From Polynucleobacter sp. Tro8-14-1 (lineage in GTDB: Bacteria; Pseudomonadota; Gammaproteobacteria; Burkholderiales; Burkholderiaceae): DNA of 64,000 nt. Each line of letters opens with the position of its first letter. Position 1 is the first letter of the stretch. The notes beneath the pieces are model-generated. The model saw only the letters and a program-made list of their open reading frames with translations, did no database searches and had not been told where the DNA came from. Positions 1 to 64,000 of this stretch are shown here, in pieces. The stretch spans positions 1 to 64,000 of the forward strand of contig NZ_JACVPX010000005.1 of assembly GCF_018881655.1 (NCBI RefSeq). The letters run 5' to 3'. Both the position numbers and the translations under genes were made by a program.

Positions 1-14
1 GTTTCAAACTCATT

Positions 15-647
15 ATGTCTACATTTAAAAATCTCATAAGTGAATCCGCTTTAATCTCACAAACGACTATCGCGCATTATGATCAACATGCTGTTACTTA
101 TTATGAGGGCACAAAAGATCATGATGTCAGTCAAAATATTGATGCCCTATTAAGCACAATCAAGACTGAGCCACCGTTTCATATTCTGGATTTTGGATGT
201 GGTCCGGGAAGAGATCTACAAACCTTTGCTAAGCTTGGTCATGTTGCTGTTGGGCTTGAAGGTAGCAAAGAAGCGGCTCAAATAGCTAAAACGAAAAGCG
301 GTTGCGAAATCCTAGTTCAGAATTTTTTTAACTTATCTTTGCCAGATAACACGTTTGACGGTATTTTTGCGAACGCTTCACTATTTCATATTCCCAATAA
401 GCTATTACCCAAAGTACTAAGTAATTTATGGGCATGCTTAAAACCCAACGGTATTCTTTTTAGCTCAAACCCTCGGGGTAATAACGAAGAAGTTTGGTAC
501 GGAGACCGATTTGGCTCATATCATGATTTAGAGAGCTGGAGATCTTTTATGACCGATGCAAAATTTACTGAAATTGAACATTACTATAGGCCAAGTGGAC
601 TACCAATTGAACAACAGCCATGGCTGGCAAGCGTTTGGAAAAAGTAG
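15..647 (+). CDS. class I SAM-dependent methyltransferase
   Basis: ORF with SAM-binding motif ILDFGCGPGRDL and methyltransferase-type fold pattern. Confidence 0.85.
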   Translation: MSTFKNLISESALISQTTIAHYDQHAVTYYEGTKDHDVSQNIDALLSTIKTEPPFHILDFGCGPGRDLQTFAKLGHVAVGLEGSKEAAQIAKTKSGCEILVQNFFNLSLPDNTFDGIFANASLFHIPNKLLPKVLSNLWACLKPNGILFSSNPRGNNEEVWYGDRFGSYHDLESWRSFMTDAKFTEIEHYYRPSGLPIEQQPWLASVWKK

Positions 648-689
648 TTCTTCAATCATTCTTAGTGGCCTTAGCTAAGAATATTTAAT

Positions 690-1109
690 CTAAGGCTTAA
701 GTTGGGCTCTTATTTCACCAGGTTTATTGGTGGCACTATGAACATTGAGATAAAGATTGCCGCTCTTCAAGCTTTGGAGCTGGGCATCCGTTAACTTGGC
801 ACCAGCGGGGGCAGTCCAAACATTATCTGAAGTCTTGGTAAATGGAACAATAACTGGGCCATTTTGGCCCATCGGCGCCTCATGAATATGTGCCATGGTT
901 GCCTCGATACCTGTCGTTGTGATGGTTCCCGACACCGCTCCGTCTGGAGCAACCATGATTGCGCCTACCCCAGAAGCTGAGGTCATTACTGGTGGCACCT
1001 CTTGAGAGCCAGTAAGAGTTACTTTCATTGACTGTGCAAAAGCACCTAATGAAGCGACGCCAACACACAATCCCAAAACAACTTTTGCTAAAACATGAGT
1101 TATCTTCAT
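690..1109 (-). CDS. CHRD domain-containing secreted protein
   Basis: Signal peptide (LGLCVGVASLGAFAQ) and CHRD-like motifs: VTLTGSQEVPPV, AHIHEAPMGQNGPVIV, NLYLNVHSATNKPGEIRAQL. Confidence 0.88.
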   Translation of the reverse strand: MKITHVLAKVVLGLCVGVASLGAFAQSMKVTLTGSQEVPPVMTSASGVGAIMVAPDGAVSGTITTTGIEATMAHIHEAPMGQNGPVIVPFTKTSDNVWTAPAGAKLTDAQLQSLKSGNLYLNVHSATNKPGEIRAQLKP

Positions 1110-1240
1110 TTGTATCTCCTATTGGTTTAGTCCTGGGTTTAGACTATCACAACTAGCTTAATGAGATATGTTGGCAGATTAAATTTTTGAGGAAAAGCCT
1201 TAAATTGGACCAATCTGATCTTTAATGACTAAGAGCATCA

Positions 1241-1849
1241 TTACATAACAAGGCCCTGAATGATTTCAGATAGCTCATCAAACGTTTGATATCCATTTAC
1301 AGGCATGAAACTACGAGGAGAAAAATTCTTTTCACCGATAAGCATTGCTGGAAGCCCTTGAAACCCGTAAGTCTTGAACTCTTGCTCATCGGCCATAACG
1401 TGTTTGGTCAATTCGCCGTTATCAACAGCTTGTTTTAGGCGTTCAATATCAATACCTTCTTGAGAAGCAATCTGCATTACCGCCGCTTCGCTACCAATAT
1501 CCATTCCTTGCAAAAAGAATGCGTCAAATAAGGCTCTAGCAAGTTTTAATGATTTCCCTTGAGAATTAGCAAAGTAAACACTCTCTTGCGCAAGCCATGT
1601 ATAGGTTAGAAATTTTGGCGTTAAAAGCTTAAGATTCTCTTGCATAACAATGGGCTCAGACTTAGCGGCCTCAAGATTATCCATGTAGGATTGTGAGGGA
1701 GATATATTGCCCTCAACTGGGGTTAATTCAAATGCTCTCCATACTATCTCTAGTCTGTCTTGATACTTTGTTTCGAGCTTTTCAAGAACGATAGTCTGAA
1801 AGTAACTATATGGACATTCAAAGTCAGCCCAGATCTGAATCTGAATCAT
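1241..1849 (-). CDS. DsbA family (FrnE-like) oxidoreductase
   Basis: IWADFECPYSYFQ N-terminus and GLPAMLIGEK thioredoxin-fold cis-Pro region. Confidence 0.82.
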   Translation of the reverse strand: MIQIQIWADFECPYSYFQTIVLEKLETKYQDRLEIVWRAFELTPVEGNISPSQSYMDNLEAAKSEPIVMQENLKLLTPKFLTYTWLAQESVYFANSQGKSLKLARALFDAFFLQGMDIGSEAAVMQIASQEGIDIERLKQAVDNGELTKHVMADEQEFKTYGFQGLPAMLIGEKNFSPRSFMPVNGYQTFDELSEIIQGLVM

Positions 1850-1891
1850 TACTTCTCCACCTCGTTTAATTAACTACCAACATCATATTCT

Positions 1892-2446
1892 TTAAATCTG
1901 CCTGGCTAATAAAACAGCTACTGCCGATCCACTCCTTACTAAAGCACACCAAAGCCTTAGAGTTAAGGGCCTAGGGCTCACAACTTTTGATCTTGCTTCA
2001 TTTTTATGATTTATTTCGTCGGCTTGGCAACGCATGAGGAGCTTAAGCAAATCATCATGACTACCATTTTTTTGCAGATATTCAATCTGTTGCTGGTAAT
2101 GTTGCTCTACAAATGTCTCAACAGCATCAATCGTTGCATAAACTGCTTTTCTTCCAAATAGCGCTGGTATTGCCCCAGTTAACCATCCCGCAATGCGCCA
2201 AGGAACAAGCAAACGACTTCGATGCTTGGCCTCGAAAATAGACTCTATTAACTGTAAATGCTCAGCCTCAGTGGCTCCATGATGCTTGGCAAAACTGATG
2301 AGCTTCTGATCTTTACGTAATTTTGCAATGACAATAATACCTTTGTAGATATAGATAGCACCCGTTTCGCCGGCATGATCTGAGCGTAACTCACGCTCTA
2401 AATAGACGGAATAAGAAGCATGACTACGCTCGATTACACCGCTCAT
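1892..2446 (-). CDS. Coq7/demethoxyubiquinone hydroxylase family diiron protein (second paralogue in window)
   Basis: Diiron ligand pattern: DHAGETGA, TEAEHLQ, VETFVEQHY, ADEINHKNEA. Confidence 0.8.
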   Translation of the reverse strand: MSGVIERSHASYSVYLERELRSDHAGETGAIYIYKGIIVIAKLRKDQKLISFAKHHGATEAEHLQLIESIFEAKHRSRLLVPWRIAGWLTGAIPALFGRKAVYATIDAVETFVEQHYQQQIEYLQKNGSHDDLLKLLMRCQADEINHKNEARSKVVSPRPLTLRLWCALVRSGSAVAVLLARQI

Positions 2447-2518
2447 CTGAGATAAGCCCGGATATAACTTATAACTTCATCATAAAACTGTCGCATCTTT
2501 TTCATCAATCTCATTTTA

Positions 2519-3082
2519 TTATTGAAGGTAGTTACTAAAATCAAATATAGAGTTGGGCCCGAGCTTTTCTGCTTTTTGTAATTCGGCTTTTGTAATCAGA
2601 ACGCTTTGAGAATCCCATTTACCCTTTTTGGAGATTTCTTGTAACTGATACTTTTGCGAGTCCCAGGCTGGAATGATCTCAATTTGAAAGGACCTTGTTC
2701 TCGCATCTTTCGAAGATGATGCTACTGCAATCTTAGATAGACAATCACGCATATAGGATTCAAAAGATTCTACGATCTCTTTAGCAAAGTCTGCGATAAC
2801 TACTTTTCTGGATCTAAAGTGATTGACTGCTAAAAACACATCTTTCATCGTCATACTTTGTGGGTCTTTAGCTAAGTAGTATCCGCCCCTTCGTCCTTTG
2901 GCAGCTCGTATTAAATAAGCAGACTTGAGCGCGGAGAGCACTATTTCCATACGACTTAAAGAAAGGTGCTGACGTTTAGCGATGTCAATTGCTCTAACCG
3001 GAACGCCAAATCGTGAATAGGCGGTGATATCAATCAAGGTATTGATAGTTTGTTCAAGCGACCTATTGATGTACTTCAACAT
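2519..3082 (-). CDS. Rrf2 family transcriptional regulator
   Basis: Rrf2-type winged helix: VPVRAIDIAKRQHLSLSRMEIVLSALKSAYLIRAAKGRRGGYYLAKDP. Confidence 0.85.
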   Translation of the reverse strand: MLKYINRSLEQTINTLIDITAYSRFGVPVRAIDIAKRQHLSLSRMEIVLSALKSAYLIRAAKGRRGGYYLAKDPQSMTMKDVFLAVNHFRSRKVVIADFAKEIVESFESYMRDCLSKIAVASSSKDARTRSFQIEIIPAWDSQKYQLQEISKKGKWDSQSVLITKAELQKAEKLGPNSIFDFSNYLQ

Positions 3083-3127
3083 GACACTTTCCTTTTATTA
3101 ACGACACGGTAGAAATGACTTAAAAAG

Positions 3128-3147
3128 AAGTCGCCCGAGGGCGACTT
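3128..3147 (-). terminator. Hairpin with U-run on minus strand (attenuator/terminator-like) upstream of Rrf2 gene
   Basis: Perfect 9-bp inverted repeat AAGTCGCCC-GA-GGGCGACTT; minus strand continues CTTTTTA. Confidence 0.55.
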
Positions 3148-3311
3148 AAGGACCTTAAATACGGGTCGGGAGACAATTTAATTCTGAACCTATTAGGGTT
3201 ATTACGTATAAAACTACTAATAGAGGGGTTTTTGCTGCCCTGCAATCTAGGCACTTAAAGCGCATACTAATTAAGTAGTAACCCTAGTATTTTTAACCAA
3301 AGGAGCTTTAA

Positions 3312-3413
3312 ATGAGACAGTTCAAACAGTTTCTGAGTAATTTGGTCATAGTTTTAGTCGAGGCTCGCAAGGCTTACTTGAGGCGCCATATGAATCATCT
3401 TTTAGGCTCATGA
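3312..3413 (+). CDS. 33-aa small ORF MRQFKQFLSNLVIVLVEARKAYLRRHMNHLLGS
   Basis: Not in ORF track; AAAGGAG Shine-Dalgarno 6 nt upstream of ATG; amphipathic/basic peptide. Confidence 0.45.
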   Translation: MRQFKQFLSNLVIVLVEARKAYLRRHMNHLLGS

Positions 3414-3435
3414 GTTACGTTTAACCAAAAATCAC

Positions 3436-3621
3436 ATGAAATTAACCGTTTTTCGTTACAAAGTCTGGGATCCCCAGGATGACAATGAAGCACAGATGCC
3501 TCCTTACTACGCTATCCGGGAATATATCGAAAACTTAGAAGGAGCTTCTGTGATCGAAGATGACTTTTTGGAGGTTGATGAGTCCGACCTTGATGTTTAT
3601 GGAAGAATTTCCACCATATAA
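3436..3621 (+). CDS. small conserved hypothetical protein (61 aa)
   Basis: Compact acidic ORF MKLTVFRYKVWDPQDDNEAQMPPYYAIREYIENL...; fits between neighbouring ORFs. Confidence 0.55.
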   Translation: MKLTVFRYKVWDPQDDNEAQMPPYYAIREYIENLEGASVIEDDFLEVDESDLDVYGRISTI

Positions 3622-3626
3622 ATTGC

Positions 3627-3971
3627 ATGAAAAGGAAACGCACAATGCCAATATTTCGAACCGCTTTATCGTTAGCTTTTTTGTTAGTAGTAGCCAACCC
3701 ATCTTTTGCTCAGGCAATTTCTAAGGATTATCAAAAAAATTGCATAAGTGAACAAGTGGCTGAGCATAAAGATCTTAAGGGTAAGACCCTTACTGAAGAA
3801 GACTTCACGGCTTACTGTGGATGTCAAGCTGAATTCGTCGCTAAAAATGCCTCTAATCGACAAGTGAATGAATTAATAATGAATCCAAAAATAAAACCTG
3901 AGTGGCTCAAGGCCATGGAGTTAAAGGGAATGAAGGCTTGCGTTATGGTTGACCCCAAGATGAATACGTAA
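3627..3971 (+). CDS. secreted hypothetical protein with conserved cysteines
   Basis: Signal peptide FRTALSLAFLLVVANPSFAQA followed by C...CGC...C pattern. Confidence 0.65.
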   Translation: MKRKRTMPIFRTALSLAFLLVVANPSFAQAISKDYQKNCISEQVAEHKDLKGKTLTEEDFTAYCGCQAEFVAKNASNRQVNELIMNPKIKPEWLKAMELKGMKACVMVDPKMNT

Positions 3972-4030
3972 TCCTCAATACTGACTTAGTAAGCGTCGCT
4001 TAAATCGATGCTTGACCAGCACAAAAAAAG

Positions 4031-4245
4031 CTTCGCGAGTTGTCCCATTAAAGTACGCCTCTTGATAGGATTACTGCTCTATCCTAAATAACCATAATTG
4101 AACCTACCCCAGAGGTGGAGCTAATTACTGCCAGAACTTCGAGAGAACTATCGAGGGTTCGCCTCATTGGCTGCGTTGAAACGGCTAATAAGGGTATACC
4201 AATACAAAACCATAATGCAGTCGTATTTAAAGCGTATCTTCTCAA
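4031..4245 (-). pseudogene. Degenerate CHRD-domain gene relic
   Basis: Minus-strand translation LAVSTQPMRRTLDSSLEVLAVISSTSGVGSIMV aligns ungapped to LGAFAQSMKVTLTGSQEVPPVMTSASGVGAIMV of the 690-1109 gene (17/33 identical by hand), then in-frame TAG and an apparent deletion. Confidence 0.75.
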
Positions 4246-4455
4246 TGATTGGCCACATCCTCAGTTCCATAAACATTTTTTACATTGTCATTCAAAGTCT
4301 TAAGGGGTGCGTTGAGATCGGAATGATTAGTATGATCATATCCAAATCTTGTTATCGATATTATCGATCATTAAATTCAATTTAATTCATTGGACCGATA
4401 TCTTAATATCCCCCAGAATCACTTCATCGCCATTAAAAAACTAAAGGAGCGAGAA

Positions 4456-4548
4456 ATGAAGAATCATCACCACTTATCTGAAGGCCTGTACTTTCTCAAT
4501 CACGAGTTTGAAAAGGATTTAGCTACCTTCTTTTGCACCAGAAAATAG
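4456..4548 (+). CDS. 30-aa small ORF MKNHHHLSEGLYFLNHEFEKDLATFFCTRK
   Basis: Not in ORF track; CTAAAGGAGCGAGAAATG has a strong SD. Confidence 0.4.
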   Translation: MKNHHHLSEGLYFLNHEFEKDLATFFCTRK

Positions 4549-4557
4549 GAGAAAGAT

Positions 4558-4671
4558 ATGTCAACTTTTATCCAATCAAAGAATCCAATGAAGTTATACG
4601 CAGGAGTTTGCATCAATGCTCTTGGAGCTGGATTAACTGTCTTTGATATCGCCAAGCACTTTATTCGTTAA
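4558..4671 (+). CDS. 37-aa small ORF MSTFIQSKNPMKLYAGVCINALGAGLTVFDIAKHFIR
   Basis: Not in ORF track; AGGAGAAAGATATG SD; single hydrophobic segment; just upstream of ohr. Confidence 0.45.
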   Translation: MSTFIQSKNPMKLYAGVCINALGAGLTVFDIAKHFIR

Positions 4672-4698
4672 AAATATTTAATTAGAGAGAAAAGTATC

Positions 4699-5124
4699 AT
4701 GAATACGCTGGATAAAATAATGTACACAGCCCACACCCACACTACTGGTGGCCGAGATGGCAAGGCAGTTAGCGATGATGGCCTGCTGAATGTAACTCTA
4801 TCAGCACCTAAAGCTATGGGTGGCGCTGGTACAGCCACTAATCCAGAGCAATTATTTGCAGCTGGTTACTCAGCTTGTTTTATGGGAGCGCTTAAGCACG
4901 TAGCAGGATTGAAAAAAGTAAAGGTGCCTGATGATGCTTCAATTGACGCCAGTGTTGATATCGGTCCAATCCCACAAGGATTTGGTATCGCTGTTAAGTT
5001 GGCCATAGCCTTACCAGGCTTAGAAAAAAAGGCTGCTAAAGACTTAGTCGATGCGGCTCATCAGGTTTGCCCCTATTCCAACGCTACTCGTGGCAATATT
5101 GCAGTTGATATTTCCGTCATATAA
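4699..5124 (+). CDS. ohr: organic hydroperoxide resistance protein (Ohr/OsmC family)
   Basis: Ohr signatures FAAGYSACFMGAL and HQVCPYSNATRGN (both catalytic Cys). Confidence 0.93.
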   Translation: MNTLDKIMYTAHTHTTGGRDGKAVSDDGLLNVTLSAPKAMGGAGTATNPEQLFAAGYSACFMGALKHVAGLKKVKVPDDASIDASVDIGPIPQGFGIAVKLAIALPGLEKKAAKDLVDAAHQVCPYSNATRGNIAVDISVI

Positions 5125-5151
5125 ATCATTATTTCCAATGAAGGGGAACTT

Positions 5152-5643
5152 ATGAGTAACAAATTAACTAAAACCATAATAGATATTGGCATTAGTGAAA
5201 AAGATCGCAAGGCCATTGCTAAAGGATTATCAGAGCTTTTGGCGGACAGCTACTCTCTCTATTTGATGACTCATAACTTTCATTGGAATGTGAAAGGTCC
5301 AATGTTTAACACCCTTCACACTATGTTTATGACTCAATACACTGAGCAATGGGCAGCGCTTGATTTAATAGCAGAACGAATCAGGGCGCTTGGGGAACCA
5401 GCACCGGGTACTTATAAGGAATTCTCAAAGCTTACCTCCATCAAAGAAGTGGATGGGGTACCTAAAGCAATGGATATGGTCAAGTATCTTGTGAAGGCTC
5501 AAGAGGCTACTGCGAAAACTGCTCGCAAACTTTTCCCTTTAGTAGAAAAAGCGAATGATCAACCTACAGCGGATCTACTAACTCAACGACAAGATATTCA
5601 CGAGAAAACTGCTTGGATGCTAAGAAGTTTATTGGAAGAGTAA
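5152..5643 (+). CDS. dps: Dps family DNA-binding ferritin-like protein
   Basis: [41 protein letters not shown] ferroxidase region. Confidence 0.93.
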
Positions 5644-5686
5644 CTCCATCGGCGTCGTTTAAAAAGATAGATTGATATTAGGCCTA

Positions 5687-5726
5687 AAAGAAAATAGCCC
5701 AATTCAATTGATGGGCTATTTTCTTT
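5687..5726. terminator. bidirectional Rho-independent terminator
   Basis: AAAGAAAATAGCCC-N12-GGGCTATTTTCTTT perfect inverted repeat between dps and the 5742-6871 minus-strand genes. Confidence 0.8.
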
Positions 5727-5741
5727 ACTCCCCGGGGAGAA

Positions 5742-5873
5742 TTACTCCGTCAATACAAAGTCTTCAATCATCTGCTCTACCGACCGCTTCTGGGCCGAAT
5801 TGAGACATTTAAGATTGCAACCTAGTGAGTTATCGGCGTCCAAATGAGCCTTAAAAGCAGCCACAGATCCCAT
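5742..5873 (-). CDS. 43-aa small ORF downstream of the HTH gene
   Basis: Not in ORF track; MGSVAAFKAHLDADNSLGCNLKCLNSAQKRSVEQMIEDFVLTE, between the HTH stop and the shared terminator. Confidence 0.4.
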   Translation of the reverse strand: MGSVAAFKAHLDADNSLGCNLKCLNSAQKRSVEQMIEDFVLTE

Positions 5874-5905
5874 CAGAGAAAAGTCATACTCTCGCCGCCC
5901 CTCAG

Positions 5906-6871
5906 TCAGGGCGCCTCAGTAAGTGCAGCATTTATCTCCTCTGGGCTAATATCCAGTTTTTTAAGAATCAAAGGTAGTACTGCATGGATCGCCCTCATTC
6001 CTTCCAGCAATTCGTTCATATAGATATCTGGATGGCTGCGCTGACTTTGAAATATCCACATATCCCGGTCACTAGTGTCATCCCTAATGTTCTCAGGATT
6101 CTCGGTTATTAGGTCATTCAATTCGGCTTCAAGCGGAAGGCCTAATTCATATGCCTTCGCCTTAACTTCACCAATTAAATTGCTGAAATCACTCATCGTG
6201 ATGAACTGAAACTTTCCAAATAAAGGCGCGATTTCTTTATTCACATTGGCCTTTGCTGTAGCAAGCTCAAGCTTACGATGCAAGATCTCTTGCTTGGCTT
6301 CCAGATTTTGAAAGTTTGGATGATTTAATCCCAGGTTGGATACATACATTCCAATGAAATGATCAATGCAGGCGTAATTATCAAAAATTGATCTGATTAA
6401 ATGAATGAGGGGCTGCTCTTCAAATGCATCTATCGTCGCATCAACCTTATCATTGCCCTCGCCATAGTGGTCATACATTTCCTCATATTCCCATTGCAAA
6501 ATGAACTCTTGCGGAAAAGGTTTTGGGATGTTGACCCCAATGAGGGCTAAGATTCTCATTAGCTCGGCACAAACCGCTTCATCCTCAATCCCATAATCTA
6601 GTTCGGCCTCATTGTTATACATTTGGTAAGTGATCAATTTGGCCCATTTTTTAGCGTCGTCCACCGATCCGCAAGAGATTACAAAATCGGGATCAAGGTC
6701 TCCAGCCTGGGTTATATCGCGCAGTTTCTTTTCCATAACTGCCGACATTGACTCCCCATTCTTCCACTTGCTGATCTGGACTTTTGAGACACCCATCTCT
6801 ATAGCTAATTCTGTTTGATTGCATTTCAATATCTCTAAGGCAATTTGCACCAGCGTTTTTCCGTTTGACAT
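5906..6871 (-). CDS. XRE-type helix-turn-helix regulator with large unknown C-terminal domain
   Basis: N-terminal HTH: TELAIEMGVSKVQISKWKNGESMSAVMEKKL; remaining ~250 aa unrecognised. Confidence 0.75.
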   Translation of the reverse strand: MSNGKTLVQIALEILKCNQTELAIEMGVSKVQISKWKNGESMSAVMEKKLRDITQAGDLDPDFVISCGSVDDAKKWAKLITYQMYNNEAELDYGIEDEAVCAELMRILALIGVNIPKPFPQEFILQWEYEEMYDHYGEGNDKVDATIDAFEEQPLIHLIRSIFDNYACIDHFIGMYVSNLGLNHPNFQNLEAKQEILHRKLELATAKANVNKEIAPLFGKFQFITMSDFSNLIGEVKAKAYELGLPLEAELNDLITENPENIRDDTSDRDMWIFQSQRSHPDIYMNELLEGMRAIHAVLPLILKKLDISPEEINAALTEAP

Positions 6872-6886
6872 ATGGACCTTTTAAAA

Positions 6887-6916
6887 GTTACTTAATTATT
6901 ATTAATGTTAAGTAAC
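6887..6916. promoter_or_regulatory. Inverted repeat, probable operator of HTH gene
   Basis: GTTACTTAA-N12-TTAAGTAAC, perfect 9-bp arms, begins 16 bp upstream of HTH ATG. Confidence 0.6.
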
Positions 6917-7019
6917 AATTTACACCTTTATTTGAAGTCATAAAAATTAGTTTTTGAATGCCTGCTATGTATAAGGTCCAAAGTTTTACGTAATTAGTGG
7001 GGCTATACAGGGGTTTTGA

Positions 7020-7074
7020 TTGACAACGCCTATATTTCCAAGTAATTTATTAAAATGCAAAATAACTTGGAAAT
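7020..7074 (+). promoter_or_regulatory. Near-consensus promoter plus inverted repeat over the start of the NTase gene
   Basis: TTGACA(7020-7025)-N17-TAATTT(7043-7048), ATG at 7055; ATTTCCAAGT(7034-7043)/ACTTGGAAAT(7065-7074) perfect 10-bp arms. Confidence 0.6.
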
Positions 7075-8095
7075 AATAGATCTTCCCGAAGATTCCATCC
7101 GGCAATATATTGACGCTAAAAGCGCATTTACCGCTTTAGAGCAGGCTAAATTACGGTCGGCAGAGTTTCGTGGAGGAATGGTTTGGAAAACCGTTAAAGG
7201 TAAGGAATATCTGGTGCGCACGACTACTAGGGGCGACCAAACCGGCCTTGGTGCTAAAAGCGCTGAAACAGAAGCCATCTACAACAAATTTACTGCTGGT
7301 AAAGCGCGTGCGGCAGAACTCTCGTCAGGGTTAAAGCAAGCCGCTGTAAAGCATCAGCGACTAAATCGTGCGCTAAGGGTGGGCAGAACACCCAACATCA
7401 TTATTGATATCCTGGTTGGGTTGAGCGATGCTGGCATGTCTGACAAGTTCACCATTATTGGCACTAACGCGCTATATGCCTATGAGACTGCCGCTGGGGT
7501 CCGCCTTAATGAGGCTCATCTGGCAACTCGGGATGTTGACTTGCTATGGGATAACCGTAAAAAATTAAGCTTGTTTACTCAAGAAAATACCCTTGCTGGC
7601 GGTATGCTGGGCTTTCTTCAGAGCATTGATTCAACCTTCACGCTGCGTGATGACCAGCTGTATACCGCTGTTAATAAAGATGGCTATGAGGTTGATATTT
7701 TGCGCCGTATGGGTCAGGGCAGTGATGCTGAGCCTGGTCGCTTTAGTACTCTGGTTGATGATTTTTGGGTAGTAAAAGCGCGTAATGCAGATTGGTTACT
7801 CAGTGCACCCAAATTTAGTGAGGTTATCGTTGGCGTTAATGGCAAGATGGCCCGTATGAATACAGTTGATCCACGTGCTTTTGCTTTATTCAAGCTGTGG
7901 ATGGCTGATCAACCCGATAGAGATCCGGGCAAGCGCATCCGTGATGCTAGTCAGGCCCGTATTGTGGTTGATTTGATTAACAGTCATTTGCCGCAATATA
8001 GCTTTGAGGATATCAAGGTGTTTCCATCAGCCGTTGCCGATAAGATTGCGGTTGATGATACGGGTAACCGGAGAATTGTTAAGCCCCTGAAGTGA
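7055..8095 (+). CDS. nucleotidyltransferase-fold protein (GSU2403/NTP_transf_8-like)
   Basis: FTIIGTNALYAYETAAGVRLNEAHLATRDVDLLWDNR (G..AL...(X)6-D-V-D NTase pattern) and DGYEVDILRRM third-acid region. Confidence 0.72.
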   Translation: MQNNLEIIDLPEDSIRQYIDAKSAFTALEQAKLRSAEFRGGMVWKTVKGKEYLVRTTTRGDQTGLGAKSAETEAIYNKFTAGKARAAELSSGLKQAAVKHQRLNRALRVGRTPNIIIDILVGLSDAGMSDKFTIIGTNALYAYETAAGVRLNEAHLATRDVDLLWDNRKKLSLFTQENTLAGGMLGFLQSIDSTFTLRDDQLYTAVNKDGYEVDILRRMGQGSDAEPGRFSTLVDDFWVVKARNADWLLSAPKFSEVIVGVNGKMARMNTVDPRAFALFKLWMADQPDRDPGKRIRDASQARIVVDLINSHLPQYSFEDIKVFPSAVADKIAVDDTGNRRIVKPLK

Positions 8096-8267
8096 AGTTG
8101 AACGTTTAATTTGAATTAAGCAACGCATTAAAATTGAGGCATACTAATTCTGTATGGCGTAAGTGCTCAACAAGACCCCTCATTGAAAATTCGTCAACAA
8201 AGTGTCAACCTAAGCTGATAAAAACGTGATCCAATGTTGTTTAATATCAACCAAGCCCAATGACTGT

Positions 8268-8348
8268 ATAGGGGAGGCCTTACTGGCAAAGCTGTTAAAC
8301 TGCTTTGTAATCAGTAGGTGGTCTGTTCGAGTCGGACAAGGGGCACCA
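8268..8348 (+). pseudogene. degenerate tRNA-Thr(TGT)-like remnant (3' half intact)
   Basis: TTTGTAATCAGTAGGTGGTCTGTTCGAGTCGGACAAGGGGCACCA: intact T-arm (GTCTG-TTCGAGT-CGGAC), anticodon loop TTTGTAA, encoded CCA; acceptor 5' strand does not pair and ~5 extra nt after the D-arm-like part. Confidence 0.7.
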
Positions 8349-8356
8349 AGTATTTG

Positions 8357-8390
8357 AAAGCTTCTAAGTTAATCGCTTAGAAGCTTTTTT
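8357..8390 (+). terminator. Rho-independent terminator downstream of tRNA remnant
   Basis: AAAGCTTCTAAG-TTAATCG-CTTAGAAGCTTTTTT. Confidence 0.85.
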
Positions 8391-8413
8391 CTTTTTCGGG
8401 TAACCTAATCCCA

Positions 8414-9466
8414 TCAACTTCTAATGATGTCTTGCATAGGCCTCTCAAAAAATCGATAGGTAACGTAAGACAGCAAAAGAATGCCTAGGAGGAATGCTCC
8501 AAAGAAGAGTGAGTCATAGATGGGGATTGCTATGCCGAAGAACTCGAAAATGAGCACCATCAGTAGTTGCAATGGAAAGTGCAGTAAATAGCTCGAATAG
8601 GTCATATTGCCGAATGCTGCAATCATTCCATGATATTTTTTAGGGGCGGAAATATTGATTGTCCCCGCATAAATTAAAAAGGGGACATAGCAAAACAACA
8701 GAATTTTTGAAAAGCTTGTATTGCTAAGGTGGAATATAAAAGGCGCGCATGTAGTCACTACAAACGCAATAAGCAGGGATATCTTTCGATAAGTTGTTCT
8801 CTCAAGGCGGCTATAAAGCGCCGCGGTCATGCCGCCCACATAGAAATAAAGAAGGCAATCAACAATAAAGGACTCGGTCAGGTTGTAATGCTTAATGAAG
8901 GTACATATTAATAGGACTGCAATACTTATAAAAAGACTTGCCCCAAAATAACGAGCGACTAAGAAGAAAAATAAGTAGATTAATACCTCAACTGATATGG
9001 ACCATATGGGTCCATTAAAGCTGAAGCCTTGACCACCCCAATTGCTTGCTAAAAAAAGTTGCGGAATAAAATGACGCCAATCAGTATTGCCATAGACAAA
9101 ACTAGATTCGTGGGATTGTAGGTAGAGGATTTGTAATCCCGCAACCAGTAAGAGGGTTAGTAGATGTAGAGGATAAAGTCGCGAGAAGCGAAGAACAAAA
9201 AAATGCTTTGCATTAAGTGCTTTCTGCTCAATCACTTTGGCGTATTTCCAAAAAAATATAAATCCACTGATGCCCCAAAATATTTGTACGCCAAGGCCAC
9301 CATTGAGATAAACCGGTTTTAGCCAGTCGTAAAAAGGTAGCTGCATTAATGCAAAATTATTTGGCGCTTGGCCTACAAAGGAAAAATGTTGGAAGTGAAA
9401 AATTAAAATAGCTAATGCCGAGAAAAACCTGATGATTTCAAGGCCGTATAGTTTGTTGTTAGGCAA
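8414..9466 (-). CDS. acyltransferase 3 family (OafA/YrhL-like) membrane protein
   Basis: LEIIRFFSALAILIFHFQHF, RFSRLYPLHLLTLL, ~10 TM segments. Confidence 0.9.
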   Translation of the reverse strand: MPNNKLYGLEIIRFFSALAILIFHFQHFSFVGQAPNNFALMQLPFYDWLKPVYLNGGLGVQIFWGISGFIFFWKYAKVIEQKALNAKHFFVLRFSRLYPLHLLTLLLVAGLQILYLQSHESSFVYGNTDWRHFIPQLFLASNWGGQGFSFNGPIWSISVEVLIYLFFFLVARYFGASLFISIAVLLICTFIKHYNLTESFIVDCLLYFYVGGMTAALYSRLERTTYRKISLLIAFVVTTCAPFIFHLSNTSFSKILLFCYVPFLIYAGTINISAPKKYHGMIAAFGNMTYSSYLLHFPLQLLMVLIFEFFGIAIPIYDSLFFGAFLLGILLLSYVTYRFFERPMQDIIRS

Positions 9467-9479
9467 AATGCATCCTTAA

Positions 9480-10808
9480 TTATTGGCGTAGATCTATTTT
9501 TCTTGTCTCTGGTAAATAGAGAAGGGCCACAATAGCAGCGCTTGCTAAAAATACAGTGGGATACCACAGGCCGGCACTATCACTTTGCCAGCGTTGATTT
9601 AACCAGGTCACGATTAAGGGAAGTAGGCCACCAATCCATCCAGCAGCAAGATTATGGGGAAGGGTTGCTGCACTGTTTCTGGTTTTTGCTGGAAAGAGTT
9701 CGGTCAGCATGGCGGTCTGAGGACCAACCACTAAAGCAAGTGCTAGAGATAGGCCAATTAGTAGCATTCCAATCAAAATAAGATTTAGAGAAATTGCTGG
9801 GTTGTTGAGATATTCCGTGCCAATGTTCTTGAGCAGATGAAATGCCGGCAGAATAAAAGCAGCACCCATGAAGAGTCCGCAAATGACTACTGGTTTACGA
9901 CCAATTTTGTCCGATAACCATCCGGCAAAAATAGTGAGCGGAAATAACGCTAAGGTCGCATAAATACTGAATTGGTCTACTAACTCGGGCGCTAGCTTCA
10001 CAGAAGTTTTTAGAAAAATCGTTGTATAGACTTGCACGCAAAAGAAAAGCACTGCCCCTCCCGCAGAGATGCAGAAAAACAGCAAAAACATGCGTTTACG
10101 TGTTTGCGGGTCGCGAAAGTTATTGAGTAGTGGGCTTGTAGATTGTTGATGGGATTTGCTCAGTTCTAAAAACACAGGCGTTTCTTCTAAAGCCATGCGC
10201 GCTTTGAACGCTACGAGTAATAGCGCAATTGAAATCCAAAATGGCACACGCCAGCCCCAAGATTGAAATTCTTCTGGTGATAACTGGCTTCTGAGGAATG
10301 CAATTTGCAAGGTGGAAAACAAGATGCCAAGAGGACCCATGAGTTGGAGGAAGCTAGTCTTAAATCCCCTGTACTCATCACCAGCATGTTCGGTGAGGTA
10401 GACAGCACTGCCGCCGATTTCACCGCCAGCAGAGAGTCCTTGAAGTAGGCGCAGAGCAACCAACAGAATGGGTGCCCAAATACCTACTTGGACATAAGTA
10501 GGTAAAAAGCCAACGCTCACAGTTGCTATCCCCATCAATGCAATGGTGATCATGAAAACCGGTTTACGGCCGATCCGATCGCCCATAGAGCCAAATAGGG
10601 CAGCTCCAATGGGTCTTACTACCATTCCAACGCCAAAAGTCGCCAGGCTCGCTAAAAGGGCTGTATTGGGGTCTGTTGAGGGAAAGAAGAGCGGTGCAAA
10701 AACCACTGCCAAGGTTGCAAATGTCAGGAAGTCATACCACTCTAAAAAGGTTCCAAAACAGGCTGCAATAGCAACTTTTCGATAGGAATGGGAATTCGGA
10801 TATGACAT
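9480..10808 (-). CDS. MFS transporter (metabolite:H+ symporter type)
   Basis: GSMGDRIGRKPVFMITI and GWLSDKIGRKPVVICG MFS motifs, ~12 TM. Confidence 0.92.
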   Translation of the reverse strand: MSYPNSHSYRKVAIAACFGTFLEWYDFLTFATLAVVFAPLFFPSTDPNTALLASLATFGVGMVVRPIGAALFGSMGDRIGRKPVFMITIALMGIATVSVGFLPTYVQVGIWAPILLVALRLLQGLSAGGEIGGSAVYLTEHAGDEYRGFKTSFLQLMGPLGILFSTLQIAFLRSQLSPEEFQSWGWRVPFWISIALLLVAFKARMALEETPVFLELSKSHQQSTSPLLNNFRDPQTRKRMFLLFFCISAGGAVLFFCVQVYTTIFLKTSVKLAPELVDQFSIYATLALFPLTIFAGWLSDKIGRKPVVICGLFMGAAFILPAFHLLKNIGTEYLNNPAISLNLILIGMLLIGLSLALALVVGPQTAMLTELFPAKTRNSAATLPHNLAAGWIGGLLPLIVTWLNQRWQSDSAGLWYPTVFLASAAIVALLYLPETRKIDLRQ

Positions 10809-10852
10809 TAAGTTATTGATTATATTAAGTTTATTTTTGTCTTGGAATATAT

Positions 10853-10921
10853 TTGTTGCATAGCAGCAAAAACTTCTTGATTTGTCATATTCCTTCAGTT
10901 ACAGTTTGATGGTGCAGTGCA
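10853..10921 (+). promoter_or_regulatory. Candidate PhaR-type sites upstream of phasin
   Basis: TTGTTGC-ATA-GCAGCAA (10853-10869) and TGC-AGT-GCA (10913-10921). Confidence 0.4.
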
Positions 10922-11004
10922 ATATTTAAGGTATCTACAGTTTTTCATCTCTTAAATCGTGCGCTTAATTGACTAGTTGTACCACTTAATTTCTGGAGAA
11001 ATAC

Positions 11005-11589
11005 ATGAACCAAGATCAAATCACCTCTAAATTGTCCCAAATTAATAGCAAAGGCCTTGAGGCTACATTTTCTTTGAGCGAAGCTGCTTTGGAAAATGCT
11101 CAAAAATTAGCTGAACTGAACTACGCTGCTTCCAAAGATGTTTTGGTTAATGCTCAAGACGGTATTCAACAAGTTTTGACAGCGAAAGATCCTAAGCAAG
11201 TTGCTGAGATGTTAAATACTGAAACTTTGCAGTCTGCTGGTAACCAAGCTGTTGCTTACCAAAAGAAAGTTAGCAAAGTAATGCGCGATAGCAATAAAGA
11301 ATTTGTAAACGTAGTTGATGCCAGCATCGACCAGTTGCAAGATGGCTTCCAAGATTGGATCAACACTGTTGCTGCTAATGCACCTGCTGGTTCAGAAACT
11401 TTCTTGTCTTCATTCAAGACTGTATACGGTAGCGCATTGCAAGGTTTTGAACAGTTCCGCGCTGCTAGCAAAGAAGCTTTTGCTACTGCAGAAAAAACTG
11501 CTGATCAAGCAATGGAAACTGTACAAGGTCAAATCGCTCAAGTTAAGAAAGTTGCTACACCTGCATCACGTAGCCGTAAATCAGCTTAA
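11005..11589 (+). CDS. phasin family protein
   Basis: Phasin-type helical sequence ANAPAGSETFLSSFKTVYGSALQGFEQFRAASKEAF; basic C-terminus. Confidence 0.88.
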   Translation: MNQDQITSKLSQINSKGLEATFSLSEAALENAQKLAELNYAASKDVLVNAQDGIQQVLTAKDPKQVAEMLNTETLQSAGNQAVAYQKKVSKVMRDSNKEFVNVVDASIDQLQDGFQDWINTVAANAPAGSETFLSSFKTVYGSALQGFEQFRAASKEAFATAEKTADQAMETVQGQIAQVKKVATPASRSRKSA

Positions 11590-11630
11590 TTGCTTACTGA
11601 CTCAGATTATTGATTAAGTAGTCGGTATTA

Positions 11631-11666
11631 AAAAACCCCGTTTGGTGCAAACTAAGCGGGGTTTTT
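11631..11666. terminator. bidirectional terminator between phasin gene and rmuC
   Basis: AAAAACCCCG-TTTGGTGCAAACTAAG-CGGGGTTTTT. Confidence 0.85.
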
Positions 11667-11677
11667 GTTTGTCTACA

Positions 11678-12952
11678 TTATTCGAAATCAGACGAAGACT
11701 CAATCAGGGGCGGAGATAGATTCTTACTGGGCTTCACGCCTAGTTCACGAACCTTTTCGGCTGAGCGGATGAGATTGCCTTTGCCGGTTTTTAATTTATT
11801 GAATGCATCGTGGTAGCTCGTTTGCGCTTGATCGAGACGTTGGCCAAGCTTCTCAAGATCATCTACAAAGCCAACAAACTTATCGTAAAGGTTGCCACAC
11901 TGTTTTGCGATTTCTAATGCATTGCGATTTTGATGATCCTGTCGCCATAGATGGGCAACTGTTCGCAGAGTGGCCATAAGAGTGCTTGGACATACCAACA
12001 CAATATTTTTTGCCAGAGCTTCTTGATATAAGTTGGGTACGGTCTTTAATGCCAGTAAGAATGCAGGCTCTATCGGCACAAACATTAAAACAAAGTCTAC
12101 TGAACCCACTCCATAAAGCGAGCTATAGTTCTTTCCAGATAAGCCTTGGATATGTTGTCGCAAGGACTGAATATGTGCAGCCAACTCTTGCTCAGCAACT
12201 GCAGGGTCAGTAGTTTCAGCATGTCGGGCATAGGCCGTTATGGAGACTTTGCTGTCAACAACCAAGCTTCTGCCTTCTGGCAGCTTAATTACAACGTCAG
12301 GCTGTAGGCGTGAGCCATCAACTTGCGTTTGGGTGTCTTGCACAAGATACTCTTCACCCTTGCGTAAGCCGGAGGACTCAAGGATGGATTCCAATACCAG
12401 CTCACCCCAGTTACCCTGAACCTTAGAGTCTCCTTTTAATGCCTGAGTTAAGGAGCGCGTTTCATCTGACATGCGCAGATTGAGATTAGCCAAGCGCTCG
12501 ATTTCACTTTTGAGAGCATGACGCTCACGAGCTTCATTGCCATAAGAGGTGCTAACTTGCTCTTTAAATTCCGTAAGCTTAGTTTGCAGAGGTTTTAATA
12601 GAGCATCTAGACTAGCAGCATTTTGTTCGGTAAAACGCTTTGACTTGTCTTCTAGAATTTCGTTGGCTAAATTTTTGAACTGATTTGTCAAAGCCTCTTT
12701 AGCTTCATTAAGTGATTCAATTTTGCCTAGACCTTGTTTGCGTTCAGAATCCAACTCTGCCTCTAGGCGAATCGCGTTTTGTAATGCTTGGTCACGTTCG
12801 GTACGCAAGCTGAGCGCTAGAGCAAGATCTGTTTGGGCTTGTAGCTCAACACGAGCAAGGGTGGAGCGTAGGTTTAAGGCATAAACTAAAAGGCCTGCAC
12901 AAACTCCAAATGGCAGGCCAAATAGTAGAAGAGAGCTTAAATCAAAGGTCAC
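11678..12952 (-). CDS. rmuC: DNA recombination protein RmuC
   Basis: RmuC motifs: GNWGELVLESILESSGLRKGEEY, PDVVIKLPEGRSLVVDSKVS. Confidence 0.95.
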   Translation of the reverse strand: MTFDLSSLLLFGLPFGVCAGLLVYALNLRSTLARVELQAQTDLALALSLRTERDQALQNAIRLEAELDSERKQGLGKIESLNEAKEALTNQFKNLANEILEDKSKRFTEQNAASLDALLKPLQTKLTEFKEQVSTSYGNEARERHALKSEIERLANLNLRMSDETRSLTQALKGDSKVQGNWGELVLESILESSGLRKGEEYLVQDTQTQVDGSRLQPDVVIKLPEGRSLVVDSKVSITAYARHAETTDPAVAEQELAAHIQSLRQHIQGLSGKNYSSLYGVGSVDFVLMFVPIEPAFLLALKTVPNLYQEALAKNIVLVCPSTLMATLRTVAHLWRQDHQNRNALEIAKQCGNLYDKFVGFVDDLEKLGQRLDQAQTSYHDAFNKLKTGKGNLIRSAEKVRELGVKPSKNLSPPLIESSSDFE

Positions 12953-12980
12953 AGCTTCAAAGTCTCAGCGAAAAACTTGA

Positions 12981-13289
12981 TTAAGCTTTGACGAGTTTTT
13001 GAAGTTCACCAGACTGGAACATTTCAGTCATGATGTCAGAGCCACCAATAAATTCACCATTGATATAGAGCTGGGGAATCGTTGGCCAATTTGCGAACTC
13101 TTTAATGCCTTGACGAATACCAGCATCTTCCAACACGTTCACGGTATGGAGATTTTCAACACCGCTAGCGCGCAAGATATTGATGGCGTTTCCAGAAAAG
13201 CCACATTGTGGAAACTGCGCAGTTCCCTTCATAAATAGTACAACTGGGTGGCTAGTGACGATTTCTTTAATTTGAGCTTGTGAGTCCAT
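12981..13289 (-). CDS. grxD: Grx4-family monothiol glutaredoxin
   Basis: [39 protein letters not shown]. Confidence 0.95.
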
Positions 13290-13395
13290 ATATTCTTTCT
13301 ACTAAGTTTTTACTGAGACAGTCTTATTGCAAGGACAGTTTGAAAATAAGGTTTTATTGATTTTAAGACTTAATGTGAAAAAAGGTTATTTCAAC

Positions 13396-14238
13396 CTATT
13401 TTCTGCCTGAGGCGACACGATAATGGCCGCCTAAATCCAAATGTGTTTGGACATCCTGAAAACCTGCTTGCTGCATGAGGGCTACAACCGCTTCTGATTG
13501 GTCAAATCCATGCTCAACGGCAAGCAGGCCATTGGGACTGAGGTGTTGTTGGGCGCCTGAAATAATGTTTTCTAAGCAGGTCAGTCCGTTGCCATGATCT
13601 GTTAGTGCGGAAATTGGCTCAAAGCGTAGGTCACCTTGACTTAGATGTGAGTCTTGGGATGTGATGTATGGCGGATTACTGAGAATAATATCAAAAGAAG
13701 CACTAGCTTCTATAGCCTCATACCAGCTCCCCTGAAAAAACTGTACTCGAGTCTCAATATTCAATAGCTTGGCATTTATTTTGGCAATTTCTAGTGCTTC
13801 TGTGGATTGATCGGTTGCGGTAAGTTGCGCATTTGGGGCATCATGCGCAATCGCCAAAGCAATGGCACCCGAGCCTGTTCCTAAATCCAGAATTTTGGTC
13901 AGAGCATTTAAACGTTTGATTTCACGCAAACCAATTTCTACTAAGAGCTCAGTCTCGGGGCGCGGTATCAGTACTCCAGGAGCAACATAAAGCTCAATAT
14001 TGTGAAAGCCTCTTTTTCCGATCAGGTATGCAATTGGCTCACCTTGAATTCTCTTGGATTCAAGCGATTTCCACTCATCAAACGCTTTGGCATTGAGCTC
14101 TAGATCATCACGCGACAGCAAGGCAGAGCGTGGAAGTTGGTAATGCTTTTCAAGGATGTAGGCCATCAGAATTTTTGCCTCAGCAGGGGCTAGTGCTGAA
14201 TCGCTCAATAGAGAGCGCAGGCTCAAATCCTTGTTCAC
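13396..14238 (-). CDS. prmC: peptide chain release factor N5-glutamine methyltransferase
   Basis: ILDLGTGSGAIALAIA and NPPY motif, adjacent to prfA. Confidence 0.95.
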   Translation of the reverse strand: MNKDLSLRSLLSDSALAPAEAKILMAYILEKHYQLPRSALLSRDDLELNAKAFDEWKSLESKRIQGEPIAYLIGKRGFHNIELYVAPGVLIPRPETELLVEIGLREIKRLNALTKILDLGTGSGAIALAIAHDAPNAQLTATDQSTEALEIAKINAKLLNIETRVQFFQGSWYEAIEASASFDIILSNPPYITSQDSHLSQGDLRFEPISALTDHGNGLTCLENIISGAQQHLSPNGLLAVEHGFDQSEAVVALMQQAGFQDVQTHLDLGGHYRVASGRK

Positions 14239-14253
14239 AGGTTTCGTTATCGC

Positions 14254-15333
14254 TTAACTATCACCAAGGGCAGCAAGTAACTCTGCTTGATGTTCAGATG
14301 CAAGAGCATTACAAAGATCATCTATATCGCCATCCATCATGGCGTCAATTTTATAAAGCGTGAGATTGATGCGGTGGTCGGTGATGCGGCCTTGTGGGAA
14401 GTTGTAGGTGCGAATGCGATCGCTGCGATCGCCCGATCCAACCAGCGACTTCCTAGTCTGTGCCTCAAGTTGATGTTTCTCGCGCTCTCTAGCATCCATG
14501 ATGCGAGAAACCAATACCTTCATGGCCTGTTCACGATTGCGGTGTTGGCTGCGATCGTCTTGGCACTCAACAACGGTGCCTGTTGGCAGGTGAGTGATAC
14601 GGACTGCAGAATCCGTTTTATTAATATGCTGACCACCAGCACCTGAAGCGCGGAAGGTATCAATTCGCAACTCTGCGGGATTAATTTTGACCGCCTCCAG
14701 TTCATCTGCTTCTGGCATGACTGCCACAGTACAGGCTGATGTATGAATGCGACCCTGTGTTTCGGTTTGTGGAACACGTTGCACACGATGACCACCAGAT
14801 TCAAACTTGAGTCGTGAGTAAACAGACTGTCCAACAAGACGAAGGACCACTTCTTTATATCCACCTAAGTCAGATTCAGCAGCACTGACCATCTCTACTT
14901 TCCAGCCTTGGCGTTCAGCAAAGCGGCTATACATGCGTAGCAGATCACCAGCAAAGAGTGCGCTCTCGTCACCACCAGTGCCCGCACGAATCTCTAAGAA
15001 AACGTTGCGATCATCATTTTCATCTTTAGGAAGCAAGAGCTTTTGTAATGCGCCCTCAAGCGCTTCCATCGTAGCCAAAGCCTGTTTCTGCTCATCATCG
15101 GCAAAGTCCTTCATCTCGGGATCTTTACGCATTTCCTCTGCCGCTTGGGCATCCGCCTCTGCTTGCTTGTAGAGCCCAAACTGCTCTACTACGGTAGCAA
15201 TATCGGAATGTTCACGCGTGAGCTTCCGATAAGCATCCATGTCTTTGGTTGCTTCTTCGGAGGTCAATAAGGAATTAAGTTCGGCTAAGCGCGTATCTAG
15301 GTGGTCTAGCTTAGCCCGCATGCTGGGCTTCAT
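14254..15333 (-). CDS. prfA: peptide chain release factor 1
   Basis: [25 protein letters not shown] (GGQ motif). Confidence 0.97.
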
Positions 15334-16650
15334 CTAATGGTCTTCTGGCTTGGAATGCGAGGCGAATAGTTTGGGTAACAACTTAATCAAGGCGTCACGC
15401 TCAGCGCCATTAGAGTGTTGCAGTGCATGGAGTGAGCCATGCAGAAATTTATTGGTTAGGCCTTGTGCCATGGCATTGAGAACTTCTTGTGGATCATCGC
15501 CACGCATCAAGCGTTTCATTGCACGCTCAAGTTCAAGTTGACGTAAACGTTCACCTTGCTGCTGAATATCCTGAATTAGCGGAACCGCATTACGACCTTG
15601 CATCCAATGCATAAAGTTACCAACACGATCTTCGATGATCGCTTCAGCCTGGCTTACAGCCGCTTGACGTAAGTTGGCACCAGTCTGAATCATCGTTCCT
15701 AAATCATCAACGGTGTAAAGATAGATATCATCCAATCTGGAGATTTCAGGTTCAAAATCCCGCGGCACTGCTAAATCAACCATCACCATCGGCTTATGGC
15801 GACGTTGCTTCAAGGCACTCTCCACCATGCCCAGACCAATGATGGGTAAGGATGAGGCAGTACTAGAAACGATAATGTCGAACTCATGTAGGCGCCCTGG
15901 GAGCTCGGAGAGCTTGAAGGATTCAGCTTCAACGCCTTGCGAGGAAATGGAATCTGCAAGCTCTTGACCGCGCTCTATCGTGCGGTTAGCAATCGCCACA
16001 TTCTTCGGTTTGCGCGCAACAAAATGCGTTGCGCATAAAGTAATCATCTCACCGGCACCAATGAACAAAATCTTTTGATCTGCAATTTTTTCAAAGATAC
16101 GTTCTGAGAGGCGAACAGAGGCTGCAGCCATTGAAATAGAGTGCGCACCGATTTCAGTAGAGCCACGTACTTCTTTAGCGACTGCAAACGTTTTCTGGAA
16201 AAGTTGATTGAGATAGGTTCCCAATACACCAGCATCATTTGCAGTGCGAACCGCATCTTTCATTTGGCCTAAGATTTGTGTCTCACCAATTACCATGGAA
16301 TCTAAGCCACACGCAACTCTGAAGGCATGTCGCACTGCATCTGATTGCGGTAATGAGTAAATGTGAGGCTCAAGACTGCTTGGTGCAAGCTGTTGAGTTT
16401 TGGCTAACCAATCGAAAGTAGCTTCATGCAAAAGACCTGCGGCGCTGGCATCATTTGCGGCGCAGTAGACCTCAGTGCGGTTGCAGGTTGACAAAATCGT
16501 AGCTTCGGGAAGCCCGGCCTGATTCGCGCCAACTAAATGTTGGCGAAGATCGTGCAACGCTTCTTGAAGAAATTCAGGGTCAAAGGCGACCTTTTCCCGA
16601 ATGGCGACCGGCGCTGTGTGATGATTGATGCCGAGTGTCAACAACTTCAT
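15334..16650 (-). CDS. hemA: glutamyl-tRNA reductase
   Basis: [27 protein letters not shown]. Confidence 0.97.
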
Positions 16651-16651
16651 A

Positions 16652-16948
16652 ATGGCAATTATAGATTTGATGGCAGCATTAATGGGGGTATCAATGGGGT
16701 TTTTGGCTTTTCTGGTGATTGGGGGTGTTTCTGGGGTGTCAGCCTGGATTTTTTACCCCGGAGCTTCTGATGGGGTTAAGCCCGGCAGGATTCTGATGGC
16801 CTTCTTACTGGGGTCTATTGCAGCGGCTGCTAGCTCGTATGCAGGGCAATACTGGGATCTTTTTCAATCCGGGCAAATCTTAGAGTGGGCCAGCGCTATT
16901 TTTGCTGCCTGTGCGGTGGGGTGTGTTTTTACTGCTTTAGCTAAATAA
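16652..16948 (+). CDS. small membrane protein (98 aa)
   Basis: ORF-track frame 16625-16948 trimmed to ATG at 16652; three hydrophobic segments; head-to-head with hemA. Confidence 0.6.
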
Positions 16949-17686
16949 GTCGGCGCAATTGTTCGCCACCCACTGAATAGGCGCACTCTTTTGTTCAATC
17001 AGCCATTGATTGGCTTTAATAAAGTGATTGCAACTGGCCTTACCTCCAGGCTCCAAAAAAGGCTTATTCGTCTTGTATACGCCAAGTCCAGATGGGTGGG
17101 AGGATTGCAAGATCAAAGGATTCTGACCTCCTTCAATGAGTGACAGCTTAGATTGGGCATGACCACCCCATAGCATCCAAACTAAATGCGGCCTAGCTTT
17201 TGATAAACCGCCGATCAAATGATCAATGAAGCTTTTCCATCCCAGCCCCGTATGACTGCCGGCCTCGCCCAATTTGACACTCAAAGCAGTATTGAGAAGT
17301 AGCACTCCTTGCTCGGCCCAATTGTGAAGATCACCATTCGGTAAAGACCCAAAACCTTCTAATGCCAATGCTTTACTGATGTTGCGTAGTGAGCTGGGAA
17401 ATTCTCGTGAATTGACTGCAATCTCAGCAGGTATCGAAAAGGCTAGCCCTTGCGCTAGCCCTGGTGAGTGATAAGGATCTTGGCCCAAGATCACTACCTT
17501 TACTGAATCAACGGGGCAAAGTTTGAGGGCTTTAAAAAAGTTCTGAGGCTCGGGTCGAACAACTTCAGTATCAAGAGCAGTCTGCAAATTTTTTTCTAGT
17601 GAGCGCCAATCTACTGACTCGAAATAATTCCCCAGTAATTTTTGCCAATCCTTTGGGATATCGTCTTTTGAAAATAGTGCTTTCAA
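16937..17686 (-). CDS. ung: uracil-DNA glycosylase
   Basis: VVILGQDPYHSPGLAQGLAFS and SSHPSGLGVYK motifs. Confidence 0.96.
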   Translation of the reverse strand: MKALFSKDDIPKDWQKLLGNYFESVDWRSLEKNLQTALDTEVVRPEPQNFFKALKLCPVDSVKVVILGQDPYHSPGLAQGLAFSIPAEIAVNSREFPSSLRNISKALALEGFGSLPNGDLHNWAEQGVLLLNTALSVKLGEAGSHTGLGWKSFIDHLIGGLSKARPHLVWMLWGGHAQSKLSLIEGGQNPLILQSSHPSGLGVYKTNKPFLEPGGKASCNHFIKANQWLIEQKSAPIQWVANNCADLFS

Positions 17687-17692
17687 TTTCGA

Positions 17693-19474
17693 TCAGACAT
17701 CTTTTTTAGGTGTCAGTTCATATTGCATAGGTATCTGGGTAGATTGCATTGAAACCATGCGCTCATGCTCTAGATCATCGCGATAGAAAGTAATGCGGGC
17801 ATGGGAGTTTTCAGAAAGGCTGCCTAAGACTCTGTCCCAGTGGGCGCCGGTAACCCGCTGCCCATCAATACTGGCTAGTAAATCACCGGCTGATAGGCCT
17901 GCTGCTTGAGCAATCCCGCCATCAAGCACATGGGTAACCTTAAGCCAGCCATTGGCATCTGAATGGCGCATCCCAAACTGTAGCTTGAGTTTTTCCAGTG
18001 TAGATTGAGGTTTTGTTTTTACAGAAATGAGATTTGAGCCAATCCATTTTTGCAGAGGAATATCTTCTATACCAAAAATATAACGGGCCTTAATCTCATT
18101 CCAGATTTTGCTAAAGCCATTACCCAGTAATTCAAAAATCAAATCATCTAGTCCGTCTTCTGTAATGCCGTCCAAGGTGACGCCATGCTTATTCCAAAGT
18201 AGGCGCATGAGGTCATCTAGAGACTGTTTATTTTTAGTGAATGCCCGAATCTGTAAATCAAGACCAAGCGCAACTAAGGCGCCTTTACCGTAGTAGCTGA
18301 CGACCGTGTTTGGGGTGTTCTCATCTGCTTGGTAATACTTGGTCCAGGCATCAAAAGAGCTGTCAGCTAGGCTTTGCTTATGGCGCCCAGGGCCACGCAA
18401 GATCCCATTCCAGTTATCTGCAACGAGTTTTAGGTAAGTCTTGAGATCAATTCGTTTACTACGCAGTAGTTGGAGATCATCGTAGTAACTGGTGAAGCCC
18501 TCAAACACCCACAGTAAGCGAGTGTGATTACGCTTGGCCAGATCATACGGTTGAAAGGCTTTTGGCTGAATACGCTTAACCAGCCATGCGTGAAAATACT
18601 CGTGACTACACAAGCCTAAGAATTCTCTATACGCAGATTCTTCAAAGAGAATATTTTCTTGGGGGATTTGATCGCGCCTGCAGAGTAGCGCAGTGCTATT
18701 ACGATGCTCAAGGCCACCATAGCCATTTAATACCGCATTGACTAAGAAAAGATATTCATCAAAAGGAGCACGCTTAGATTTTGGCTCAAAGAGATCAATA
18801 GTGCTGGTGCAGATTGCTTGTAAATCTTGTGCAAGGCGTTTGGCGTCAATAATGTGATTGCAGCCTTGTATTGCCATGCGATGAGCTACACCATTTGATT
18901 TCCAGTGCACGAGCTGGAACTCGCCCAAGGCTACAGGATGATCCAATAAATCATCATAATTTTGTGCCAAATAGAAGCCAAATCCACGCTCATCCGTCTT
19001 GGCAGCCCTCAAGGAAGTTTGAACTGTCCAGTGATCCGCAAAGGCAAGTTCCGGCGGGGTGATAGCGAGTGAGCAAGGTAAATGCTCCTGCCCTTTGACG
19101 GCTAGACATAAGCTAGTGGCGTTAAAGAATGCGCGTTCAGTATCCAGATAGGCTGCACGCACTGAAGAATCAAACGCATAAACAGTGCTGAGTACCTCTA
19201 TTGGACCATTGCATGGCGGTAAGCGCCAATGGTCGTTATCAATCCGTTCGAGGATTATTTGTCTCTTGACACCCTCTACTGAAAACGCTTCAAGTGATTC
19301 GACATGTTTACTGAAATCACGAATTAAATAGCTACCTGGAATCCAGGCCGGCATTTGAAGTACCTGACCATCAGAATCAGGGTTGGCAATATGCAGCTTG
19401 ATGCGATAGCGATGGCCATGCAGGTCTGCCGGCCAGACCGTATATTGAATTGCGGGTAAGTCGGCATGGTTCAT
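17693..19474 (-). CDS. M61 family metallopeptidase with C-terminal PDZ domain
   Basis: GGLEHRNSTALL, HEYFHAWLVKRI (HExxH), PDZ-like AAGLSAGDLLASIDGQRV. Confidence 0.92.
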   Translation of the reverse strand: MNHADLPAIQYTVWPADLHGHRYRIKLHIANPDSDGQVLQMPAWIPGSYLIRDFSKHVESLEAFSVEGVKRQIILERIDNDHWRLPPCNGPIEVLSTVYAFDSSVRAAYLDTERAFFNATSLCLAVKGQEHLPCSLAITPPELAFADHWTVQTSLRAAKTDERGFGFYLAQNYDDLLDHPVALGEFQLVHWKSNGVAHRMAIQGCNHIIDAKRLAQDLQAICTSTIDLFEPKSKRAPFDEYLFLVNAVLNGYGGLEHRNSTALLCRRDQIPQENILFEESAYREFLGLCSHEYFHAWLVKRIQPKAFQPYDLAKRNHTRLLWVFEGFTSYYDDLQLLRSKRIDLKTYLKLVADNWNGILRGPGRHKQSLADSSFDAWTKYYQADENTPNTVVSYYGKGALVALGLDLQIRAFTKNKQSLDDLMRLLWNKHGVTLDGITEDGLDDLIFELLGNGFSKIWNEIKARYIFGIEDIPLQKWIGSNLISVKTKPQSTLEKLKLQFGMRHSDANGWLKVTHVLDGGIAQAAGLSAGDLLASIDGQRVTGAHWDRVLGSLSENSHARITFYRDDLEHERMVSMQSTQIPMQYELTPKKDV

Positions 19475-19479
19475 GATAT

Positions 19480-20202
19480 TTATTTCAGGGAGCTAAATTT
19501 CTTTTCGATATCGGTAATTTGTACCGCGCCAGGGAAACGGCTGCCATCAGTAAAGAATAAAGTCGGCGTGCCCGTGATTCCATAGGTCTTTGCGAAAGCC
19601 ACATTTTTATCCAGTGGCGTACTGCACTCTCCCTTACCGCTAGGGGCGATGCCATTCACCATCCAGTCAATATACGTCTTATAGGGATCAGAAGAGCACC
19701 AAATTTGCTTTGCTTTTTGGGTGGAGTCTGCCGACAGAATGGGTATTAAGTAGGTATAGATCGTTACGTTATCAAGCTGCTGTAGAGATTTCTCTAGGCG
19801 CTTGCAATAGCCACAGTTTGGATCGGAGAAGACTGCCAGCTGGCGACTACCATTGCCACGAACATTTTTAATTGCGTTGGCAGGCGTCAATTCACTCCAT
19901 TTAATGCGGTTTAAGTCTGCCTGTCTTTGCTCGGTAATATTTTTACCGGATGCGAGCTCAATGATTTCCCCTTGAATCAGATACTTCCCAGAGGTATCAG
20001 TATAAAAAATATCATTGCCAACTAGTACTTCATAAAGGCCGGAAACTGGGGCCGGTGAAACACTTTTCACTTTCGCATTAGCGCCTAACTTCTTTTGGAT
20101 CTCAGTCTTTAATTGCTGCTCTTGTTGTGCGTGAAGTGGGGTAGTGCAGAGCAGGGCGGCGCCAATGAATGCAATCGCAGATAACAATTTATTCAAAATC
20201 AA
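19480..20202 (-). CDS. dsbC: DsbC family disulfide isomerase
   Basis: Signal peptide; FSDPNCGYCKRLEKSL (CGYC); TGTPTLFFTDG. Confidence 0.92.
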   Translation of the reverse strand: MILNKLLSAIAFIGAALLCTTPLHAQQEQQLKTEIQKKLGANAKVKSVSPAPVSGLYEVLVGNDIFYTDTSGKYLIQGEIIELASGKNITEQRQADLNRIKWSELTPANAIKNVRGNGSRQLAVFSDPNCGYCKRLEKSLQQLDNVTIYTYLIPILSADSTQKAKQIWCSSDPYKTYIDWMVNGIAPSGKGECSTPLDKNVAFAKTYGITGTPTLFFTDGSRFPGAVQITDIEKKFSSLK

Positions 20203-21463
20203 TTTCTCCTAAAGCGCGTTCAATTAAGCGCTGTTTTATAAAGTGGCTTTTGTTTACAAGACCTAAGCCCCAGTTACGGAGCTGGCGTTCAGTGCTGCTG
20301 CTTGCAGAAAATAATTTCTTGAGTTTATCGGTCACCCATAAGAGTGCGCTCGTGTCGCCTTGACGTTGTCGTTCATAACGTCGAAGCAATACCAAGTCAC
20401 TAGGTGCGCGGAACGATTCACGCTTACCCAAAATATTTAGAAGTACCGCAACATCTCGCAGCCCTAGATTCAGGCCTTGCCCAGCGAGTGGGTGCATCAC
20501 ATGGGCGGCATCGCCAATGAGCACAACCTTCGGAGAGGCGTCTGGCCCGATAAATCGTTTGGCTCGAATCTTTCTTAAAGGGAAGGTTGCTGGCACTGAG
20601 TTCAGAGTCAGCTCACCTAGTTGCTTTCCAATTGCGCCATTAGCAATGGAGGAGAATTGATCCAACCATTGCGCTTGATCTAGTTTTAATAAATCAGCTG
20701 CATGTTCTGGGGAGGTAGACCAAACCATTGACACTTGTTTTCCTGGCAGGGGCAGCATAGCCACAATATCGCCACCTGGCAAAAACCACTGAAAGGCAGT
20801 CTCTAGATGGGGGTAGTCACAGAGCCAATTGGCAACCACTGCACTTTGTGAATAACTTTCTTCACTCGCGCTAATACCCAATTCATTGCGAATCGGTGAG
20901 TTGGCGCCATCCGCTGCAATCACGAGTTGTGCGCGAATGCTCCCACCATTTTTTAAATGTAGGGTGCTTCCATCAGCATCTACCTGAATTTTTTCTACAA
21001 CATCATTGATGCGCTCTAGCTTATTCTGAAAACGCGAAGCTTGATCGATGGTGTGCTCAATTAAATTAGCTTCTCCAATCCACGCAAGTTGTGGAGTGCC
21101 CGCTTCAAATGCAGAAAGGTGGAGATGGTCATTCTTTTCGCCTCGATCACCGTAAATCCGCATATCTCGGACTGCTTGCAGGCGGCTGCGATCAATTGCA
21201 TCCCAAATATGCAAATGAGCCAGTAATTTTTGGGTGCTGGGGGAGAAGGCGTAGATTCTTTGGCCCCATTGAGCGCCTTGTGGACTTGGGACGTTTTGCC
21301 CTAAATCAGGGGCAATTTCAATGGTTTGTAAGCCAAGCTGGGCTAGACCTAGGGCGCAAGCCTTGCCAGTAATGCCTCCGCCGACCACAACAACGTCTAC
21401 TGTGCGGATTTGGGTGGAATGGGCGGGGGACTTGGGCACGTGATTTGGGTGAACTTCTGACAT
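20189..21463 (-). CDS. UbiH/UbiF-family FAD-dependent hydroxylase
   Basis: VVVVGGGITGKACALGLAQLG, LVIAADGANSPIR, VVLIGDAAHVMHPLAGQGLNLGLRD. Confidence 0.93.
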   Translation of the reverse strand: MSEVHPNHVPKSPAHSTQIRTVDVVVVGGGITGKACALGLAQLGLQTIEIAPDLGQNVPSPQGAQWGQRIYAFSPSTQKLLAHLHIWDAIDRSRLQAVRDMRIYGDRGEKNDHLHLSAFEAGTPQLAWIGEANLIEHTIDQASRFQNKLERINDVVEKIQVDADGSTLHLKNGGSIRAQLVIAADGANSPIRNELGISASEESYSQSAVVANWLCDYPHLETAFQWFLPGGDIVAMLPLPGKQVSMVWSTSPEHAADLLKLDQAQWLDQFSSIANGAIGKQLGELTLNSVPATFPLRKIRAKRFIGPDASPKVVLIGDAAHVMHPLAGQGLNLGLRDVAVLLNILGKRESFRAPSDLVLLRRYERQRQGDTSALLWVTDKLKKLFSASSSTERQLRNWGLGLVNKSHFIKQRLIERALGEIDFE

Positions 21464-21503
21464 AACTCGATGATATCGAAACCAGCCCCTTTACAATAAT
21501 GCT

Positions 21504-22598
21504 ATGTCTTTGAAATGTGGCATCGTCGGCCTGCCTAACGTCGGCAAATCTACCCTCTTTAATGCGCTTACCAAGGCTGGGATCGCAGCGGAAAACTATC
21601 CTTTCTGCACGATTGAGCCTAATGTGGGCGTTGTTGAGGTTCCTGACCCCCGTCTAGCTGCCTTGGCTGAGATCGTGAAGCCTGAGCGCATCCTGCCTGC
21701 AGCAGTCGAATTTGTCGATATTGCTGGTTTGGTAGCTGGCGCTTCAAAAGGAGAAGGTCTTGGCAATCAGTTTTTGGCGAATATTCGTGAAACTGATGCT
21801 ATTACCCATGTCGTCCGGTGTTTTGAGGATCCCAACGTCATCCACGTTGCCGGGAAAATTGATCCCATTGCTGACATTGGTGTGATTGACACCGAATTGG
21901 CTTTATCGGACCTGGCAACAGTTGAGAAAACCCTGAATCGCTCAAGCAAGGCCGCTAAGTCTGGCAATGATAAAGAGGCTGCTGCTTTGGTTGCCGTTCT
22001 GACTAAAGTACAGACTCACCTAGATTCTGCTCTGCCAGTGCGCAGTTTGAATCTCAATGACGATGAAAAATTATTGATTAAACCGTTGTGTTTGATCACT
22101 GCTAAGCCTGCGATGTATGTTGCAAACGTCAAAGAAGATGGCTTCTCAAATAATCCACACCTTGAGGCTGTGAAGCAACATGCGGCAAAAGAAAATGCTC
22201 CAGTTGTTGCTGTATGCGCTGCGATTGAGGCAGAGATCGCCGACTTAGAAGAAGCAGACAAGATTGAATTCTTGGCTGACCTAGGCATGGAAGAGCCAGG
22301 CTTGGATCGTGTGATTCGTGCGGGCTATTCATTGCTTGGTTTACAAACCTATTTCACCGCTGGAGTTAAAGAGGTTCGCGCTTGGACCATCCATGTTGGT
22401 GATACAGCACCTCAAGCGGCTGGCGTGATTCATACAGACTTTGAGCGGGGCTTTATTCGTGCTCAGACAATCTCCTACGAAGATTTTGTGCAGTTCAAAG
22501 GAGAGTCTGGCGCCAAGGAAGCCGGAAAGATGCGCGCGGAAGGTAAAGAGTATGTTGTTAAAGATGGAGATGTATTGAATTTCTTGTTTAACGTCTAA
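21504..22598 (+). CDS. ychF: redox-regulated ATPase YchF
   Basis: [40 protein letters not shown]. Confidence 0.97.
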
Positions 22599-22620
22599 AG
22601 TGATCTTATTTCTGCCCAAT

Positions 22621-22647
22621 AAAAAAAGCCCTTTTCAGGGCTTTTTT
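22621..22647. terminator. bidirectional terminator
   Basis: AAAAAAAGCCC-TTTTCA-GGGCTTTTTT. Confidence 0.85.
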
Positions 22648-22671
22648 GCTTATGCAGTGGTGCTCTAACGA

Positions 22672-23022
22672 TTAAGAGGCTTTTGCTGCCTTCTCTAAGC
22701 ATTTAGAAATTTCTTCATAGCGCTTTAGAGCAATCTTGGTGGGCAATACTTCTTTTTTGCGACCATCGGCATTGGCAGCCATTTTGATATAGCCCAAGGC
22801 GCTGAGATTTTTGAGGCGACCATGCAATGTAGCTTGTGAGCCTAGGTCTGAAATGGAAATCAAATCACCAACCAAAATTGCTTGCTTGGCATGGGCGCAA
22901 GAAACAATCCTATCGAGCAAACTCTCTTCGATGCAATCCAGCTTCTTGCCTGGGTTGATTCGATCGAGGGCATCAATCAAGTTAAGGAACTTGATGTAGG
23001 GTGACGGTTTAGTAGATGACAT
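22672..23022 (-). CDS. winged-helix (MarR-like) regulator
   Basis: GDLISISDLGSQATLHGRLKNLSALGYIKMAANADGRKKEVLPT wHTH pattern. Confidence 0.65.
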   Translation of the reverse strand: MSSTKPSPYIKFLNLIDALDRINPGKKLDCIEESLLDRIVSCAHAKQAILVGDLISISDLGSQATLHGRLKNLSALGYIKMAANADGRKKEVLPTKIALKRYEEISKCLEKAAKAS

Positions 23023-23128
23023 ATTTAGTATTTATTTGTATTAACTCTAAGGCTAGTACTAGTGTATTCCCTTGGTCTGATTTTAGCAATTGATGCGCAT
23101 CAATAAAAATTAATCCATACTAATAACA

Positions 23129-23698
23129 ATGTCTAAATTATTCGCAATTTATTCGGAATGGCTTTTTGGGTGCGTCATTAGTGCGATGGCGTACACACTT
23201 CTCTTTTATTGCAATAGCTGGCTTACCAATAGCATTACTTTTGGCTTGGGAGTAAGTTGGATTTATCTGCCTGCTGGTCTCCGCTTATTTCTGACTTTGA
23301 TTTTTGGTTTACCTGGCGCCATCGGAATTGCTATAGCCTCATTTTTAATTAGCTATTACGGCGATTTCCCGCACGACTTGACGCTGTGTATTGGCGTTGG
23401 ATTAATTTCGGGATTTGCGCCTTATTTGGCTAGATTTTTTGTTTTTAGCAATCTTCGCCTTGAGTCAGACTTAAGTAATCTCAATTTCCCTAAACTCATT
23501 GCTTGTATTTTGATTTATGCCTTGCTCTCTGCAGGCTTACATCAGTGGTGGTTTTCAGTGATGGCTTTAGAAAATACAGGCACTGTAAATCACTTCTTGG
23601 TGATGTTTATTGGTGATGTGCTGGGTTCGTTGCTACTGATCTCTTTGATCAAATACTGCTTAGATCTATTGCGAAAGACTAGAAAAACAGCTCACTAA
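23129..23698 (+). CDS. multi-pass membrane protein of unknown function
   Basis: 189 aa, multiple hydrophobic segments; MASE1-like flavour ([30 protein letters not shown]). Confidence 0.65.
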
Positions 23699-24482
23699 GC
23701 GCTGTCCCTGGATCTGTGGCCCGCATGAATGCCTCCCCAACCAGGAACGCGTTGATTTGATTGTTGCGCATGAGCTCTACATCAGCGTGACTCAAGATGC
23801 CAGACTCTGTTACTAAGGTTTTGTTGTCCGGAACCATGGACATTAGAGAGAGGGTGGTTTGCAGTGTCACCTCAAAGGTTTTAAGGTTTCGATTGTTAAT
23901 ACCAAGTAAAGGTGTTCTGAGTTCTAGCGCTTGCTCTAATTCTGGGGCATTGTGAACTTCGACCAACACATCTAAACCGAGCTCATGTGCACAGGCTTCA
24001 AGCTCTTTCATTTGATTTAATTCTAGGCAAGCCACGATCAGCAAGATTGCATCGGCGCCAATCGCACGAGCTTCATAGACTTGATACGGATCAATGGTGA
24101 AGTCTTTACGCAAAACGGGAATATTGCAGGCGGCACGAGCTTCTTGCAGATAGGCATTGCATCCTTGGAAATAATCCATATCAGTCAGTACTGATAAACA
24201 AGCTGCACCATGATTTTCGTAGGACTGGGCAATGTCTGCTGGAACGAAGTTATTGCGCAAAATGCCTTTGCTTGGGCTTGCCTTTTTGATTTCAGTAATG
24301 ACTCCTGCCTTACCAGCGGAAATCTTGTTCTCAATAGCCTGAATAAAGCCTCTTGGCTTTAAAAGGGCATCACGGTTATTAGCTTCAGCTTGCCCACGTT
24401 GATTGGCAAGCGATATTTTCTGCAGGCAGCTAGCTACTTCAATCTTTTTAGTGGCAACAATTTTATCGAGGATATCGCTCAT
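23679..24482 (-). CDS. trpC: indole-3-glycerol phosphate synthase
   Basis: [42 protein letters not shown]. Confidence 0.97.
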
Positions 24483-24492
24483 GAATAATCAA

Positions 24493-25518
24493 TTATTGAG
24501 ATTGGGTTGCTACAACAAAAGTATCTAACTTTTGACGTGCCGCTCCTGAGGTGATGGCTGCTCTAGCCAGGGTAATACCGCTAGCAATGTCTTTTGCTAC
24601 TCCAGCTACATATAGTGTGGCGCCGGCATTAAGGCAGACGATATCGCTTGCAGGCCCGGGTTTGCCATCGAGCACATCCAAGACAATCTGCTTGGACTCT
24701 TCAGCATTAGCCACTTTAAAGCTGTTGGTGGGCGCGGCATTTAATCCAAAATCTTTTGGATGAATTTCATATTCACGCACTATGCCATCTTTAAGTTCGC
24801 CAACTAAGGTTGGGCCCTCTAAGGAAATTTCATCCAGACCATCTCGCCCGTACACAACGAGCGCATGCTCCATGCCCAAAGCTTGTAATACACGCGCCTG
24901 AATGCCGACTAGGTCAGCATGAAATACACCCATCAAAATCCGTTTAGCGTCAGCGGGGTTGGTAAGAGGGCCAAGGATGTTGAAAATAGTCCGGACACCG
25001 AGTTGTTTGCGAATGGGAACTATATTCTTCATCGCCGGATGATGGTTCGGCGCAAACATAAAGCCAGCACCAACAGTAGTGATGCACGTGGCGACTTGAT
25101 CAGCGGATAAAGCCAGATTTACGCCAAGCGCTTCTAATACATCTGCGCTACCTGATTTGCTGCTCACGCTGCGATTGCCGTGCTTGGCTATCTTTGCACC
25201 CGCTCCCGCAGCCACAAACATCGCTGCAGTAGAGATATTGAATGTATGGGCACCATCACCACCTGTGCCCACCACATCTACCAAATGACTACGGTCATCC
25301 ACCTTTACTGAGGTAGCAAACTCGCGCATCACTTGTGCGGCAGCAGCGATTTCACCAACAGTTTCTTTTTTGGTGCGCAGGGCAACCAATAATCCAGCCA
25401 CCAACTCTGGCGCCATTTCACCGCTCATGATGAGTCGCATCATTGCTGTCATTTCATCATGAAATAGTTCTCGATGTTCAATGCAGCGTTGGAGGGCTTC
25501 TTGCGGAGTGATTGACAT
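24493..25518 (-). CDS. trpD: anthranilate phosphoribosyltransferase
   Basis: [40 protein letters not shown]; start trimmed to [12 protein letters not shown]. Confidence 0.96.
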
Positions 25519-25537
25519 GGCGCTGTTGGCAGACTGT

Positions 25538-26107
25538 TTATTTGTTTTGTAAAAAATTCTTGAGTAAGGCGTGGCCATGCTCGGAAAGAATAGATTCTGG
25601 ATGGAATTGCACGCCCTCAACTGCGAGTTCTTTATGGCGTACGCCCATGATCTCACCGTCAGAAGAAGTGGCAGTTACTTCTAGCATTGCTGGCAAAGAG
25701 CTTTTCTCAATGGCTAGTGAGTGATAACGAGTGACCTTAAATGGATCAGGCAAATTCTTAAATACACCCACACCAGTGTGATGAATGCTATCGGTCTTGC
25801 CATGCATGACTTTTTGGGCGCGAATGACTTTTCCGCCAAATGCTTCACCAATAGCTTGGTGCCCTAAGCACACGCCTAGGATCGGAATTTGTCCCGCATA
25901 GCGCTTGATGGTGTCGACTGAAATACCTGCCTCAGAAGGGCTGCATGGCCCAGGTGAGATGCAAATGCGCGCTGGATGCAGTTTGGCAATATCTTCCACA
26001 GCAATTTCATCATTGCGAAAGACTTTTACCTCCTCACCAAGCTCTGCAAAGTACTGAACGAGGTTGTAAGTAAATGAATCGTAGTTATCAATCATTAGGA
26101 GCATCAA
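25538..26107 (-). CDS. trpG: anthranilate synthase component II (glutamine amidotransferase)
   Basis: [37 protein letters not shown]. Confidence 0.96.
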
Positions 26108-27593
26108 GTCCTCCTTGTACTAAATCTGCTGCAGTCAATACCGCGCGTGCCTTTGCTTCGGTTTCTTTCCATTCGGCAGTCGGATCAGAGTCAGCAACAA
26201 CGCCAGCTCCAGCCTGAGAGTGCAGCATGCCGTCACGGATCACGCCGGTACGAATGGCAATGGCCACATCCATATCGCCTGAGAAAGACAGGTAACCCAC
26301 TGCGCCACCATAAACACCACGCTTCACAATTTCCATCTCATCAATGATTTCCATTGCCCGAATTTTTGGCGCACCTGATAAGGTGCCCGCTGGGAAGGTC
26401 GCTCGCAATACATCCATATTGCTCATATTGTCCAAAAGATGGCCCTCTACTGAACTCACGATGTGCTGAACGTGGGAGTATTTCTCAATAGACATGGAGT
26501 CGGTGACTTTGACTGAGCCTGTTTTGGCAATGCGGCCCACGTCATTACGGGCTAAATCAATCAACATCACATGCTCAGCAATTTCTTTGGGGTCGGCCAA
26601 GAGTTCCTTGGCTAAACGTTCGTCTTCCTGTGGATTGACTCCGCGAGGGCGGGTGCCAGCCAGTGGTCTGATGGTCACAATCTTCTCGGCAGCCCGTTTT
26701 TCTTGGCGCACCAAAATCTCAGGGGATGAGCCAACAATTTGCAAATCGCCAAAGTCATAGAAGTACATGTATGGCGATGGATTAAGCGAGCGCAACGCTC
26801 TGTAGAGGGCTAATGGTGAGTCTGTAAATGGTTTACTAATACGCTGACCAATGACTACCTGCATACAATCGCCAGCCAAAATATATTCTTTGGTCTTAAG
26901 TACTGCTTTTTCAAAATCAGCTGCTTTGAATTTGCGGATGAGATCGGTTTTAGTGCTTGGTAAAGATGCCGGCATATTTACTGGCTTACTAAGACAAGCG
27001 AGTAATTCTTTTAGGCGATCTTGCGCTTTTACAAAACCATCAGCAATGCTCGGATCCGCATAGACAATCAAATAAATTTTGCCAGCAACGTTATCAATCA
27101 CTGCTAACTCTTCAGTCAGCATTAGTTGAATATCAGGAACGCCTAATTCATCCGGTAGTTGATGCTTGGCTAAACGTGACTCGATATAGCGAACAGTGTC
27201 ATAACCAAAGTAGCCGGCAAGGCCACCGCAAAAGCGGGGCATATCAGCTTGTAAAGCTACCTTAAAACGCTTGAAGTAAGCATCCACAAAGTCGAGTGGA
27301 TTATCGGTATTCATTTCAACCACTTTTCCATCAGTCACTACTTCGTTGACTGGTGCTGAAGGGGTGCCGACAGTTCTCACGATAGTCTTGGCAGGCAGGC
27401 CAATAAAGGAGAAGCGGCCGAAACGCTCGCCACCCAAAACAGACTCCAATAAGTATGTGTTGGTTTTACCGAACGCTTGAGTCAGCTTAACGTAAAGAGA
27501 CAGTGGAGTCTCTAGATCCGCCAAAACCTCTTTGATCAGAGGAATGCGATTGAAACCCTGCATTGCTAGGGCGTTAAATTCTTCGCGCTGCAT
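26088..27593 (-). CDS. trpE: anthranilate synthase component I
   Basis: [52 protein letters not shown]. Confidence 0.97.
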
Positions 27594-28318
27594 TACGCTT
27601 TTCCTGACTTTCCTAATTCAGTGCGCATCGCTTGAATGACTTGAGCATAATTTTCTTGTGCGTAAATTGCTGAGCCTGCAACAAAAGTATCAGCACCTGC
27701 TCGAGCCACTTCTGCAATGTTGTCGACTTTAATTCCGCCATCCACTTCAAGGCGAATATGTCGACCAGTCTCAGCCTGGTAACGATCGAGGCGTGCGCGT
27801 ACTTGAGCAATCTTATTCAGAGTACTTGGGATGAATGATTGACCGCCAAATCCTGGGTTTACTGACATCAGCAAAACAAGATCCAACAATTCCAAAGTGT
27901 GATCGAGATGAGTTAGTGGTGTTGCTGGATTGAATACGAGACCTGCTTGACAGCCCTGATCACGAATCAAGTTCAATGTGCGATTGACATGAGGACTTGC
28001 TTCGGGATGAAAGCTAATTAAATTGGCGCCTGCTTTGGCAAAGTCAGGGACGATGCGATCTACCGGCTCGATCATTAAATGCACATCGATCACCGCAGGT
28101 TTGCCATCTTTATTTGCATAAGGACGAATAGCCTCGCAAACCAAGGGGCCAATAGTCAGGTTGGGCACATAGTGGTTATCCATCACGTCAAAGTGAATCC
28201 AGTCGGCGCCCGCCACTAAAACGTCTTGAACTTCCTTACCAAGACAGGCGAAGTCAGCCGACAAAATGGATGGGGCAATAACAAATTGACTATTTGAGGA
28301 TGATTTTTGGCTTTCCAT
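27593..28318 (-). CDS. rpe: ribulose-phosphate 3-epimerase
   Basis: [37 protein letters not shown]. Confidence 0.97.
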
Positions 28319-28349
28319 CCCTAGATTCTAGCTTGCAGTTGGCCTTAGG

Positions 28350-28742
28350 ATGGAGCAGAATTCGTCCATGAATCCCCACGAAATGAGCATTACGGTCAAA
28401 GCCCAGTACCTTCCTGAGCAATCTGACCCCGATAACCGCCAATTTGCCTTTGCTTATACGGTAACTATCCGCAATACGGGGACTGCCAGTATTCAGGTAA
28501 TTGCCCGCCATTGGTTCATTACAGACGGGGATAACGATGTCCAGGAGGTCAGAGGTCTGGGCGTTGTTGGGCAGCAACCGCTATTACGCTCTGGAGAGCA
28601 CTTTGAGTACACCAGCTGGGCAACCTTGCCCACTCCGGCCGGAACAATGCGTGGGGAGTATTTTTGTGTCACTGAGGATGCCCAGTTCTTTCAGGCCCCT
28701 ATCCCAGAGTTTGCCCTGGTGATGCCACGTACTCTGCATTAA
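28350..28742 (+). CDS. apaG: Co2+/Mg2+ efflux protein ApaG
   Basis: FAFAYTVTIRNTGTASIQVIARHWFITDGDNDVQEVRGLGVVGQQPLL. Confidence 0.95.
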   Translation: MEQNSSMNPHEMSITVKAQYLPEQSDPDNRQFAFAYTVTIRNTGTASIQVIARHWFITDGDNDVQEVRGLGVVGQQPLLRSGEHFEYTSWATLPTPAGTMRGEYFCVTEDAQFFQAPIPEFALVMPRTLH

Positions 28743-28760
28743 CGTAGGGTGGTGAGAATG

Positions 28761-28874
28761 CTATTTTTTGCCCTTGCCTGTCCAAAGAACAATAAATAAC
28801 AAAAGTCCTAAGGCAACAGCGCCTTCAAAAACAAACAGTAGCATTGGGTATTCATCGAGTAAATTGGCAATCAT
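28761..28874 (-). CDS. 37-aa small membrane [40 protein letters not shown]
   Basis: In-frame part of ORF 28761-28958; single TM plus basic tail; start codon overlaps the mltA start. Confidence 0.4.
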   Translation of the reverse strand: MIANLLDEYPMLLFVFEGAVALGLLLFIVLWTGKGKK

Positions 28875-30003
28875 GATTTCTAAATTTAAATTAGTTCCGT
28901 TAAGTGTATTCGCTATCCTCATAACTAGCTTGATTGTTGGATGCTCTACGCCTCCCACTCGGGGGGCGGGATATCGCTCTAGTGGTTCTGGCGCTTCGCC
29001 ATCAAGCTATAGCTCCTCGATTGCAAGCTTTAGTGCTGTCTCTTGGCAAGCCTTGCCTGGATGGCAGGAAGACGACTTGTCTCAGGCTTGGCCTGCTTGG
29101 TTAAAAAGTTGCGATGCTTTGCGTAAGAAAAGTGCTGATGTGAACTGGCGCTCAGTGTGTGCCCAGGCCGCCAATGTATCAAGCCGTGACACGCAGGCTA
29201 TTCGTAAATATTTTGAAAATAATTTTCAAGCTTATGAAATTCGCAATAGCTCCGGTAGTGACACGGGCTTGATCACGGGTTATTACGAACCAGTAATGAA
29301 TGGCTCACAAACTCGTACGAGTGCTTATAACGTGCCGCTCTACGGCTACCCTAATGCTTGGCGCAAATCTAAGCCCAACCCAGGCCCAAGCCGTGCCGAG
29401 CTAATGAGTTCTGGTGTGTTGCAGGGCTCTGAAATTGCTTGGGTGCAGGATCCAGTAGCAGCAGCGTTCATGCAAATTCAAGGTTCTGGAAAAATTCGTC
29501 TTGAGGATGGACGCATCCTGCGTCTGGGTTTTGCGGGCACCAATGATCAGCCTTTTAAATCCTTTGCTCAGTGGTTGTTAGATCGCAAAGAAATCACACG
29601 TAGTGAAGCGACGATGCAAGGCATTTCACAATGGGCTAAAAGAAATCCCGGCCAAGTAAATGAAATGCTGAACGCCAATCCCCGTTTTGTTTTCTTTAAA
29701 GAGTTACCTGGCAATCTCTCTGCTGATTTAGGCCCAAATGGCGCCCTCGGTGTTCCGCTCACAGCTGAGCGCAGTATTGCAGTAGATTTACAAGCCTTGC
29801 CACTGGGCGCGCCTGTCTTTTTAGCAGCCACCAAACCATTAAGTAGTCAGCCTTTGCAAAAGCTGGTGATGGCACAGGATACGGGTAAAGCAATTGTGGG
29901 TGGCGTCAGAGCCGACTACTATTGGGGATCCGGAGATGCTGCTGGAGAGATGGCAGGTCGTATGAAACAAAATGGCAGGATGTGGTTGTTGTTGCCACGT
30001 TAA
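28873..30003 (+). CDS. mltA: membrane-bound lytic murein transglycosylase A
   Basis: Lipobox [57 protein letters not shown]; start trimmed from 28768. Confidence 0.93.
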
Positions 30004-30029
30004 TTAATACTTTTCACCGAAAGAAATTC

Positions 30030-30806
30030 ATGAGCTACAAAACTATTTTGACTGAAGTGGATGGTAAGGTTGCCACCATTACTTTGAATCGCCCTGAAGT
30101 GTTAAATGCCTTGAACGATCAGCTCATGGAAGAGCTTGGTGCTGCATTAATGGCATTTGACGCGGATGACAATATTGGTTGCATGATCGTTACTGGCAGT
30201 GAAAAGGCATTTGCTGCTGGAGCGGATATTGCTTCAATGGCCAAGTACGGTTTAAAAGATGTTTATCGCGGTGACTTTATTACCCGTAACTGGGAAGAGA
30301 TCAAAAAAGTACGTAAGCCTGTAATCGCTGCTGTCTCTGGCTATGCCCTTGGTGGTGGCTGTGAGTTGGCCATGATGTGCGACACGATCATGGCGGCGGA
30401 TAATGCTAAGTTTGCTCAGCCCGAAGTAAAGCTGGGCATTATCCCAGGCGCTGGCGGTACACAGCGCTTACCTCGCGCGGTATCCAAAGCAAAAGCGATG
30501 GATCTAGCTTTGACGGGCCGCATGATGGATGCCGCTGAAGCTGAGCGCTCCGGTTTGGTTGCCAGGATCTTCCCACAAGCAGATTTGCTGAAAGAAGTTA
30601 AAGCAATTGCCAAAGGAATTGCAGATATGCCTTTGTTAACTGCAATGATGGTGAAGGAAAGTATCAACACTGCTTATGAAACTACCTTGTCTGAAGGTAT
30701 TCATTTTGAGCGCCGCCTCTTTCATGCTTGCTTTGGAACGAGTGATCAAAAAGAAGGCATGGCTGCGTTCATGGAAAAGCGCCCAGCTAAATTTACCAAT
30801 TCTTAA
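30030..30806 (+). CDS. enoyl-CoA hydratase
   Basis: [45 protein letters not shown]; start trimmed to [12 protein letters not shown]. Confidence 0.95.
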
Positions 30807-30837
30807 TTCAATAGCTGAAGAGAAAGTTTGAAAGAAC

Positions 30838-32034
30838 TCAGTTTTTTTCTAGGAAGCGTTGAGCTAGTTTGACCCAATAGCTCACGCCGATTGGAATCAA
30901 GGAATCATTGAAATCGTAAGAAGGATTGTGCAAATGGCATGGTCCCATGCCATGACCTACCGAGCGATGATCGCCATCGCCATTGCCTAAGAATACGTAA
31001 CAGCCCGGCTTCTCTAGCAACATAAACGCAAAGTCTTCCGCGCCCATTGTGGGATCGATTGAAGCATTGACATTCTGCTTGCCAACCAATTCACTCATGA
31101 CTTCGGTTGCAAATTCCACTTCGTTGGCATGATTAATAAGAGGCGGGTAATTTCTAGAAAACGTAATTTCTGCTTGGCAATCAAACGCCCCTGCAACGCT
31201 ATGAGCGATTTCTCGTAAACGTTGCTCGATTAAATCTAAGACGTCCAAAGTAAATGTACGTACCGTACCGCCAATGAAGGCGCTATCCGGAATGACATTG
31301 CTCGTTTCACCCGCATGAAATTGCGTAATCGATAAAACAGCAGCATCTACAGGACGCTTATTACGTGTAATGATGCTCTGTAATGCAAGCACTACTTGGG
31401 CGCCAGTAAATACTGGATCTGCACTATTGTGGGGTAGGGCGGCGTGACCGCCTTTACCGGTAATGGTAATTTCAAAAGTATTGCTTGAAGCCATCATTGG
31501 GCCGGAGGTCACTCCAAAGTGACCTTCTGCCAAGCCGGGCCAGTTATGCAAGCCAAATACTGCGTCGCATGGAAATTCTTTGAAAAGTCCATCCTTAATC
31601 ATTTCATTCGCACCAGCGCCACCTTCTTCTGCTGGCTGGAAAATAAAAATCACCGTGCCTTTAAAGTCGCGGTGATTGGATAAATATTGTGCGGCGCCAA
31701 GCAGCATTGCAGTGTGACCATCATGTCCACAAGCATGCATTTTTCCGGGGTTTGTTGATGCATGAGCAAAGTTGTTGTGCTCCTGCAATGGAAGCGCATC
31801 CATATCAGCGCGCAAACCAATCATTTTTCCGGGGCCTAAGTCACCATCTAAACGACCTACGACACCTGTTTTTCCCATGCCGCGGTAGACGGCAATTCCC
31901 CAGCTAGAAAGCGCTTCCGCAACTAGATCGGCAGTGCGATTTTCTTCGAAACGCAATTCAGGATGCGCATGAATATTGCGTCGAATTTCTTGAATGGCTT
32001 CCGCGGAGTCAATAATTTCTGGGGATAAATGCAT
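30838..32034 (-). CDS. M20 family amidohydrolase (hippurate hydrolase-like)
   Basis: MHACGHDGHTAMLLGAA, FIFQPAEEGGAGANEMI, MGAEDFAFML. Confidence 0.94.
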   Translation of the reverse strand: MHLSPEIIDSAEAIQEIRRNIHAHPELRFEENRTADLVAEALSSWGIAVYRGMGKTGVVGRLDGDLGPGKMIGLRADMDALPLQEHNNFAHASTNPGKMHACGHDGHTAMLLGAAQYLSNHRDFKGTVIFIFQPAEEGGAGANEMIKDGLFKEFPCDAVFGLHNWPGLAEGHFGVTSGPMMASSNTFEITITGKGGHAALPHNSADPVFTGAQVVLALQSIITRNKRPVDAAVLSITQFHAGETSNVIPDSAFIGGTVRTFTLDVLDLIEQRLREIAHSVAGAFDCQAEITFSRNYPPLINHANEVEFATEVMSELVGKQNVNASIDPTMGAEDFAFMLLEKPGCYVFLGNGDGDHRSVGHGMGPCHLHNPSYDFNDSLIPIGVSYWVKLAQRFLEKN

Positions 32035-32090
32035 CCCTTCATCTTATCCGAAAGTCTTTGGATATGCCTTTTGGGCTAAATTACCGCAAA

Positions 32091-32810
32091 TTAATTGTCG
32101 GGTAATTGAATGTGCTTTGCAGCAAAACCCAAGGCTTCAATTGAATATGGGCTGTTATCGGCTTTTTGGAGTTCTTTTGGAAGCTCTGGAATGAGGCCCA
32201 AAAATGGGGTATCTATTCTGGCTTGTAGAGTCTGAATATTTTCTTCAAGCAGAGGCATTTCTGTGGATAGGGTATTCGCTACCCATCCCGCAATATTTAA
32301 GTTACGCGCTTTGATTGCCTCACAAGTTAGGAGGGCGTGATTAATGCAGCCTAATTTCATGCCCACCACCAGGATGATGGGAAATTTAATTTCTTGGGCG
32401 AAAGTCCCCAAATCTTCCCGCTCATTTAGGGGGATAAGTAAGCCGCCGGCGCCCTCAACCACAACGCAATCTGCCCGGTCTTGAACATTTTGAAAGCTCT
32501 GTAAGATCAGGCTCATTTCAAGTTGCAGCCCTTGGTGGGCCGCTACCAAATGTGGAGCAGCCGGTCGATTCAATACATAAGGACACAAACTCAATTCAGT
32601 GGAGCTGAGGTTTGAGGCGATGCGCAGTGTTTCTAAATCTTCATTCAGAGTGTGGCCTTGTGCATCTTGATAAGTTCCAGCAACAACCGGTTTAAAGCCA
32701 ATCGCTTTCATTCCCTGTTCGCGTAGTTTCAGAATGAGAGCGCCGCTCACCAGCGTTTTTCCAACCTCGGTGTCTGTACCGGCGACAAAGAAGCCTGTGG
32801 CCTTACTCAT
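32091..32810 (-). CDS. bioD: dethiobiotin synthase
   Basis: FFVAGTDTEVGKTLVSGAL, VVEGAGGLLIPL. Confidence 0.95.
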   Translation of the reverse strand: MSKATGFFVAGTDTEVGKTLVSGALILKLREQGMKAIGFKPVVAGTYQDAQGHTLNEDLETLRIASNLSSTELSLCPYVLNRPAAPHLVAAHQGLQLEMSLILQSFQNVQDRADCVVVEGAGGLLIPLNEREDLGTFAQEIKFPIILVVGMKLGCINHALLTCEAIKARNLNIAGWVANTLSTEMPLLEENIQTLQARIDTPFLGLIPELPKELQKADNSPYSIEALGFAAKHIQLPDN

Positions 32811-34041
32811 GAGAGCCCTTTTGAAGGACTGTTTGCTCGATGGTCTTTAAGGTATCAATGAGTTGACGCACATCTGCTTCGCCATGGTTAGCAGAGAACG
32901 TAATGCGTAATCTTGCACTGCCATTGGGTACGGTAGGAGGGCGAATAGCAGGAATCCAATAGCCAGCATCATCAAGTAACTTAGCAGCGAGCAGGGCGTT
33001 GGCATTGCTGCCCAATATGACAGGCTGAATGGCAGTACAAGAGGACACTTTTTCCCATTGAGTAAATTGCATTTCACCTTGCCATATACCAATTAGTTTG
33101 TTGAGATGAATGCGGCGATTGCTGCCCTCATCCCCCTCGATGATCTGCAAACTTTTTGAAAGCGTATGTGCTATCGCAGGTGGCGTTGCGGTGCTGTAAA
33201 TGAAAGGGCGACCCTTTTGAATGAGCCACTCAATAAAAGTGGCTTGTGCACAAACAAAGGCGCCGCTGACGCCCGCAGCCTTTCCAAGTGTGCCAATATA
33301 AATAATGCGATCAGAGCATATATTTTCCTGCTCCAAAATGCCATGACCTTGTTTACCTAACACTCCGAAACCGTGAGCATCATCTACGAGTAACAGTGCA
33401 TCGTATTGCTCAGCAAGTTTTAATAATTCCTCAACTGGAGCAAGGTCACCATCCATACTAAAGACACCATCAGTAACAATGATCTTCAGTGGATGTTGAT
33501 CTGCTTTCAGTAATTCTTCTAATGAATCAAGTTGTGTGTGATCAAACAGGGCGACATTTGCTTGAGTCTGAGCAGCCGCTAAACGAATGCCATCAATTAA
33601 AGAGGCATGATTGAGCTTTGCAGAATAAATGCTGGTGGATTTTTGTGGCGCAAGTCTCGCTAGACCTGTGATGGCGGTAAGGTTGGCGAGATAGCCGGTA
33701 CTAAAAAATAGGGCGCGCGCATTCGGAATGTGTTGCTTTTGAAAAGAGGCCAATTGGTTTTCAAGCAGCTCATGAGCCCTGCTGTGGCCGCTAATGAGAT
33801 GGGAGGCGCCACTGCCTACCCCATACTTCTGAGCGCCTTCAGTAAGCGCTTGAATTAACGCAGGATGGTTTGCTAGTCCTAAATAGTCATTGCTACAAAA
33901 TGCTTTGAGCTCGCGTCCATCAACTAAAGCTTTGGTATCGCATGGAGATTCTGTTGCTCTGAGTTTGCGTTTGAGTAATTGCGACTCAAGTTCTGCAATT
34001 TGCTCTTGCGCTAACTTTAAGGCCTGGTATGCGTTCGTCAT
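32803..34041 (-). CDS. bioF: 8-amino-7-oxononanoate synthase
   Basis: FCSNDYLGLANHP, GSGASHLISGHSRAHELLE, VDDAHGFGVLGKQGHG. Confidence 0.96.
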   Translation of the reverse strand: MTNAYQALKLAQEQIAELESQLLKRKLRATESPCDTKALVDGRELKAFCSNDYLGLANHPALIQALTEGAQKYGVGSGASHLISGHSRAHELLENQLASFQKQHIPNARALFFSTGYLANLTAITGLARLAPQKSTSIYSAKLNHASLIDGIRLAAAQTQANVALFDHTQLDSLEELLKADQHPLKIIVTDGVFSMDGDLAPVEELLKLAEQYDALLLVDDAHGFGVLGKQGHGILEQENICSDRIIYIGTLGKAAGVSGAFVCAQATFIEWLIQKGRPFIYSTATPPAIAHTLSKSLQIIEGDEGSNRRIHLNKLIGIWQGEMQFTQWEKVSSCTAIQPVILGSNANALLAAKLLDDAGYWIPAIRPPTVPNGSARLRITFSANHGEADVRQLIDTLKTIEQTVLQKGSHE

Positions 34042-35384
34042 GCCAAGGTTTTCTCAAGGGCAGCTTGCACGGCATGACCTAGTTGAATGGTTTCTGCTGC
34101 AGACAAAATATACGGTGGCATGACGTAGATAGTATTGCCGATTGGTCTAATCAATACACCTTCGCTCAAACAGTTTGAGAACATCGTTCGCGCAAACATC
34201 TTAGGCTTTTTCAGAAACTCATTTTTAATATCGAATGCCAAGATCATTCCTTGCTGGCGCCAATGCTCAATGCGGGAATCCGTTTTTGCCCACGCAAATG
34301 CATTTACTAAATCCTTTGAGCGCTCAATATTTTTTTCTAATACTTTGTCAGTTTCGAAAATCTCTAAACAAGCCAGTGCGGCAGCACACGCTAGTGGGTT
34401 ACCGGTATAAGAATGAGAATGTAAAAACCCTTGCTGGATTTGATCGCCATAAAAAGCTTGATATATCTGGTCTGTCGTAAGGCAGAGTGACAGTGGAAGA
34501 TAGCCGCCGCTAATTCCTTTGGACAGGGTTAAGAAGTCTGGCCAGATACCAGCATGCTCACAGGCAAAGAACTTGCCACTCCGCCCACAGCCCACCGCAA
34601 TCTCATCTGCAATCAGATGTACTTCGTAGCGATCACATAAATCCCTGACTAAACGTAGATACTCGGAAGAGTGCATGGCCATTTGCCCTGCGCACTGCAC
34701 CAAAGGCTCGACAATAATGGCAGCAATATTGCCATGTTCTTTTACAAATAATTCTTCGAGTTGTTTTGCTGCATATCTTGCTACATCTTCTGCGCTCTCA
34801 CCAGCTTTTGCTTTGCGTGCATCAGGTGATGTAATGGTAAAGACATCTTGCAATAACGATCCATAGGCGTCCCGAAAAATAGCAACATCCGTTACTGCTA
34901 ATGCACCAAGTGTTTCCCCGTGATAACCATTTTCCAAGCAAACAAATTTCTTCTTTTGTGGTTTGCCGTTGAGTTGCCAGTAGTGGTGACTCATCTTGAG
35001 CGCTATTTCTACTGCAGACGCACCATCGGAGGCATAAAAGACATGGCCTAAATGGTGATTGGTGAGTGCAGACAGTTTTTCAGATAGCTCTACTACGGGC
35101 GCATGCGTAAATCCGGCGAGCATTACATGCTCAATTTTTTCGAGTTGCGTGGTAATGGCTTGATTGATGCGTGGGTTGGAGTGGCCAAATAAATTGGTCC
35201 ACCAAGAACTAATGGAGTCGAGTAAGGCTTTTCCGTTTTCGTCATAGAGCCAGGCACCCTTACCTTTTGTAATGGCAACCAGTGGAAAGGACTCATGCTG
35301 TTTCATCTGCGTGCATGGATGCCAGACGGCTGCAAGGCTGCGATTAACGAGGGGGGCTTGATTTAAATCAGAAATAACCTTCAT
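34038..35384 (-). CDS. bioA: adenosylmethionine-8-amino-7-oxononanoate transaminase
   Basis: VWHPCTQMKQHESFPLV, LLDSISSWWTNLFGHSNPRIN, LTLSKGISGGYLPLSLCL. Confidence 0.96.
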   Translation of the reverse strand: MKVISDLNQAPLVNRSLAAVWHPCTQMKQHESFPLVAITKGKGAWLYDENGKALLDSISSWWTNLFGHSNPRINQAITTQLEKIEHVMLAGFTHAPVVELSEKLSALTNHHLGHVFYASDGASAVEIALKMSHHYWQLNGKPQKKKFVCLENGYHGETLGALAVTDVAIFRDAYGSLLQDVFTITSPDARKAKAGESAEDVARYAAKQLEELFVKEHGNIAAIIVEPLVQCAGQMAMHSSEYLRLVRDLCDRYEVHLIADEIAVGCGRSGKFFACEHAGIWPDFLTLSKGISGGYLPLSLCLTTDQIYQAFYGDQIQQGFLHSHSYTGNPLACAAALACLEIFETDKVLEKNIERSKDLVNAFAWAKTDSRIEHWRQQGMILAFDIKNEFLKKPKMFARTMFSNCLSEGVLIRPIGNTIYVMPPYILSAAETIQLGHAVQAALEKTLA

Positions 35385-35473
35385 GTTTGATATTTGACCA
35401 CTAGTTTTTCCAAATTCAGGCCTGTATCTGTTATGTTTATGCCTTGAATCCCCTCATTTTCTGGAATTTACCC

Positions 35474-36523
35474 ATGCAGGACACTCAAACCGTTGAAAAA
35501 CCCTTAACCCAATTCAAATCTAAAGCGGATTTGCATCAGGGCGTAAGCGCAGGGGGAGAGGCAACTGGCGAGTGGTCAGTGGCTCAAATTCAAGCCTTAT
35601 TTGCACTTCCTTTGAATGAATTGATGTTGAAGGCTCAAGAGACTCATAAAGCCTATTTCCCAGAGGGTGATGTTGAATTAGCCACTTTGTTGTCAATTAA
35701 GACGGGCGGTTGTCCTGAGGATTGTGGTTATTGCCCTCAAGCTGCTCGTTATGACACCGACGTTAAGGCTGAGAAGTTAATGGGCTTAGAAGAGGTCTTA
35801 GAGGCTGCCAAAGCTGCTAAAGCCGCCGGTTCTAACCGTTTCTGTATGGGTGCCGCATGGCGCGAACCCAAAGACCGCGATATTGAAAAAGTGACTGCCA
35901 TGATCAAGGGCGTAAAAGCCTTGGGTCTGGAGACCTGCGCCACCTTAGGCATGCTGGAGGCGGATCAAGCCCAGGCACTGCAAGAGGCTGGCCTAGACTT
36001 TTATAACCATAACTTAGATACCAGCGAAGATTTCTACCGTTCTGTGATCTCAACCAGAGGCTACCAAGACCGTTTGGATACGATTTCCAATGTCCGCGCC
36101 GCTGGCATGTCGGTTTGTTGTGGCGGTATTGTCGGCATGGGCGAGTCTAGACAGCAGCGCGCCGCATTTTTGGCTCGCTTAGCCAATTTGAGCCCCTACC
36201 CAGAATCCGTTCCTATCAATCATCTAGTGCCAGTAGCCGGTACGCCCTTAGCTGAGCAAAAGCCTTTGGACCCACTGGAGTTTGTGAGAACGATTGCGGT
36301 TGCTAGGATCACAATGCCTAAAGCCCGCGTACGTTTATCTGCCGGTCGTCAGGAGCTTGGCAGGGCAGTTCAGGCCATGTGCTTTATGGCGGGAGCTAAC
36401 TCTATTTTCTATGGTGAGCAACTACTTACTACCGGTAATCCCGAGGCAGAACAAGACCGTGAGCTCTTGGCAGAGTTGGGGTTAAAAACTAAACAAAGCT
36501 GTAAAGCAGAGGTTTTGGTTTAG
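35474..36523 (+). CDS. bioB: biotin synthase
   Basis: Radical SAM motif [17 protein letters not shown]; start trimmed to [10 protein letters not shown]. Confidence 0.97.
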
Positions 36524-36535
36524 TTTTCCACGCGG

Positions 36536-37165
36536 ATGTCTCCAATAGATCGCCTCATTCTGGAGTTTGATACCGCCCTTCGGTCGGTGGTCGGAGGTGC
36601 TCATGCCCATAGACCGACTCCAGGATCTGATTTTCGAGGTAATTCCGGTTTGGATACTGTCGAGCGCAAACATGCAGCAGGACTCATGCGAGTCAATCAT
36701 GTGGGTGAAGTTTGTGCACAAGCGCTGTATCAATCGCAAAAATTAGTTGCTCGAAATCCTGAAATTCAGGAGATGTTAGATCACTCTGGGCAAGAAGAAA
36801 TGGATCATCTGGCATGGTGTGAAAATCGTCTTCAAGAGCTCGGGTCACACACTAGTTATCTCAATCCACTTTGGTATGCGGGATCCTTTGCAATTGGCTT
36901 GGCAGCAGGCTTAGCGGGCGATAAGTGGAGTTTAGGTTTTGTTGCTGAAACAGAAAAACAAGTCGAGAATCACTTGGAAAGTCATCTCGAAAAATTGCCA
37001 AAAGAAGATCAACGATCTCGTGCAATTGTGGATCAAATGCGCATTGATGAAATTGCTCACGGACAAGCTGCAAAAAATGCTGGCGGTGCAAATTTGCCAG
37101 AACCCATTCAAAAAATAATGCAGGCGATGTCTAAGATAATGACCACCACTGCTTACAAAATTTAA
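36536..37165 (+). CDS. coq7: 2-polyprenyl-3-methyl-6-methoxy-1,4-benzoquinone monooxygenase
   Basis: [54 protein letters not shown]. Confidence 0.95.
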
Positions 37166-37410
37166 TACGGAAATAGGTTTTAATTCTCAAAACTCATCTC
37201 TGATTAATTTTTGAGATATTTTTTTACGTATTACTGTTTTTAAATACAGTATATTTAGGCATTATCTAGTGCAATAGCTAAGATCTATTCTTAAGTATAT
37301 TTTCCAAGCCATTGTTTCAAGTAGCTATTTTATTATCACCATTTTCTCAACACATGACGCTAAGTGTTTGTAAACACTAGAGAAATTCCTAAAAAAACTC
37401 CTAAAAACAC

Positions 37411-37439
37411 TTGACCCTCTTAGTGTGATCCTCTAAAGT
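37411..37439 (+). promoter_or_regulatory. Putative sigma70 promoter of the dcw cluster
   Basis: TTGACC-N17-TAAAGT upstream of mraZ. Confidence 0.55.
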
Positions 37440-37467
37440 GGGAGGAAGTGTGAAAAAGTGGGGTAAA
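37438..37467 (+). promoter_or_regulatory. MraZ-box-like direct repeats
   Basis: GTGGGAGGAA / GTGTGAAAAA / GTGGGGTAAA in 10-bp phase just upstream of mraZ ATG. Confidence 0.7.
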
Positions 37468-37898
37468 TGGTGTTTCAAGGTGCGTCAGCTCTCAATTTGG
37501 ATGCAAAAGGCCGCATGTCTGTGCCGGCTAAGCATCGTGACGCCTTGTTGGTGCAGGGTGAGGGCCGAATCACGCTTACAAAACACCCCGATGGGTGCTT
37601 ACTTCTTTTCCCAAGACCAGAGTGGGAAACCTTCAGAGCAAGAGTTGCGCAACTTCCGATGGATGCCCATTGGTGGCGCCGTATTTTTTTAGGTAACGCA
37701 GCAGAGATAGATTTGGATGGTGCTGGTCGCGTACTGGTGAGTCCAGAGTTGCGCGCTGCTGCCGGGATTGAAAAAGAAGTGATTTTGCTTGGCATGGGAA
37801 GTCACTTGGAGTTGTGGGACGCAGCTACATACGCTGCAAAAGAACAGGCTGCGATTGCACAAGGCATGCCTGAAGCACTCAAGCAATTTAATTTTTGA
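37467..37898 (+). CDS. mraZ: transcriptional regulator MraZ
   Basis: [17 protein letters not shown] and [19 protein letters not shown] tandem MraZ repeats. Confidence 0.96.
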
Positions 37899-37910
37899 TG
37901 ACAGGGTGCC

Positions 37911-38861
37911 ATGAACATAACTCATCGCCCAGTGTTGCTGGCCGAGGCGGTGACAGCGCTGGTTGGCGGTCCGCTGATTCAAAATCAAAGTGCAGCAAAC
38001 AAAATTTTGGTAATCGATGGAACCTTCGGGCGCGGCGGTCATACACAAGCCTTGCTCAAGGAGTTGAATCCTTCGGCGCGAATGATTTCTTTCGACAAAG
38101 ATTTGGATGCGATTGCAGTGGCGCAAAAAATCAACGATCCACGTTTAAAAATTGTGCACGACAGTTTTGCGCAGATGGACCAGTACGCGGAAGCGGAATC
38201 GGTCGATGGAATTTTGTTGGATTTGGGGATCAGTTCACCCCAAGTGGACGAAGCGCATCGGGGATTTTCTTTTCGCCGAGAAGGCCCGCTCGATATGCGC
38301 ATGAATACCGACCATGGTTTAACTGCAGCAGAGTGGTTGGAGCAGGCCCCACCGGAGGAAATCACTCACGTGATTAAGACTTACGGAGAAGAGCGCTTTG
38401 CATTTCAGATCGCAAAAGCCATTGTGGCTAAGCGAGAAGAAGGGCTTTCCCCCAAAACAACTACTCAGTTGGCAAGTCTAGTTGCGGGCGTAGTGCGTAC
38501 GCGCGAGGCTGGTCAAGATCCCGCAACAAGAACCTTCCAGGCATTGCGTATTTTTATTAATCGCGAGTTAGAAGATTTGGAACTCGGTTTGAAGGCGGCT
38601 TTGAAATTATTAAAGCCCGGCGCAAGACTTGCAGTGATTAGTTTTCATTCGTTAGAAGACCGCATCGTGAAGCAGTTTATGCAAGCGCATGCAAAAGTCG
38701 AAGTGCCCCGTGGGTTACCGGTACGCGAAAAAGACTTGCCACAAAGCGCCCTAGAAATTATTGGTCGAGTTAAGCCAAGCGATGCTGAGGTATCTGAGAA
38801 TCCTCGTGCCCGCTCTGCAATCATGCGTGTGGCTGAAAAGCGCATGGGAGTATCCGCATGA
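37911..38861 (+). CDS. rsmH: 16S rRNA (cytosine(1402)-N4)-methyltransferase
   Basis: [47 protein letters not shown]. Confidence 0.97.
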
Positions 38862-39124
38862 ATCGCGCTACCTTGACTCTGCTCGCATTGCTATTGATTT
38901 GCGCCCTATCGCTGGTTGCGGCTCAGCAACGTGCGCGAAAATTATTCATTCTTCAGGAGCGCGCACAGATAGAAGAGCGTAAGTTAAACCAAGACTGGTT
39001 GCGCTTAGAGTATGAGCAGCGTAATCTTTCGAAGTCTGCACGTATTCGTGATGTTGCCCGTAACCAATTGCATATGGCGCCTATTTCTCCTGAGCGTACT
39101 TTGTACTTGAAGGAGGCTAAATGA
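38858..39124 (+). CDS. ftsL: cell division protein FtsL
   Basis: Small bitopic protein between rsmH and ftsI. Confidence 0.92.
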
Positions 39125-40893
39125 GGCCGGTTGGATTCTCTACTACGCCAAATTTAGTATTGCGTCTGCCAATGTGGCGGTCGCGCTTGATGCTATTCCT
39201 TTTGTTTTTTGTGTTCATGATGCTGTTGTTACGTGCGTTTTGGATTCAGGGCCCAGGAAATGCATTCTATGAAGCCAAGGGCGTGCGTGGCACTCAGCGC
39301 GAATTAGAGCTACCCGCTAGTCGCGGAAAAATTTTGGATCGTAATGGTCAGGTGATTGCAACGAGCTTAGAAGCTAAGTCGGTGATTGCTTATAACGATA
39401 CCGTTCCAGATGATTTAGCCGCAGACAAAGTGCAGAAATTGGCAAGTCTTTTGCAAATGAGCGAATCTGATCTGCGCAAAAAGTTGAAAGAAGAGCGCAA
39501 GCAGGTTTTCTTAAAGCGTCAAGTTGATCCAGTTGTAGCGCAGCAAATTAAACAGCTAGAGATCCCTGGCATTGGTTTAAATAATGAATATCGTCGCTTC
39601 TACCCAGAAGGTGAGGCGATGGCGCACGTGGTTGGCTTTACAAATGTGAATGATCTTGGCCAAGAAGGAATAGAGTATTCAAGAGAAGAGCAGCTAGCTG
39701 GTCACACTGGGCAACGTCGTGTGGTCGTTGATCGGCTGGGGCGTGTAGTTGAGGAAGTGGGCATTGATCGCTTGCCTCAAAACGGTAAGGATTTGCAGTT
39801 ATCAGTTGACAGTAAGATTCAATATATTGCCTATAACGCAGTAAAGAGTGCGGTCGAGGAACATCACGCAAAAGCAGGCAGTGCTGTTGTGATTGATACT
39901 CAGTCTGGCGAAATCTTAGCTCTTGCAAATTACCCAAGCTACAACCCAAATGACCGCAGATATCTCACGGGAGAGCAACTGCGCAATCGGGCATTGACAG
40001 ATATGTTTGAGCCTGGTTCTACGATTAAGCCATTTACAGTTTCAGCTGCTTTAGAGAAGGGTGCAATCACACCCACCACGAACATGGTAATTGGTGCGAG
40101 TTATTTAGTTGGCAAAAAGCCAATTACTGACACACATCCCAACGGCAATTTAACTATAGCGCAAGTGATTCAAAAATCCAGCAATATTGGCGCCGCCAAG
40201 ATTGCAATGAATTACCTCACGCCTGAAGAGATGTGGGATATGTATAGCGCCGTTGGCTTTGGCCAGACTCCAAAAATTGGGTTTCGTGGCGCAGTGGCTG
40301 GCACTCTTCATCCTTATTCAAAATGGGTGGCAAGCGATCAAGCGCGCATTGCATTTGGATACGGCTTATCAGGTTCATTATTTCAAGTGGCTCGCGCTTA
40401 TACGATCTTTGCCCGTGATGGGGAGTTGGTGCCCATCACGATTGAGCGCAGCCCCGAATTTAAGCCTGGAACCAGAGTGATCTCAGCCAAAACTGCAACT
40501 GAAATGCGTCAAATGTTGGAGACGGTCACTCAGCCTGGTGGAACGGCTGTCAAAGCTCAGGCGGATGGATATCGCGTAGGTGGTAAAACGGGCACTGCAC
40601 ACAAGATTGTAGGAAAAGGTTATGGAAATAAATACTTAGCGTATTTTGCTGGTATCGCGCCTATTAGTGAGCCACGTATCTCGGTGGCGGTTATGATCGA
40701 TGAGCCTACTGGGGGGAGCTACTACGGAGGTGATGTTGCAGCACCCGTATTCTCGACAATTGTTGGGGAGACGCTGCGTTCATTAAACGTCTTGCCAGAC
40801 AACAAAGTTAAGCAAATGGTGTTGGAAGATAAAGCCCCAGAAGAAATTCGGCCAGCAGCTGCACACGCTCAACATGTGGTTTTGAAGCGATGA
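39121..40893 (+). CDS. ftsI: peptidoglycan D,D-transpeptidase FtsI (PBP3)
   Basis: FEPGSTIKPFTVSAAL (SxxK), KSSNIGAAK, GGKTGTAHK. Confidence 0.97.
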   Translation: MRPVGFSTTPNLVLRLPMWRSRLMLFLLFFVFMMLLLRAFWIQGPGNAFYEAKGVRGTQRELELPASRGKILDRNGQVIATSLEAKSVIAYNDTVPDDLAADKVQKLASLLQMSESDLRKKLKEERKQVFLKRQVDPVVAQQIKQLEIPGIGLNNEYRRFYPEGEAMAHVVGFTNVNDLGQEGIEYSREEQLAGHTGQRRVVVDRLGRVVEEVGIDRLPQNGKDLQLSVDSKIQYIAYNAVKSAVEEHHAKAGSAVVIDTQSGEILALANYPSYNPNDRRYLTGEQLRNRALTDMFEPGSTIKPFTVSAALEKGAITPTTNMVIGASYLVGKKPITDTHPNGNLTIAQVIQKSSNIGAAKIAMNYLTPEEMWDMYSAVGFGQTPKIGFRGAVAGTLHPYSKWVASDQARIAFGYGLSGSLFQVARAYTIFARDGELVPITIERSPEFKPGTRVISAKTATEMRQMLETVTQPGGTAVKAQADGYRVGGKTGTAHKIVGKGYGNKYLAYFAGIAPISEPRISVAVMIDEPTGGSYYGGDVAAPVFSTIVGETLRSLNVLPDNKVKQMVLEDKAPEEIRPAAAHAQHVVLKR

Positions 40894-42440
40894 GGGTGGA
40901 TTTGAAAATAGACACCAATCATTTGATTGACCACTTACATACTTTAGCGAACTTCTCCGCAAAAGTATGTGCGGATAGTCGCCAGATTCAGTCTGGCGAT
41001 ATCTTTTTTGCCTACCCTGTAGGTCATGGCAATGCTTTGCGTGATGGTCGTCAATTTATTGAGGCGGCATTAGAGAGTGGTGCAGCCGCTGTAGTCTTCG
41101 ATCCAGCGGGTACGGGTAAGCAATATTTAGATCATCCACAATGTTTTGCTGTTGAACATCTTGCTACAAAAGCGGGTGAGCTATGTGCGCAATGGTATGG
41201 CCATCCGAGTAAAGCATTAAAAATCATTGGTGTCACTGGTACTAATGGCAAAACTAGCATCACGCAATGGTTAGCCCAGGCTTTAGATACTAACAGTCAT
41301 CACACTGCAGTTTTGGGCACCTTGGGCACTGGGTTCCCTGGTGCATTGGTGCAAACTGGTTATACCACTCCAGACGCACCTAAATTACAAACGCAGTTAG
41401 CAGAGTTGCGCAGCGCTGGAGCTAAACAAGTCGCGATGGAAGTATCTTCGCATGCTTTGCATCAAGAGAGAATCGCTGGAACAGATATTCACTGTGCAGT
41501 CTTTACGAATCTGACGCAGGATCATTTGGATTACCACGGCAGCATGGCTGATTACGCCGAGGCAAAGGCTAAGTTATTTCAGCAAACCGGCCTTGAGCAC
41601 GCAGTGATTAACTTGGATGATGCTTTTGGTCGTGAGCTTGCCATGAACTTGTTGGCAAAAGAGGGCTTGAAGGTCTGGGCATATGCATTGTCTCAATCCG
41701 CGTTCCAAGGATTTGAAAAATTTGGTGATCGTTTATTCCGTATCTATGCAAAAGATATCCTACTGAGTGGAGCGGGTTACAACGCAAGCTTCATTTTTAA
41801 TGGAGTGGGAAGTGCTCAATTGCATATTCCTTTGCTAGGTGAGTTTAATTTAAGTAATGCGCTTGCGGTGTGGACGGTATTACTTTCACAGGGTATGAGC
41901 TTGGAAGTAGCCGCTCAAAAAGTGAGCCAATTAAATCCAGTGATTGGCCGTATGGAATTAATTCCTTTGGGTAAATCTCAAAAGAAAGAGGGCTTGTTAG
42001 CAGTTGTGGATTACGCGCATACCCCAGATGCTTTGGAGAAAACCTTACAAGCATTACGTCCTATTGCTGAGCAGCGCGGTGGAAAAATTTGGTGTGTCTT
42101 TGGTTGTGGCGGTGATCGTGATGCTGGTAAGCGTTCGCTAATGGGTGCTGTTGCAGAGCGCAATGCCGACCATATTCTAATTACAAGCGACAACCCTCGT
42201 TCTGAAAATCCACAAGCCATTATGGAGATGGTGCGCGGTGGTATTAGCAAGGATGCACAGAACGTTCAAGTTATAGCCGATCGTGCATCTGCCATCATGG
42301 CAGCAATTCGTCATGCGGATGCTTGCGATATTGTCTTGGTTGCTGGCAAGGGTCATGAAACTACTCAAGAAACTAATGGTAAGAAATTTGATTTTTCTGA
42401 TCAAGAGCATATTCGCTTAGCCGCTGGAGGTGGAGCCTGA
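40890..42440 (+). CDS. murE: UDP-MurNAc-tripeptide synthetase
   Basis: GVTGTNGKTSITQWLAQ, DYAHTPDALEKTL, SDNPRSENP. Confidence 0.97.
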   Translation: MRVDLKIDTNHLIDHLHTLANFSAKVCADSRQIQSGDIFFAYPVGHGNALRDGRQFIEAALESGAAAVVFDPAGTGKQYLDHPQCFAVEHLATKAGELCAQWYGHPSKALKIIGVTGTNGKTSITQWLAQALDTNSHHTAVLGTLGTGFPGALVQTGYTTPDAPKLQTQLAELRSAGAKQVAMEVSSHALHQERIAGTDIHCAVFTNLTQDHLDYHGSMADYAEAKAKLFQQTGLEHAVINLDDAFGRELAMNLLAKEGLKVWAYALSQSAFQGFEKFGDRLFRIYAKDILLSGAGYNASFIFNGVGSAQLHIPLLGEFNLSNALAVWTVLLSQGMSLEVAAQKVSQLNPVIGRMELIPLGKSQKKEGLLAVVDYAHTPDALEKTLQALRPIAEQRGGKIWCVFGCGGDRDAGKRSLMGAVAERNADHILITSDNPRSENPQAIMEMVRGGISKDAQNVQVIADRASAIMAAIRHADACDIVLVAGKGHETTQETNGKKFDFSDQEHIRLAAGGGA

Positions 42441-43888
42441 TGTCTATTATGACCACCCTTGCACAAGTACAGGCAATGTTGCCTGGAAGTAAATTACTGA
42501 ATACTTCTGCACAAGCTGCCCAGGAAATCTCTGTTTCTCGAGTGGGTACTGACAGTCGCCAGATCGATCGCAATGAATTATTTGTCGCTTTATTTGGTGA
42601 GCGCTTTGATGCACATGACTTTTTATCCGATGTGACTAAGGCAGGCGCCAGTGCTGCCTTAGTTAGTTCGCAAGATAAATGCCCGCCGGACTTACCTGCT
42701 ATTTGCGTTTCAAACACGCGTATTGGTTTAGGAAATTTAGCAAAAGCATGGCGGGCTAATCACCCCATTCCTTTGGCATTGGTTACTGGCAGCAATGGTA
42801 AGACTACCGTTAAAGAGATGATTGCTTCAATTTTTAAAGCCGCAGTGGGCGAACAAAATACTTTGGTTACCAAGGGAAATCTGAATAACGATATTGGTTT
42901 GCCACTGACACTGTTGAAATTGCGCACAACGGATCGTCTTGCTGTGGTTGAGCTTGGTATGAATCATCCTGGTGAAACAGCGCAGTTAGCTGCGATTGCG
43001 CAAGCAAATATCGCATTAATTAATAATGCCCAGCGCGAGCATCAAGAGTTCATGGCCACAGTAGCGGCGGTAGCAGAAGAGCATTCAGATGCTATTCGTG
43101 CTTTACCAACTGATGGTATTGCTGTATTCCCAGCAGACTCAGAATTTTCAAATGTTTGGCGCCAGGCTGCTGCTGGTCGAAAAGTCATTGATTTTGTTTT
43201 GTTGTCTGCTCAGTCTAAGGTTTCGGCTGCTGTGACCGGAAGTTTGCTAAGCAATGGGCATGTACAGATTAAAACTGAACAAGGGGCTACCGAAGTTCAA
43301 TTAAATACATTGGGTAGTCACAATGTTCGCAATGCCTTGGCTGCGAGTGCGGTTGGTATCGCAGCAGGTATAAGTCTTGAAAAGATTAAGCAGGGTCTTG
43401 AATCATTCTCACCAGTAAATGGGCGTATGCAGGCAAAAGTGATTGATTCAAATCACACCTTAATTGACGATAGCTATAACGCTAACCCGGATTCCGTAAG
43501 AGCTGCCATCGATGCTTTAAAGCAATCGGGTAATTTATCTTGGTTGATTTTGGGTGATATGGGTGAGGTTGGCAATCAGGGCCCCGAGTTTCATCGTGAA
43601 GTTGGTGCCTATGCTGCTGAACAAGGAATCTCAAAACTATTTGCTTTGGGGGAGCAATGCCAATTTGCTCTTCAGGGATTTAACGAGGTTGTTGGTAATA
43701 GTGCGACTGTATCTAGTGCAACTCATTTTGCTGATATGGATAGTCTCATTATGCAATTAAGAGATGCTTTGCATGCCCAGTCTAGCGGCAGCAATCAGCA
43801 CTTAAATATTTTGGTTAAAGGTTCACGGTTTATGCGCATGGAGCGTGTAGTGCAGGCCTTGTTAGAGGAGGCTAAAACATGCTCTTAA
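42440..43888 (+). CDS. murF: UDP-MurNAc-tripeptide--D-Ala-D-Ala ligase
   Basis: [34 protein letters not shown]. Confidence 0.97.
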
Positions 43889-45048
43889 TGTTGGCGCAAT
43901 GGTTGCAAGATGATTTCGGATTCTTCCGGGTATTTAACTACATCACTTTTAGAGCGGTGATGGCAACGGTTACTGCATTATTGATTGGTTTAGCTGCGGG
44001 ACCTTGGGTGATTCGTAAATTAAGCGCCCTGAAAATGGGTCAAGCAGTCCGCACTGATGGGCCACAAACCCATTTAGTGAAATCAGGCACCCCAACTATG
44101 GGTGGTGTTTTGATTTTGATCGGTATCTTTATCTCATGCATGTTGTGGGCCGATCTCAGCAATCGATTTATTTGGATTGTGATGATTGTGACTTTTGGTT
44201 TTGGTTTAGTTGGCTGGGTAGATGACTATCGCAAAGTAGTCTACAAAGATCCTAAAGGAATGGCTTCAAGAGAGAAGTTCTTCTGGCAAACACTAATTGG
44301 TTTATTTGCCGCTATCTATCTTGCATTCTCCGTTTCTGAAGTAAATAACCTAAAAGTATTGCAATTATTTTATGAATGGTTAAGAAGTGGATTTGCTTTA
44401 GATCTGCCTGCAAAAACCAACTTGCTGTTGCCCTTTATGAAAGAAGTGAGCTATCCATTGGGTGTGATGGGCTTCATTATTTTGAGTTACTTAGTAATCG
44501 TAGGCAGTAGTAATGCAGTGAACTTAACCGATGGTCTAGATGGCCTTGTCATCATGCCAGTGATCTTGGTAGGGGCTGCTTTGGGTGCTTTTGCTTATGT
44601 GATGGGTAATGCGATTTATGCAAAGTATCTCCTCTTCCCTTACATACCAGGCGCTGGTGAACTCATGATTTTCTGTGGAGCTATGGGCGGTGCTGGCTTA
44701 GCCTTCCTTTGGTTTAACACACACCCAGCACAAGTATTTATGGGTGATGTGGGCGCGCTCGCTTTGGGCGGAGCCCTTGGCACTATCGCTGTGATTGTTC
44801 GTCAAGAAATCGTGTTGTTTGTGATGGGCGGCATCTTTGTTGCTGAGACTGTTTCGGTAATGATGCAAGTATTTTGGTTCAAGCTCACTAAAAAGCATTT
44901 TGGAGAGGGTCGTCGCATTTTCCGGATGGCGCCATTGCATCACCATTTTGAATTGGGTGGTTGGAAGGAGACGCAAGTGGTTGTGCGTTTCTGGATTATT
45001 ACCATCCTCCTAGTCTTAATTGGCTTATCTAGCTTGAAGTTACGGTGA
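43879..45048 (+). CDS. mraY: phospho-MurNAc-pentapeptide-transferase
   Basis: [36 protein letters not shown]. Confidence 0.98.
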
Positions 45049-45061
45049 ACCAAAAGTAAAT

Positions 45062-46684
45062 ATGTTGATTTTAGAAAATACCTTTGCAAATGCAGCCTTC
45101 ATGAGTGATGAAGGTTACCAAGCTCCGAACCGATTCCTTATCTTGGGATTGGGTGAGTCTGGAGTAGCTATGGCGAAGTGGTGCCTGCGAAATGGTGCCG
45201 AAGTCCGCTTAGCTGATACGCGTGAGCAATCCTCTTTTACTGTGCGTCAAAATGCTTGGCTGGAAGAGCTTCGGATTGCTGGCCTCAAAGATGTTTGTTT
45301 TGGTCCCCTGGATGAAAGCTTACTTAAGAATATTGACGTGATTGGTATTAGCCCGGGACTTTCTCCGGTGCAAGACCCAACCTATGCTTTCTTGGTTAAA
45401 GCCGAACAGGCTGAAATCGATGTGTGGAGTGAGATTGAATTTTTTGCTCGCGCAATTTCTGCTTTAAGTCGTTTGGCACAAGCGCAAGAGATGAGTTATG
45501 CAGCTGCAGTATTGGCTGTCACTGGCACCAACGGTAAAACAACTACCACCGCATTAACCGGACAACTCTGTGAGCGTGCTGGCAAGAAGGTTGCTGTTGC
45601 AGGAAATATTAGCCCTGCTGCCTTAGAAAAGTTGATGAGTTGCTTGGATATTGCCGATCAAATCGTGGATATGCCAGATGTTTGGGTCTTAGAGTTATCC
45701 AGCTTTCAGTTGGTTTACACCCATACCTTGAATGCTACAGCAGCAACGGTATTGAATATTACTCAAGACCATTTAGATTGGCATGGCGATATGCAAGCCT
45801 ATGCACAAGCAAAGTCACGGATATTTGGTGTTGATACAGTTTGTATTCTGAATCGCGATGATTCTCTTGTAATGGGGCTGCTGTCTGAAGAGCAAAAAGC
45901 AGAGAGAGCCATTGTGACCTTTGGCTCAAATCGCCCAGATGAGCAAGGCGCTTTTGGAATTGAGCATGACTTACGTGCGGGCGGAATAGATTGGCTGGTA
46001 TGGGCTGAAGTAGATGAGGATGTTGAGCCCAAGCCTAAGCGTCGTCGTAAATCTGCAGTAGTTGAAGAAGAGGAGCCGTTGCGCCTCAAGCGCCTTATTC
46101 CAGCTGACGCCTTAAGAATACGTGGCCGACATAATGCATTAAATGCGCTTGCAGCCCTGGCCTTAGCACGTGCTGCTAATTTACCTATGAATGCGCTGTT
46201 ACATGGCTTGCGTGATTACCATGGTGAGCCACATCGTGTGCAAAGTATTGCGATTGTTAAAGATGTTGAATATGTAGATGACAGCAAGGGCACTAATGTA
46301 GGTGCGACTGTCGCCGCATTGAATGGCTTGGGTAGCAACGAGTCTGGCAAGCGAATTTGGTTGATTGCTGGTGGCGATGGCAAAGGCCAGGATTTCAGTC
46401 CGCTACGTGAACCCGCGTTACGTTTTGTGAAGGGCGCATTCCTAATCGGTAAAGATGGCGCTGCAATTGGCGAAGCTCTTGGCTCAGAAATTCAAAGTAC
46501 AAATTGTGGCGATTTAATTTCTGCAGTTCAGGCTGCTGCCTCAAAAGCTGTATCAGGAGACTTGGTATTACTCTCACCAGCCTGTGCAAGCTTAGATCAG
46601 TTCCATGATTATGTTGAGCGTGCTCAAGTATTTGCTGCAGAGGTTGAAGAGCTAGGCATGCGCTTTGAAGGAGTCCAGGTATGA
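45062..46684 (+). CDS. murD: UDP-N-acetylmuramoylalanine--D-glutamate ligase
   Basis: VTGTNGKTTTTALTGQL, LNITQDHLDWH, DDSKGTNVGATVAAL. Confidence 0.96.
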   Translation: MLILENTFANAAFMSDEGYQAPNRFLILGLGESGVAMAKWCLRNGAEVRLADTREQSSFTVRQNAWLEELRIAGLKDVCFGPLDESLLKNIDVIGISPGLSPVQDPTYAFLVKAEQAEIDVWSEIEFFARAISALSRLAQAQEMSYAAAVLAVTGTNGKTTTTALTGQLCERAGKKVAVAGNISPAALEKLMSCLDIADQIVDMPDVWVLELSSFQLVYTHTLNATAATVLNITQDHLDWHGDMQAYAQAKSRIFGVDTVCILNRDDSLVMGLLSEEQKAERAIVTFGSNRPDEQGAFGIEHDLRAGGIDWLVWAEVDEDVEPKPKRRRKSAVVEEEEPLRLKRLIPADALRIRGRHNALNALAALALARAANLPMNALLHGLRDYHGEPHRVQSIAIVKDVEYVDDSKGTNVGATVAALNGLGSNESGKRIWLIAGGDGKGQDFSPLREPALRFVKGAFLIGKDGAAIGEALGSEIQSTNCGDLISAVQAAASKAVSGDLVLLSPACASLDQFHDYVERAQVFAAEVEELGMRFEGVQV

Positions 46685-47952
46685 GCTTAAAAGAAAAATT
46701 CTTTCCTGAAAATCGACTTGGCCTAAATCGCTTCTGGAATTTTTCAAGGGGTGGAATCGATAACTTCCGCACTGGATTGCGAGATGCTGTTTCAGGTGTA
46801 GAGCAAACCCGTTCGCGCATGATGGAATATGACCAGTTACTTGTGTGGGCGGTCTTATCCTTGACCTTGATTGGCTTAGTCATGGTGTACTCGGCTTCCA
46901 TTACTTTGGCCGATGGACCGAAGTATGCAAATTACAGTAGTAACTTCTTTCTCATTCGTCACGTGATTTCTTTGGTGATTGCGATTGGTGTCGGTATCTG
47001 GGCTTTTAAGATACCTACTAAAGTATGGGATCGTTATTCACCAGTCATTTTTGGGTTTACCGTTTTATTACTGATCGCCGTTCTAATTCCTGGTGTAGGC
47101 AAGGGTGTGAATGGTGCGAAGCGTTGGATTCCTCTGGGCTTGATGAATTTTCAGCCATCTGAGTTGATGAAATTTGCTGCTGTGATATTTGCAGCAAGTT
47201 ATACCGTTCAACGCCAGGAGTATCTCCATTCCTTTGTGAAGGGCATGCTACCGATGGGTATTGCAGTTGCTCTGGTAGGTGGTCTGTTGATGGCTGAGCC
47301 AGATATGGGTGCATTCGTAGTAGTTGCCTTGATTGCATTTGGCATCCTCTTTTTGGGCGGTATTAATGCCAAGTTATTTGGCGGTTTGATTCTGGTTGGG
47401 TTGATGAGTGGTGCAACGATGATTGCGCTTTCCCCATTCCGTCGGGGACGCATGTTGGCCTTTATGGATCCATGGCAAGTAGATAACGCTGCCAATAAAG
47501 GCTATCAGTTAACCCATTCATTAATGGCATTTGGTCGTGGCGAATGGTTTGGTACAGGACTTGGCGGTAGCGTAGAAAAACTGCACTACTTACCAGAAGC
47601 GCATACCGATTTCATCATGGCTGTGATTGGCGAAGAGTTAGGATTTGTTGGTGTGGTGGTGGTGATCTTCTTGTTTTATTGGATCGTGCGTCGCGCCTTC
47701 TTAATTGGCCGCACTGCTTTGCAGTTGGATCGTAGCTTTGCAGGACTTGCAGCTAAGGGCGTTGCCATTTGGATTGGTTGGCAGGCTTTCATCAATATGG
47801 GTGTGAACCTTGGGTTGTTACCAACCAAAGGCCTTACTTTGCCATTGGTAAGTTATGGCGGCTCTGGAATTTTGATGAACGCAGTTGCCGTTGCAATGTT
47901 GCTGCGTATTGATTTTGAAAATCGCATCCTCATGCGTGGAGGGAAGCTTTGA
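46681..47952 (+). CDS. ftsW: SEDS glycosyltransferase FtsW
   Basis: AKRWIPLGLMNFQPSELMKF, EELGFVGVV, LTLPLVSYGGSGIL. Confidence 0.97.
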   Translation: MSLKEKFFPENRLGLNRFWNFSRGGIDNFRTGLRDAVSGVEQTRSRMMEYDQLLVWAVLSLTLIGLVMVYSASITLADGPKYANYSSNFFLIRHVISLVIAIGVGIWAFKIPTKVWDRYSPVIFGFTVLLLIAVLIPGVGKGVNGAKRWIPLGLMNFQPSELMKFAAVIFAASYTVQRQEYLHSFVKGMLPMGIAVALVGGLLMAEPDMGAFVVVALIAFGILFLGGINAKLFGGLILVGLMSGATMIALSPFRRGRMLAFMDPWQVDNAANKGYQLTHSLMAFGRGEWFGTGLGGSVEKLHYLPEAHTDFIMAVIGEELGFVGVVVVIFLFYWIVRRAFLIGRTALQLDRSFAGLAAKGVAIWIGWQAFINMGVNLGLLPTKGLTLPLVSYGGSGILMNAVAVAMLLRIDFENRILMRGGKL

Positions 47953-49022
47953 CTAAACCCTCAATCTTGGTGATGGCTGGCGGTACTGGTGGACATATCT
48001 TTCCAGGCCTCGCTGTCGCCGAATATTTGCGGATTTGCGGTTGGAAGGTCTCTTGGTTGGGTAATCAAGCTGGCATGGAGTATCGCCTCGTGAAGTCTTG
48101 TGATTTTCCATTTGAGGCAGTTCAGTTTAGTGGCCTGCGTGGCAAGGGATTAAAAGCAAAGTTGATGTTACCCATTAACCTCATACGCGCTTGCTATCAA
48201 AGCTGGAAAATTATGCGTCGCTTAAAACCGAATGTTGTTTTGGGTATGGGCGGTTACATTACTTTCCCTGGTGGTTTGGTATCTAAATTATTGAAGCGCC
48301 CATTGGTTCTGCATGAATCTAATTCGGTAGCTGGAAGTGCCAATCGTGCGCTGAGCAAAATTGCTATGCGGACCTTAACTGGGTTTCCAGATACGATGGC
48401 GCACGCAGAGTGGGTGGGCAATCCTATTCGCGAAGAGTTTGATCATATGTTGGCACCTGCGGATCGATATGAAGAGCGCCAAGGGCCTTTATCTATCTTG
48501 GTCGTAGGTGGTAGCTTGGGTGCTGCTGCTCTTAATGAAAGTATTCCGACTGCGCTGGCATTAATTCCAGTAGAGTCACGTCCCAAAGTAATTCATCAGG
48601 CGGGCGACAAGCATTTAGCAGATGTACAGAAGCGATATGCCGACTTAGGTGTAGCAGCAGATATTCGTTCCTTCATTGATGACATGCCAGCTGCATATTC
48701 ACAGGCCGATTTGGTGATTTGCCGTTCAGGCGCCATGACAGTTTCTGAAATAGCCGCTTGTGGCATTGCCTCTTGCCTTATTCCATTCCCATTTGCAATT
48801 GACAACCACCAAACTGCGAATGCACAGTTTTTGGCAAATGCGAATGCAGCGATTTTGTTGCCGCAGCCATTACTAAACCCGCAAGATTTAGCAATGATGA
48901 TTCAGAACTTTAATCGCACAGAATTAAAAGAGATGGCATTACGTGCGCATGCTTTAGCAAAACCACACGCTACCCAGCGTGTAGCTGAGGTATGCGCAAA
49001 TTGTGCGGGAGTAGGAATATGA
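47949..49022 (+). CDS. murG: UDP-GlcNAc:undecaprenyl-PP-MurNAc-pentapeptide GlcNAc transferase
   Basis: [35 protein letters not shown] start overlapping ftsW stop. Confidence 0.97.
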
Positions 49023-50455
49023 AGCATATCGTTCAGCAAATTCACTTCGTCGGTATCGGTGGTGCTGGCATGAGCGGCATCGCTGAAGTACTGTTGAACT
49101 TGGGTTACCAAGTTTCAGGGTCAGACTTAGCGGATGGCGCAGTCACTAAACGCCTTAGAGATTTGGGCGCAGTCATTCATATTGGGCATGACCCTAAAAA
49201 TATTGGTACGGCAGAGGCGGTAGTGATTTCTACTGCTGTTGCAGGCAATAATCCAGAGGTTTTGGCTGCACGCGCGGCGAAGGTACCAGTGATTCAGCGC
49301 GCAGTCATGTTGGGTGAGTTGATGCGCCTGAAACAGGGCATTGCAATTGCTGGCACACACGGCAAAACAACTACTACCAGCTTGGTTGCATCCGTTTTAG
49401 CTGAAGGTGGTCTAGATCCCACATTTGTGATTGGCGGCAAACTCAATTCCGCAGGCGCCAATGCGCGCTTAGGTCAGGGAGATTTTATTGTGGTCGAGGC
49501 AGATGAATCAGATGCCTCTTTCTTGCAATTATTTCCGGCCATGGAAGTGGTAACCAATATTGATGCTGATCATATGGATACCTATCAGCACGATATGGCT
49601 CGATTGAAGCAGGCATTTGTTCAGTTCATTCAGCGTATGCCTTTTTATGGTGTGGCAGTGCTTTGTATTGATGATGCTAATGTGCGCGACATCATTCCAT
49701 TCGTATCTCAGCCCGTACTTCGCTACGGTTTGTCGGAGGATGCAGATATTCGCGCAAGCAATGTTCGCGCTGATGGTACTCAAATGCACTTCAGGGTTGA
49801 TCGCCGCACTGTGCGCAGGCATGGCAATAAGCCGGGCCCATTAAATATCACCTTGAATTTACCGGGCTTACATAACGTTCGCAACGCTTTAGCTGCTATT
49901 GGCATAGCAACAGAGTTGGGTGTGGGTGATGAAGCAATTATGAAAGCACTGTTTGACTTTAGTGGTGTTGGTCGTCGCTTCCAGCGTTATGGAGAGATTC
50001 CCTTGGTAGGTGGTGGTAGCTTTACCTTGATCGATGATTATGGCCATCACCCAGTAGAAATGGCTGCAACCTTAGCTGCAGCAAGAGGTGCCTTCCCAGA
50101 TCGTCGCTTGGTATTGGCATTCCAGCCGCACCGCTTCACTAGAACGCGTGATTGCTTTGGCGAGTTTGTTCAAGTTCTCAAAAATTTTGATGCTTTAGTG
50201 CTGACCGATGTGTATCCAGCGGGCGAAGCAAAAATTCCGGGGGCTGACAGCAAGAGTTTGATGAAGGCCGCTATCACTGAAGACAAAAATTCTAAAGCCT
50301 TATTAGATTCGAGCGCAGTTGCTTATGCTGCAAATGTTGCGGAGATGTCAGAAAAGTTAAGTCAAGTTCTAAAAGATGGAGATGTCTTAATTACGATGGG
50401 TGCGGGATCAATTTCTGCTTTGCCACATACGTTGTCGGAGGCGAAGCATGTCTAA
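49019..50455 (+). CDS. murC: UDP-N-acetylmuramate--L-alanine ligase
   Basis: [34 protein letters not shown]; start trimmed to MKHIVQQ. Confidence 0.97.
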
Positions 50456-51461
50456 GGTAGGTGCTAATTTGATTTCCTGGGGTGATCGCGTTAAGTCCAG
50501 CTTGGCTGGCCTAGATCTTAAGTCTTTAGGCCGTGTTGGTGTTTTGCTGGGCGGTAAATCAGGCGAACGGGAGATTTCTCTTATGTCAGGCAATGGCGTA
50601 TTAGAAGCTTTGCGCGTAAAAGGGGTTGATGCCCATGCTTTTGATACGGGTTTGCGTTGCCCTACCGAAATAGCAAAAGAAAACTTCGATCGTGTATTCA
50701 TTTCCTTGCATGGCCGCTTTGGTGAAGACGGAACCATCCAAGGATTGCTGGAGTTGTTAGGGTTACCTTATACAGGTAGTGGTGTTTTGGCCTCTGCTCT
50801 AGCAATCGACAAAATTGTCACCAAGCAAGTCTGGATTAGTAATGGACTTGCCACTCCTGAGTATGAAGAGCTTACAGCTGATAGCGACTGGAATGCAGTT
50901 GTGAAACATCTGGGCTTGCCTTTGATTGTGAAGCCTGCGCATGAGGGATCCTCTTTAGGCTTAACAAAAGTGAAGTCAGTAGACGAGTTGCCAGCTGCAT
51001 ACAAGCTTGCTGCTGGGTTGGATAAAAAAGTGATTGCAGAGACTTGCATTATTGGCGATGAGTTAACTTGTCCGCTAGTTGGTCAAGGCAAGACGGCTGA
51101 AGCTTTACCAGTGATCAAAATTATTCCACCGCAAGCAAATTACGATTTTCATAATAAATATTTCTCTAATGAAACTCAGTACTTATGCCCTACTGGGCTT
51201 GCACCTGAGGTGAATGCCGCTGTTCAGGAGTTGGCCTTAGCGGCATATAAAGCCTTGGGTTGTCGTACATGGGGTCGCGCTGATGTGATGTTAGATCAAA
51301 AGACCGGCAAACCTTACTTGTTGGAAATGAATACTTCTCCTGGTATGACTTCCCACTCTTTGGTGCCAATGGCCGCCAAAGCTGCTGGTATTGAGTATGC
51401 CGATCTAGTGCTTTGGTTGCTTAGTCAAACGTTGCAGCAAAAAGAAGGTGCAGCTGCATGA
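50448..51461 (+). CDS. ddlB: D-alanine--D-alanine ligase
   Basis: [47 protein letters not shown]; start trimmed to MSKVGANL. Confidence 0.96.
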
Positions 51462-52315
51462 GTAACTTCATGGACCGCTTCGGTGAAATTTTCTCTATGT
51501 TGATGTCTCCGCTTTGGAATCATGCGGAGCGCATGGAGAAGCTGAGTCGTTTCCTGCTGCGTTGCTTTGTGGTGATGCTCGTCATTGGTATTTTGGTTTG
51601 GTTAAGTCAGCGACCAGTGTTCGCTTTGAAGCAGATCCAGATTGAACCAGTTGCTGGCCAAACCTTGAAACACATTAACAAGCCTATTGTTAAGCAACAA
51701 GTTTTAGAAACAGTACAGGGTAATTTCTTCAGCGTTCGCTTAGAAGATGTGAAGCGAGGCTTTGAAAGTATGCCTTGGGTGCGACATGCCAATGTCCGTC
51801 GTGTATGGCCAAATGGTCTGGTGGTGAGTATTGAAGAGCAGAAGCCTTTTGGTACCTGGGGAGGCGCTGAGAGTCACGCGCTAATGAATACCCATGGCGA
51901 GCTCTTTACTGGACGCGTTTCTGAGGTGGGTGAGGATGTACGTTTAGTCGACTTCTCTGGCCCTGAAGATGCAGGTAAAGAGGTAATGAGTCTTTATGAA
52001 AAAGCCAACAATTGGTTTAAGCCATGGGGCGCAGAAGTCACTAGCCTTGCTCTGACTGAACGTTACGCATGGCATGTCAAGCTCTCAAACGGAATGAAAG
52101 TAGAGTTTGGCCGCGATGAGGAAAGCTCGGATAAAAATTTAACGGAAGAACGTGTGGCGCGTTTATTTAAATATTGGCCGCAAGTACAAGAGAAGTGGGC
52201 GAATCGAGTAGATGCAGTCGATCTGCGATATGCAAATGGTTTTGCAGTTCATCTTGCATCTGTAAGTTTGAAAAAGAATGAAGTAGATGGCAAAAAAAGT
52301 GAGCTGAAGCAATGA
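51458..52315 (+). CDS. ftsQ: cell division protein FtsQ
   Basis: POTRA-like [47 protein letters not shown]. Confidence 0.94.
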
Positions 52316-52318
52316 GGA

Positions 52319-53554
52319 ATGGTAATGAGTAAAGACAATCGCGATATTTTGGTTGGTTTAGATATTGGAACTTCCAAGGTTGTTGCCTTGGTTGCTGAGT
52401 TAGCTCCTGATGGTCAATTCAACGTAGTGGGTGTTGGCCAAACTGCATCCAAAGGATTAAAGAAGGGTGTTGTAGTCAATATTGAAGCTACCGTTCAGTC
52501 CATTCAGAAGGCACTTGAAGAGGCTGAAGTGATGGCTGATCGCCAGATTGTGCAAGTCTTTACAGGAATTGCTGGTAATCACATTGTGAGTTTTAACTCG
52601 AGCGGTATGGTTGCAATACGCGATAAAGAAGTTGGCTCTGGAGATGTCGAGCGCGTACTGGAAACGGCAAAAGCAATCAATATTCCAACAGATCAACAGA
52701 TTCTGCATATTCTGGTTCAGGAATTCATTATTGATGGTCAAGAAGATGTCCGCGAACCAATTGGCATGAGCGGTCTTCGCTTAGAGGTGAAGGTCCACAT
52801 TGTTACTGGCGCTGTAAGTGCTGCTCAAAATATTGTGAAGTGTGTACGCCGTTGTGGCCTCGAAGTTAACGACCTGATCTTGCAGCCTTTAGCTTCAAGC
52901 TTGGCGGTATTGACCGAAGATGAGAAAGAGCTTGGTGTGGTGTTAGTTGATATTGGCGGTGGTACAACCGATATTGCAATTTATTGTCAGGGTTCGATTC
53001 GTCACACAGCAGTGATTCCAATTGCTGGTGATCAAATTACGAATGACATTGCGATGGCATTGCGCACACCAACGATTGATGCCGAAGATTTGAAAATTGC
53101 GCATGGTATCGCTCGTCAAGAGATGGCTGATCCAACCGCGATGATTGATGTTCCTGGTGTTGGTGACCGTGAGCCACGCCCGATGTCTAAACAAGCTTTG
53201 GCAGCAGTAATTGAGCCGCGCGTTGAAGAGTTATTCACGCTGGTAAGAGGCCTAGTTCGTGACTCCGGATACGAAGATATGGTTTCTTCTGGAATTGTTT
53301 TAACAGGCGGCACAGCATTAATGCCAGGCATGGTGGAGTTGGCCGAACAAGTCTTTTTGAGGCCTGCTCGTATCGGAACCCCTGAATACCGTGGCCATCT
53401 TCATGAAGTTTTACGTAGTCCCAGATATGCCACCAGCATTGGTTTGCTGATGGAAGGCCAAGCGCAGCTATTGCGCGGTCGTCGTGTTTCTCAATCAGGC
53501 GCGTTGCAAGGTGTTATCTCGCGCATGAAGGAATGGTTTGCAGGAAATTTTTAA
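52319..53554 (+). CDS. ftsA: cell division protein FtsA
   Basis: VGLDIGTSKVVALVAEL, VDIGGGTTDIAIY. Confidence 0.97.
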   Translation: MVMSKDNRDILVGLDIGTSKVVALVAELAPDGQFNVVGVGQTASKGLKKGVVVNIEATVQSIQKALEEAEVMADRQIVQVFTGIAGNHIVSFNSSGMVAIRDKEVGSGDVERVLETAKAINIPTDQQILHILVQEFIIDGQEDVREPIGMSGLRLEVKVHIVTGAVSAAQNIVKCVRRCGLEVNDLILQPLASSLAVLTEDEKELGVVLVDIGGGTTDIAIYCQGSIRHTAVIPIAGDQITNDIAMALRTPTIDAEDLKIAHGIARQEMADPTAMIDVPGVGDREPRPMSKQALAAVIEPRVEELFTLVRGLVRDSGYEDMVSSGIVLTGGTALMPGMVELAEQVFLRPARIGTPEYRGHLHEVLRSPRYATSIGLLMEGQAQLLRGRRVSQSGALQGVISRMKEWFAGNF

Positions 53555-53602
53555 GTTTTTTTCGTCGTCGTCAATGTAGTACGTATTTACCTAGGAGGGT
53601 AT

Positions 53603-54943
53603 ATGGAATTTGAAATGTTAGATCAAGAAACAGCTGGCAAGACCATTATTAAAGTGGTTGGAGTCGGTGGCGCTGGTGGCAATGCTGTCCAGCATATGAT
53701 CCGTCGCGGTGTTAATGGCGTAGAGTTCATTTGCATGAACACCGATGCTGGCGCATTACAGCGTTCTGAAGCATCTGTGAATTTGCAACTGGGTTCTAGC
53801 GGATTAGGTGCTGGTGCCAAACCAGAAATCGGCGCAGCTTCTGCTGAAGAAGCGCGTGCTCGCATTGCCGATACATTGCAAGGCGCACACATGGTGTTCA
53901 TCACTGCTGGTATGGGTGGCGGCACAGGAACTGGAGCGGCTCCAATCGTGGCTCAAGTAGCTAAAGAAATGGGCATTTTGACTGTTGGCGTCATTAGTAA
54001 GCCATTTGACTTTGAGGGTGTAAAGCGCTTGAAGGTTGCGGAGAATGGTGCTGCAGAGCTCGAGTCATATGTAGATTCATTAATTGTTGTGCTCAACGAA
54101 AAGCTCTTTGAAGTAATGGGTGAAGACGCTGAGTTTGACAAAGCATTTGCTTGCGCTGATGACGTGTTGCATAACGCAGTTTCTGGTATTGCAGAAATCA
54201 TCAATGTTCAAGGTTTGATCAACGTTGACTTTGAAGACGTTAAAACAGTAATGGGTGAGCAAGGTAAAGCCATGATGGGAACGGCAACTGTTTCTGGTAT
54301 GGACCGTGCACGCTTAGCTGCTGAAGCTGCGGTGGCATCACCATTACTCGAAGGTGTTGATCTATCAGGTGCACGTGGCGTGTTGGTAAACATTACTGCT
54401 AGCCGTTCATTGAAATTGTCTGAGACTCGCGAAGTCATGGCGGCGATTCGTGGTTATGCCGCTGATGACGCAACCGTAATCTTTGGTACTGTTTATGACG
54501 AGAGCCTAGGCGATGCCTTACGTGTAACTGTAGTTGCTACTGGTTTGAATAATCCTCAAGCACGTAAAAACAACCAACCTGAAGTAGTTTGGAGACAAGC
54601 TACTGGTACTCATGATGCAATGCCAACGATGGCAGACCTCAATAGCTTTGCCCCTGCTAGCGCATCAGCAGCAATGAGCAAAGTAAGTGTGGATTCTGCC
54701 TTAAGTACTAGTGCAGGTTTGGCTCTCACTGGAACAGGTAGTGCTCCAGCAATGGCAGCTCAACCGGCGAGTACTGGCGTTGACTATAGCCAATATGACT
54801 TGCCACGGGTTTTTCGTAGCTCTCGTGAAGCGACTCCTGCGCCTACATTAGGTGCGGATAGTTCTCCTCAGGCTAAATCCATGTTGGACAAAGGGGCTGA
54901 TTACTATGAAATTCCAGCCTTTTTGCGTAAACAAGCAGATTAA
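53603..54943 (+). CDS. ftsZ: cell division protein FtsZ
   Basis: [30 protein letters not shown]-terminal [11 protein letters not shown]. Confidence 0.98.
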
Positions 54944-54974
54944 TTAACTGCTTAATACAATAGGTAATTGCGAA

Positions 54975-55025
54975 ATGCCAGCGCGGCGCCCCTCCGGACG
55001 ACGAATCCCGCGCTTGCGTTGGCAT
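54975..55025 (+). other. GC-rich structured intergenic element after ftsZ
   Basis: ATGCCAGCGC ... GCGTTGGCAT 10-bp stem (one G.U) enclosing GGCGCCCCTCCGGACGACGAATCCCGCGCTT; no following T-run. Confidence 0.6.
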
Positions 55026-55055
55026 GCTTACTAACAATTATTTATTGGAGATGTC

Positions 55056-55556
55056 ATGATTGCTGTTGGACAAAAATTACCGAACGCTACTCTTTATGAA
55101 TTTATGAATGAAGAGACAGAAGGCTGCTCCTTAGGGCCAAATGCTTTTGAAGTTGAAAAGCTGGCAGCTGGAAAAAAGATTGTGTTGTTTGCATTGCCTG
55201 GCGCGTTTACACCCACTTGCTCTGCAAAGCATGTGCCTGGTTATGTTGAGCACTATGATGCGATTAAAGCTAAAGGTGTTGACGAAATTTGGTGTGTTTC
55301 TGTAAATGACCCATTTGTGATGGGCGCATGGGGACGCGATCAAAAAGTTGGCAAAAAGATTCGCATGTTAGGTGATGGCAGTGCTGAGTTCACTAAAAAG
55401 CTTGGTTTAGAGTTGGACTTAACTGCTCGAGGTTTTGGTGTTCGCTCAGATCGTTATGCCATGATTATTGAAGATGGTGTGGTGAAGTCATTAGACCGCG
55501 AAGCTCCAGGTAAGTTTGAAGTAAGTGATGCCGCTTCCATTTTGAAAAAGCTGTAA
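55056..55556 (+). CDS. peroxiredoxin (Prx5/AhpE-like)
   Basis: LFALPGAFTPTCSAKHVPGYVE. Confidence 0.95.
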   Translation: MIAVGQKLPNATLYEFMNEETEGCSLGPNAFEVEKLAAGKKIVLFALPGAFTPTCSAKHVPGYVEHYDAIKAKGVDEIWCVSVNDPFVMGAWGRDQKVGKKIRMLGDGSAEFTKKLGLELDLTARGFGVRSDRYAMIIEDGVVKSLDREAPGKFEVSDAASILKKL

Positions 55557-55603
55557 TTCAAACCCTTATATAACAAATACCCCCTGAATTTAAATACCCA
55601 AAT

Positions 55604-56518
55604 ATGATGAAGCAACGCACCATCGCCACTCCGGTTAAGACCGTGGGGATTGGCTTGCACTCTGGTCGCAAGGTGACGATTTCTATCAAACCTGCGCCAG
55701 TAAATTCAGGGGTTCAGTTTGTTCGGGTGGATACATCTGAACAGTCAGTTGTGCCGGCAACCGCTTTAGCTGTATGTGACACAAGATTGGCTTCTGTTAT
55801 TCAGAAGGATGGTGTGCGTGTTTCTACAGTGGAACATCTGCTTTCAGCCTGTGCTGGTCTTGGTCTTGATAATTTATTGATAGAGCTTGACGGTGAGGAA
55901 GTGCCTATCATGGATGGTAGCGCCGCTTCATTCTTATTCCTAATTGAATCTGCTGGCATTGCAGAGCAAGATGCGCCACGTCAATTTGTAGTGATTAAAA
56001 AACCAGTAGAGGTTCGCGAGGGCGATAAGCTTGCGCGCTTAGAGCCATTCTTTGGGTTTAAGTTAGATTTCACGATTGACTTCAAGCACCCTGCGGTGGA
56101 TAAAACAGGTCAACGTTTTGTGGTTGATTTTGCAGAACAAGCCTACCGCAGTGAAATTGGTCGGGCGCGTACTTTTGGATTTGCGCATGAAGTTGAAGCA
56201 TTGCGCGAAATGGGATTGGCGCGTGGCGGTAGCTTGGATAACGCGATTGTTTTAGATGAGCACCGCATTTTGAATAACGAAGAACTTCGTTATGAAGACG
56301 AATTTGTGCGTCACAAAATATTAGATGCGATTGGCGATCTGTATCTCATCGGACACCCTATTGTGGGAGCTTATGTTGCAGAGAAATCTGGGCATGCTCT
56401 CAATAACGCACTTTTGCGGAAGCTTTTAGAAGACCCTAGCTCTTATGAAATCAGCTCCTTTGCTGAAAATAAGGCTCCAGGTGCCTACTCTCAAGAAAGT
56501 CAGCCCCTCTTTTTCTAA
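55604..56518 (+). CDS. lpxC: UDP-3-O-acyl-N-acetylglucosamine deacetylase
   Basis: [45 protein letters not shown]. Confidence 0.97.
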
Positions 56519-56539
56519 GGGCGCTGAAGTAGTTTTGAG

Positions 56540-57085
56540 CTACTTTGGTTTATTTTTCAGCAGTTTCTCAATGGAGGAGCGTAAACCAGAGTCTGGCCCT
56601 AACTTCTCCAATAACGATTCCCAGGATTTTTTGGCAACCTCATTTAATCCTCTTGGCTTTTCACGCTGATCTTGGCGAGGTTTAACTTCCCAGCTGGGTG
56701 GAGCGGGTTTAACTCGTACTTTGATTGCCTTACAAGGTAGCCCAGATTTACCTAACTCATTGATTAAACTGGGTAATATTTGCTGTAAGCGGCTGGCAAT
56801 GCTGGCGCTACTGACCAGTAAAAATAGCTCATCTTGCGAGCCAGAACGCCAACCAGCTTCAATTTTTGGGCTCAGATGGTCTAAATCAAGCTTCGTTAGG
56901 GCTGAGTTAATGGTTGTCTTGAGTTTGGCTAGATCTTCGGTTTTAGCCAAAATTCCCCCAAGACCATCAGATTCACGTAGGTAATCCATCCAGTCGTGAG
57001 CTGTGGGCTTGCGGGATGATTTAGGGCTAAAGTTCATAAAAAATGGGGTTGCGGGTGATAAACTCAAGGACTTAATTTTCTTCAA
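56540..57085 (-). CDS. DUF721/DciA-like protein
   Basis: DUF721-like pattern; typical lpxC/secA neighbourhood. Confidence 0.7.
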
Positions 57086-57091
57086 TATCCC

Positions 57092-59857
57092 ATGGTAATC
57101 GGTCTTCTTAAAACCCTGGTCGGCAGTCGTAACGACCGCCTCTTAAAACAGTATCGCAAAGTCGTTGCTAAGGTCGCCACTTTTGAGGCGAGCCTGCAAT
57201 CTTTGGATGATTCTGCACTTGCTGCAAAAACTGCAGAATTCAAGTCACGCCTTGCCGCTGGAGAGTCCTTAGATGACATCGCTGCGGAAGCATTTGCGGT
57301 AGTTCGAGAGGCTAGCACGCGCGTTATGAAGATGCGCCACTTTGATGCGCAGATTTTGGGTGGCTTGGCTTTGCATCAAGGCAAGATTGCCGAGATGGGT
57401 ACAGGCGAAGGAAAAACCCTAACAGCTACTCTTCCAGTCTATTTGAATGCTTTGGCTGGTAAAGGTGTTCATGTTGTTACGGTGAATGATTATTTAGCAC
57501 AGCGTGATGCCGAATGGATGTCGAAGTTGTATAACTTCCTGGGCATGAAGGTGGGTGTGAACCTATCTCAAATGGACCACACTACTAAGCAAGAGGCTTA
57601 TGCCGCTGATATTACTTACGGCACCAATAACGAATTTGGCTTCGATTACTTACGCGACAACATGGTTCAGGATTTGGATCAGCGCGTGCAACGTGGTTTA
57701 GCTTATGCGATCGTTGATGAAGTCGACTCCATTCTGATTGATGAGGCTCGTACTCCATTAATCATTTCTGGTCAGGCTGAAGATCACACTGATCTCTATA
57801 TCAAAATTAATGCTCTGCCATCATATTTAGAACGTCAAATTGGCGAAGAGAAGGCAGATGGTACGGGTGTTGAGAAGCCAGGTGACTACTGGGTAGATGA
57901 GAAGTCTCAGCAGGTTTATTTGACCGAACAAGGTCATGACAAGGCTGAGTCTATATTGGTTCAATTGGGCGCGCTCAATGATGGTGACTCTCTTTATGCG
58001 CCGCAAAATATTACTTTGATGCATCACGTTTATGCTGCTCTGCGCGCACACACGCTCTATCACCGCGATCAACAATACGTTGTTCAGGGTGGCGAAGTCA
58101 TCATCGTAGATGAATTTACAGGTCGTTTGATGCAAGGTCGTCGTTGGTCTGATGGATTGCATCAGGCTGTAGAAGCTAAAGAGGGTGTGCAGATTCAGAA
58201 TGAGAATCAAACTTTAGCGACGATTACTTTCCAAAATTATTTCCGCATGTATGGCAAGTTAGCCGGTATGACTGGTACTGCCGATACTGAGGCGTATGAA
58301 TTTAAAGAAATCTACAACTTAGAAACAGTTGTGATTCCGCCAAATCGTATTAGCCAAAGAAAAGATAAGCAAGATCAGATCTATAAGTCATCTCGCGAAC
58401 GCTATGACGCGGTGATTAAAGATATCGAAGATTGTTATGAACGTGGCCAGCCAGTATTAGTTGGTACCACTTCGATTGAAAACTCTGAGTTGATTGCGAA
58501 TCTATTAGATCAGCGCAAATTACCGCACCAAGTTTTAAATGCAAAACAGCATGCTCGTGAAGCAGAAATTATTGCTCAAGCTGGTCGCCCAAAAATGATC
58601 ACGATTGCTACTAATATGGCAGGCCGTGGTACTGATATCGTGCTTGGCGGCAACGTCGGCAAGCAGTCTTCTTTGATTGAGGCTGACGGCGCACTAGCTG
58701 ATCCTGATAAAGCAGCCAAAATTAAGCAGTTGCAGGATGAGTGGCAAAGTATTCATGACCAAGTACTTGCTGCGGGTGGTTTACATATCATTGGCACCGA
58801 GCGACACGAGAGTCGTCGTATCGATAACCAGTTAAGAGGCCGTTCGGGCCGCCAGGGTGATCCTGGCTCCTCCCGCTTCTACCTTTCATTGGATGATCCG
58901 CTGCTACGCATATTTGCAGGCGATCGTTTACGTTCCGTCATGGAGCGTCTCAAGATGCCCGATGGTGAGCCGATTGAGGCGGGTATGGTGACGCGCTCTA
59001 TTGAGTCTGCTCAACGCAAAGTTGAAGGCCGCAACTTCGATATTCGTAAGCAATTGCTGGAATATGACAACGTTGCCAATGATCAGCGTAAAGAAACTTA
59101 CCGCCTCAGAAATGAAGTGCTTGAGAGTGCTGATATTGGCGAGTTAATTGCTAATTTGCGCGAAGATGTTTTGCGTTCCGTTTCCTCAGTTTATGTTCCT
59201 CTGGAGTCTATGGAAGAGCAGTGGGACCTAGTTGGACTGGAAAACGTTTTAGCCAGTGAGTGGGGTCTTGAACTTGACCTCAGAAATTGGGTTGAAGGTG
59301 CCGAGACTGTAGATGATGCAGAAATCGTTGATCGTGTATTGCAGGCCGCTAAGGAAGCTTATGATGCAAAGGTCGAACTCTCTGGGCGTGAATCTTTTGC
59401 AGGCTTTGAGCGCTCCGTGCTTCTGTATAGCTTGGATAGTCACTGGCGTGAGCACTTGGCTGCTTTGGATCATTTGCGGCAGGGTATTCATTTGCGCGGG
59501 TATGCGCAAAAAGATCCTAAGCAAGAATATCGTCGTGAAGCATTTGAGCTGTATGGTGAATTGCTCAATGTCATCAAAAATGACGTTGTGAAAAACATCA
59601 TGACGGTTCAGATTAGGAGCTCAAGCGAGTTAGATCAGGCTTCGGAATCTATGAATGAGGACCTGGCAAAGCTTTCAGATGTTCAGTATCAACATGCTGA
59701 CGCCGATAAGGAAGTAGCGGGCTCAACGGGTGATCGTGGCGCTGCAGTGGATATTCAGCCAGCCCCTCTTCGCGCAGGTCCAAAGGTAGGTCGCAACGAT
59801 CCCTGCACTTGCGGTAGCGGAAAGAAGTATAAAAACTGCCACGGCGCCTTAGCTTAG
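57092..59857 (+). CDS. secA: preprotein translocase ATPase SecA
   Basis: [32 protein letters not shown]-terminal SEC-C motif [14 protein letters not shown]. Confidence 0.98.
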
Positions 59858-59884
59858 ATTTTTAATCTTCACGCGACACTACTT

Positions 59885-59917
59885 AAATGGCTCAGATTTA
59901 TCTGGGCCATTTTTCTT
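59885..59917 (+). terminator. Rho-independent terminator of secA
   Basis: AAATGGCTCAGA-TTTA-TCTGGGCCATTTTTCTT. Confidence 0.8.
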
Positions 59918-60030
59918 AGTAGAATCCCTAATAATTTAATACCCCTAGAGACCCTGAGATCTGTCATGATTTGTAGGCGCAAAAATATTTGCTTTGTCTG
60001 CAAAATCTTAAATTTAAATAAGGGGGCGTT

Positions 60031-60489
60031 ATGACCGTGTCTTTTACTCTCAATGGTGAAGCTGTTAATTTCGATGGGGATCCTGAAACGCCAATTCTCT
60101 GGGTCTTACGAGACCATTTAGATATCACGAGTCCAAAGTATGGCTGTGGCGCAGGACTTTGTGGTGCCTGTACAGTTCATCTAGAAGGTGCTGCTATCCG
60201 TTCTTGCTCCACCCCTATATCTGCTGCAGGCGGTAAGTCGGTTACCACTCTCGAGGGTTTAACGGCAAAAGTTGGGAAAGCACTTCAAGACGCTTGGATC
60301 GAGTTTGATGTGCCTCAGTGTGGATATTGTCAAACTGGGCAAATGATGTCTGCAGCCGATTTATTGGCAAAGAAAAAACAGCCTAGTAGTGATGATATTA
60401 AAAATGCCATGAGCGGCAATATTTGTCGCTGCGGTACCTATTCTCGTATCGAAAAAGCAGTCAAACGCGCTGCAGATAAATTGGCATAA
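60031..60489 (+). CDS. (2Fe-2S)-binding subunit, isoquinoline 1-oxidoreductase alpha-like
   Basis: CGCGAGLCGACTVHLEGAAIRSC and CGYCQTGQMM...NICRCGTYSRI. Confidence 0.92.
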   Translation: MTVSFTLNGEAVNFDGDPETPILWVLRDHLDITSPKYGCGAGLCGACTVHLEGAAIRSCSTPISAAGGKSVTTLEGLTAKVGKALQDAWIEFDVPQCGYCQTGQMMSAADLLAKKKQPSSDDIKNAMSGNICRCGTYSRIEKAVKRAADKLA

Positions 60490-60503
60490 AGGGTAAAGAT
60501 CAT

Positions 60504-62627
60504 ATGAAAAATCAATCTTTAAAAAGCAACAGCCGTCGTCAATTTATTCAGCAAAGTGCCGTTCTTGGCGGTGCCTTTGTTATCGGGATGCATCTGCCGC
60601 TGGCAAGTGAAGCTGCTGTAGGGGATGCGGCAAAGCCTGCTTTAGCAAACGCTTGGGTAAAAATTACCCCGGATAATCAAATTACGCTTATTTGTGCTCG
60701 CTCAGAGATGGGTCAGGACGTATATACCTCTTTACCAGCTTTGCTAGCCGAGGAATTAAATTTACCCCTCTCAATGATTCAGGTGCAGATTGCTGGAGTT
60801 GCCCCTGTTTACATCAATGCGATGTTGGGTGGTCAAATTACCGGCGGCTCAACTTCAGTACGCGAAGCCTTTGATAAGTTAAGAACTGCCGGAGCCGCAA
60901 CTCGTACTGTCTTAGTTCAGGCCGCTGCTCAACGTTGGAATGTTGCAGCTGCCGACTGTAAGGCTATGAATGGAAAAGTAACGCATGCTAGTGGTAAGTC
61001 AGCCACGTATGGTGAGCTAGCTGCTGATGCTGCTAAGTTACCCCTTCCAGAAAAGCCGGCCCTGAAATCGCCAGCGAACTTTATGGTGATTGGCAAAGAA
61101 TCGATGCGCCGTTTGGATACGCCAAGTAAGGTTGCCGGCAAAGCAGTTTATGGAATTGACGTCAAGATTCCGGGTATGGCAATTGCATCCTTAGCGCAAT
61201 GCCCTGTTATTGGAGGTACGCCTACATCCTTTGATGCTTCCGCTGCAATGAAGGTATCTGGAGTAATTAAAGTTGTCCAGATTTCGGATGGTGTTGCAGT
61301 ATTAGCTAAAGACTTTTATACCGCGCGCAAAGGTAGAGATGCCCTGAAGATTGCCTGGAACGAAGGGTCTAATGCCAACCTGAGCAATGCGGTTGTTCGT
61401 AAGTCATTGGAGGATGGTTTATCTAAAAAAGGGGCTGTGATTAAAACAGTGGGTGATTCCAATGCTGTCGTTGCAAATGGCAAGCCGCTGAGCGCCCAAT
61501 ACTTTTTGCCGTACTTGGCCCATTCCACCATGGAGCCTGTGAACTGTTCTGCCGATGTATCTAATGGCAAGTGCAGAATTATTGGGCCAATTCAGTTTCA
61601 GCAAGGTGGGCAGGCTGTGGCTGCAGCTGCGGCCGGCGTTAAGCCAGAAGATGTCACTATTGAAACCACCTTTCTGGGCGGTGGATTTGGCCGTAAATTG
61701 GAGCTGGACTTTATTCGTCAGGCCGCTGAAATTTCTAAAGCAGCTGGCATGCCAGTCAAGATGCTCTGGACCAAGGAAGATGACATTACTCATGACTTCT
61801 ATCGTCCTATGAGTATTCATAAAGTGGATGGAGTCTTGGGTGCTAATGGTCAGCTGGCTTCCTTGAAAGCCAAAATGGTTTCTCAGTCAGTGACAGCACG
61901 AGCCTTTCCTGGTTTTGTGAAGGATGGTTTTGATCCATTCATGGTGGAGGGCTCCAACAATATTACTTATGAAATACCTAATCTAGAAATTACTAATGTG
62001 ATTACGGATACCGGACTTCGAGTGGGTTATTGGCGCTCAGTCAGTAATGCGTTAAATGCTTTTGCAATTGAGAGTTTTGTAGATGAGGCCGCTAAAGCCG
62101 CTGGCAAAGATCCTGTTGCGTATCGGATGGCATCTTTAGGCAAGCACCCACGAGCAAAGGCTGTTCTTGAGTTGGCAGTGAAAAAGTCTGGATACATTCC
62201 TGGTAGTAAGCGTTTTGGTGTTGCACAGATGGAGTGTTATGACACCTATTCTGCTTGCATACTTGAATTAGATTCTGCGGCTAAAGAGACCAAGGTTAAG
62301 AAAATTACGTTTGTTTCTGATTGCGGAATTACAGTGCATCCTGATCAAGCAAGGGCACAGCTCACTGGTGGCGTGATCTACGGCTTGAGCGCAGCCTTGA
62401 GCAATGAAATCACGATTGAGAATGGCCGGGTTCAGCAGAACAACTTCAATAACTACCCTAGCTTGAGACAAAATCAAGTGCCAGTAGTTGAGGTGCATTT
62501 GGTGCCAAGTCAGGAGAAGCCGGGTGGTTTGGGTGAGGTTGGAGTGCCTTTAGTGGCCCCAGCTCTAGTAAATGCAATCGCCGCAGCAACTGGCAAGCGG
62601 ATTCGGGAGTTGCCAATCAAGGCATAG
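60504..62627 (+). CDS. molybdopterin-dependent oxidoreductase, isoquinoline 1-oxidoreductase beta-like, Tat-exported
   Basis: Tat signal SRRQFIQQSAVLGGAFVIG; GGGFGRKLELDF, EKPGGLGEVGVPLVAPALVNAIAAATGKRIRELPI. Confidence 0.92.
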   Translation: MKNQSLKSNSRRQFIQQSAVLGGAFVIGMHLPLASEAAVGDAAKPALANAWVKITPDNQITLICARSEMGQDVYTSLPALLAEELNLPLSMIQVQIAGVAPVYINAMLGGQITGGSTSVREAFDKLRTAGAATRTVLVQAAAQRWNVAAADCKAMNGKVTHASGKSATYGELAADAAKLPLPEKPALKSPANFMVIGKESMRRLDTPSKVAGKAVYGIDVKIPGMAIASLAQCPVIGGTPTSFDASAAMKVSGVIKVVQISDGVAVLAKDFYTARKGRDALKIAWNEGSNANLSNAVVRKSLEDGLSKKGAVIKTVGDSNAVVANGKPLSAQYFLPYLAHSTMEPVNCSADVSNGKCRIIGPIQFQQGGQAVAAAAAGVKPEDVTIETTFLGGGFGRKLELDFIRQAAEISKAAGMPVKMLWTKEDDITHDFYRPMSIHKVDGVLGANGQLASLKAKMVSQSVTARAFPGFVKDGFDPFMVEGSNNITYEIPNLEITNVITDTGLRVGYWRSVSNALNAFAIESFVDEAAKAAGKDPVAYRMASLGKHPRAKAVLELAVKKSGYIPGSKRFGVAQMECYDTYSACILELDSAAKETKVKKITFVSDCGITVHPDQARAQLTGGVIYGLSAALSNEITIENGRVQQNNFNNYPSLRQNQVPVVEVHLVPSQEKPGGLGEVGVPLVAPALVNAIAAATGKRIRELPIKA

Positions 62628-62648
62628 TATCTGTAATGGGGTTTAACC

Positions 62649-62682
62649 AATAAAGCGCGCCTAGAAGGTGCGCTTTATTTTT
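62649..62682 (+). terminator. Rho-independent terminator
   Basis: AATAAAGCGC-GCCTAGAAGGT-GCGCTTTATTTTT. Confidence 0.75.
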
Positions 62683-62707
62683 GAGCCTCATCTACAATTA
62701 TCAGACT

Positions 62708-63943
62708 ATGACTGTTAACTTACCCCTCCCCCAAAAAGCCGAACTAAAGCCTATTAAAGGTTTTGAGATGGGCATCGCCGAAGCTGGTATTAAGAAGGCA
62801 AATCGTAAAGATTTATTGGTAATGACTTTAGCGCCTGGTTCCCAGGTTGCTGGCGTTTTTACTCTAAATCGTTTTTGCGCTGCTCCAGTACAAGTTTGTC
62901 GCGAGCATTTGGCACAAGAGGGTCGAAATGGTGAAATTCGAGCTCTGGTGGTGAATACCGGCAATGCTAATGCTGGGACTGGTGCATCTGGCATGAAGCA
63001 TGCCTTAGAAACCTGCGCAGCTTTGGCTAAGGATCTGAAGATTCATCCAGAGCAGATTCTGCCTTTTTCAACCGGCGTGATTCTTGAGCCGCTCCCGATT
63101 GAGAAAATTATTAGCGCTTTGCCAAGGGCGGTGGCAAACCTTAGCGATGACAATTGGTTTGATGCGGCTGAAGCCATTATGACCACGGATACTCAGCCTA
63201 AAGCCACTTCAGCAACTCTACAAACACCTGCAGGAATGGTGACTATTACTGGTATCTGTAAGGGCGCTGGCATGATTCACCCCAATATGGCAACCATGCT
63301 GGGATTTATTGCTACTGATGCTGGATTTGCACCTGGCCTATTGAGTGGTCTTACTCGTGAGATAGCGGATCTTTCATTTAATGCGATCACTATTGATGGT
63401 GATACATCCACTAATGACTCTTTCATCATTATGGCGACGGGTCAGTCATCAGTGCAAATTCAATCGGCGAACGATCCTAGTTATGTGATCCTACGAGATG
63501 CATTAATTGCACTAGCTAGAAAGCTGGCGCAAATGATTGTGCGCGATGGCGAAGGGGCAACCAAATTTATGACGATCGAAGTGCTTGGTGGAAAGACTTC
63601 TGAGGAGTGCCGCTTGGTTGCTAAGGCAGTTGCCCATTCCCCTTTAGTAAAAACTGCTTTCTTCGCTAGCGACCCTAATTTAGGCCGCATCCTGGCAGCG
63701 ATTGGCTATGCGGGTATCGCTGATTTAGATGTGAATCGCGTACAAATGTGGCTAGGAGATGTTTGGGTTGCTAAAAATGGTGGACGCAACCCTGACTATC
63801 TCGAGGCTGATGGTCAGAGGGTCATGCAGGCTCCAGAAATTACCGTCAAGATTGACTTGGGTCGCGGCAACGCTACACAAACTATGTGGACTTGTGACTT
63901 GTCGCATGACTATGTATCTATTAATGCAGATTACCGCTCATAA
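62708..63943 (+). CDS. argJ: bifunctional ornithine acetyltransferase / N-acetylglutamate synthase
   Basis: [37 protein letters not shown]; start trimmed to MTVNLPLPQ. Confidence 0.96.
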
Positions 63944-63958
63944 AAGACTATCCGAAAT

Positions 63959-64000
63959 ATGAATGAAAAATTAGACCGTCTTTTAGACCATCTTGACACT
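63959..64000 (+). CDS. partial CDS (N-terminus only), truncated by window end
   Basis: ATGAATGAAAAATTAGACCGT... = MNEKLDRLLDHLDT, open at window end. Confidence 0.5.
   Translation, partial: MNEKLDRLLDHLDT

Follow-up and report, generated by a model that had tools for sequence, protein, structure and literature searches.

Divergent HTH and PF12281 nucleotidyltransferase genes, each with a candidate operator, at the distal end of a tRNA-Thr genomic island in Polynucleobacter

We analyzed a 64-kb stretch of DNA (the window) on contig C17, one of the 21 contigs of a Polynucleobacter genome whose closest named relatives are Polynucleobacter sp. AP-Latsch-80-C2, UK-Gri1-W3 and P. finlandensis. Two genes stand back to back across an intervening region of 183 bp, one for an XRE-type helix-turn-helix (HTH) protein and one for a nucleotidyltransferase-like protein (NTase) (Table 1). 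The initial annotation had described both open reading frames and their divergent layout, which the positions and strands bear out, and the NTase-type motifs TRDVDLLW and DGYEVDIL that it named are present in the 346-aa protein. It had overlooked the tRNA-Thr 3' fragment behind the NTase gene. An Rfam RNA search of the window gave no match.

Table 1. Features at the locus, in window coordinates (a dot marks a feature without strand).
Feature	Position	Strand	Basis or detail
Distal part of tRNA-Thr island; proximal part on contig C11	1-8297	.	C11/G147 comparison
43-aa ORF, judged not a gene	5742-5873	-	comparison of genomes
Left edge of block common with the other four genomes	5790-5795	.	IS end at same position in two of them
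XRE-type HTH protein, 321 aa, conserved uncharacterised C-terminal region	5906-6871	-	R.HPDIYMNELLEGMR.IH.VLP..KKL
Candidate HTH-gene operator, GTTACTTAA-12 nt-TTAAGTAAC	6887-6916	.	arms 6887-6895/6908-6916
Candidate NTase promoter: TTGACA 7020-7025, 17-nt spacer, weak -10 TAATTT 7043-7048	7020-7048	+	inferred
Candidate NTase-gene operator, inverted repeat around start codon	7033-7075	.	arms 7033-7048/7060-7075
NTase, NTP_transf_8 (PF12281, 'GSU2403 family'), 346 aa, catalytic D160/D162/D214	7055-8095	+	Pfam match, alignment
tRNA-Thr(TGT) 3' fragment, 52 nt, distal attachment-site scar, exact right block edge	8298-8349	+	sequence match
Terminator-like hairpin behind tRNA fragment	8356-8388	+	
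MFS transporter	9480-10808	-	directly after intact tRNA-Thr in island-free relatives

The NTase matched PF12281 over residues 117-319 (E 6.4e-53; 180.4 bits against a Pfam gathering cut-off of 26.3), and this was its sole Pfam match at E<=1. Residues G136, T137, D160, D162, D214, K280, R289, K293, D297 and Q300 are invariant in 22 homologues. The catalytic acids whose conservation the initial annotation had counted on are among them, and the invariant D297 and Q300 give an RDxxQ motif. Judged by these residues, the NTase looks catalytically competent. The N-terminal region, the catalytic acids, the C-terminal lysine and the RDxxQ motif are common to the window NTase and to plasmid, phage and chromosomal members, and on this comparison the protein is an ordinary PF12281 member. 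The family is common in Proteobacteria and on plasmids and also occurs in phages; our literature search on PF12281, GSU2403 and DUF3620 found no paper describing a function.

The AlphaFold models of both proteins are poor, with a mean pLDDT of 50 for the NTase and 38 for the HTH protein. The only confident part of the NTase model is residues ~40-90, in which a long helix comes after a beta-sheet. We regard this modeled N-terminal domain as a candidate DNA-binding part, for which profile (Pfam) and fold searches gave no support. With the NTase as query, a PDB sequence-profile search found nothing, and neither did a fold search at E<=0.001, for which the poor model was the query. Its N-terminal SLG.RSPETE segment is similar by eye to the arm-type DNA-binding domain of integrases; this comparison found no support in Pfam and was set aside as speculation.

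The HTH protein matched HTH_3 with an E value of 8e-4 and 19.8 bits, below the Pfam cut-off of 23, and HTH_3 was matched by 9 of the 13 members of its family. On these profile matches we assign it to the XRE/Cro-CI HTH regulators. Its C-terminal part of ~250 aa had no Pfam, PHROG, NCBIfam or PDB family match, and PDB sequence profiles covered the HTH segment only. Nevertheless conserved in this part is the motif R.HPDIYMNELL..MR.IH.VLP, which is kept in homologues at 21-29% overall identity. We also considered that the protein might be a phage gene, and rejected this since it has no relatives in phages or viral contigs.

Homologues of the HTH gene adjoin DarTG (L064), ParDE (L065), AbiE (L066), YefM-YoeB (L067) and MqsA-like genes (L049), and no PF12281 gene was found beside them. 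Genes of SIR2-like (L063), ParD/plasmid-stabilisation (L048) and Hok/Gef (L050) type also lie near members of the family, and some of the HTH-family genes among L063-L067 and L048-L050 are truncated. The HTH family is a rare one with a candidate operator, and its members are usually found beside toxin-antitoxin or defence genes.

The initial annotation gave each promoter a perfect inverted repeat. The repeat at the HTH promoter is perfect over 9 bp; the 16-nt arms at the NTase gene are 94% complementary, with the outer 11 bp perfect. Both repeats exceed chance. An exact match to the HTH-family motif TTWASTWAA lies upstream of all five other HTH homologues and of 2 of 205 control genes, a contrast inflated by the derivation of the motif from the same promoters, and the sites are often paired in promoters of the family. 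Within the window, the paired operator occurs only at the HTH gene's own promoter. The HTH protein most likely represses this promoter at the paired TTAAGTAAC operator.

The repeat at the NTase gene covers the putative -10 element and the start codon. The promoter was absent from the listing of our consensus scan and its assignment is putative, the -10 being weak. The repeat exceeds chance in shuffled sequence (p ~0.02), and the same architecture recurs family-wide. For 32 PF12281 clusters (60% identity) and 282 neighboring genes, we compared the best perfect repeats close to the start. The median arm was 9 bp in PF12281 versus 6 bp in the neighbors (Mann-Whitney p 5e-12), and arms of at least 9 bp were present in 62.5% of the clusters versus 9.6% of the neighboring genes; mononucleotide shuffles agree with this enrichment. 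The arm sequences vary by lineage yet stay complementary, as in TTTTACCTG/CAGGTAAAA at L046 and TTTTCCCTG/CAGGGAAAA at L045. These comparisons show a new property of the family, namely that PF12281 genes generally carry a promoter repeat of their own, and they offer a direct handle on whether the enzyme regulates itself. The alternative that the repeat acts as an RNA hairpin instead of a DNA operator is disfavored because the left arm lies between the putative -35 and -10 elements of this weakly assigned promoter.

We then compared the locus among 151 genomes of the genus. A block of 2.56 kb (~5790-8349) is common to five of them, those with the HTH gene, and in all five the right edge of the block is the CCA end of the 52-nt tRNA-Thr fragment. 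The left edge bears on a 43-aa ORF that had been noted between the HTH stop codon and the terminator. This ORF exists, but it is not a conserved gene: the left block edge runs through it, its C-terminus varies among genomes, and against the two more diverged copies the changes are spread over every codon position and affect 10 codons nonsynonymously and 3-5 synonymously. These observations rule it out as a third component. At the left block edge, G147 carries an IS transposase gene of 480 aa (L035:8281-9723), and G148 has this IS end (TTACACAGCCTCG) there as well, close to the end of its contig (left end of L036).

In island-free relatives (e.g., G007 and G012), an intact tRNA-Thr(TGT) is followed directly by the MFS gene. 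The window genome has its intact tRNA-Thr at positions 17111-17186 of contig C11, where the upstream flank shares 94% identity with G007 and the tRNA is immediately followed by a gene for a tyrosine integrase. A single contig of G147 carries tRNA-Thr, the integrase and a stretch homologous to window 2886-4236, which places C11 and the window's left part in the same island, at least 25 kb long. The integrase is present in all five genomes with the two-gene module and in only two others of the 151 (hypergeometric p 3e-8, relatedness ignored); it is partial in G148, and the G094 copy is 77% identical, with no detected tRNA-Thr adjacent. Between the window and G034 or G147, NTase and integrase are 97-99% identical, far above the 74-83% of the flanking MFS gene, indicating that the element moves.

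The locus thus has an integrase beside an intact tRNA, a 3' tRNA duplicate at the other end and an empty site in relatives. In its tyrosine integrase behind the intact tRNA, distal 3' tRNA duplicate and accessory cargo it resembles other tRNA-integrated genomic islands, and no difference from them was found. The HTH and NTase genes form the distal cargo end of this integrase-borne island, which occupies the tRNA-Thr(TGT) gene and spans at least 25 kb, and we have high confidence in the anatomy and mobility of the locus. The hairpin behind the tRNA fragment is probably the original tRNA-Thr terminator. Other cargo includes photolyase, GTP cyclohydrolase I, OsmC and a Dps-like ferritin (L032:1590-14011, window 1-5643), which looks like a set of light/oxidative-stress genes. 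In kind the locus is mostly ordinary, a set of accessory genes where a tRNA island ends. G147 and G148 also have regions on other contigs that match window 1258-3910 at 73-75% identity.

Copies of the NTase gene that lack an HTH gene occur at other sites in G030 and G121. They are 88-90% identical and match the window only over ~7009-8104, that is, promoter and gene; the promoter is the same and the repeat is unchanged. The G121 copy adjoins a tRNA-Leu and integrase fragments. Since the NTase repeat and the HTH operator differ, the HTH-less copies keep the repeat, and the paired HTH operator is found only at the HTH gene, the parsimonious reading gives each of the two genes a switch to itself, and we consider separate regulation of the two genes fairly probable from these promoter comparisons. 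The NTase would be a self-contained cassette of promoter, operator and gene, most likely autorepressed or repressed by another factor at its own repeat, and the HTH protein would be dispensable for the persistence of that repeat. Genome comparisons likewise suggest that the NTase is usually solitary.

Our best explanation overall, which we think somewhat more likely than not, is that the distal cargo of the island consists of two separately self-regulated accessory genes, of which the NTase may be a conflict effector resembling AbiEii/MenT. The "self-regulated accessory module" of the initial annotation survives in being accessory, horizontally moving and marked by signals of self-regulation, but not in the pairing of the two genes as a toxin-antitoxin or defence unit. 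The NTase is most likely a solitary nucleotidyltransferase of polymerase-beta type that would nucleotidylate tRNA or some other target, as AbiEii/MenT toxins do, and it may act on the mobile element's behalf in conflicts with phages or with other elements. We propose the conflict-effector role only tentatively; a nucleotidylating conflict effector seems the likeliest role, with a physiological RNA or metabolite enzyme as a serious rival.

According to this rival, the NTase modifies RNA or a metabolite in a physiological role and happens to travel on mobile elements. Distant chromosomal homologues often adjoin unrelated housekeeping genes, which fits a non-conflict role as well; orphan copies adjoin acyltransferase, ribD, transaldolase and murB genes, and the other cargo of the island is stress-related. 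A patchy distribution within the genus (18 of 151 genomes) speaks against it, as does the occurrence in phages. PF12281 was found in ten viral contigs (L098-L107). In those examined, it stands alone as an antisense gene inside the tail module, with a tape-measure-like gene on one side and a structural gene on the other; this is an unusual setting for a housekeeping enzyme and makes it a candidate prophage cargo gene. We judge the physiological role possible, though on the unlikely side. In the wider sample, PF12281 was matched in 43 of 299 Pseudomonadota genomes, and NTase homologues were found on 60 plasmids. A bolder extension of the conflict-effector reading, which we consider unlikely, is that PF12281 is an unrecognised class of solitary, self-repressed NTase effectors that travel in phages, on plasmids and on genomic islands. 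The enzyme would bind the symmetric repeat over its own promoter, be released or induced during element conflict and nucleotidylate a host or invader target, with no separate antitoxin gene.

We compared the NTase with AbiEii, whose motifs I-IV are hG[G/S], DhD, a lysine helix and +DxxD (PMC3985639). It shares with AbiEii/DUF1814 (PF08843)/MenT proteins a polymerase-beta fold core, DhD, a lysine in a hydrophobic helix and a basic-acidic C-terminal motif. Unlike them, it lacks a PF08843 match, which the true AbiEii in L066 does give. Its motif I is hGT and lies 22 residues from DhD, versus 15 in AbiEii; its motif IV reads RDxxQ versus +DxxD; and it has an extra N-terminal ~110 aa, has no AbiEi-type partner and is solitary elsewhere. 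By its motifs, the NTase is AbiEii-like in layout and falls outside that family.

The initial annotation had taken the two genes for a toxin-antitoxin or defence pair. In such an abortive-infection pair, the NTase would be the toxin and the HTH protein both repressor and antitoxin, like AbiEi/AbiEii but divergent. Adjacency in all five HTH-bearing genus genomes, a two-domain HTH protein, the AbiEii-like motifs of the NTase and the toxin-antitoxin and defence genes beside HTH homologues are in line with this. However, all five pairs lie at the same tRNA-Thr site; the five genomes represent one island type, and adjacency there neither proves nor excludes coupling. Among 299 other Burkholderiales genomes, the HTH gene occurred in 4, the NTase gene in 12 and both in 0, where 0.16 genomes are expected by chance and ~4 for an obligatory pair, so the co-location of homologues elsewhere that the initial annotation expected did not appear. 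The persistence of close NTase copies with the same promoter but no HTH gene, and the restriction of the paired operator to the HTH gene itself, also argue against the pair. Like AbiEi-type antitoxins, the HTH protein combines an N-terminal DNA-binding domain with a larger C-terminal domain, and promoter inverted repeats are present; unlike them, it is XRE-type rather than winged HTH, has no AbiEi Pfam match and is encoded divergently, whereas AbiE systems are bicistronic operons (PMC3985639). The locus also differs from MNT-HEPN, as the neighbor of the NTase is an HTH protein in which no HEPN Pfam match was found. Among known anti-phage systems, no PADLOC model matched the 22 NTases or the HTH protein (best E 0.025 for the latter). 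Neither neighborhood nor promoter evidence supports the toxin-antitoxin reading, and the pair does not appear to be a general toxin-antitoxin unit; we consider this reading distinctly unlikely. Two unrelated cargo genes can mimic a toxin-antitoxin pair when judged from a single genome.

A looser link is regulatory coupling only, in which the HTH protein controls its own and the NTase promoter and does not neutralise the NTase. The common 183-bp divergent region and an AAGTAA in both repeats would suit this, but genomes without the HTH gene keep the NTase repeat unaltered and the operators of the two genes differ in sequence, and we regard such coupling as improbable. That the HTH protein is a maintenance or excision regulator controlling the integrase, as the co-occurrence of integrase and module might suggest, is very improbable, given that no paired HTH operator was found in C11:1-20000, including the integrase promoter, and that the integrase is adjoined by its own 219-aa protein.

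With separate, self-regulated cargo genes as the favored reading, the lasting result is a testable property of the PF12281 family, its own promoter repeat, together with a rare HTH family with a candidate operator. The latter is a second uncharacterised accessory family that tends to adjoin toxin-antitoxin genes.

Several minor observations were made alongside. The window's genome encodes a second, distant PF12281 protein of 367 aa (L145:2319-3422; G000:C17:173196-173825), with a murB-like neighbor and without an HTH partner. A decayed NTase remnant is present at G128:C426:15051-15140; the tRNA-Thr integrase is found in G128 too. The gap that separates the tRNA-Thr fragment from the MFS gene holds an acyltransferase gene (8414-9466) in the window; this slot is empty in G007 and G012 and holds other genes in the module genomes at L036 and L038, so a second site of variation lies beyond the tRNA scar. 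Finally, G040, G043 and G049 each have two tRNA-Thr 3' matches, suggesting further elements at tRNA-Thr in these genomes.
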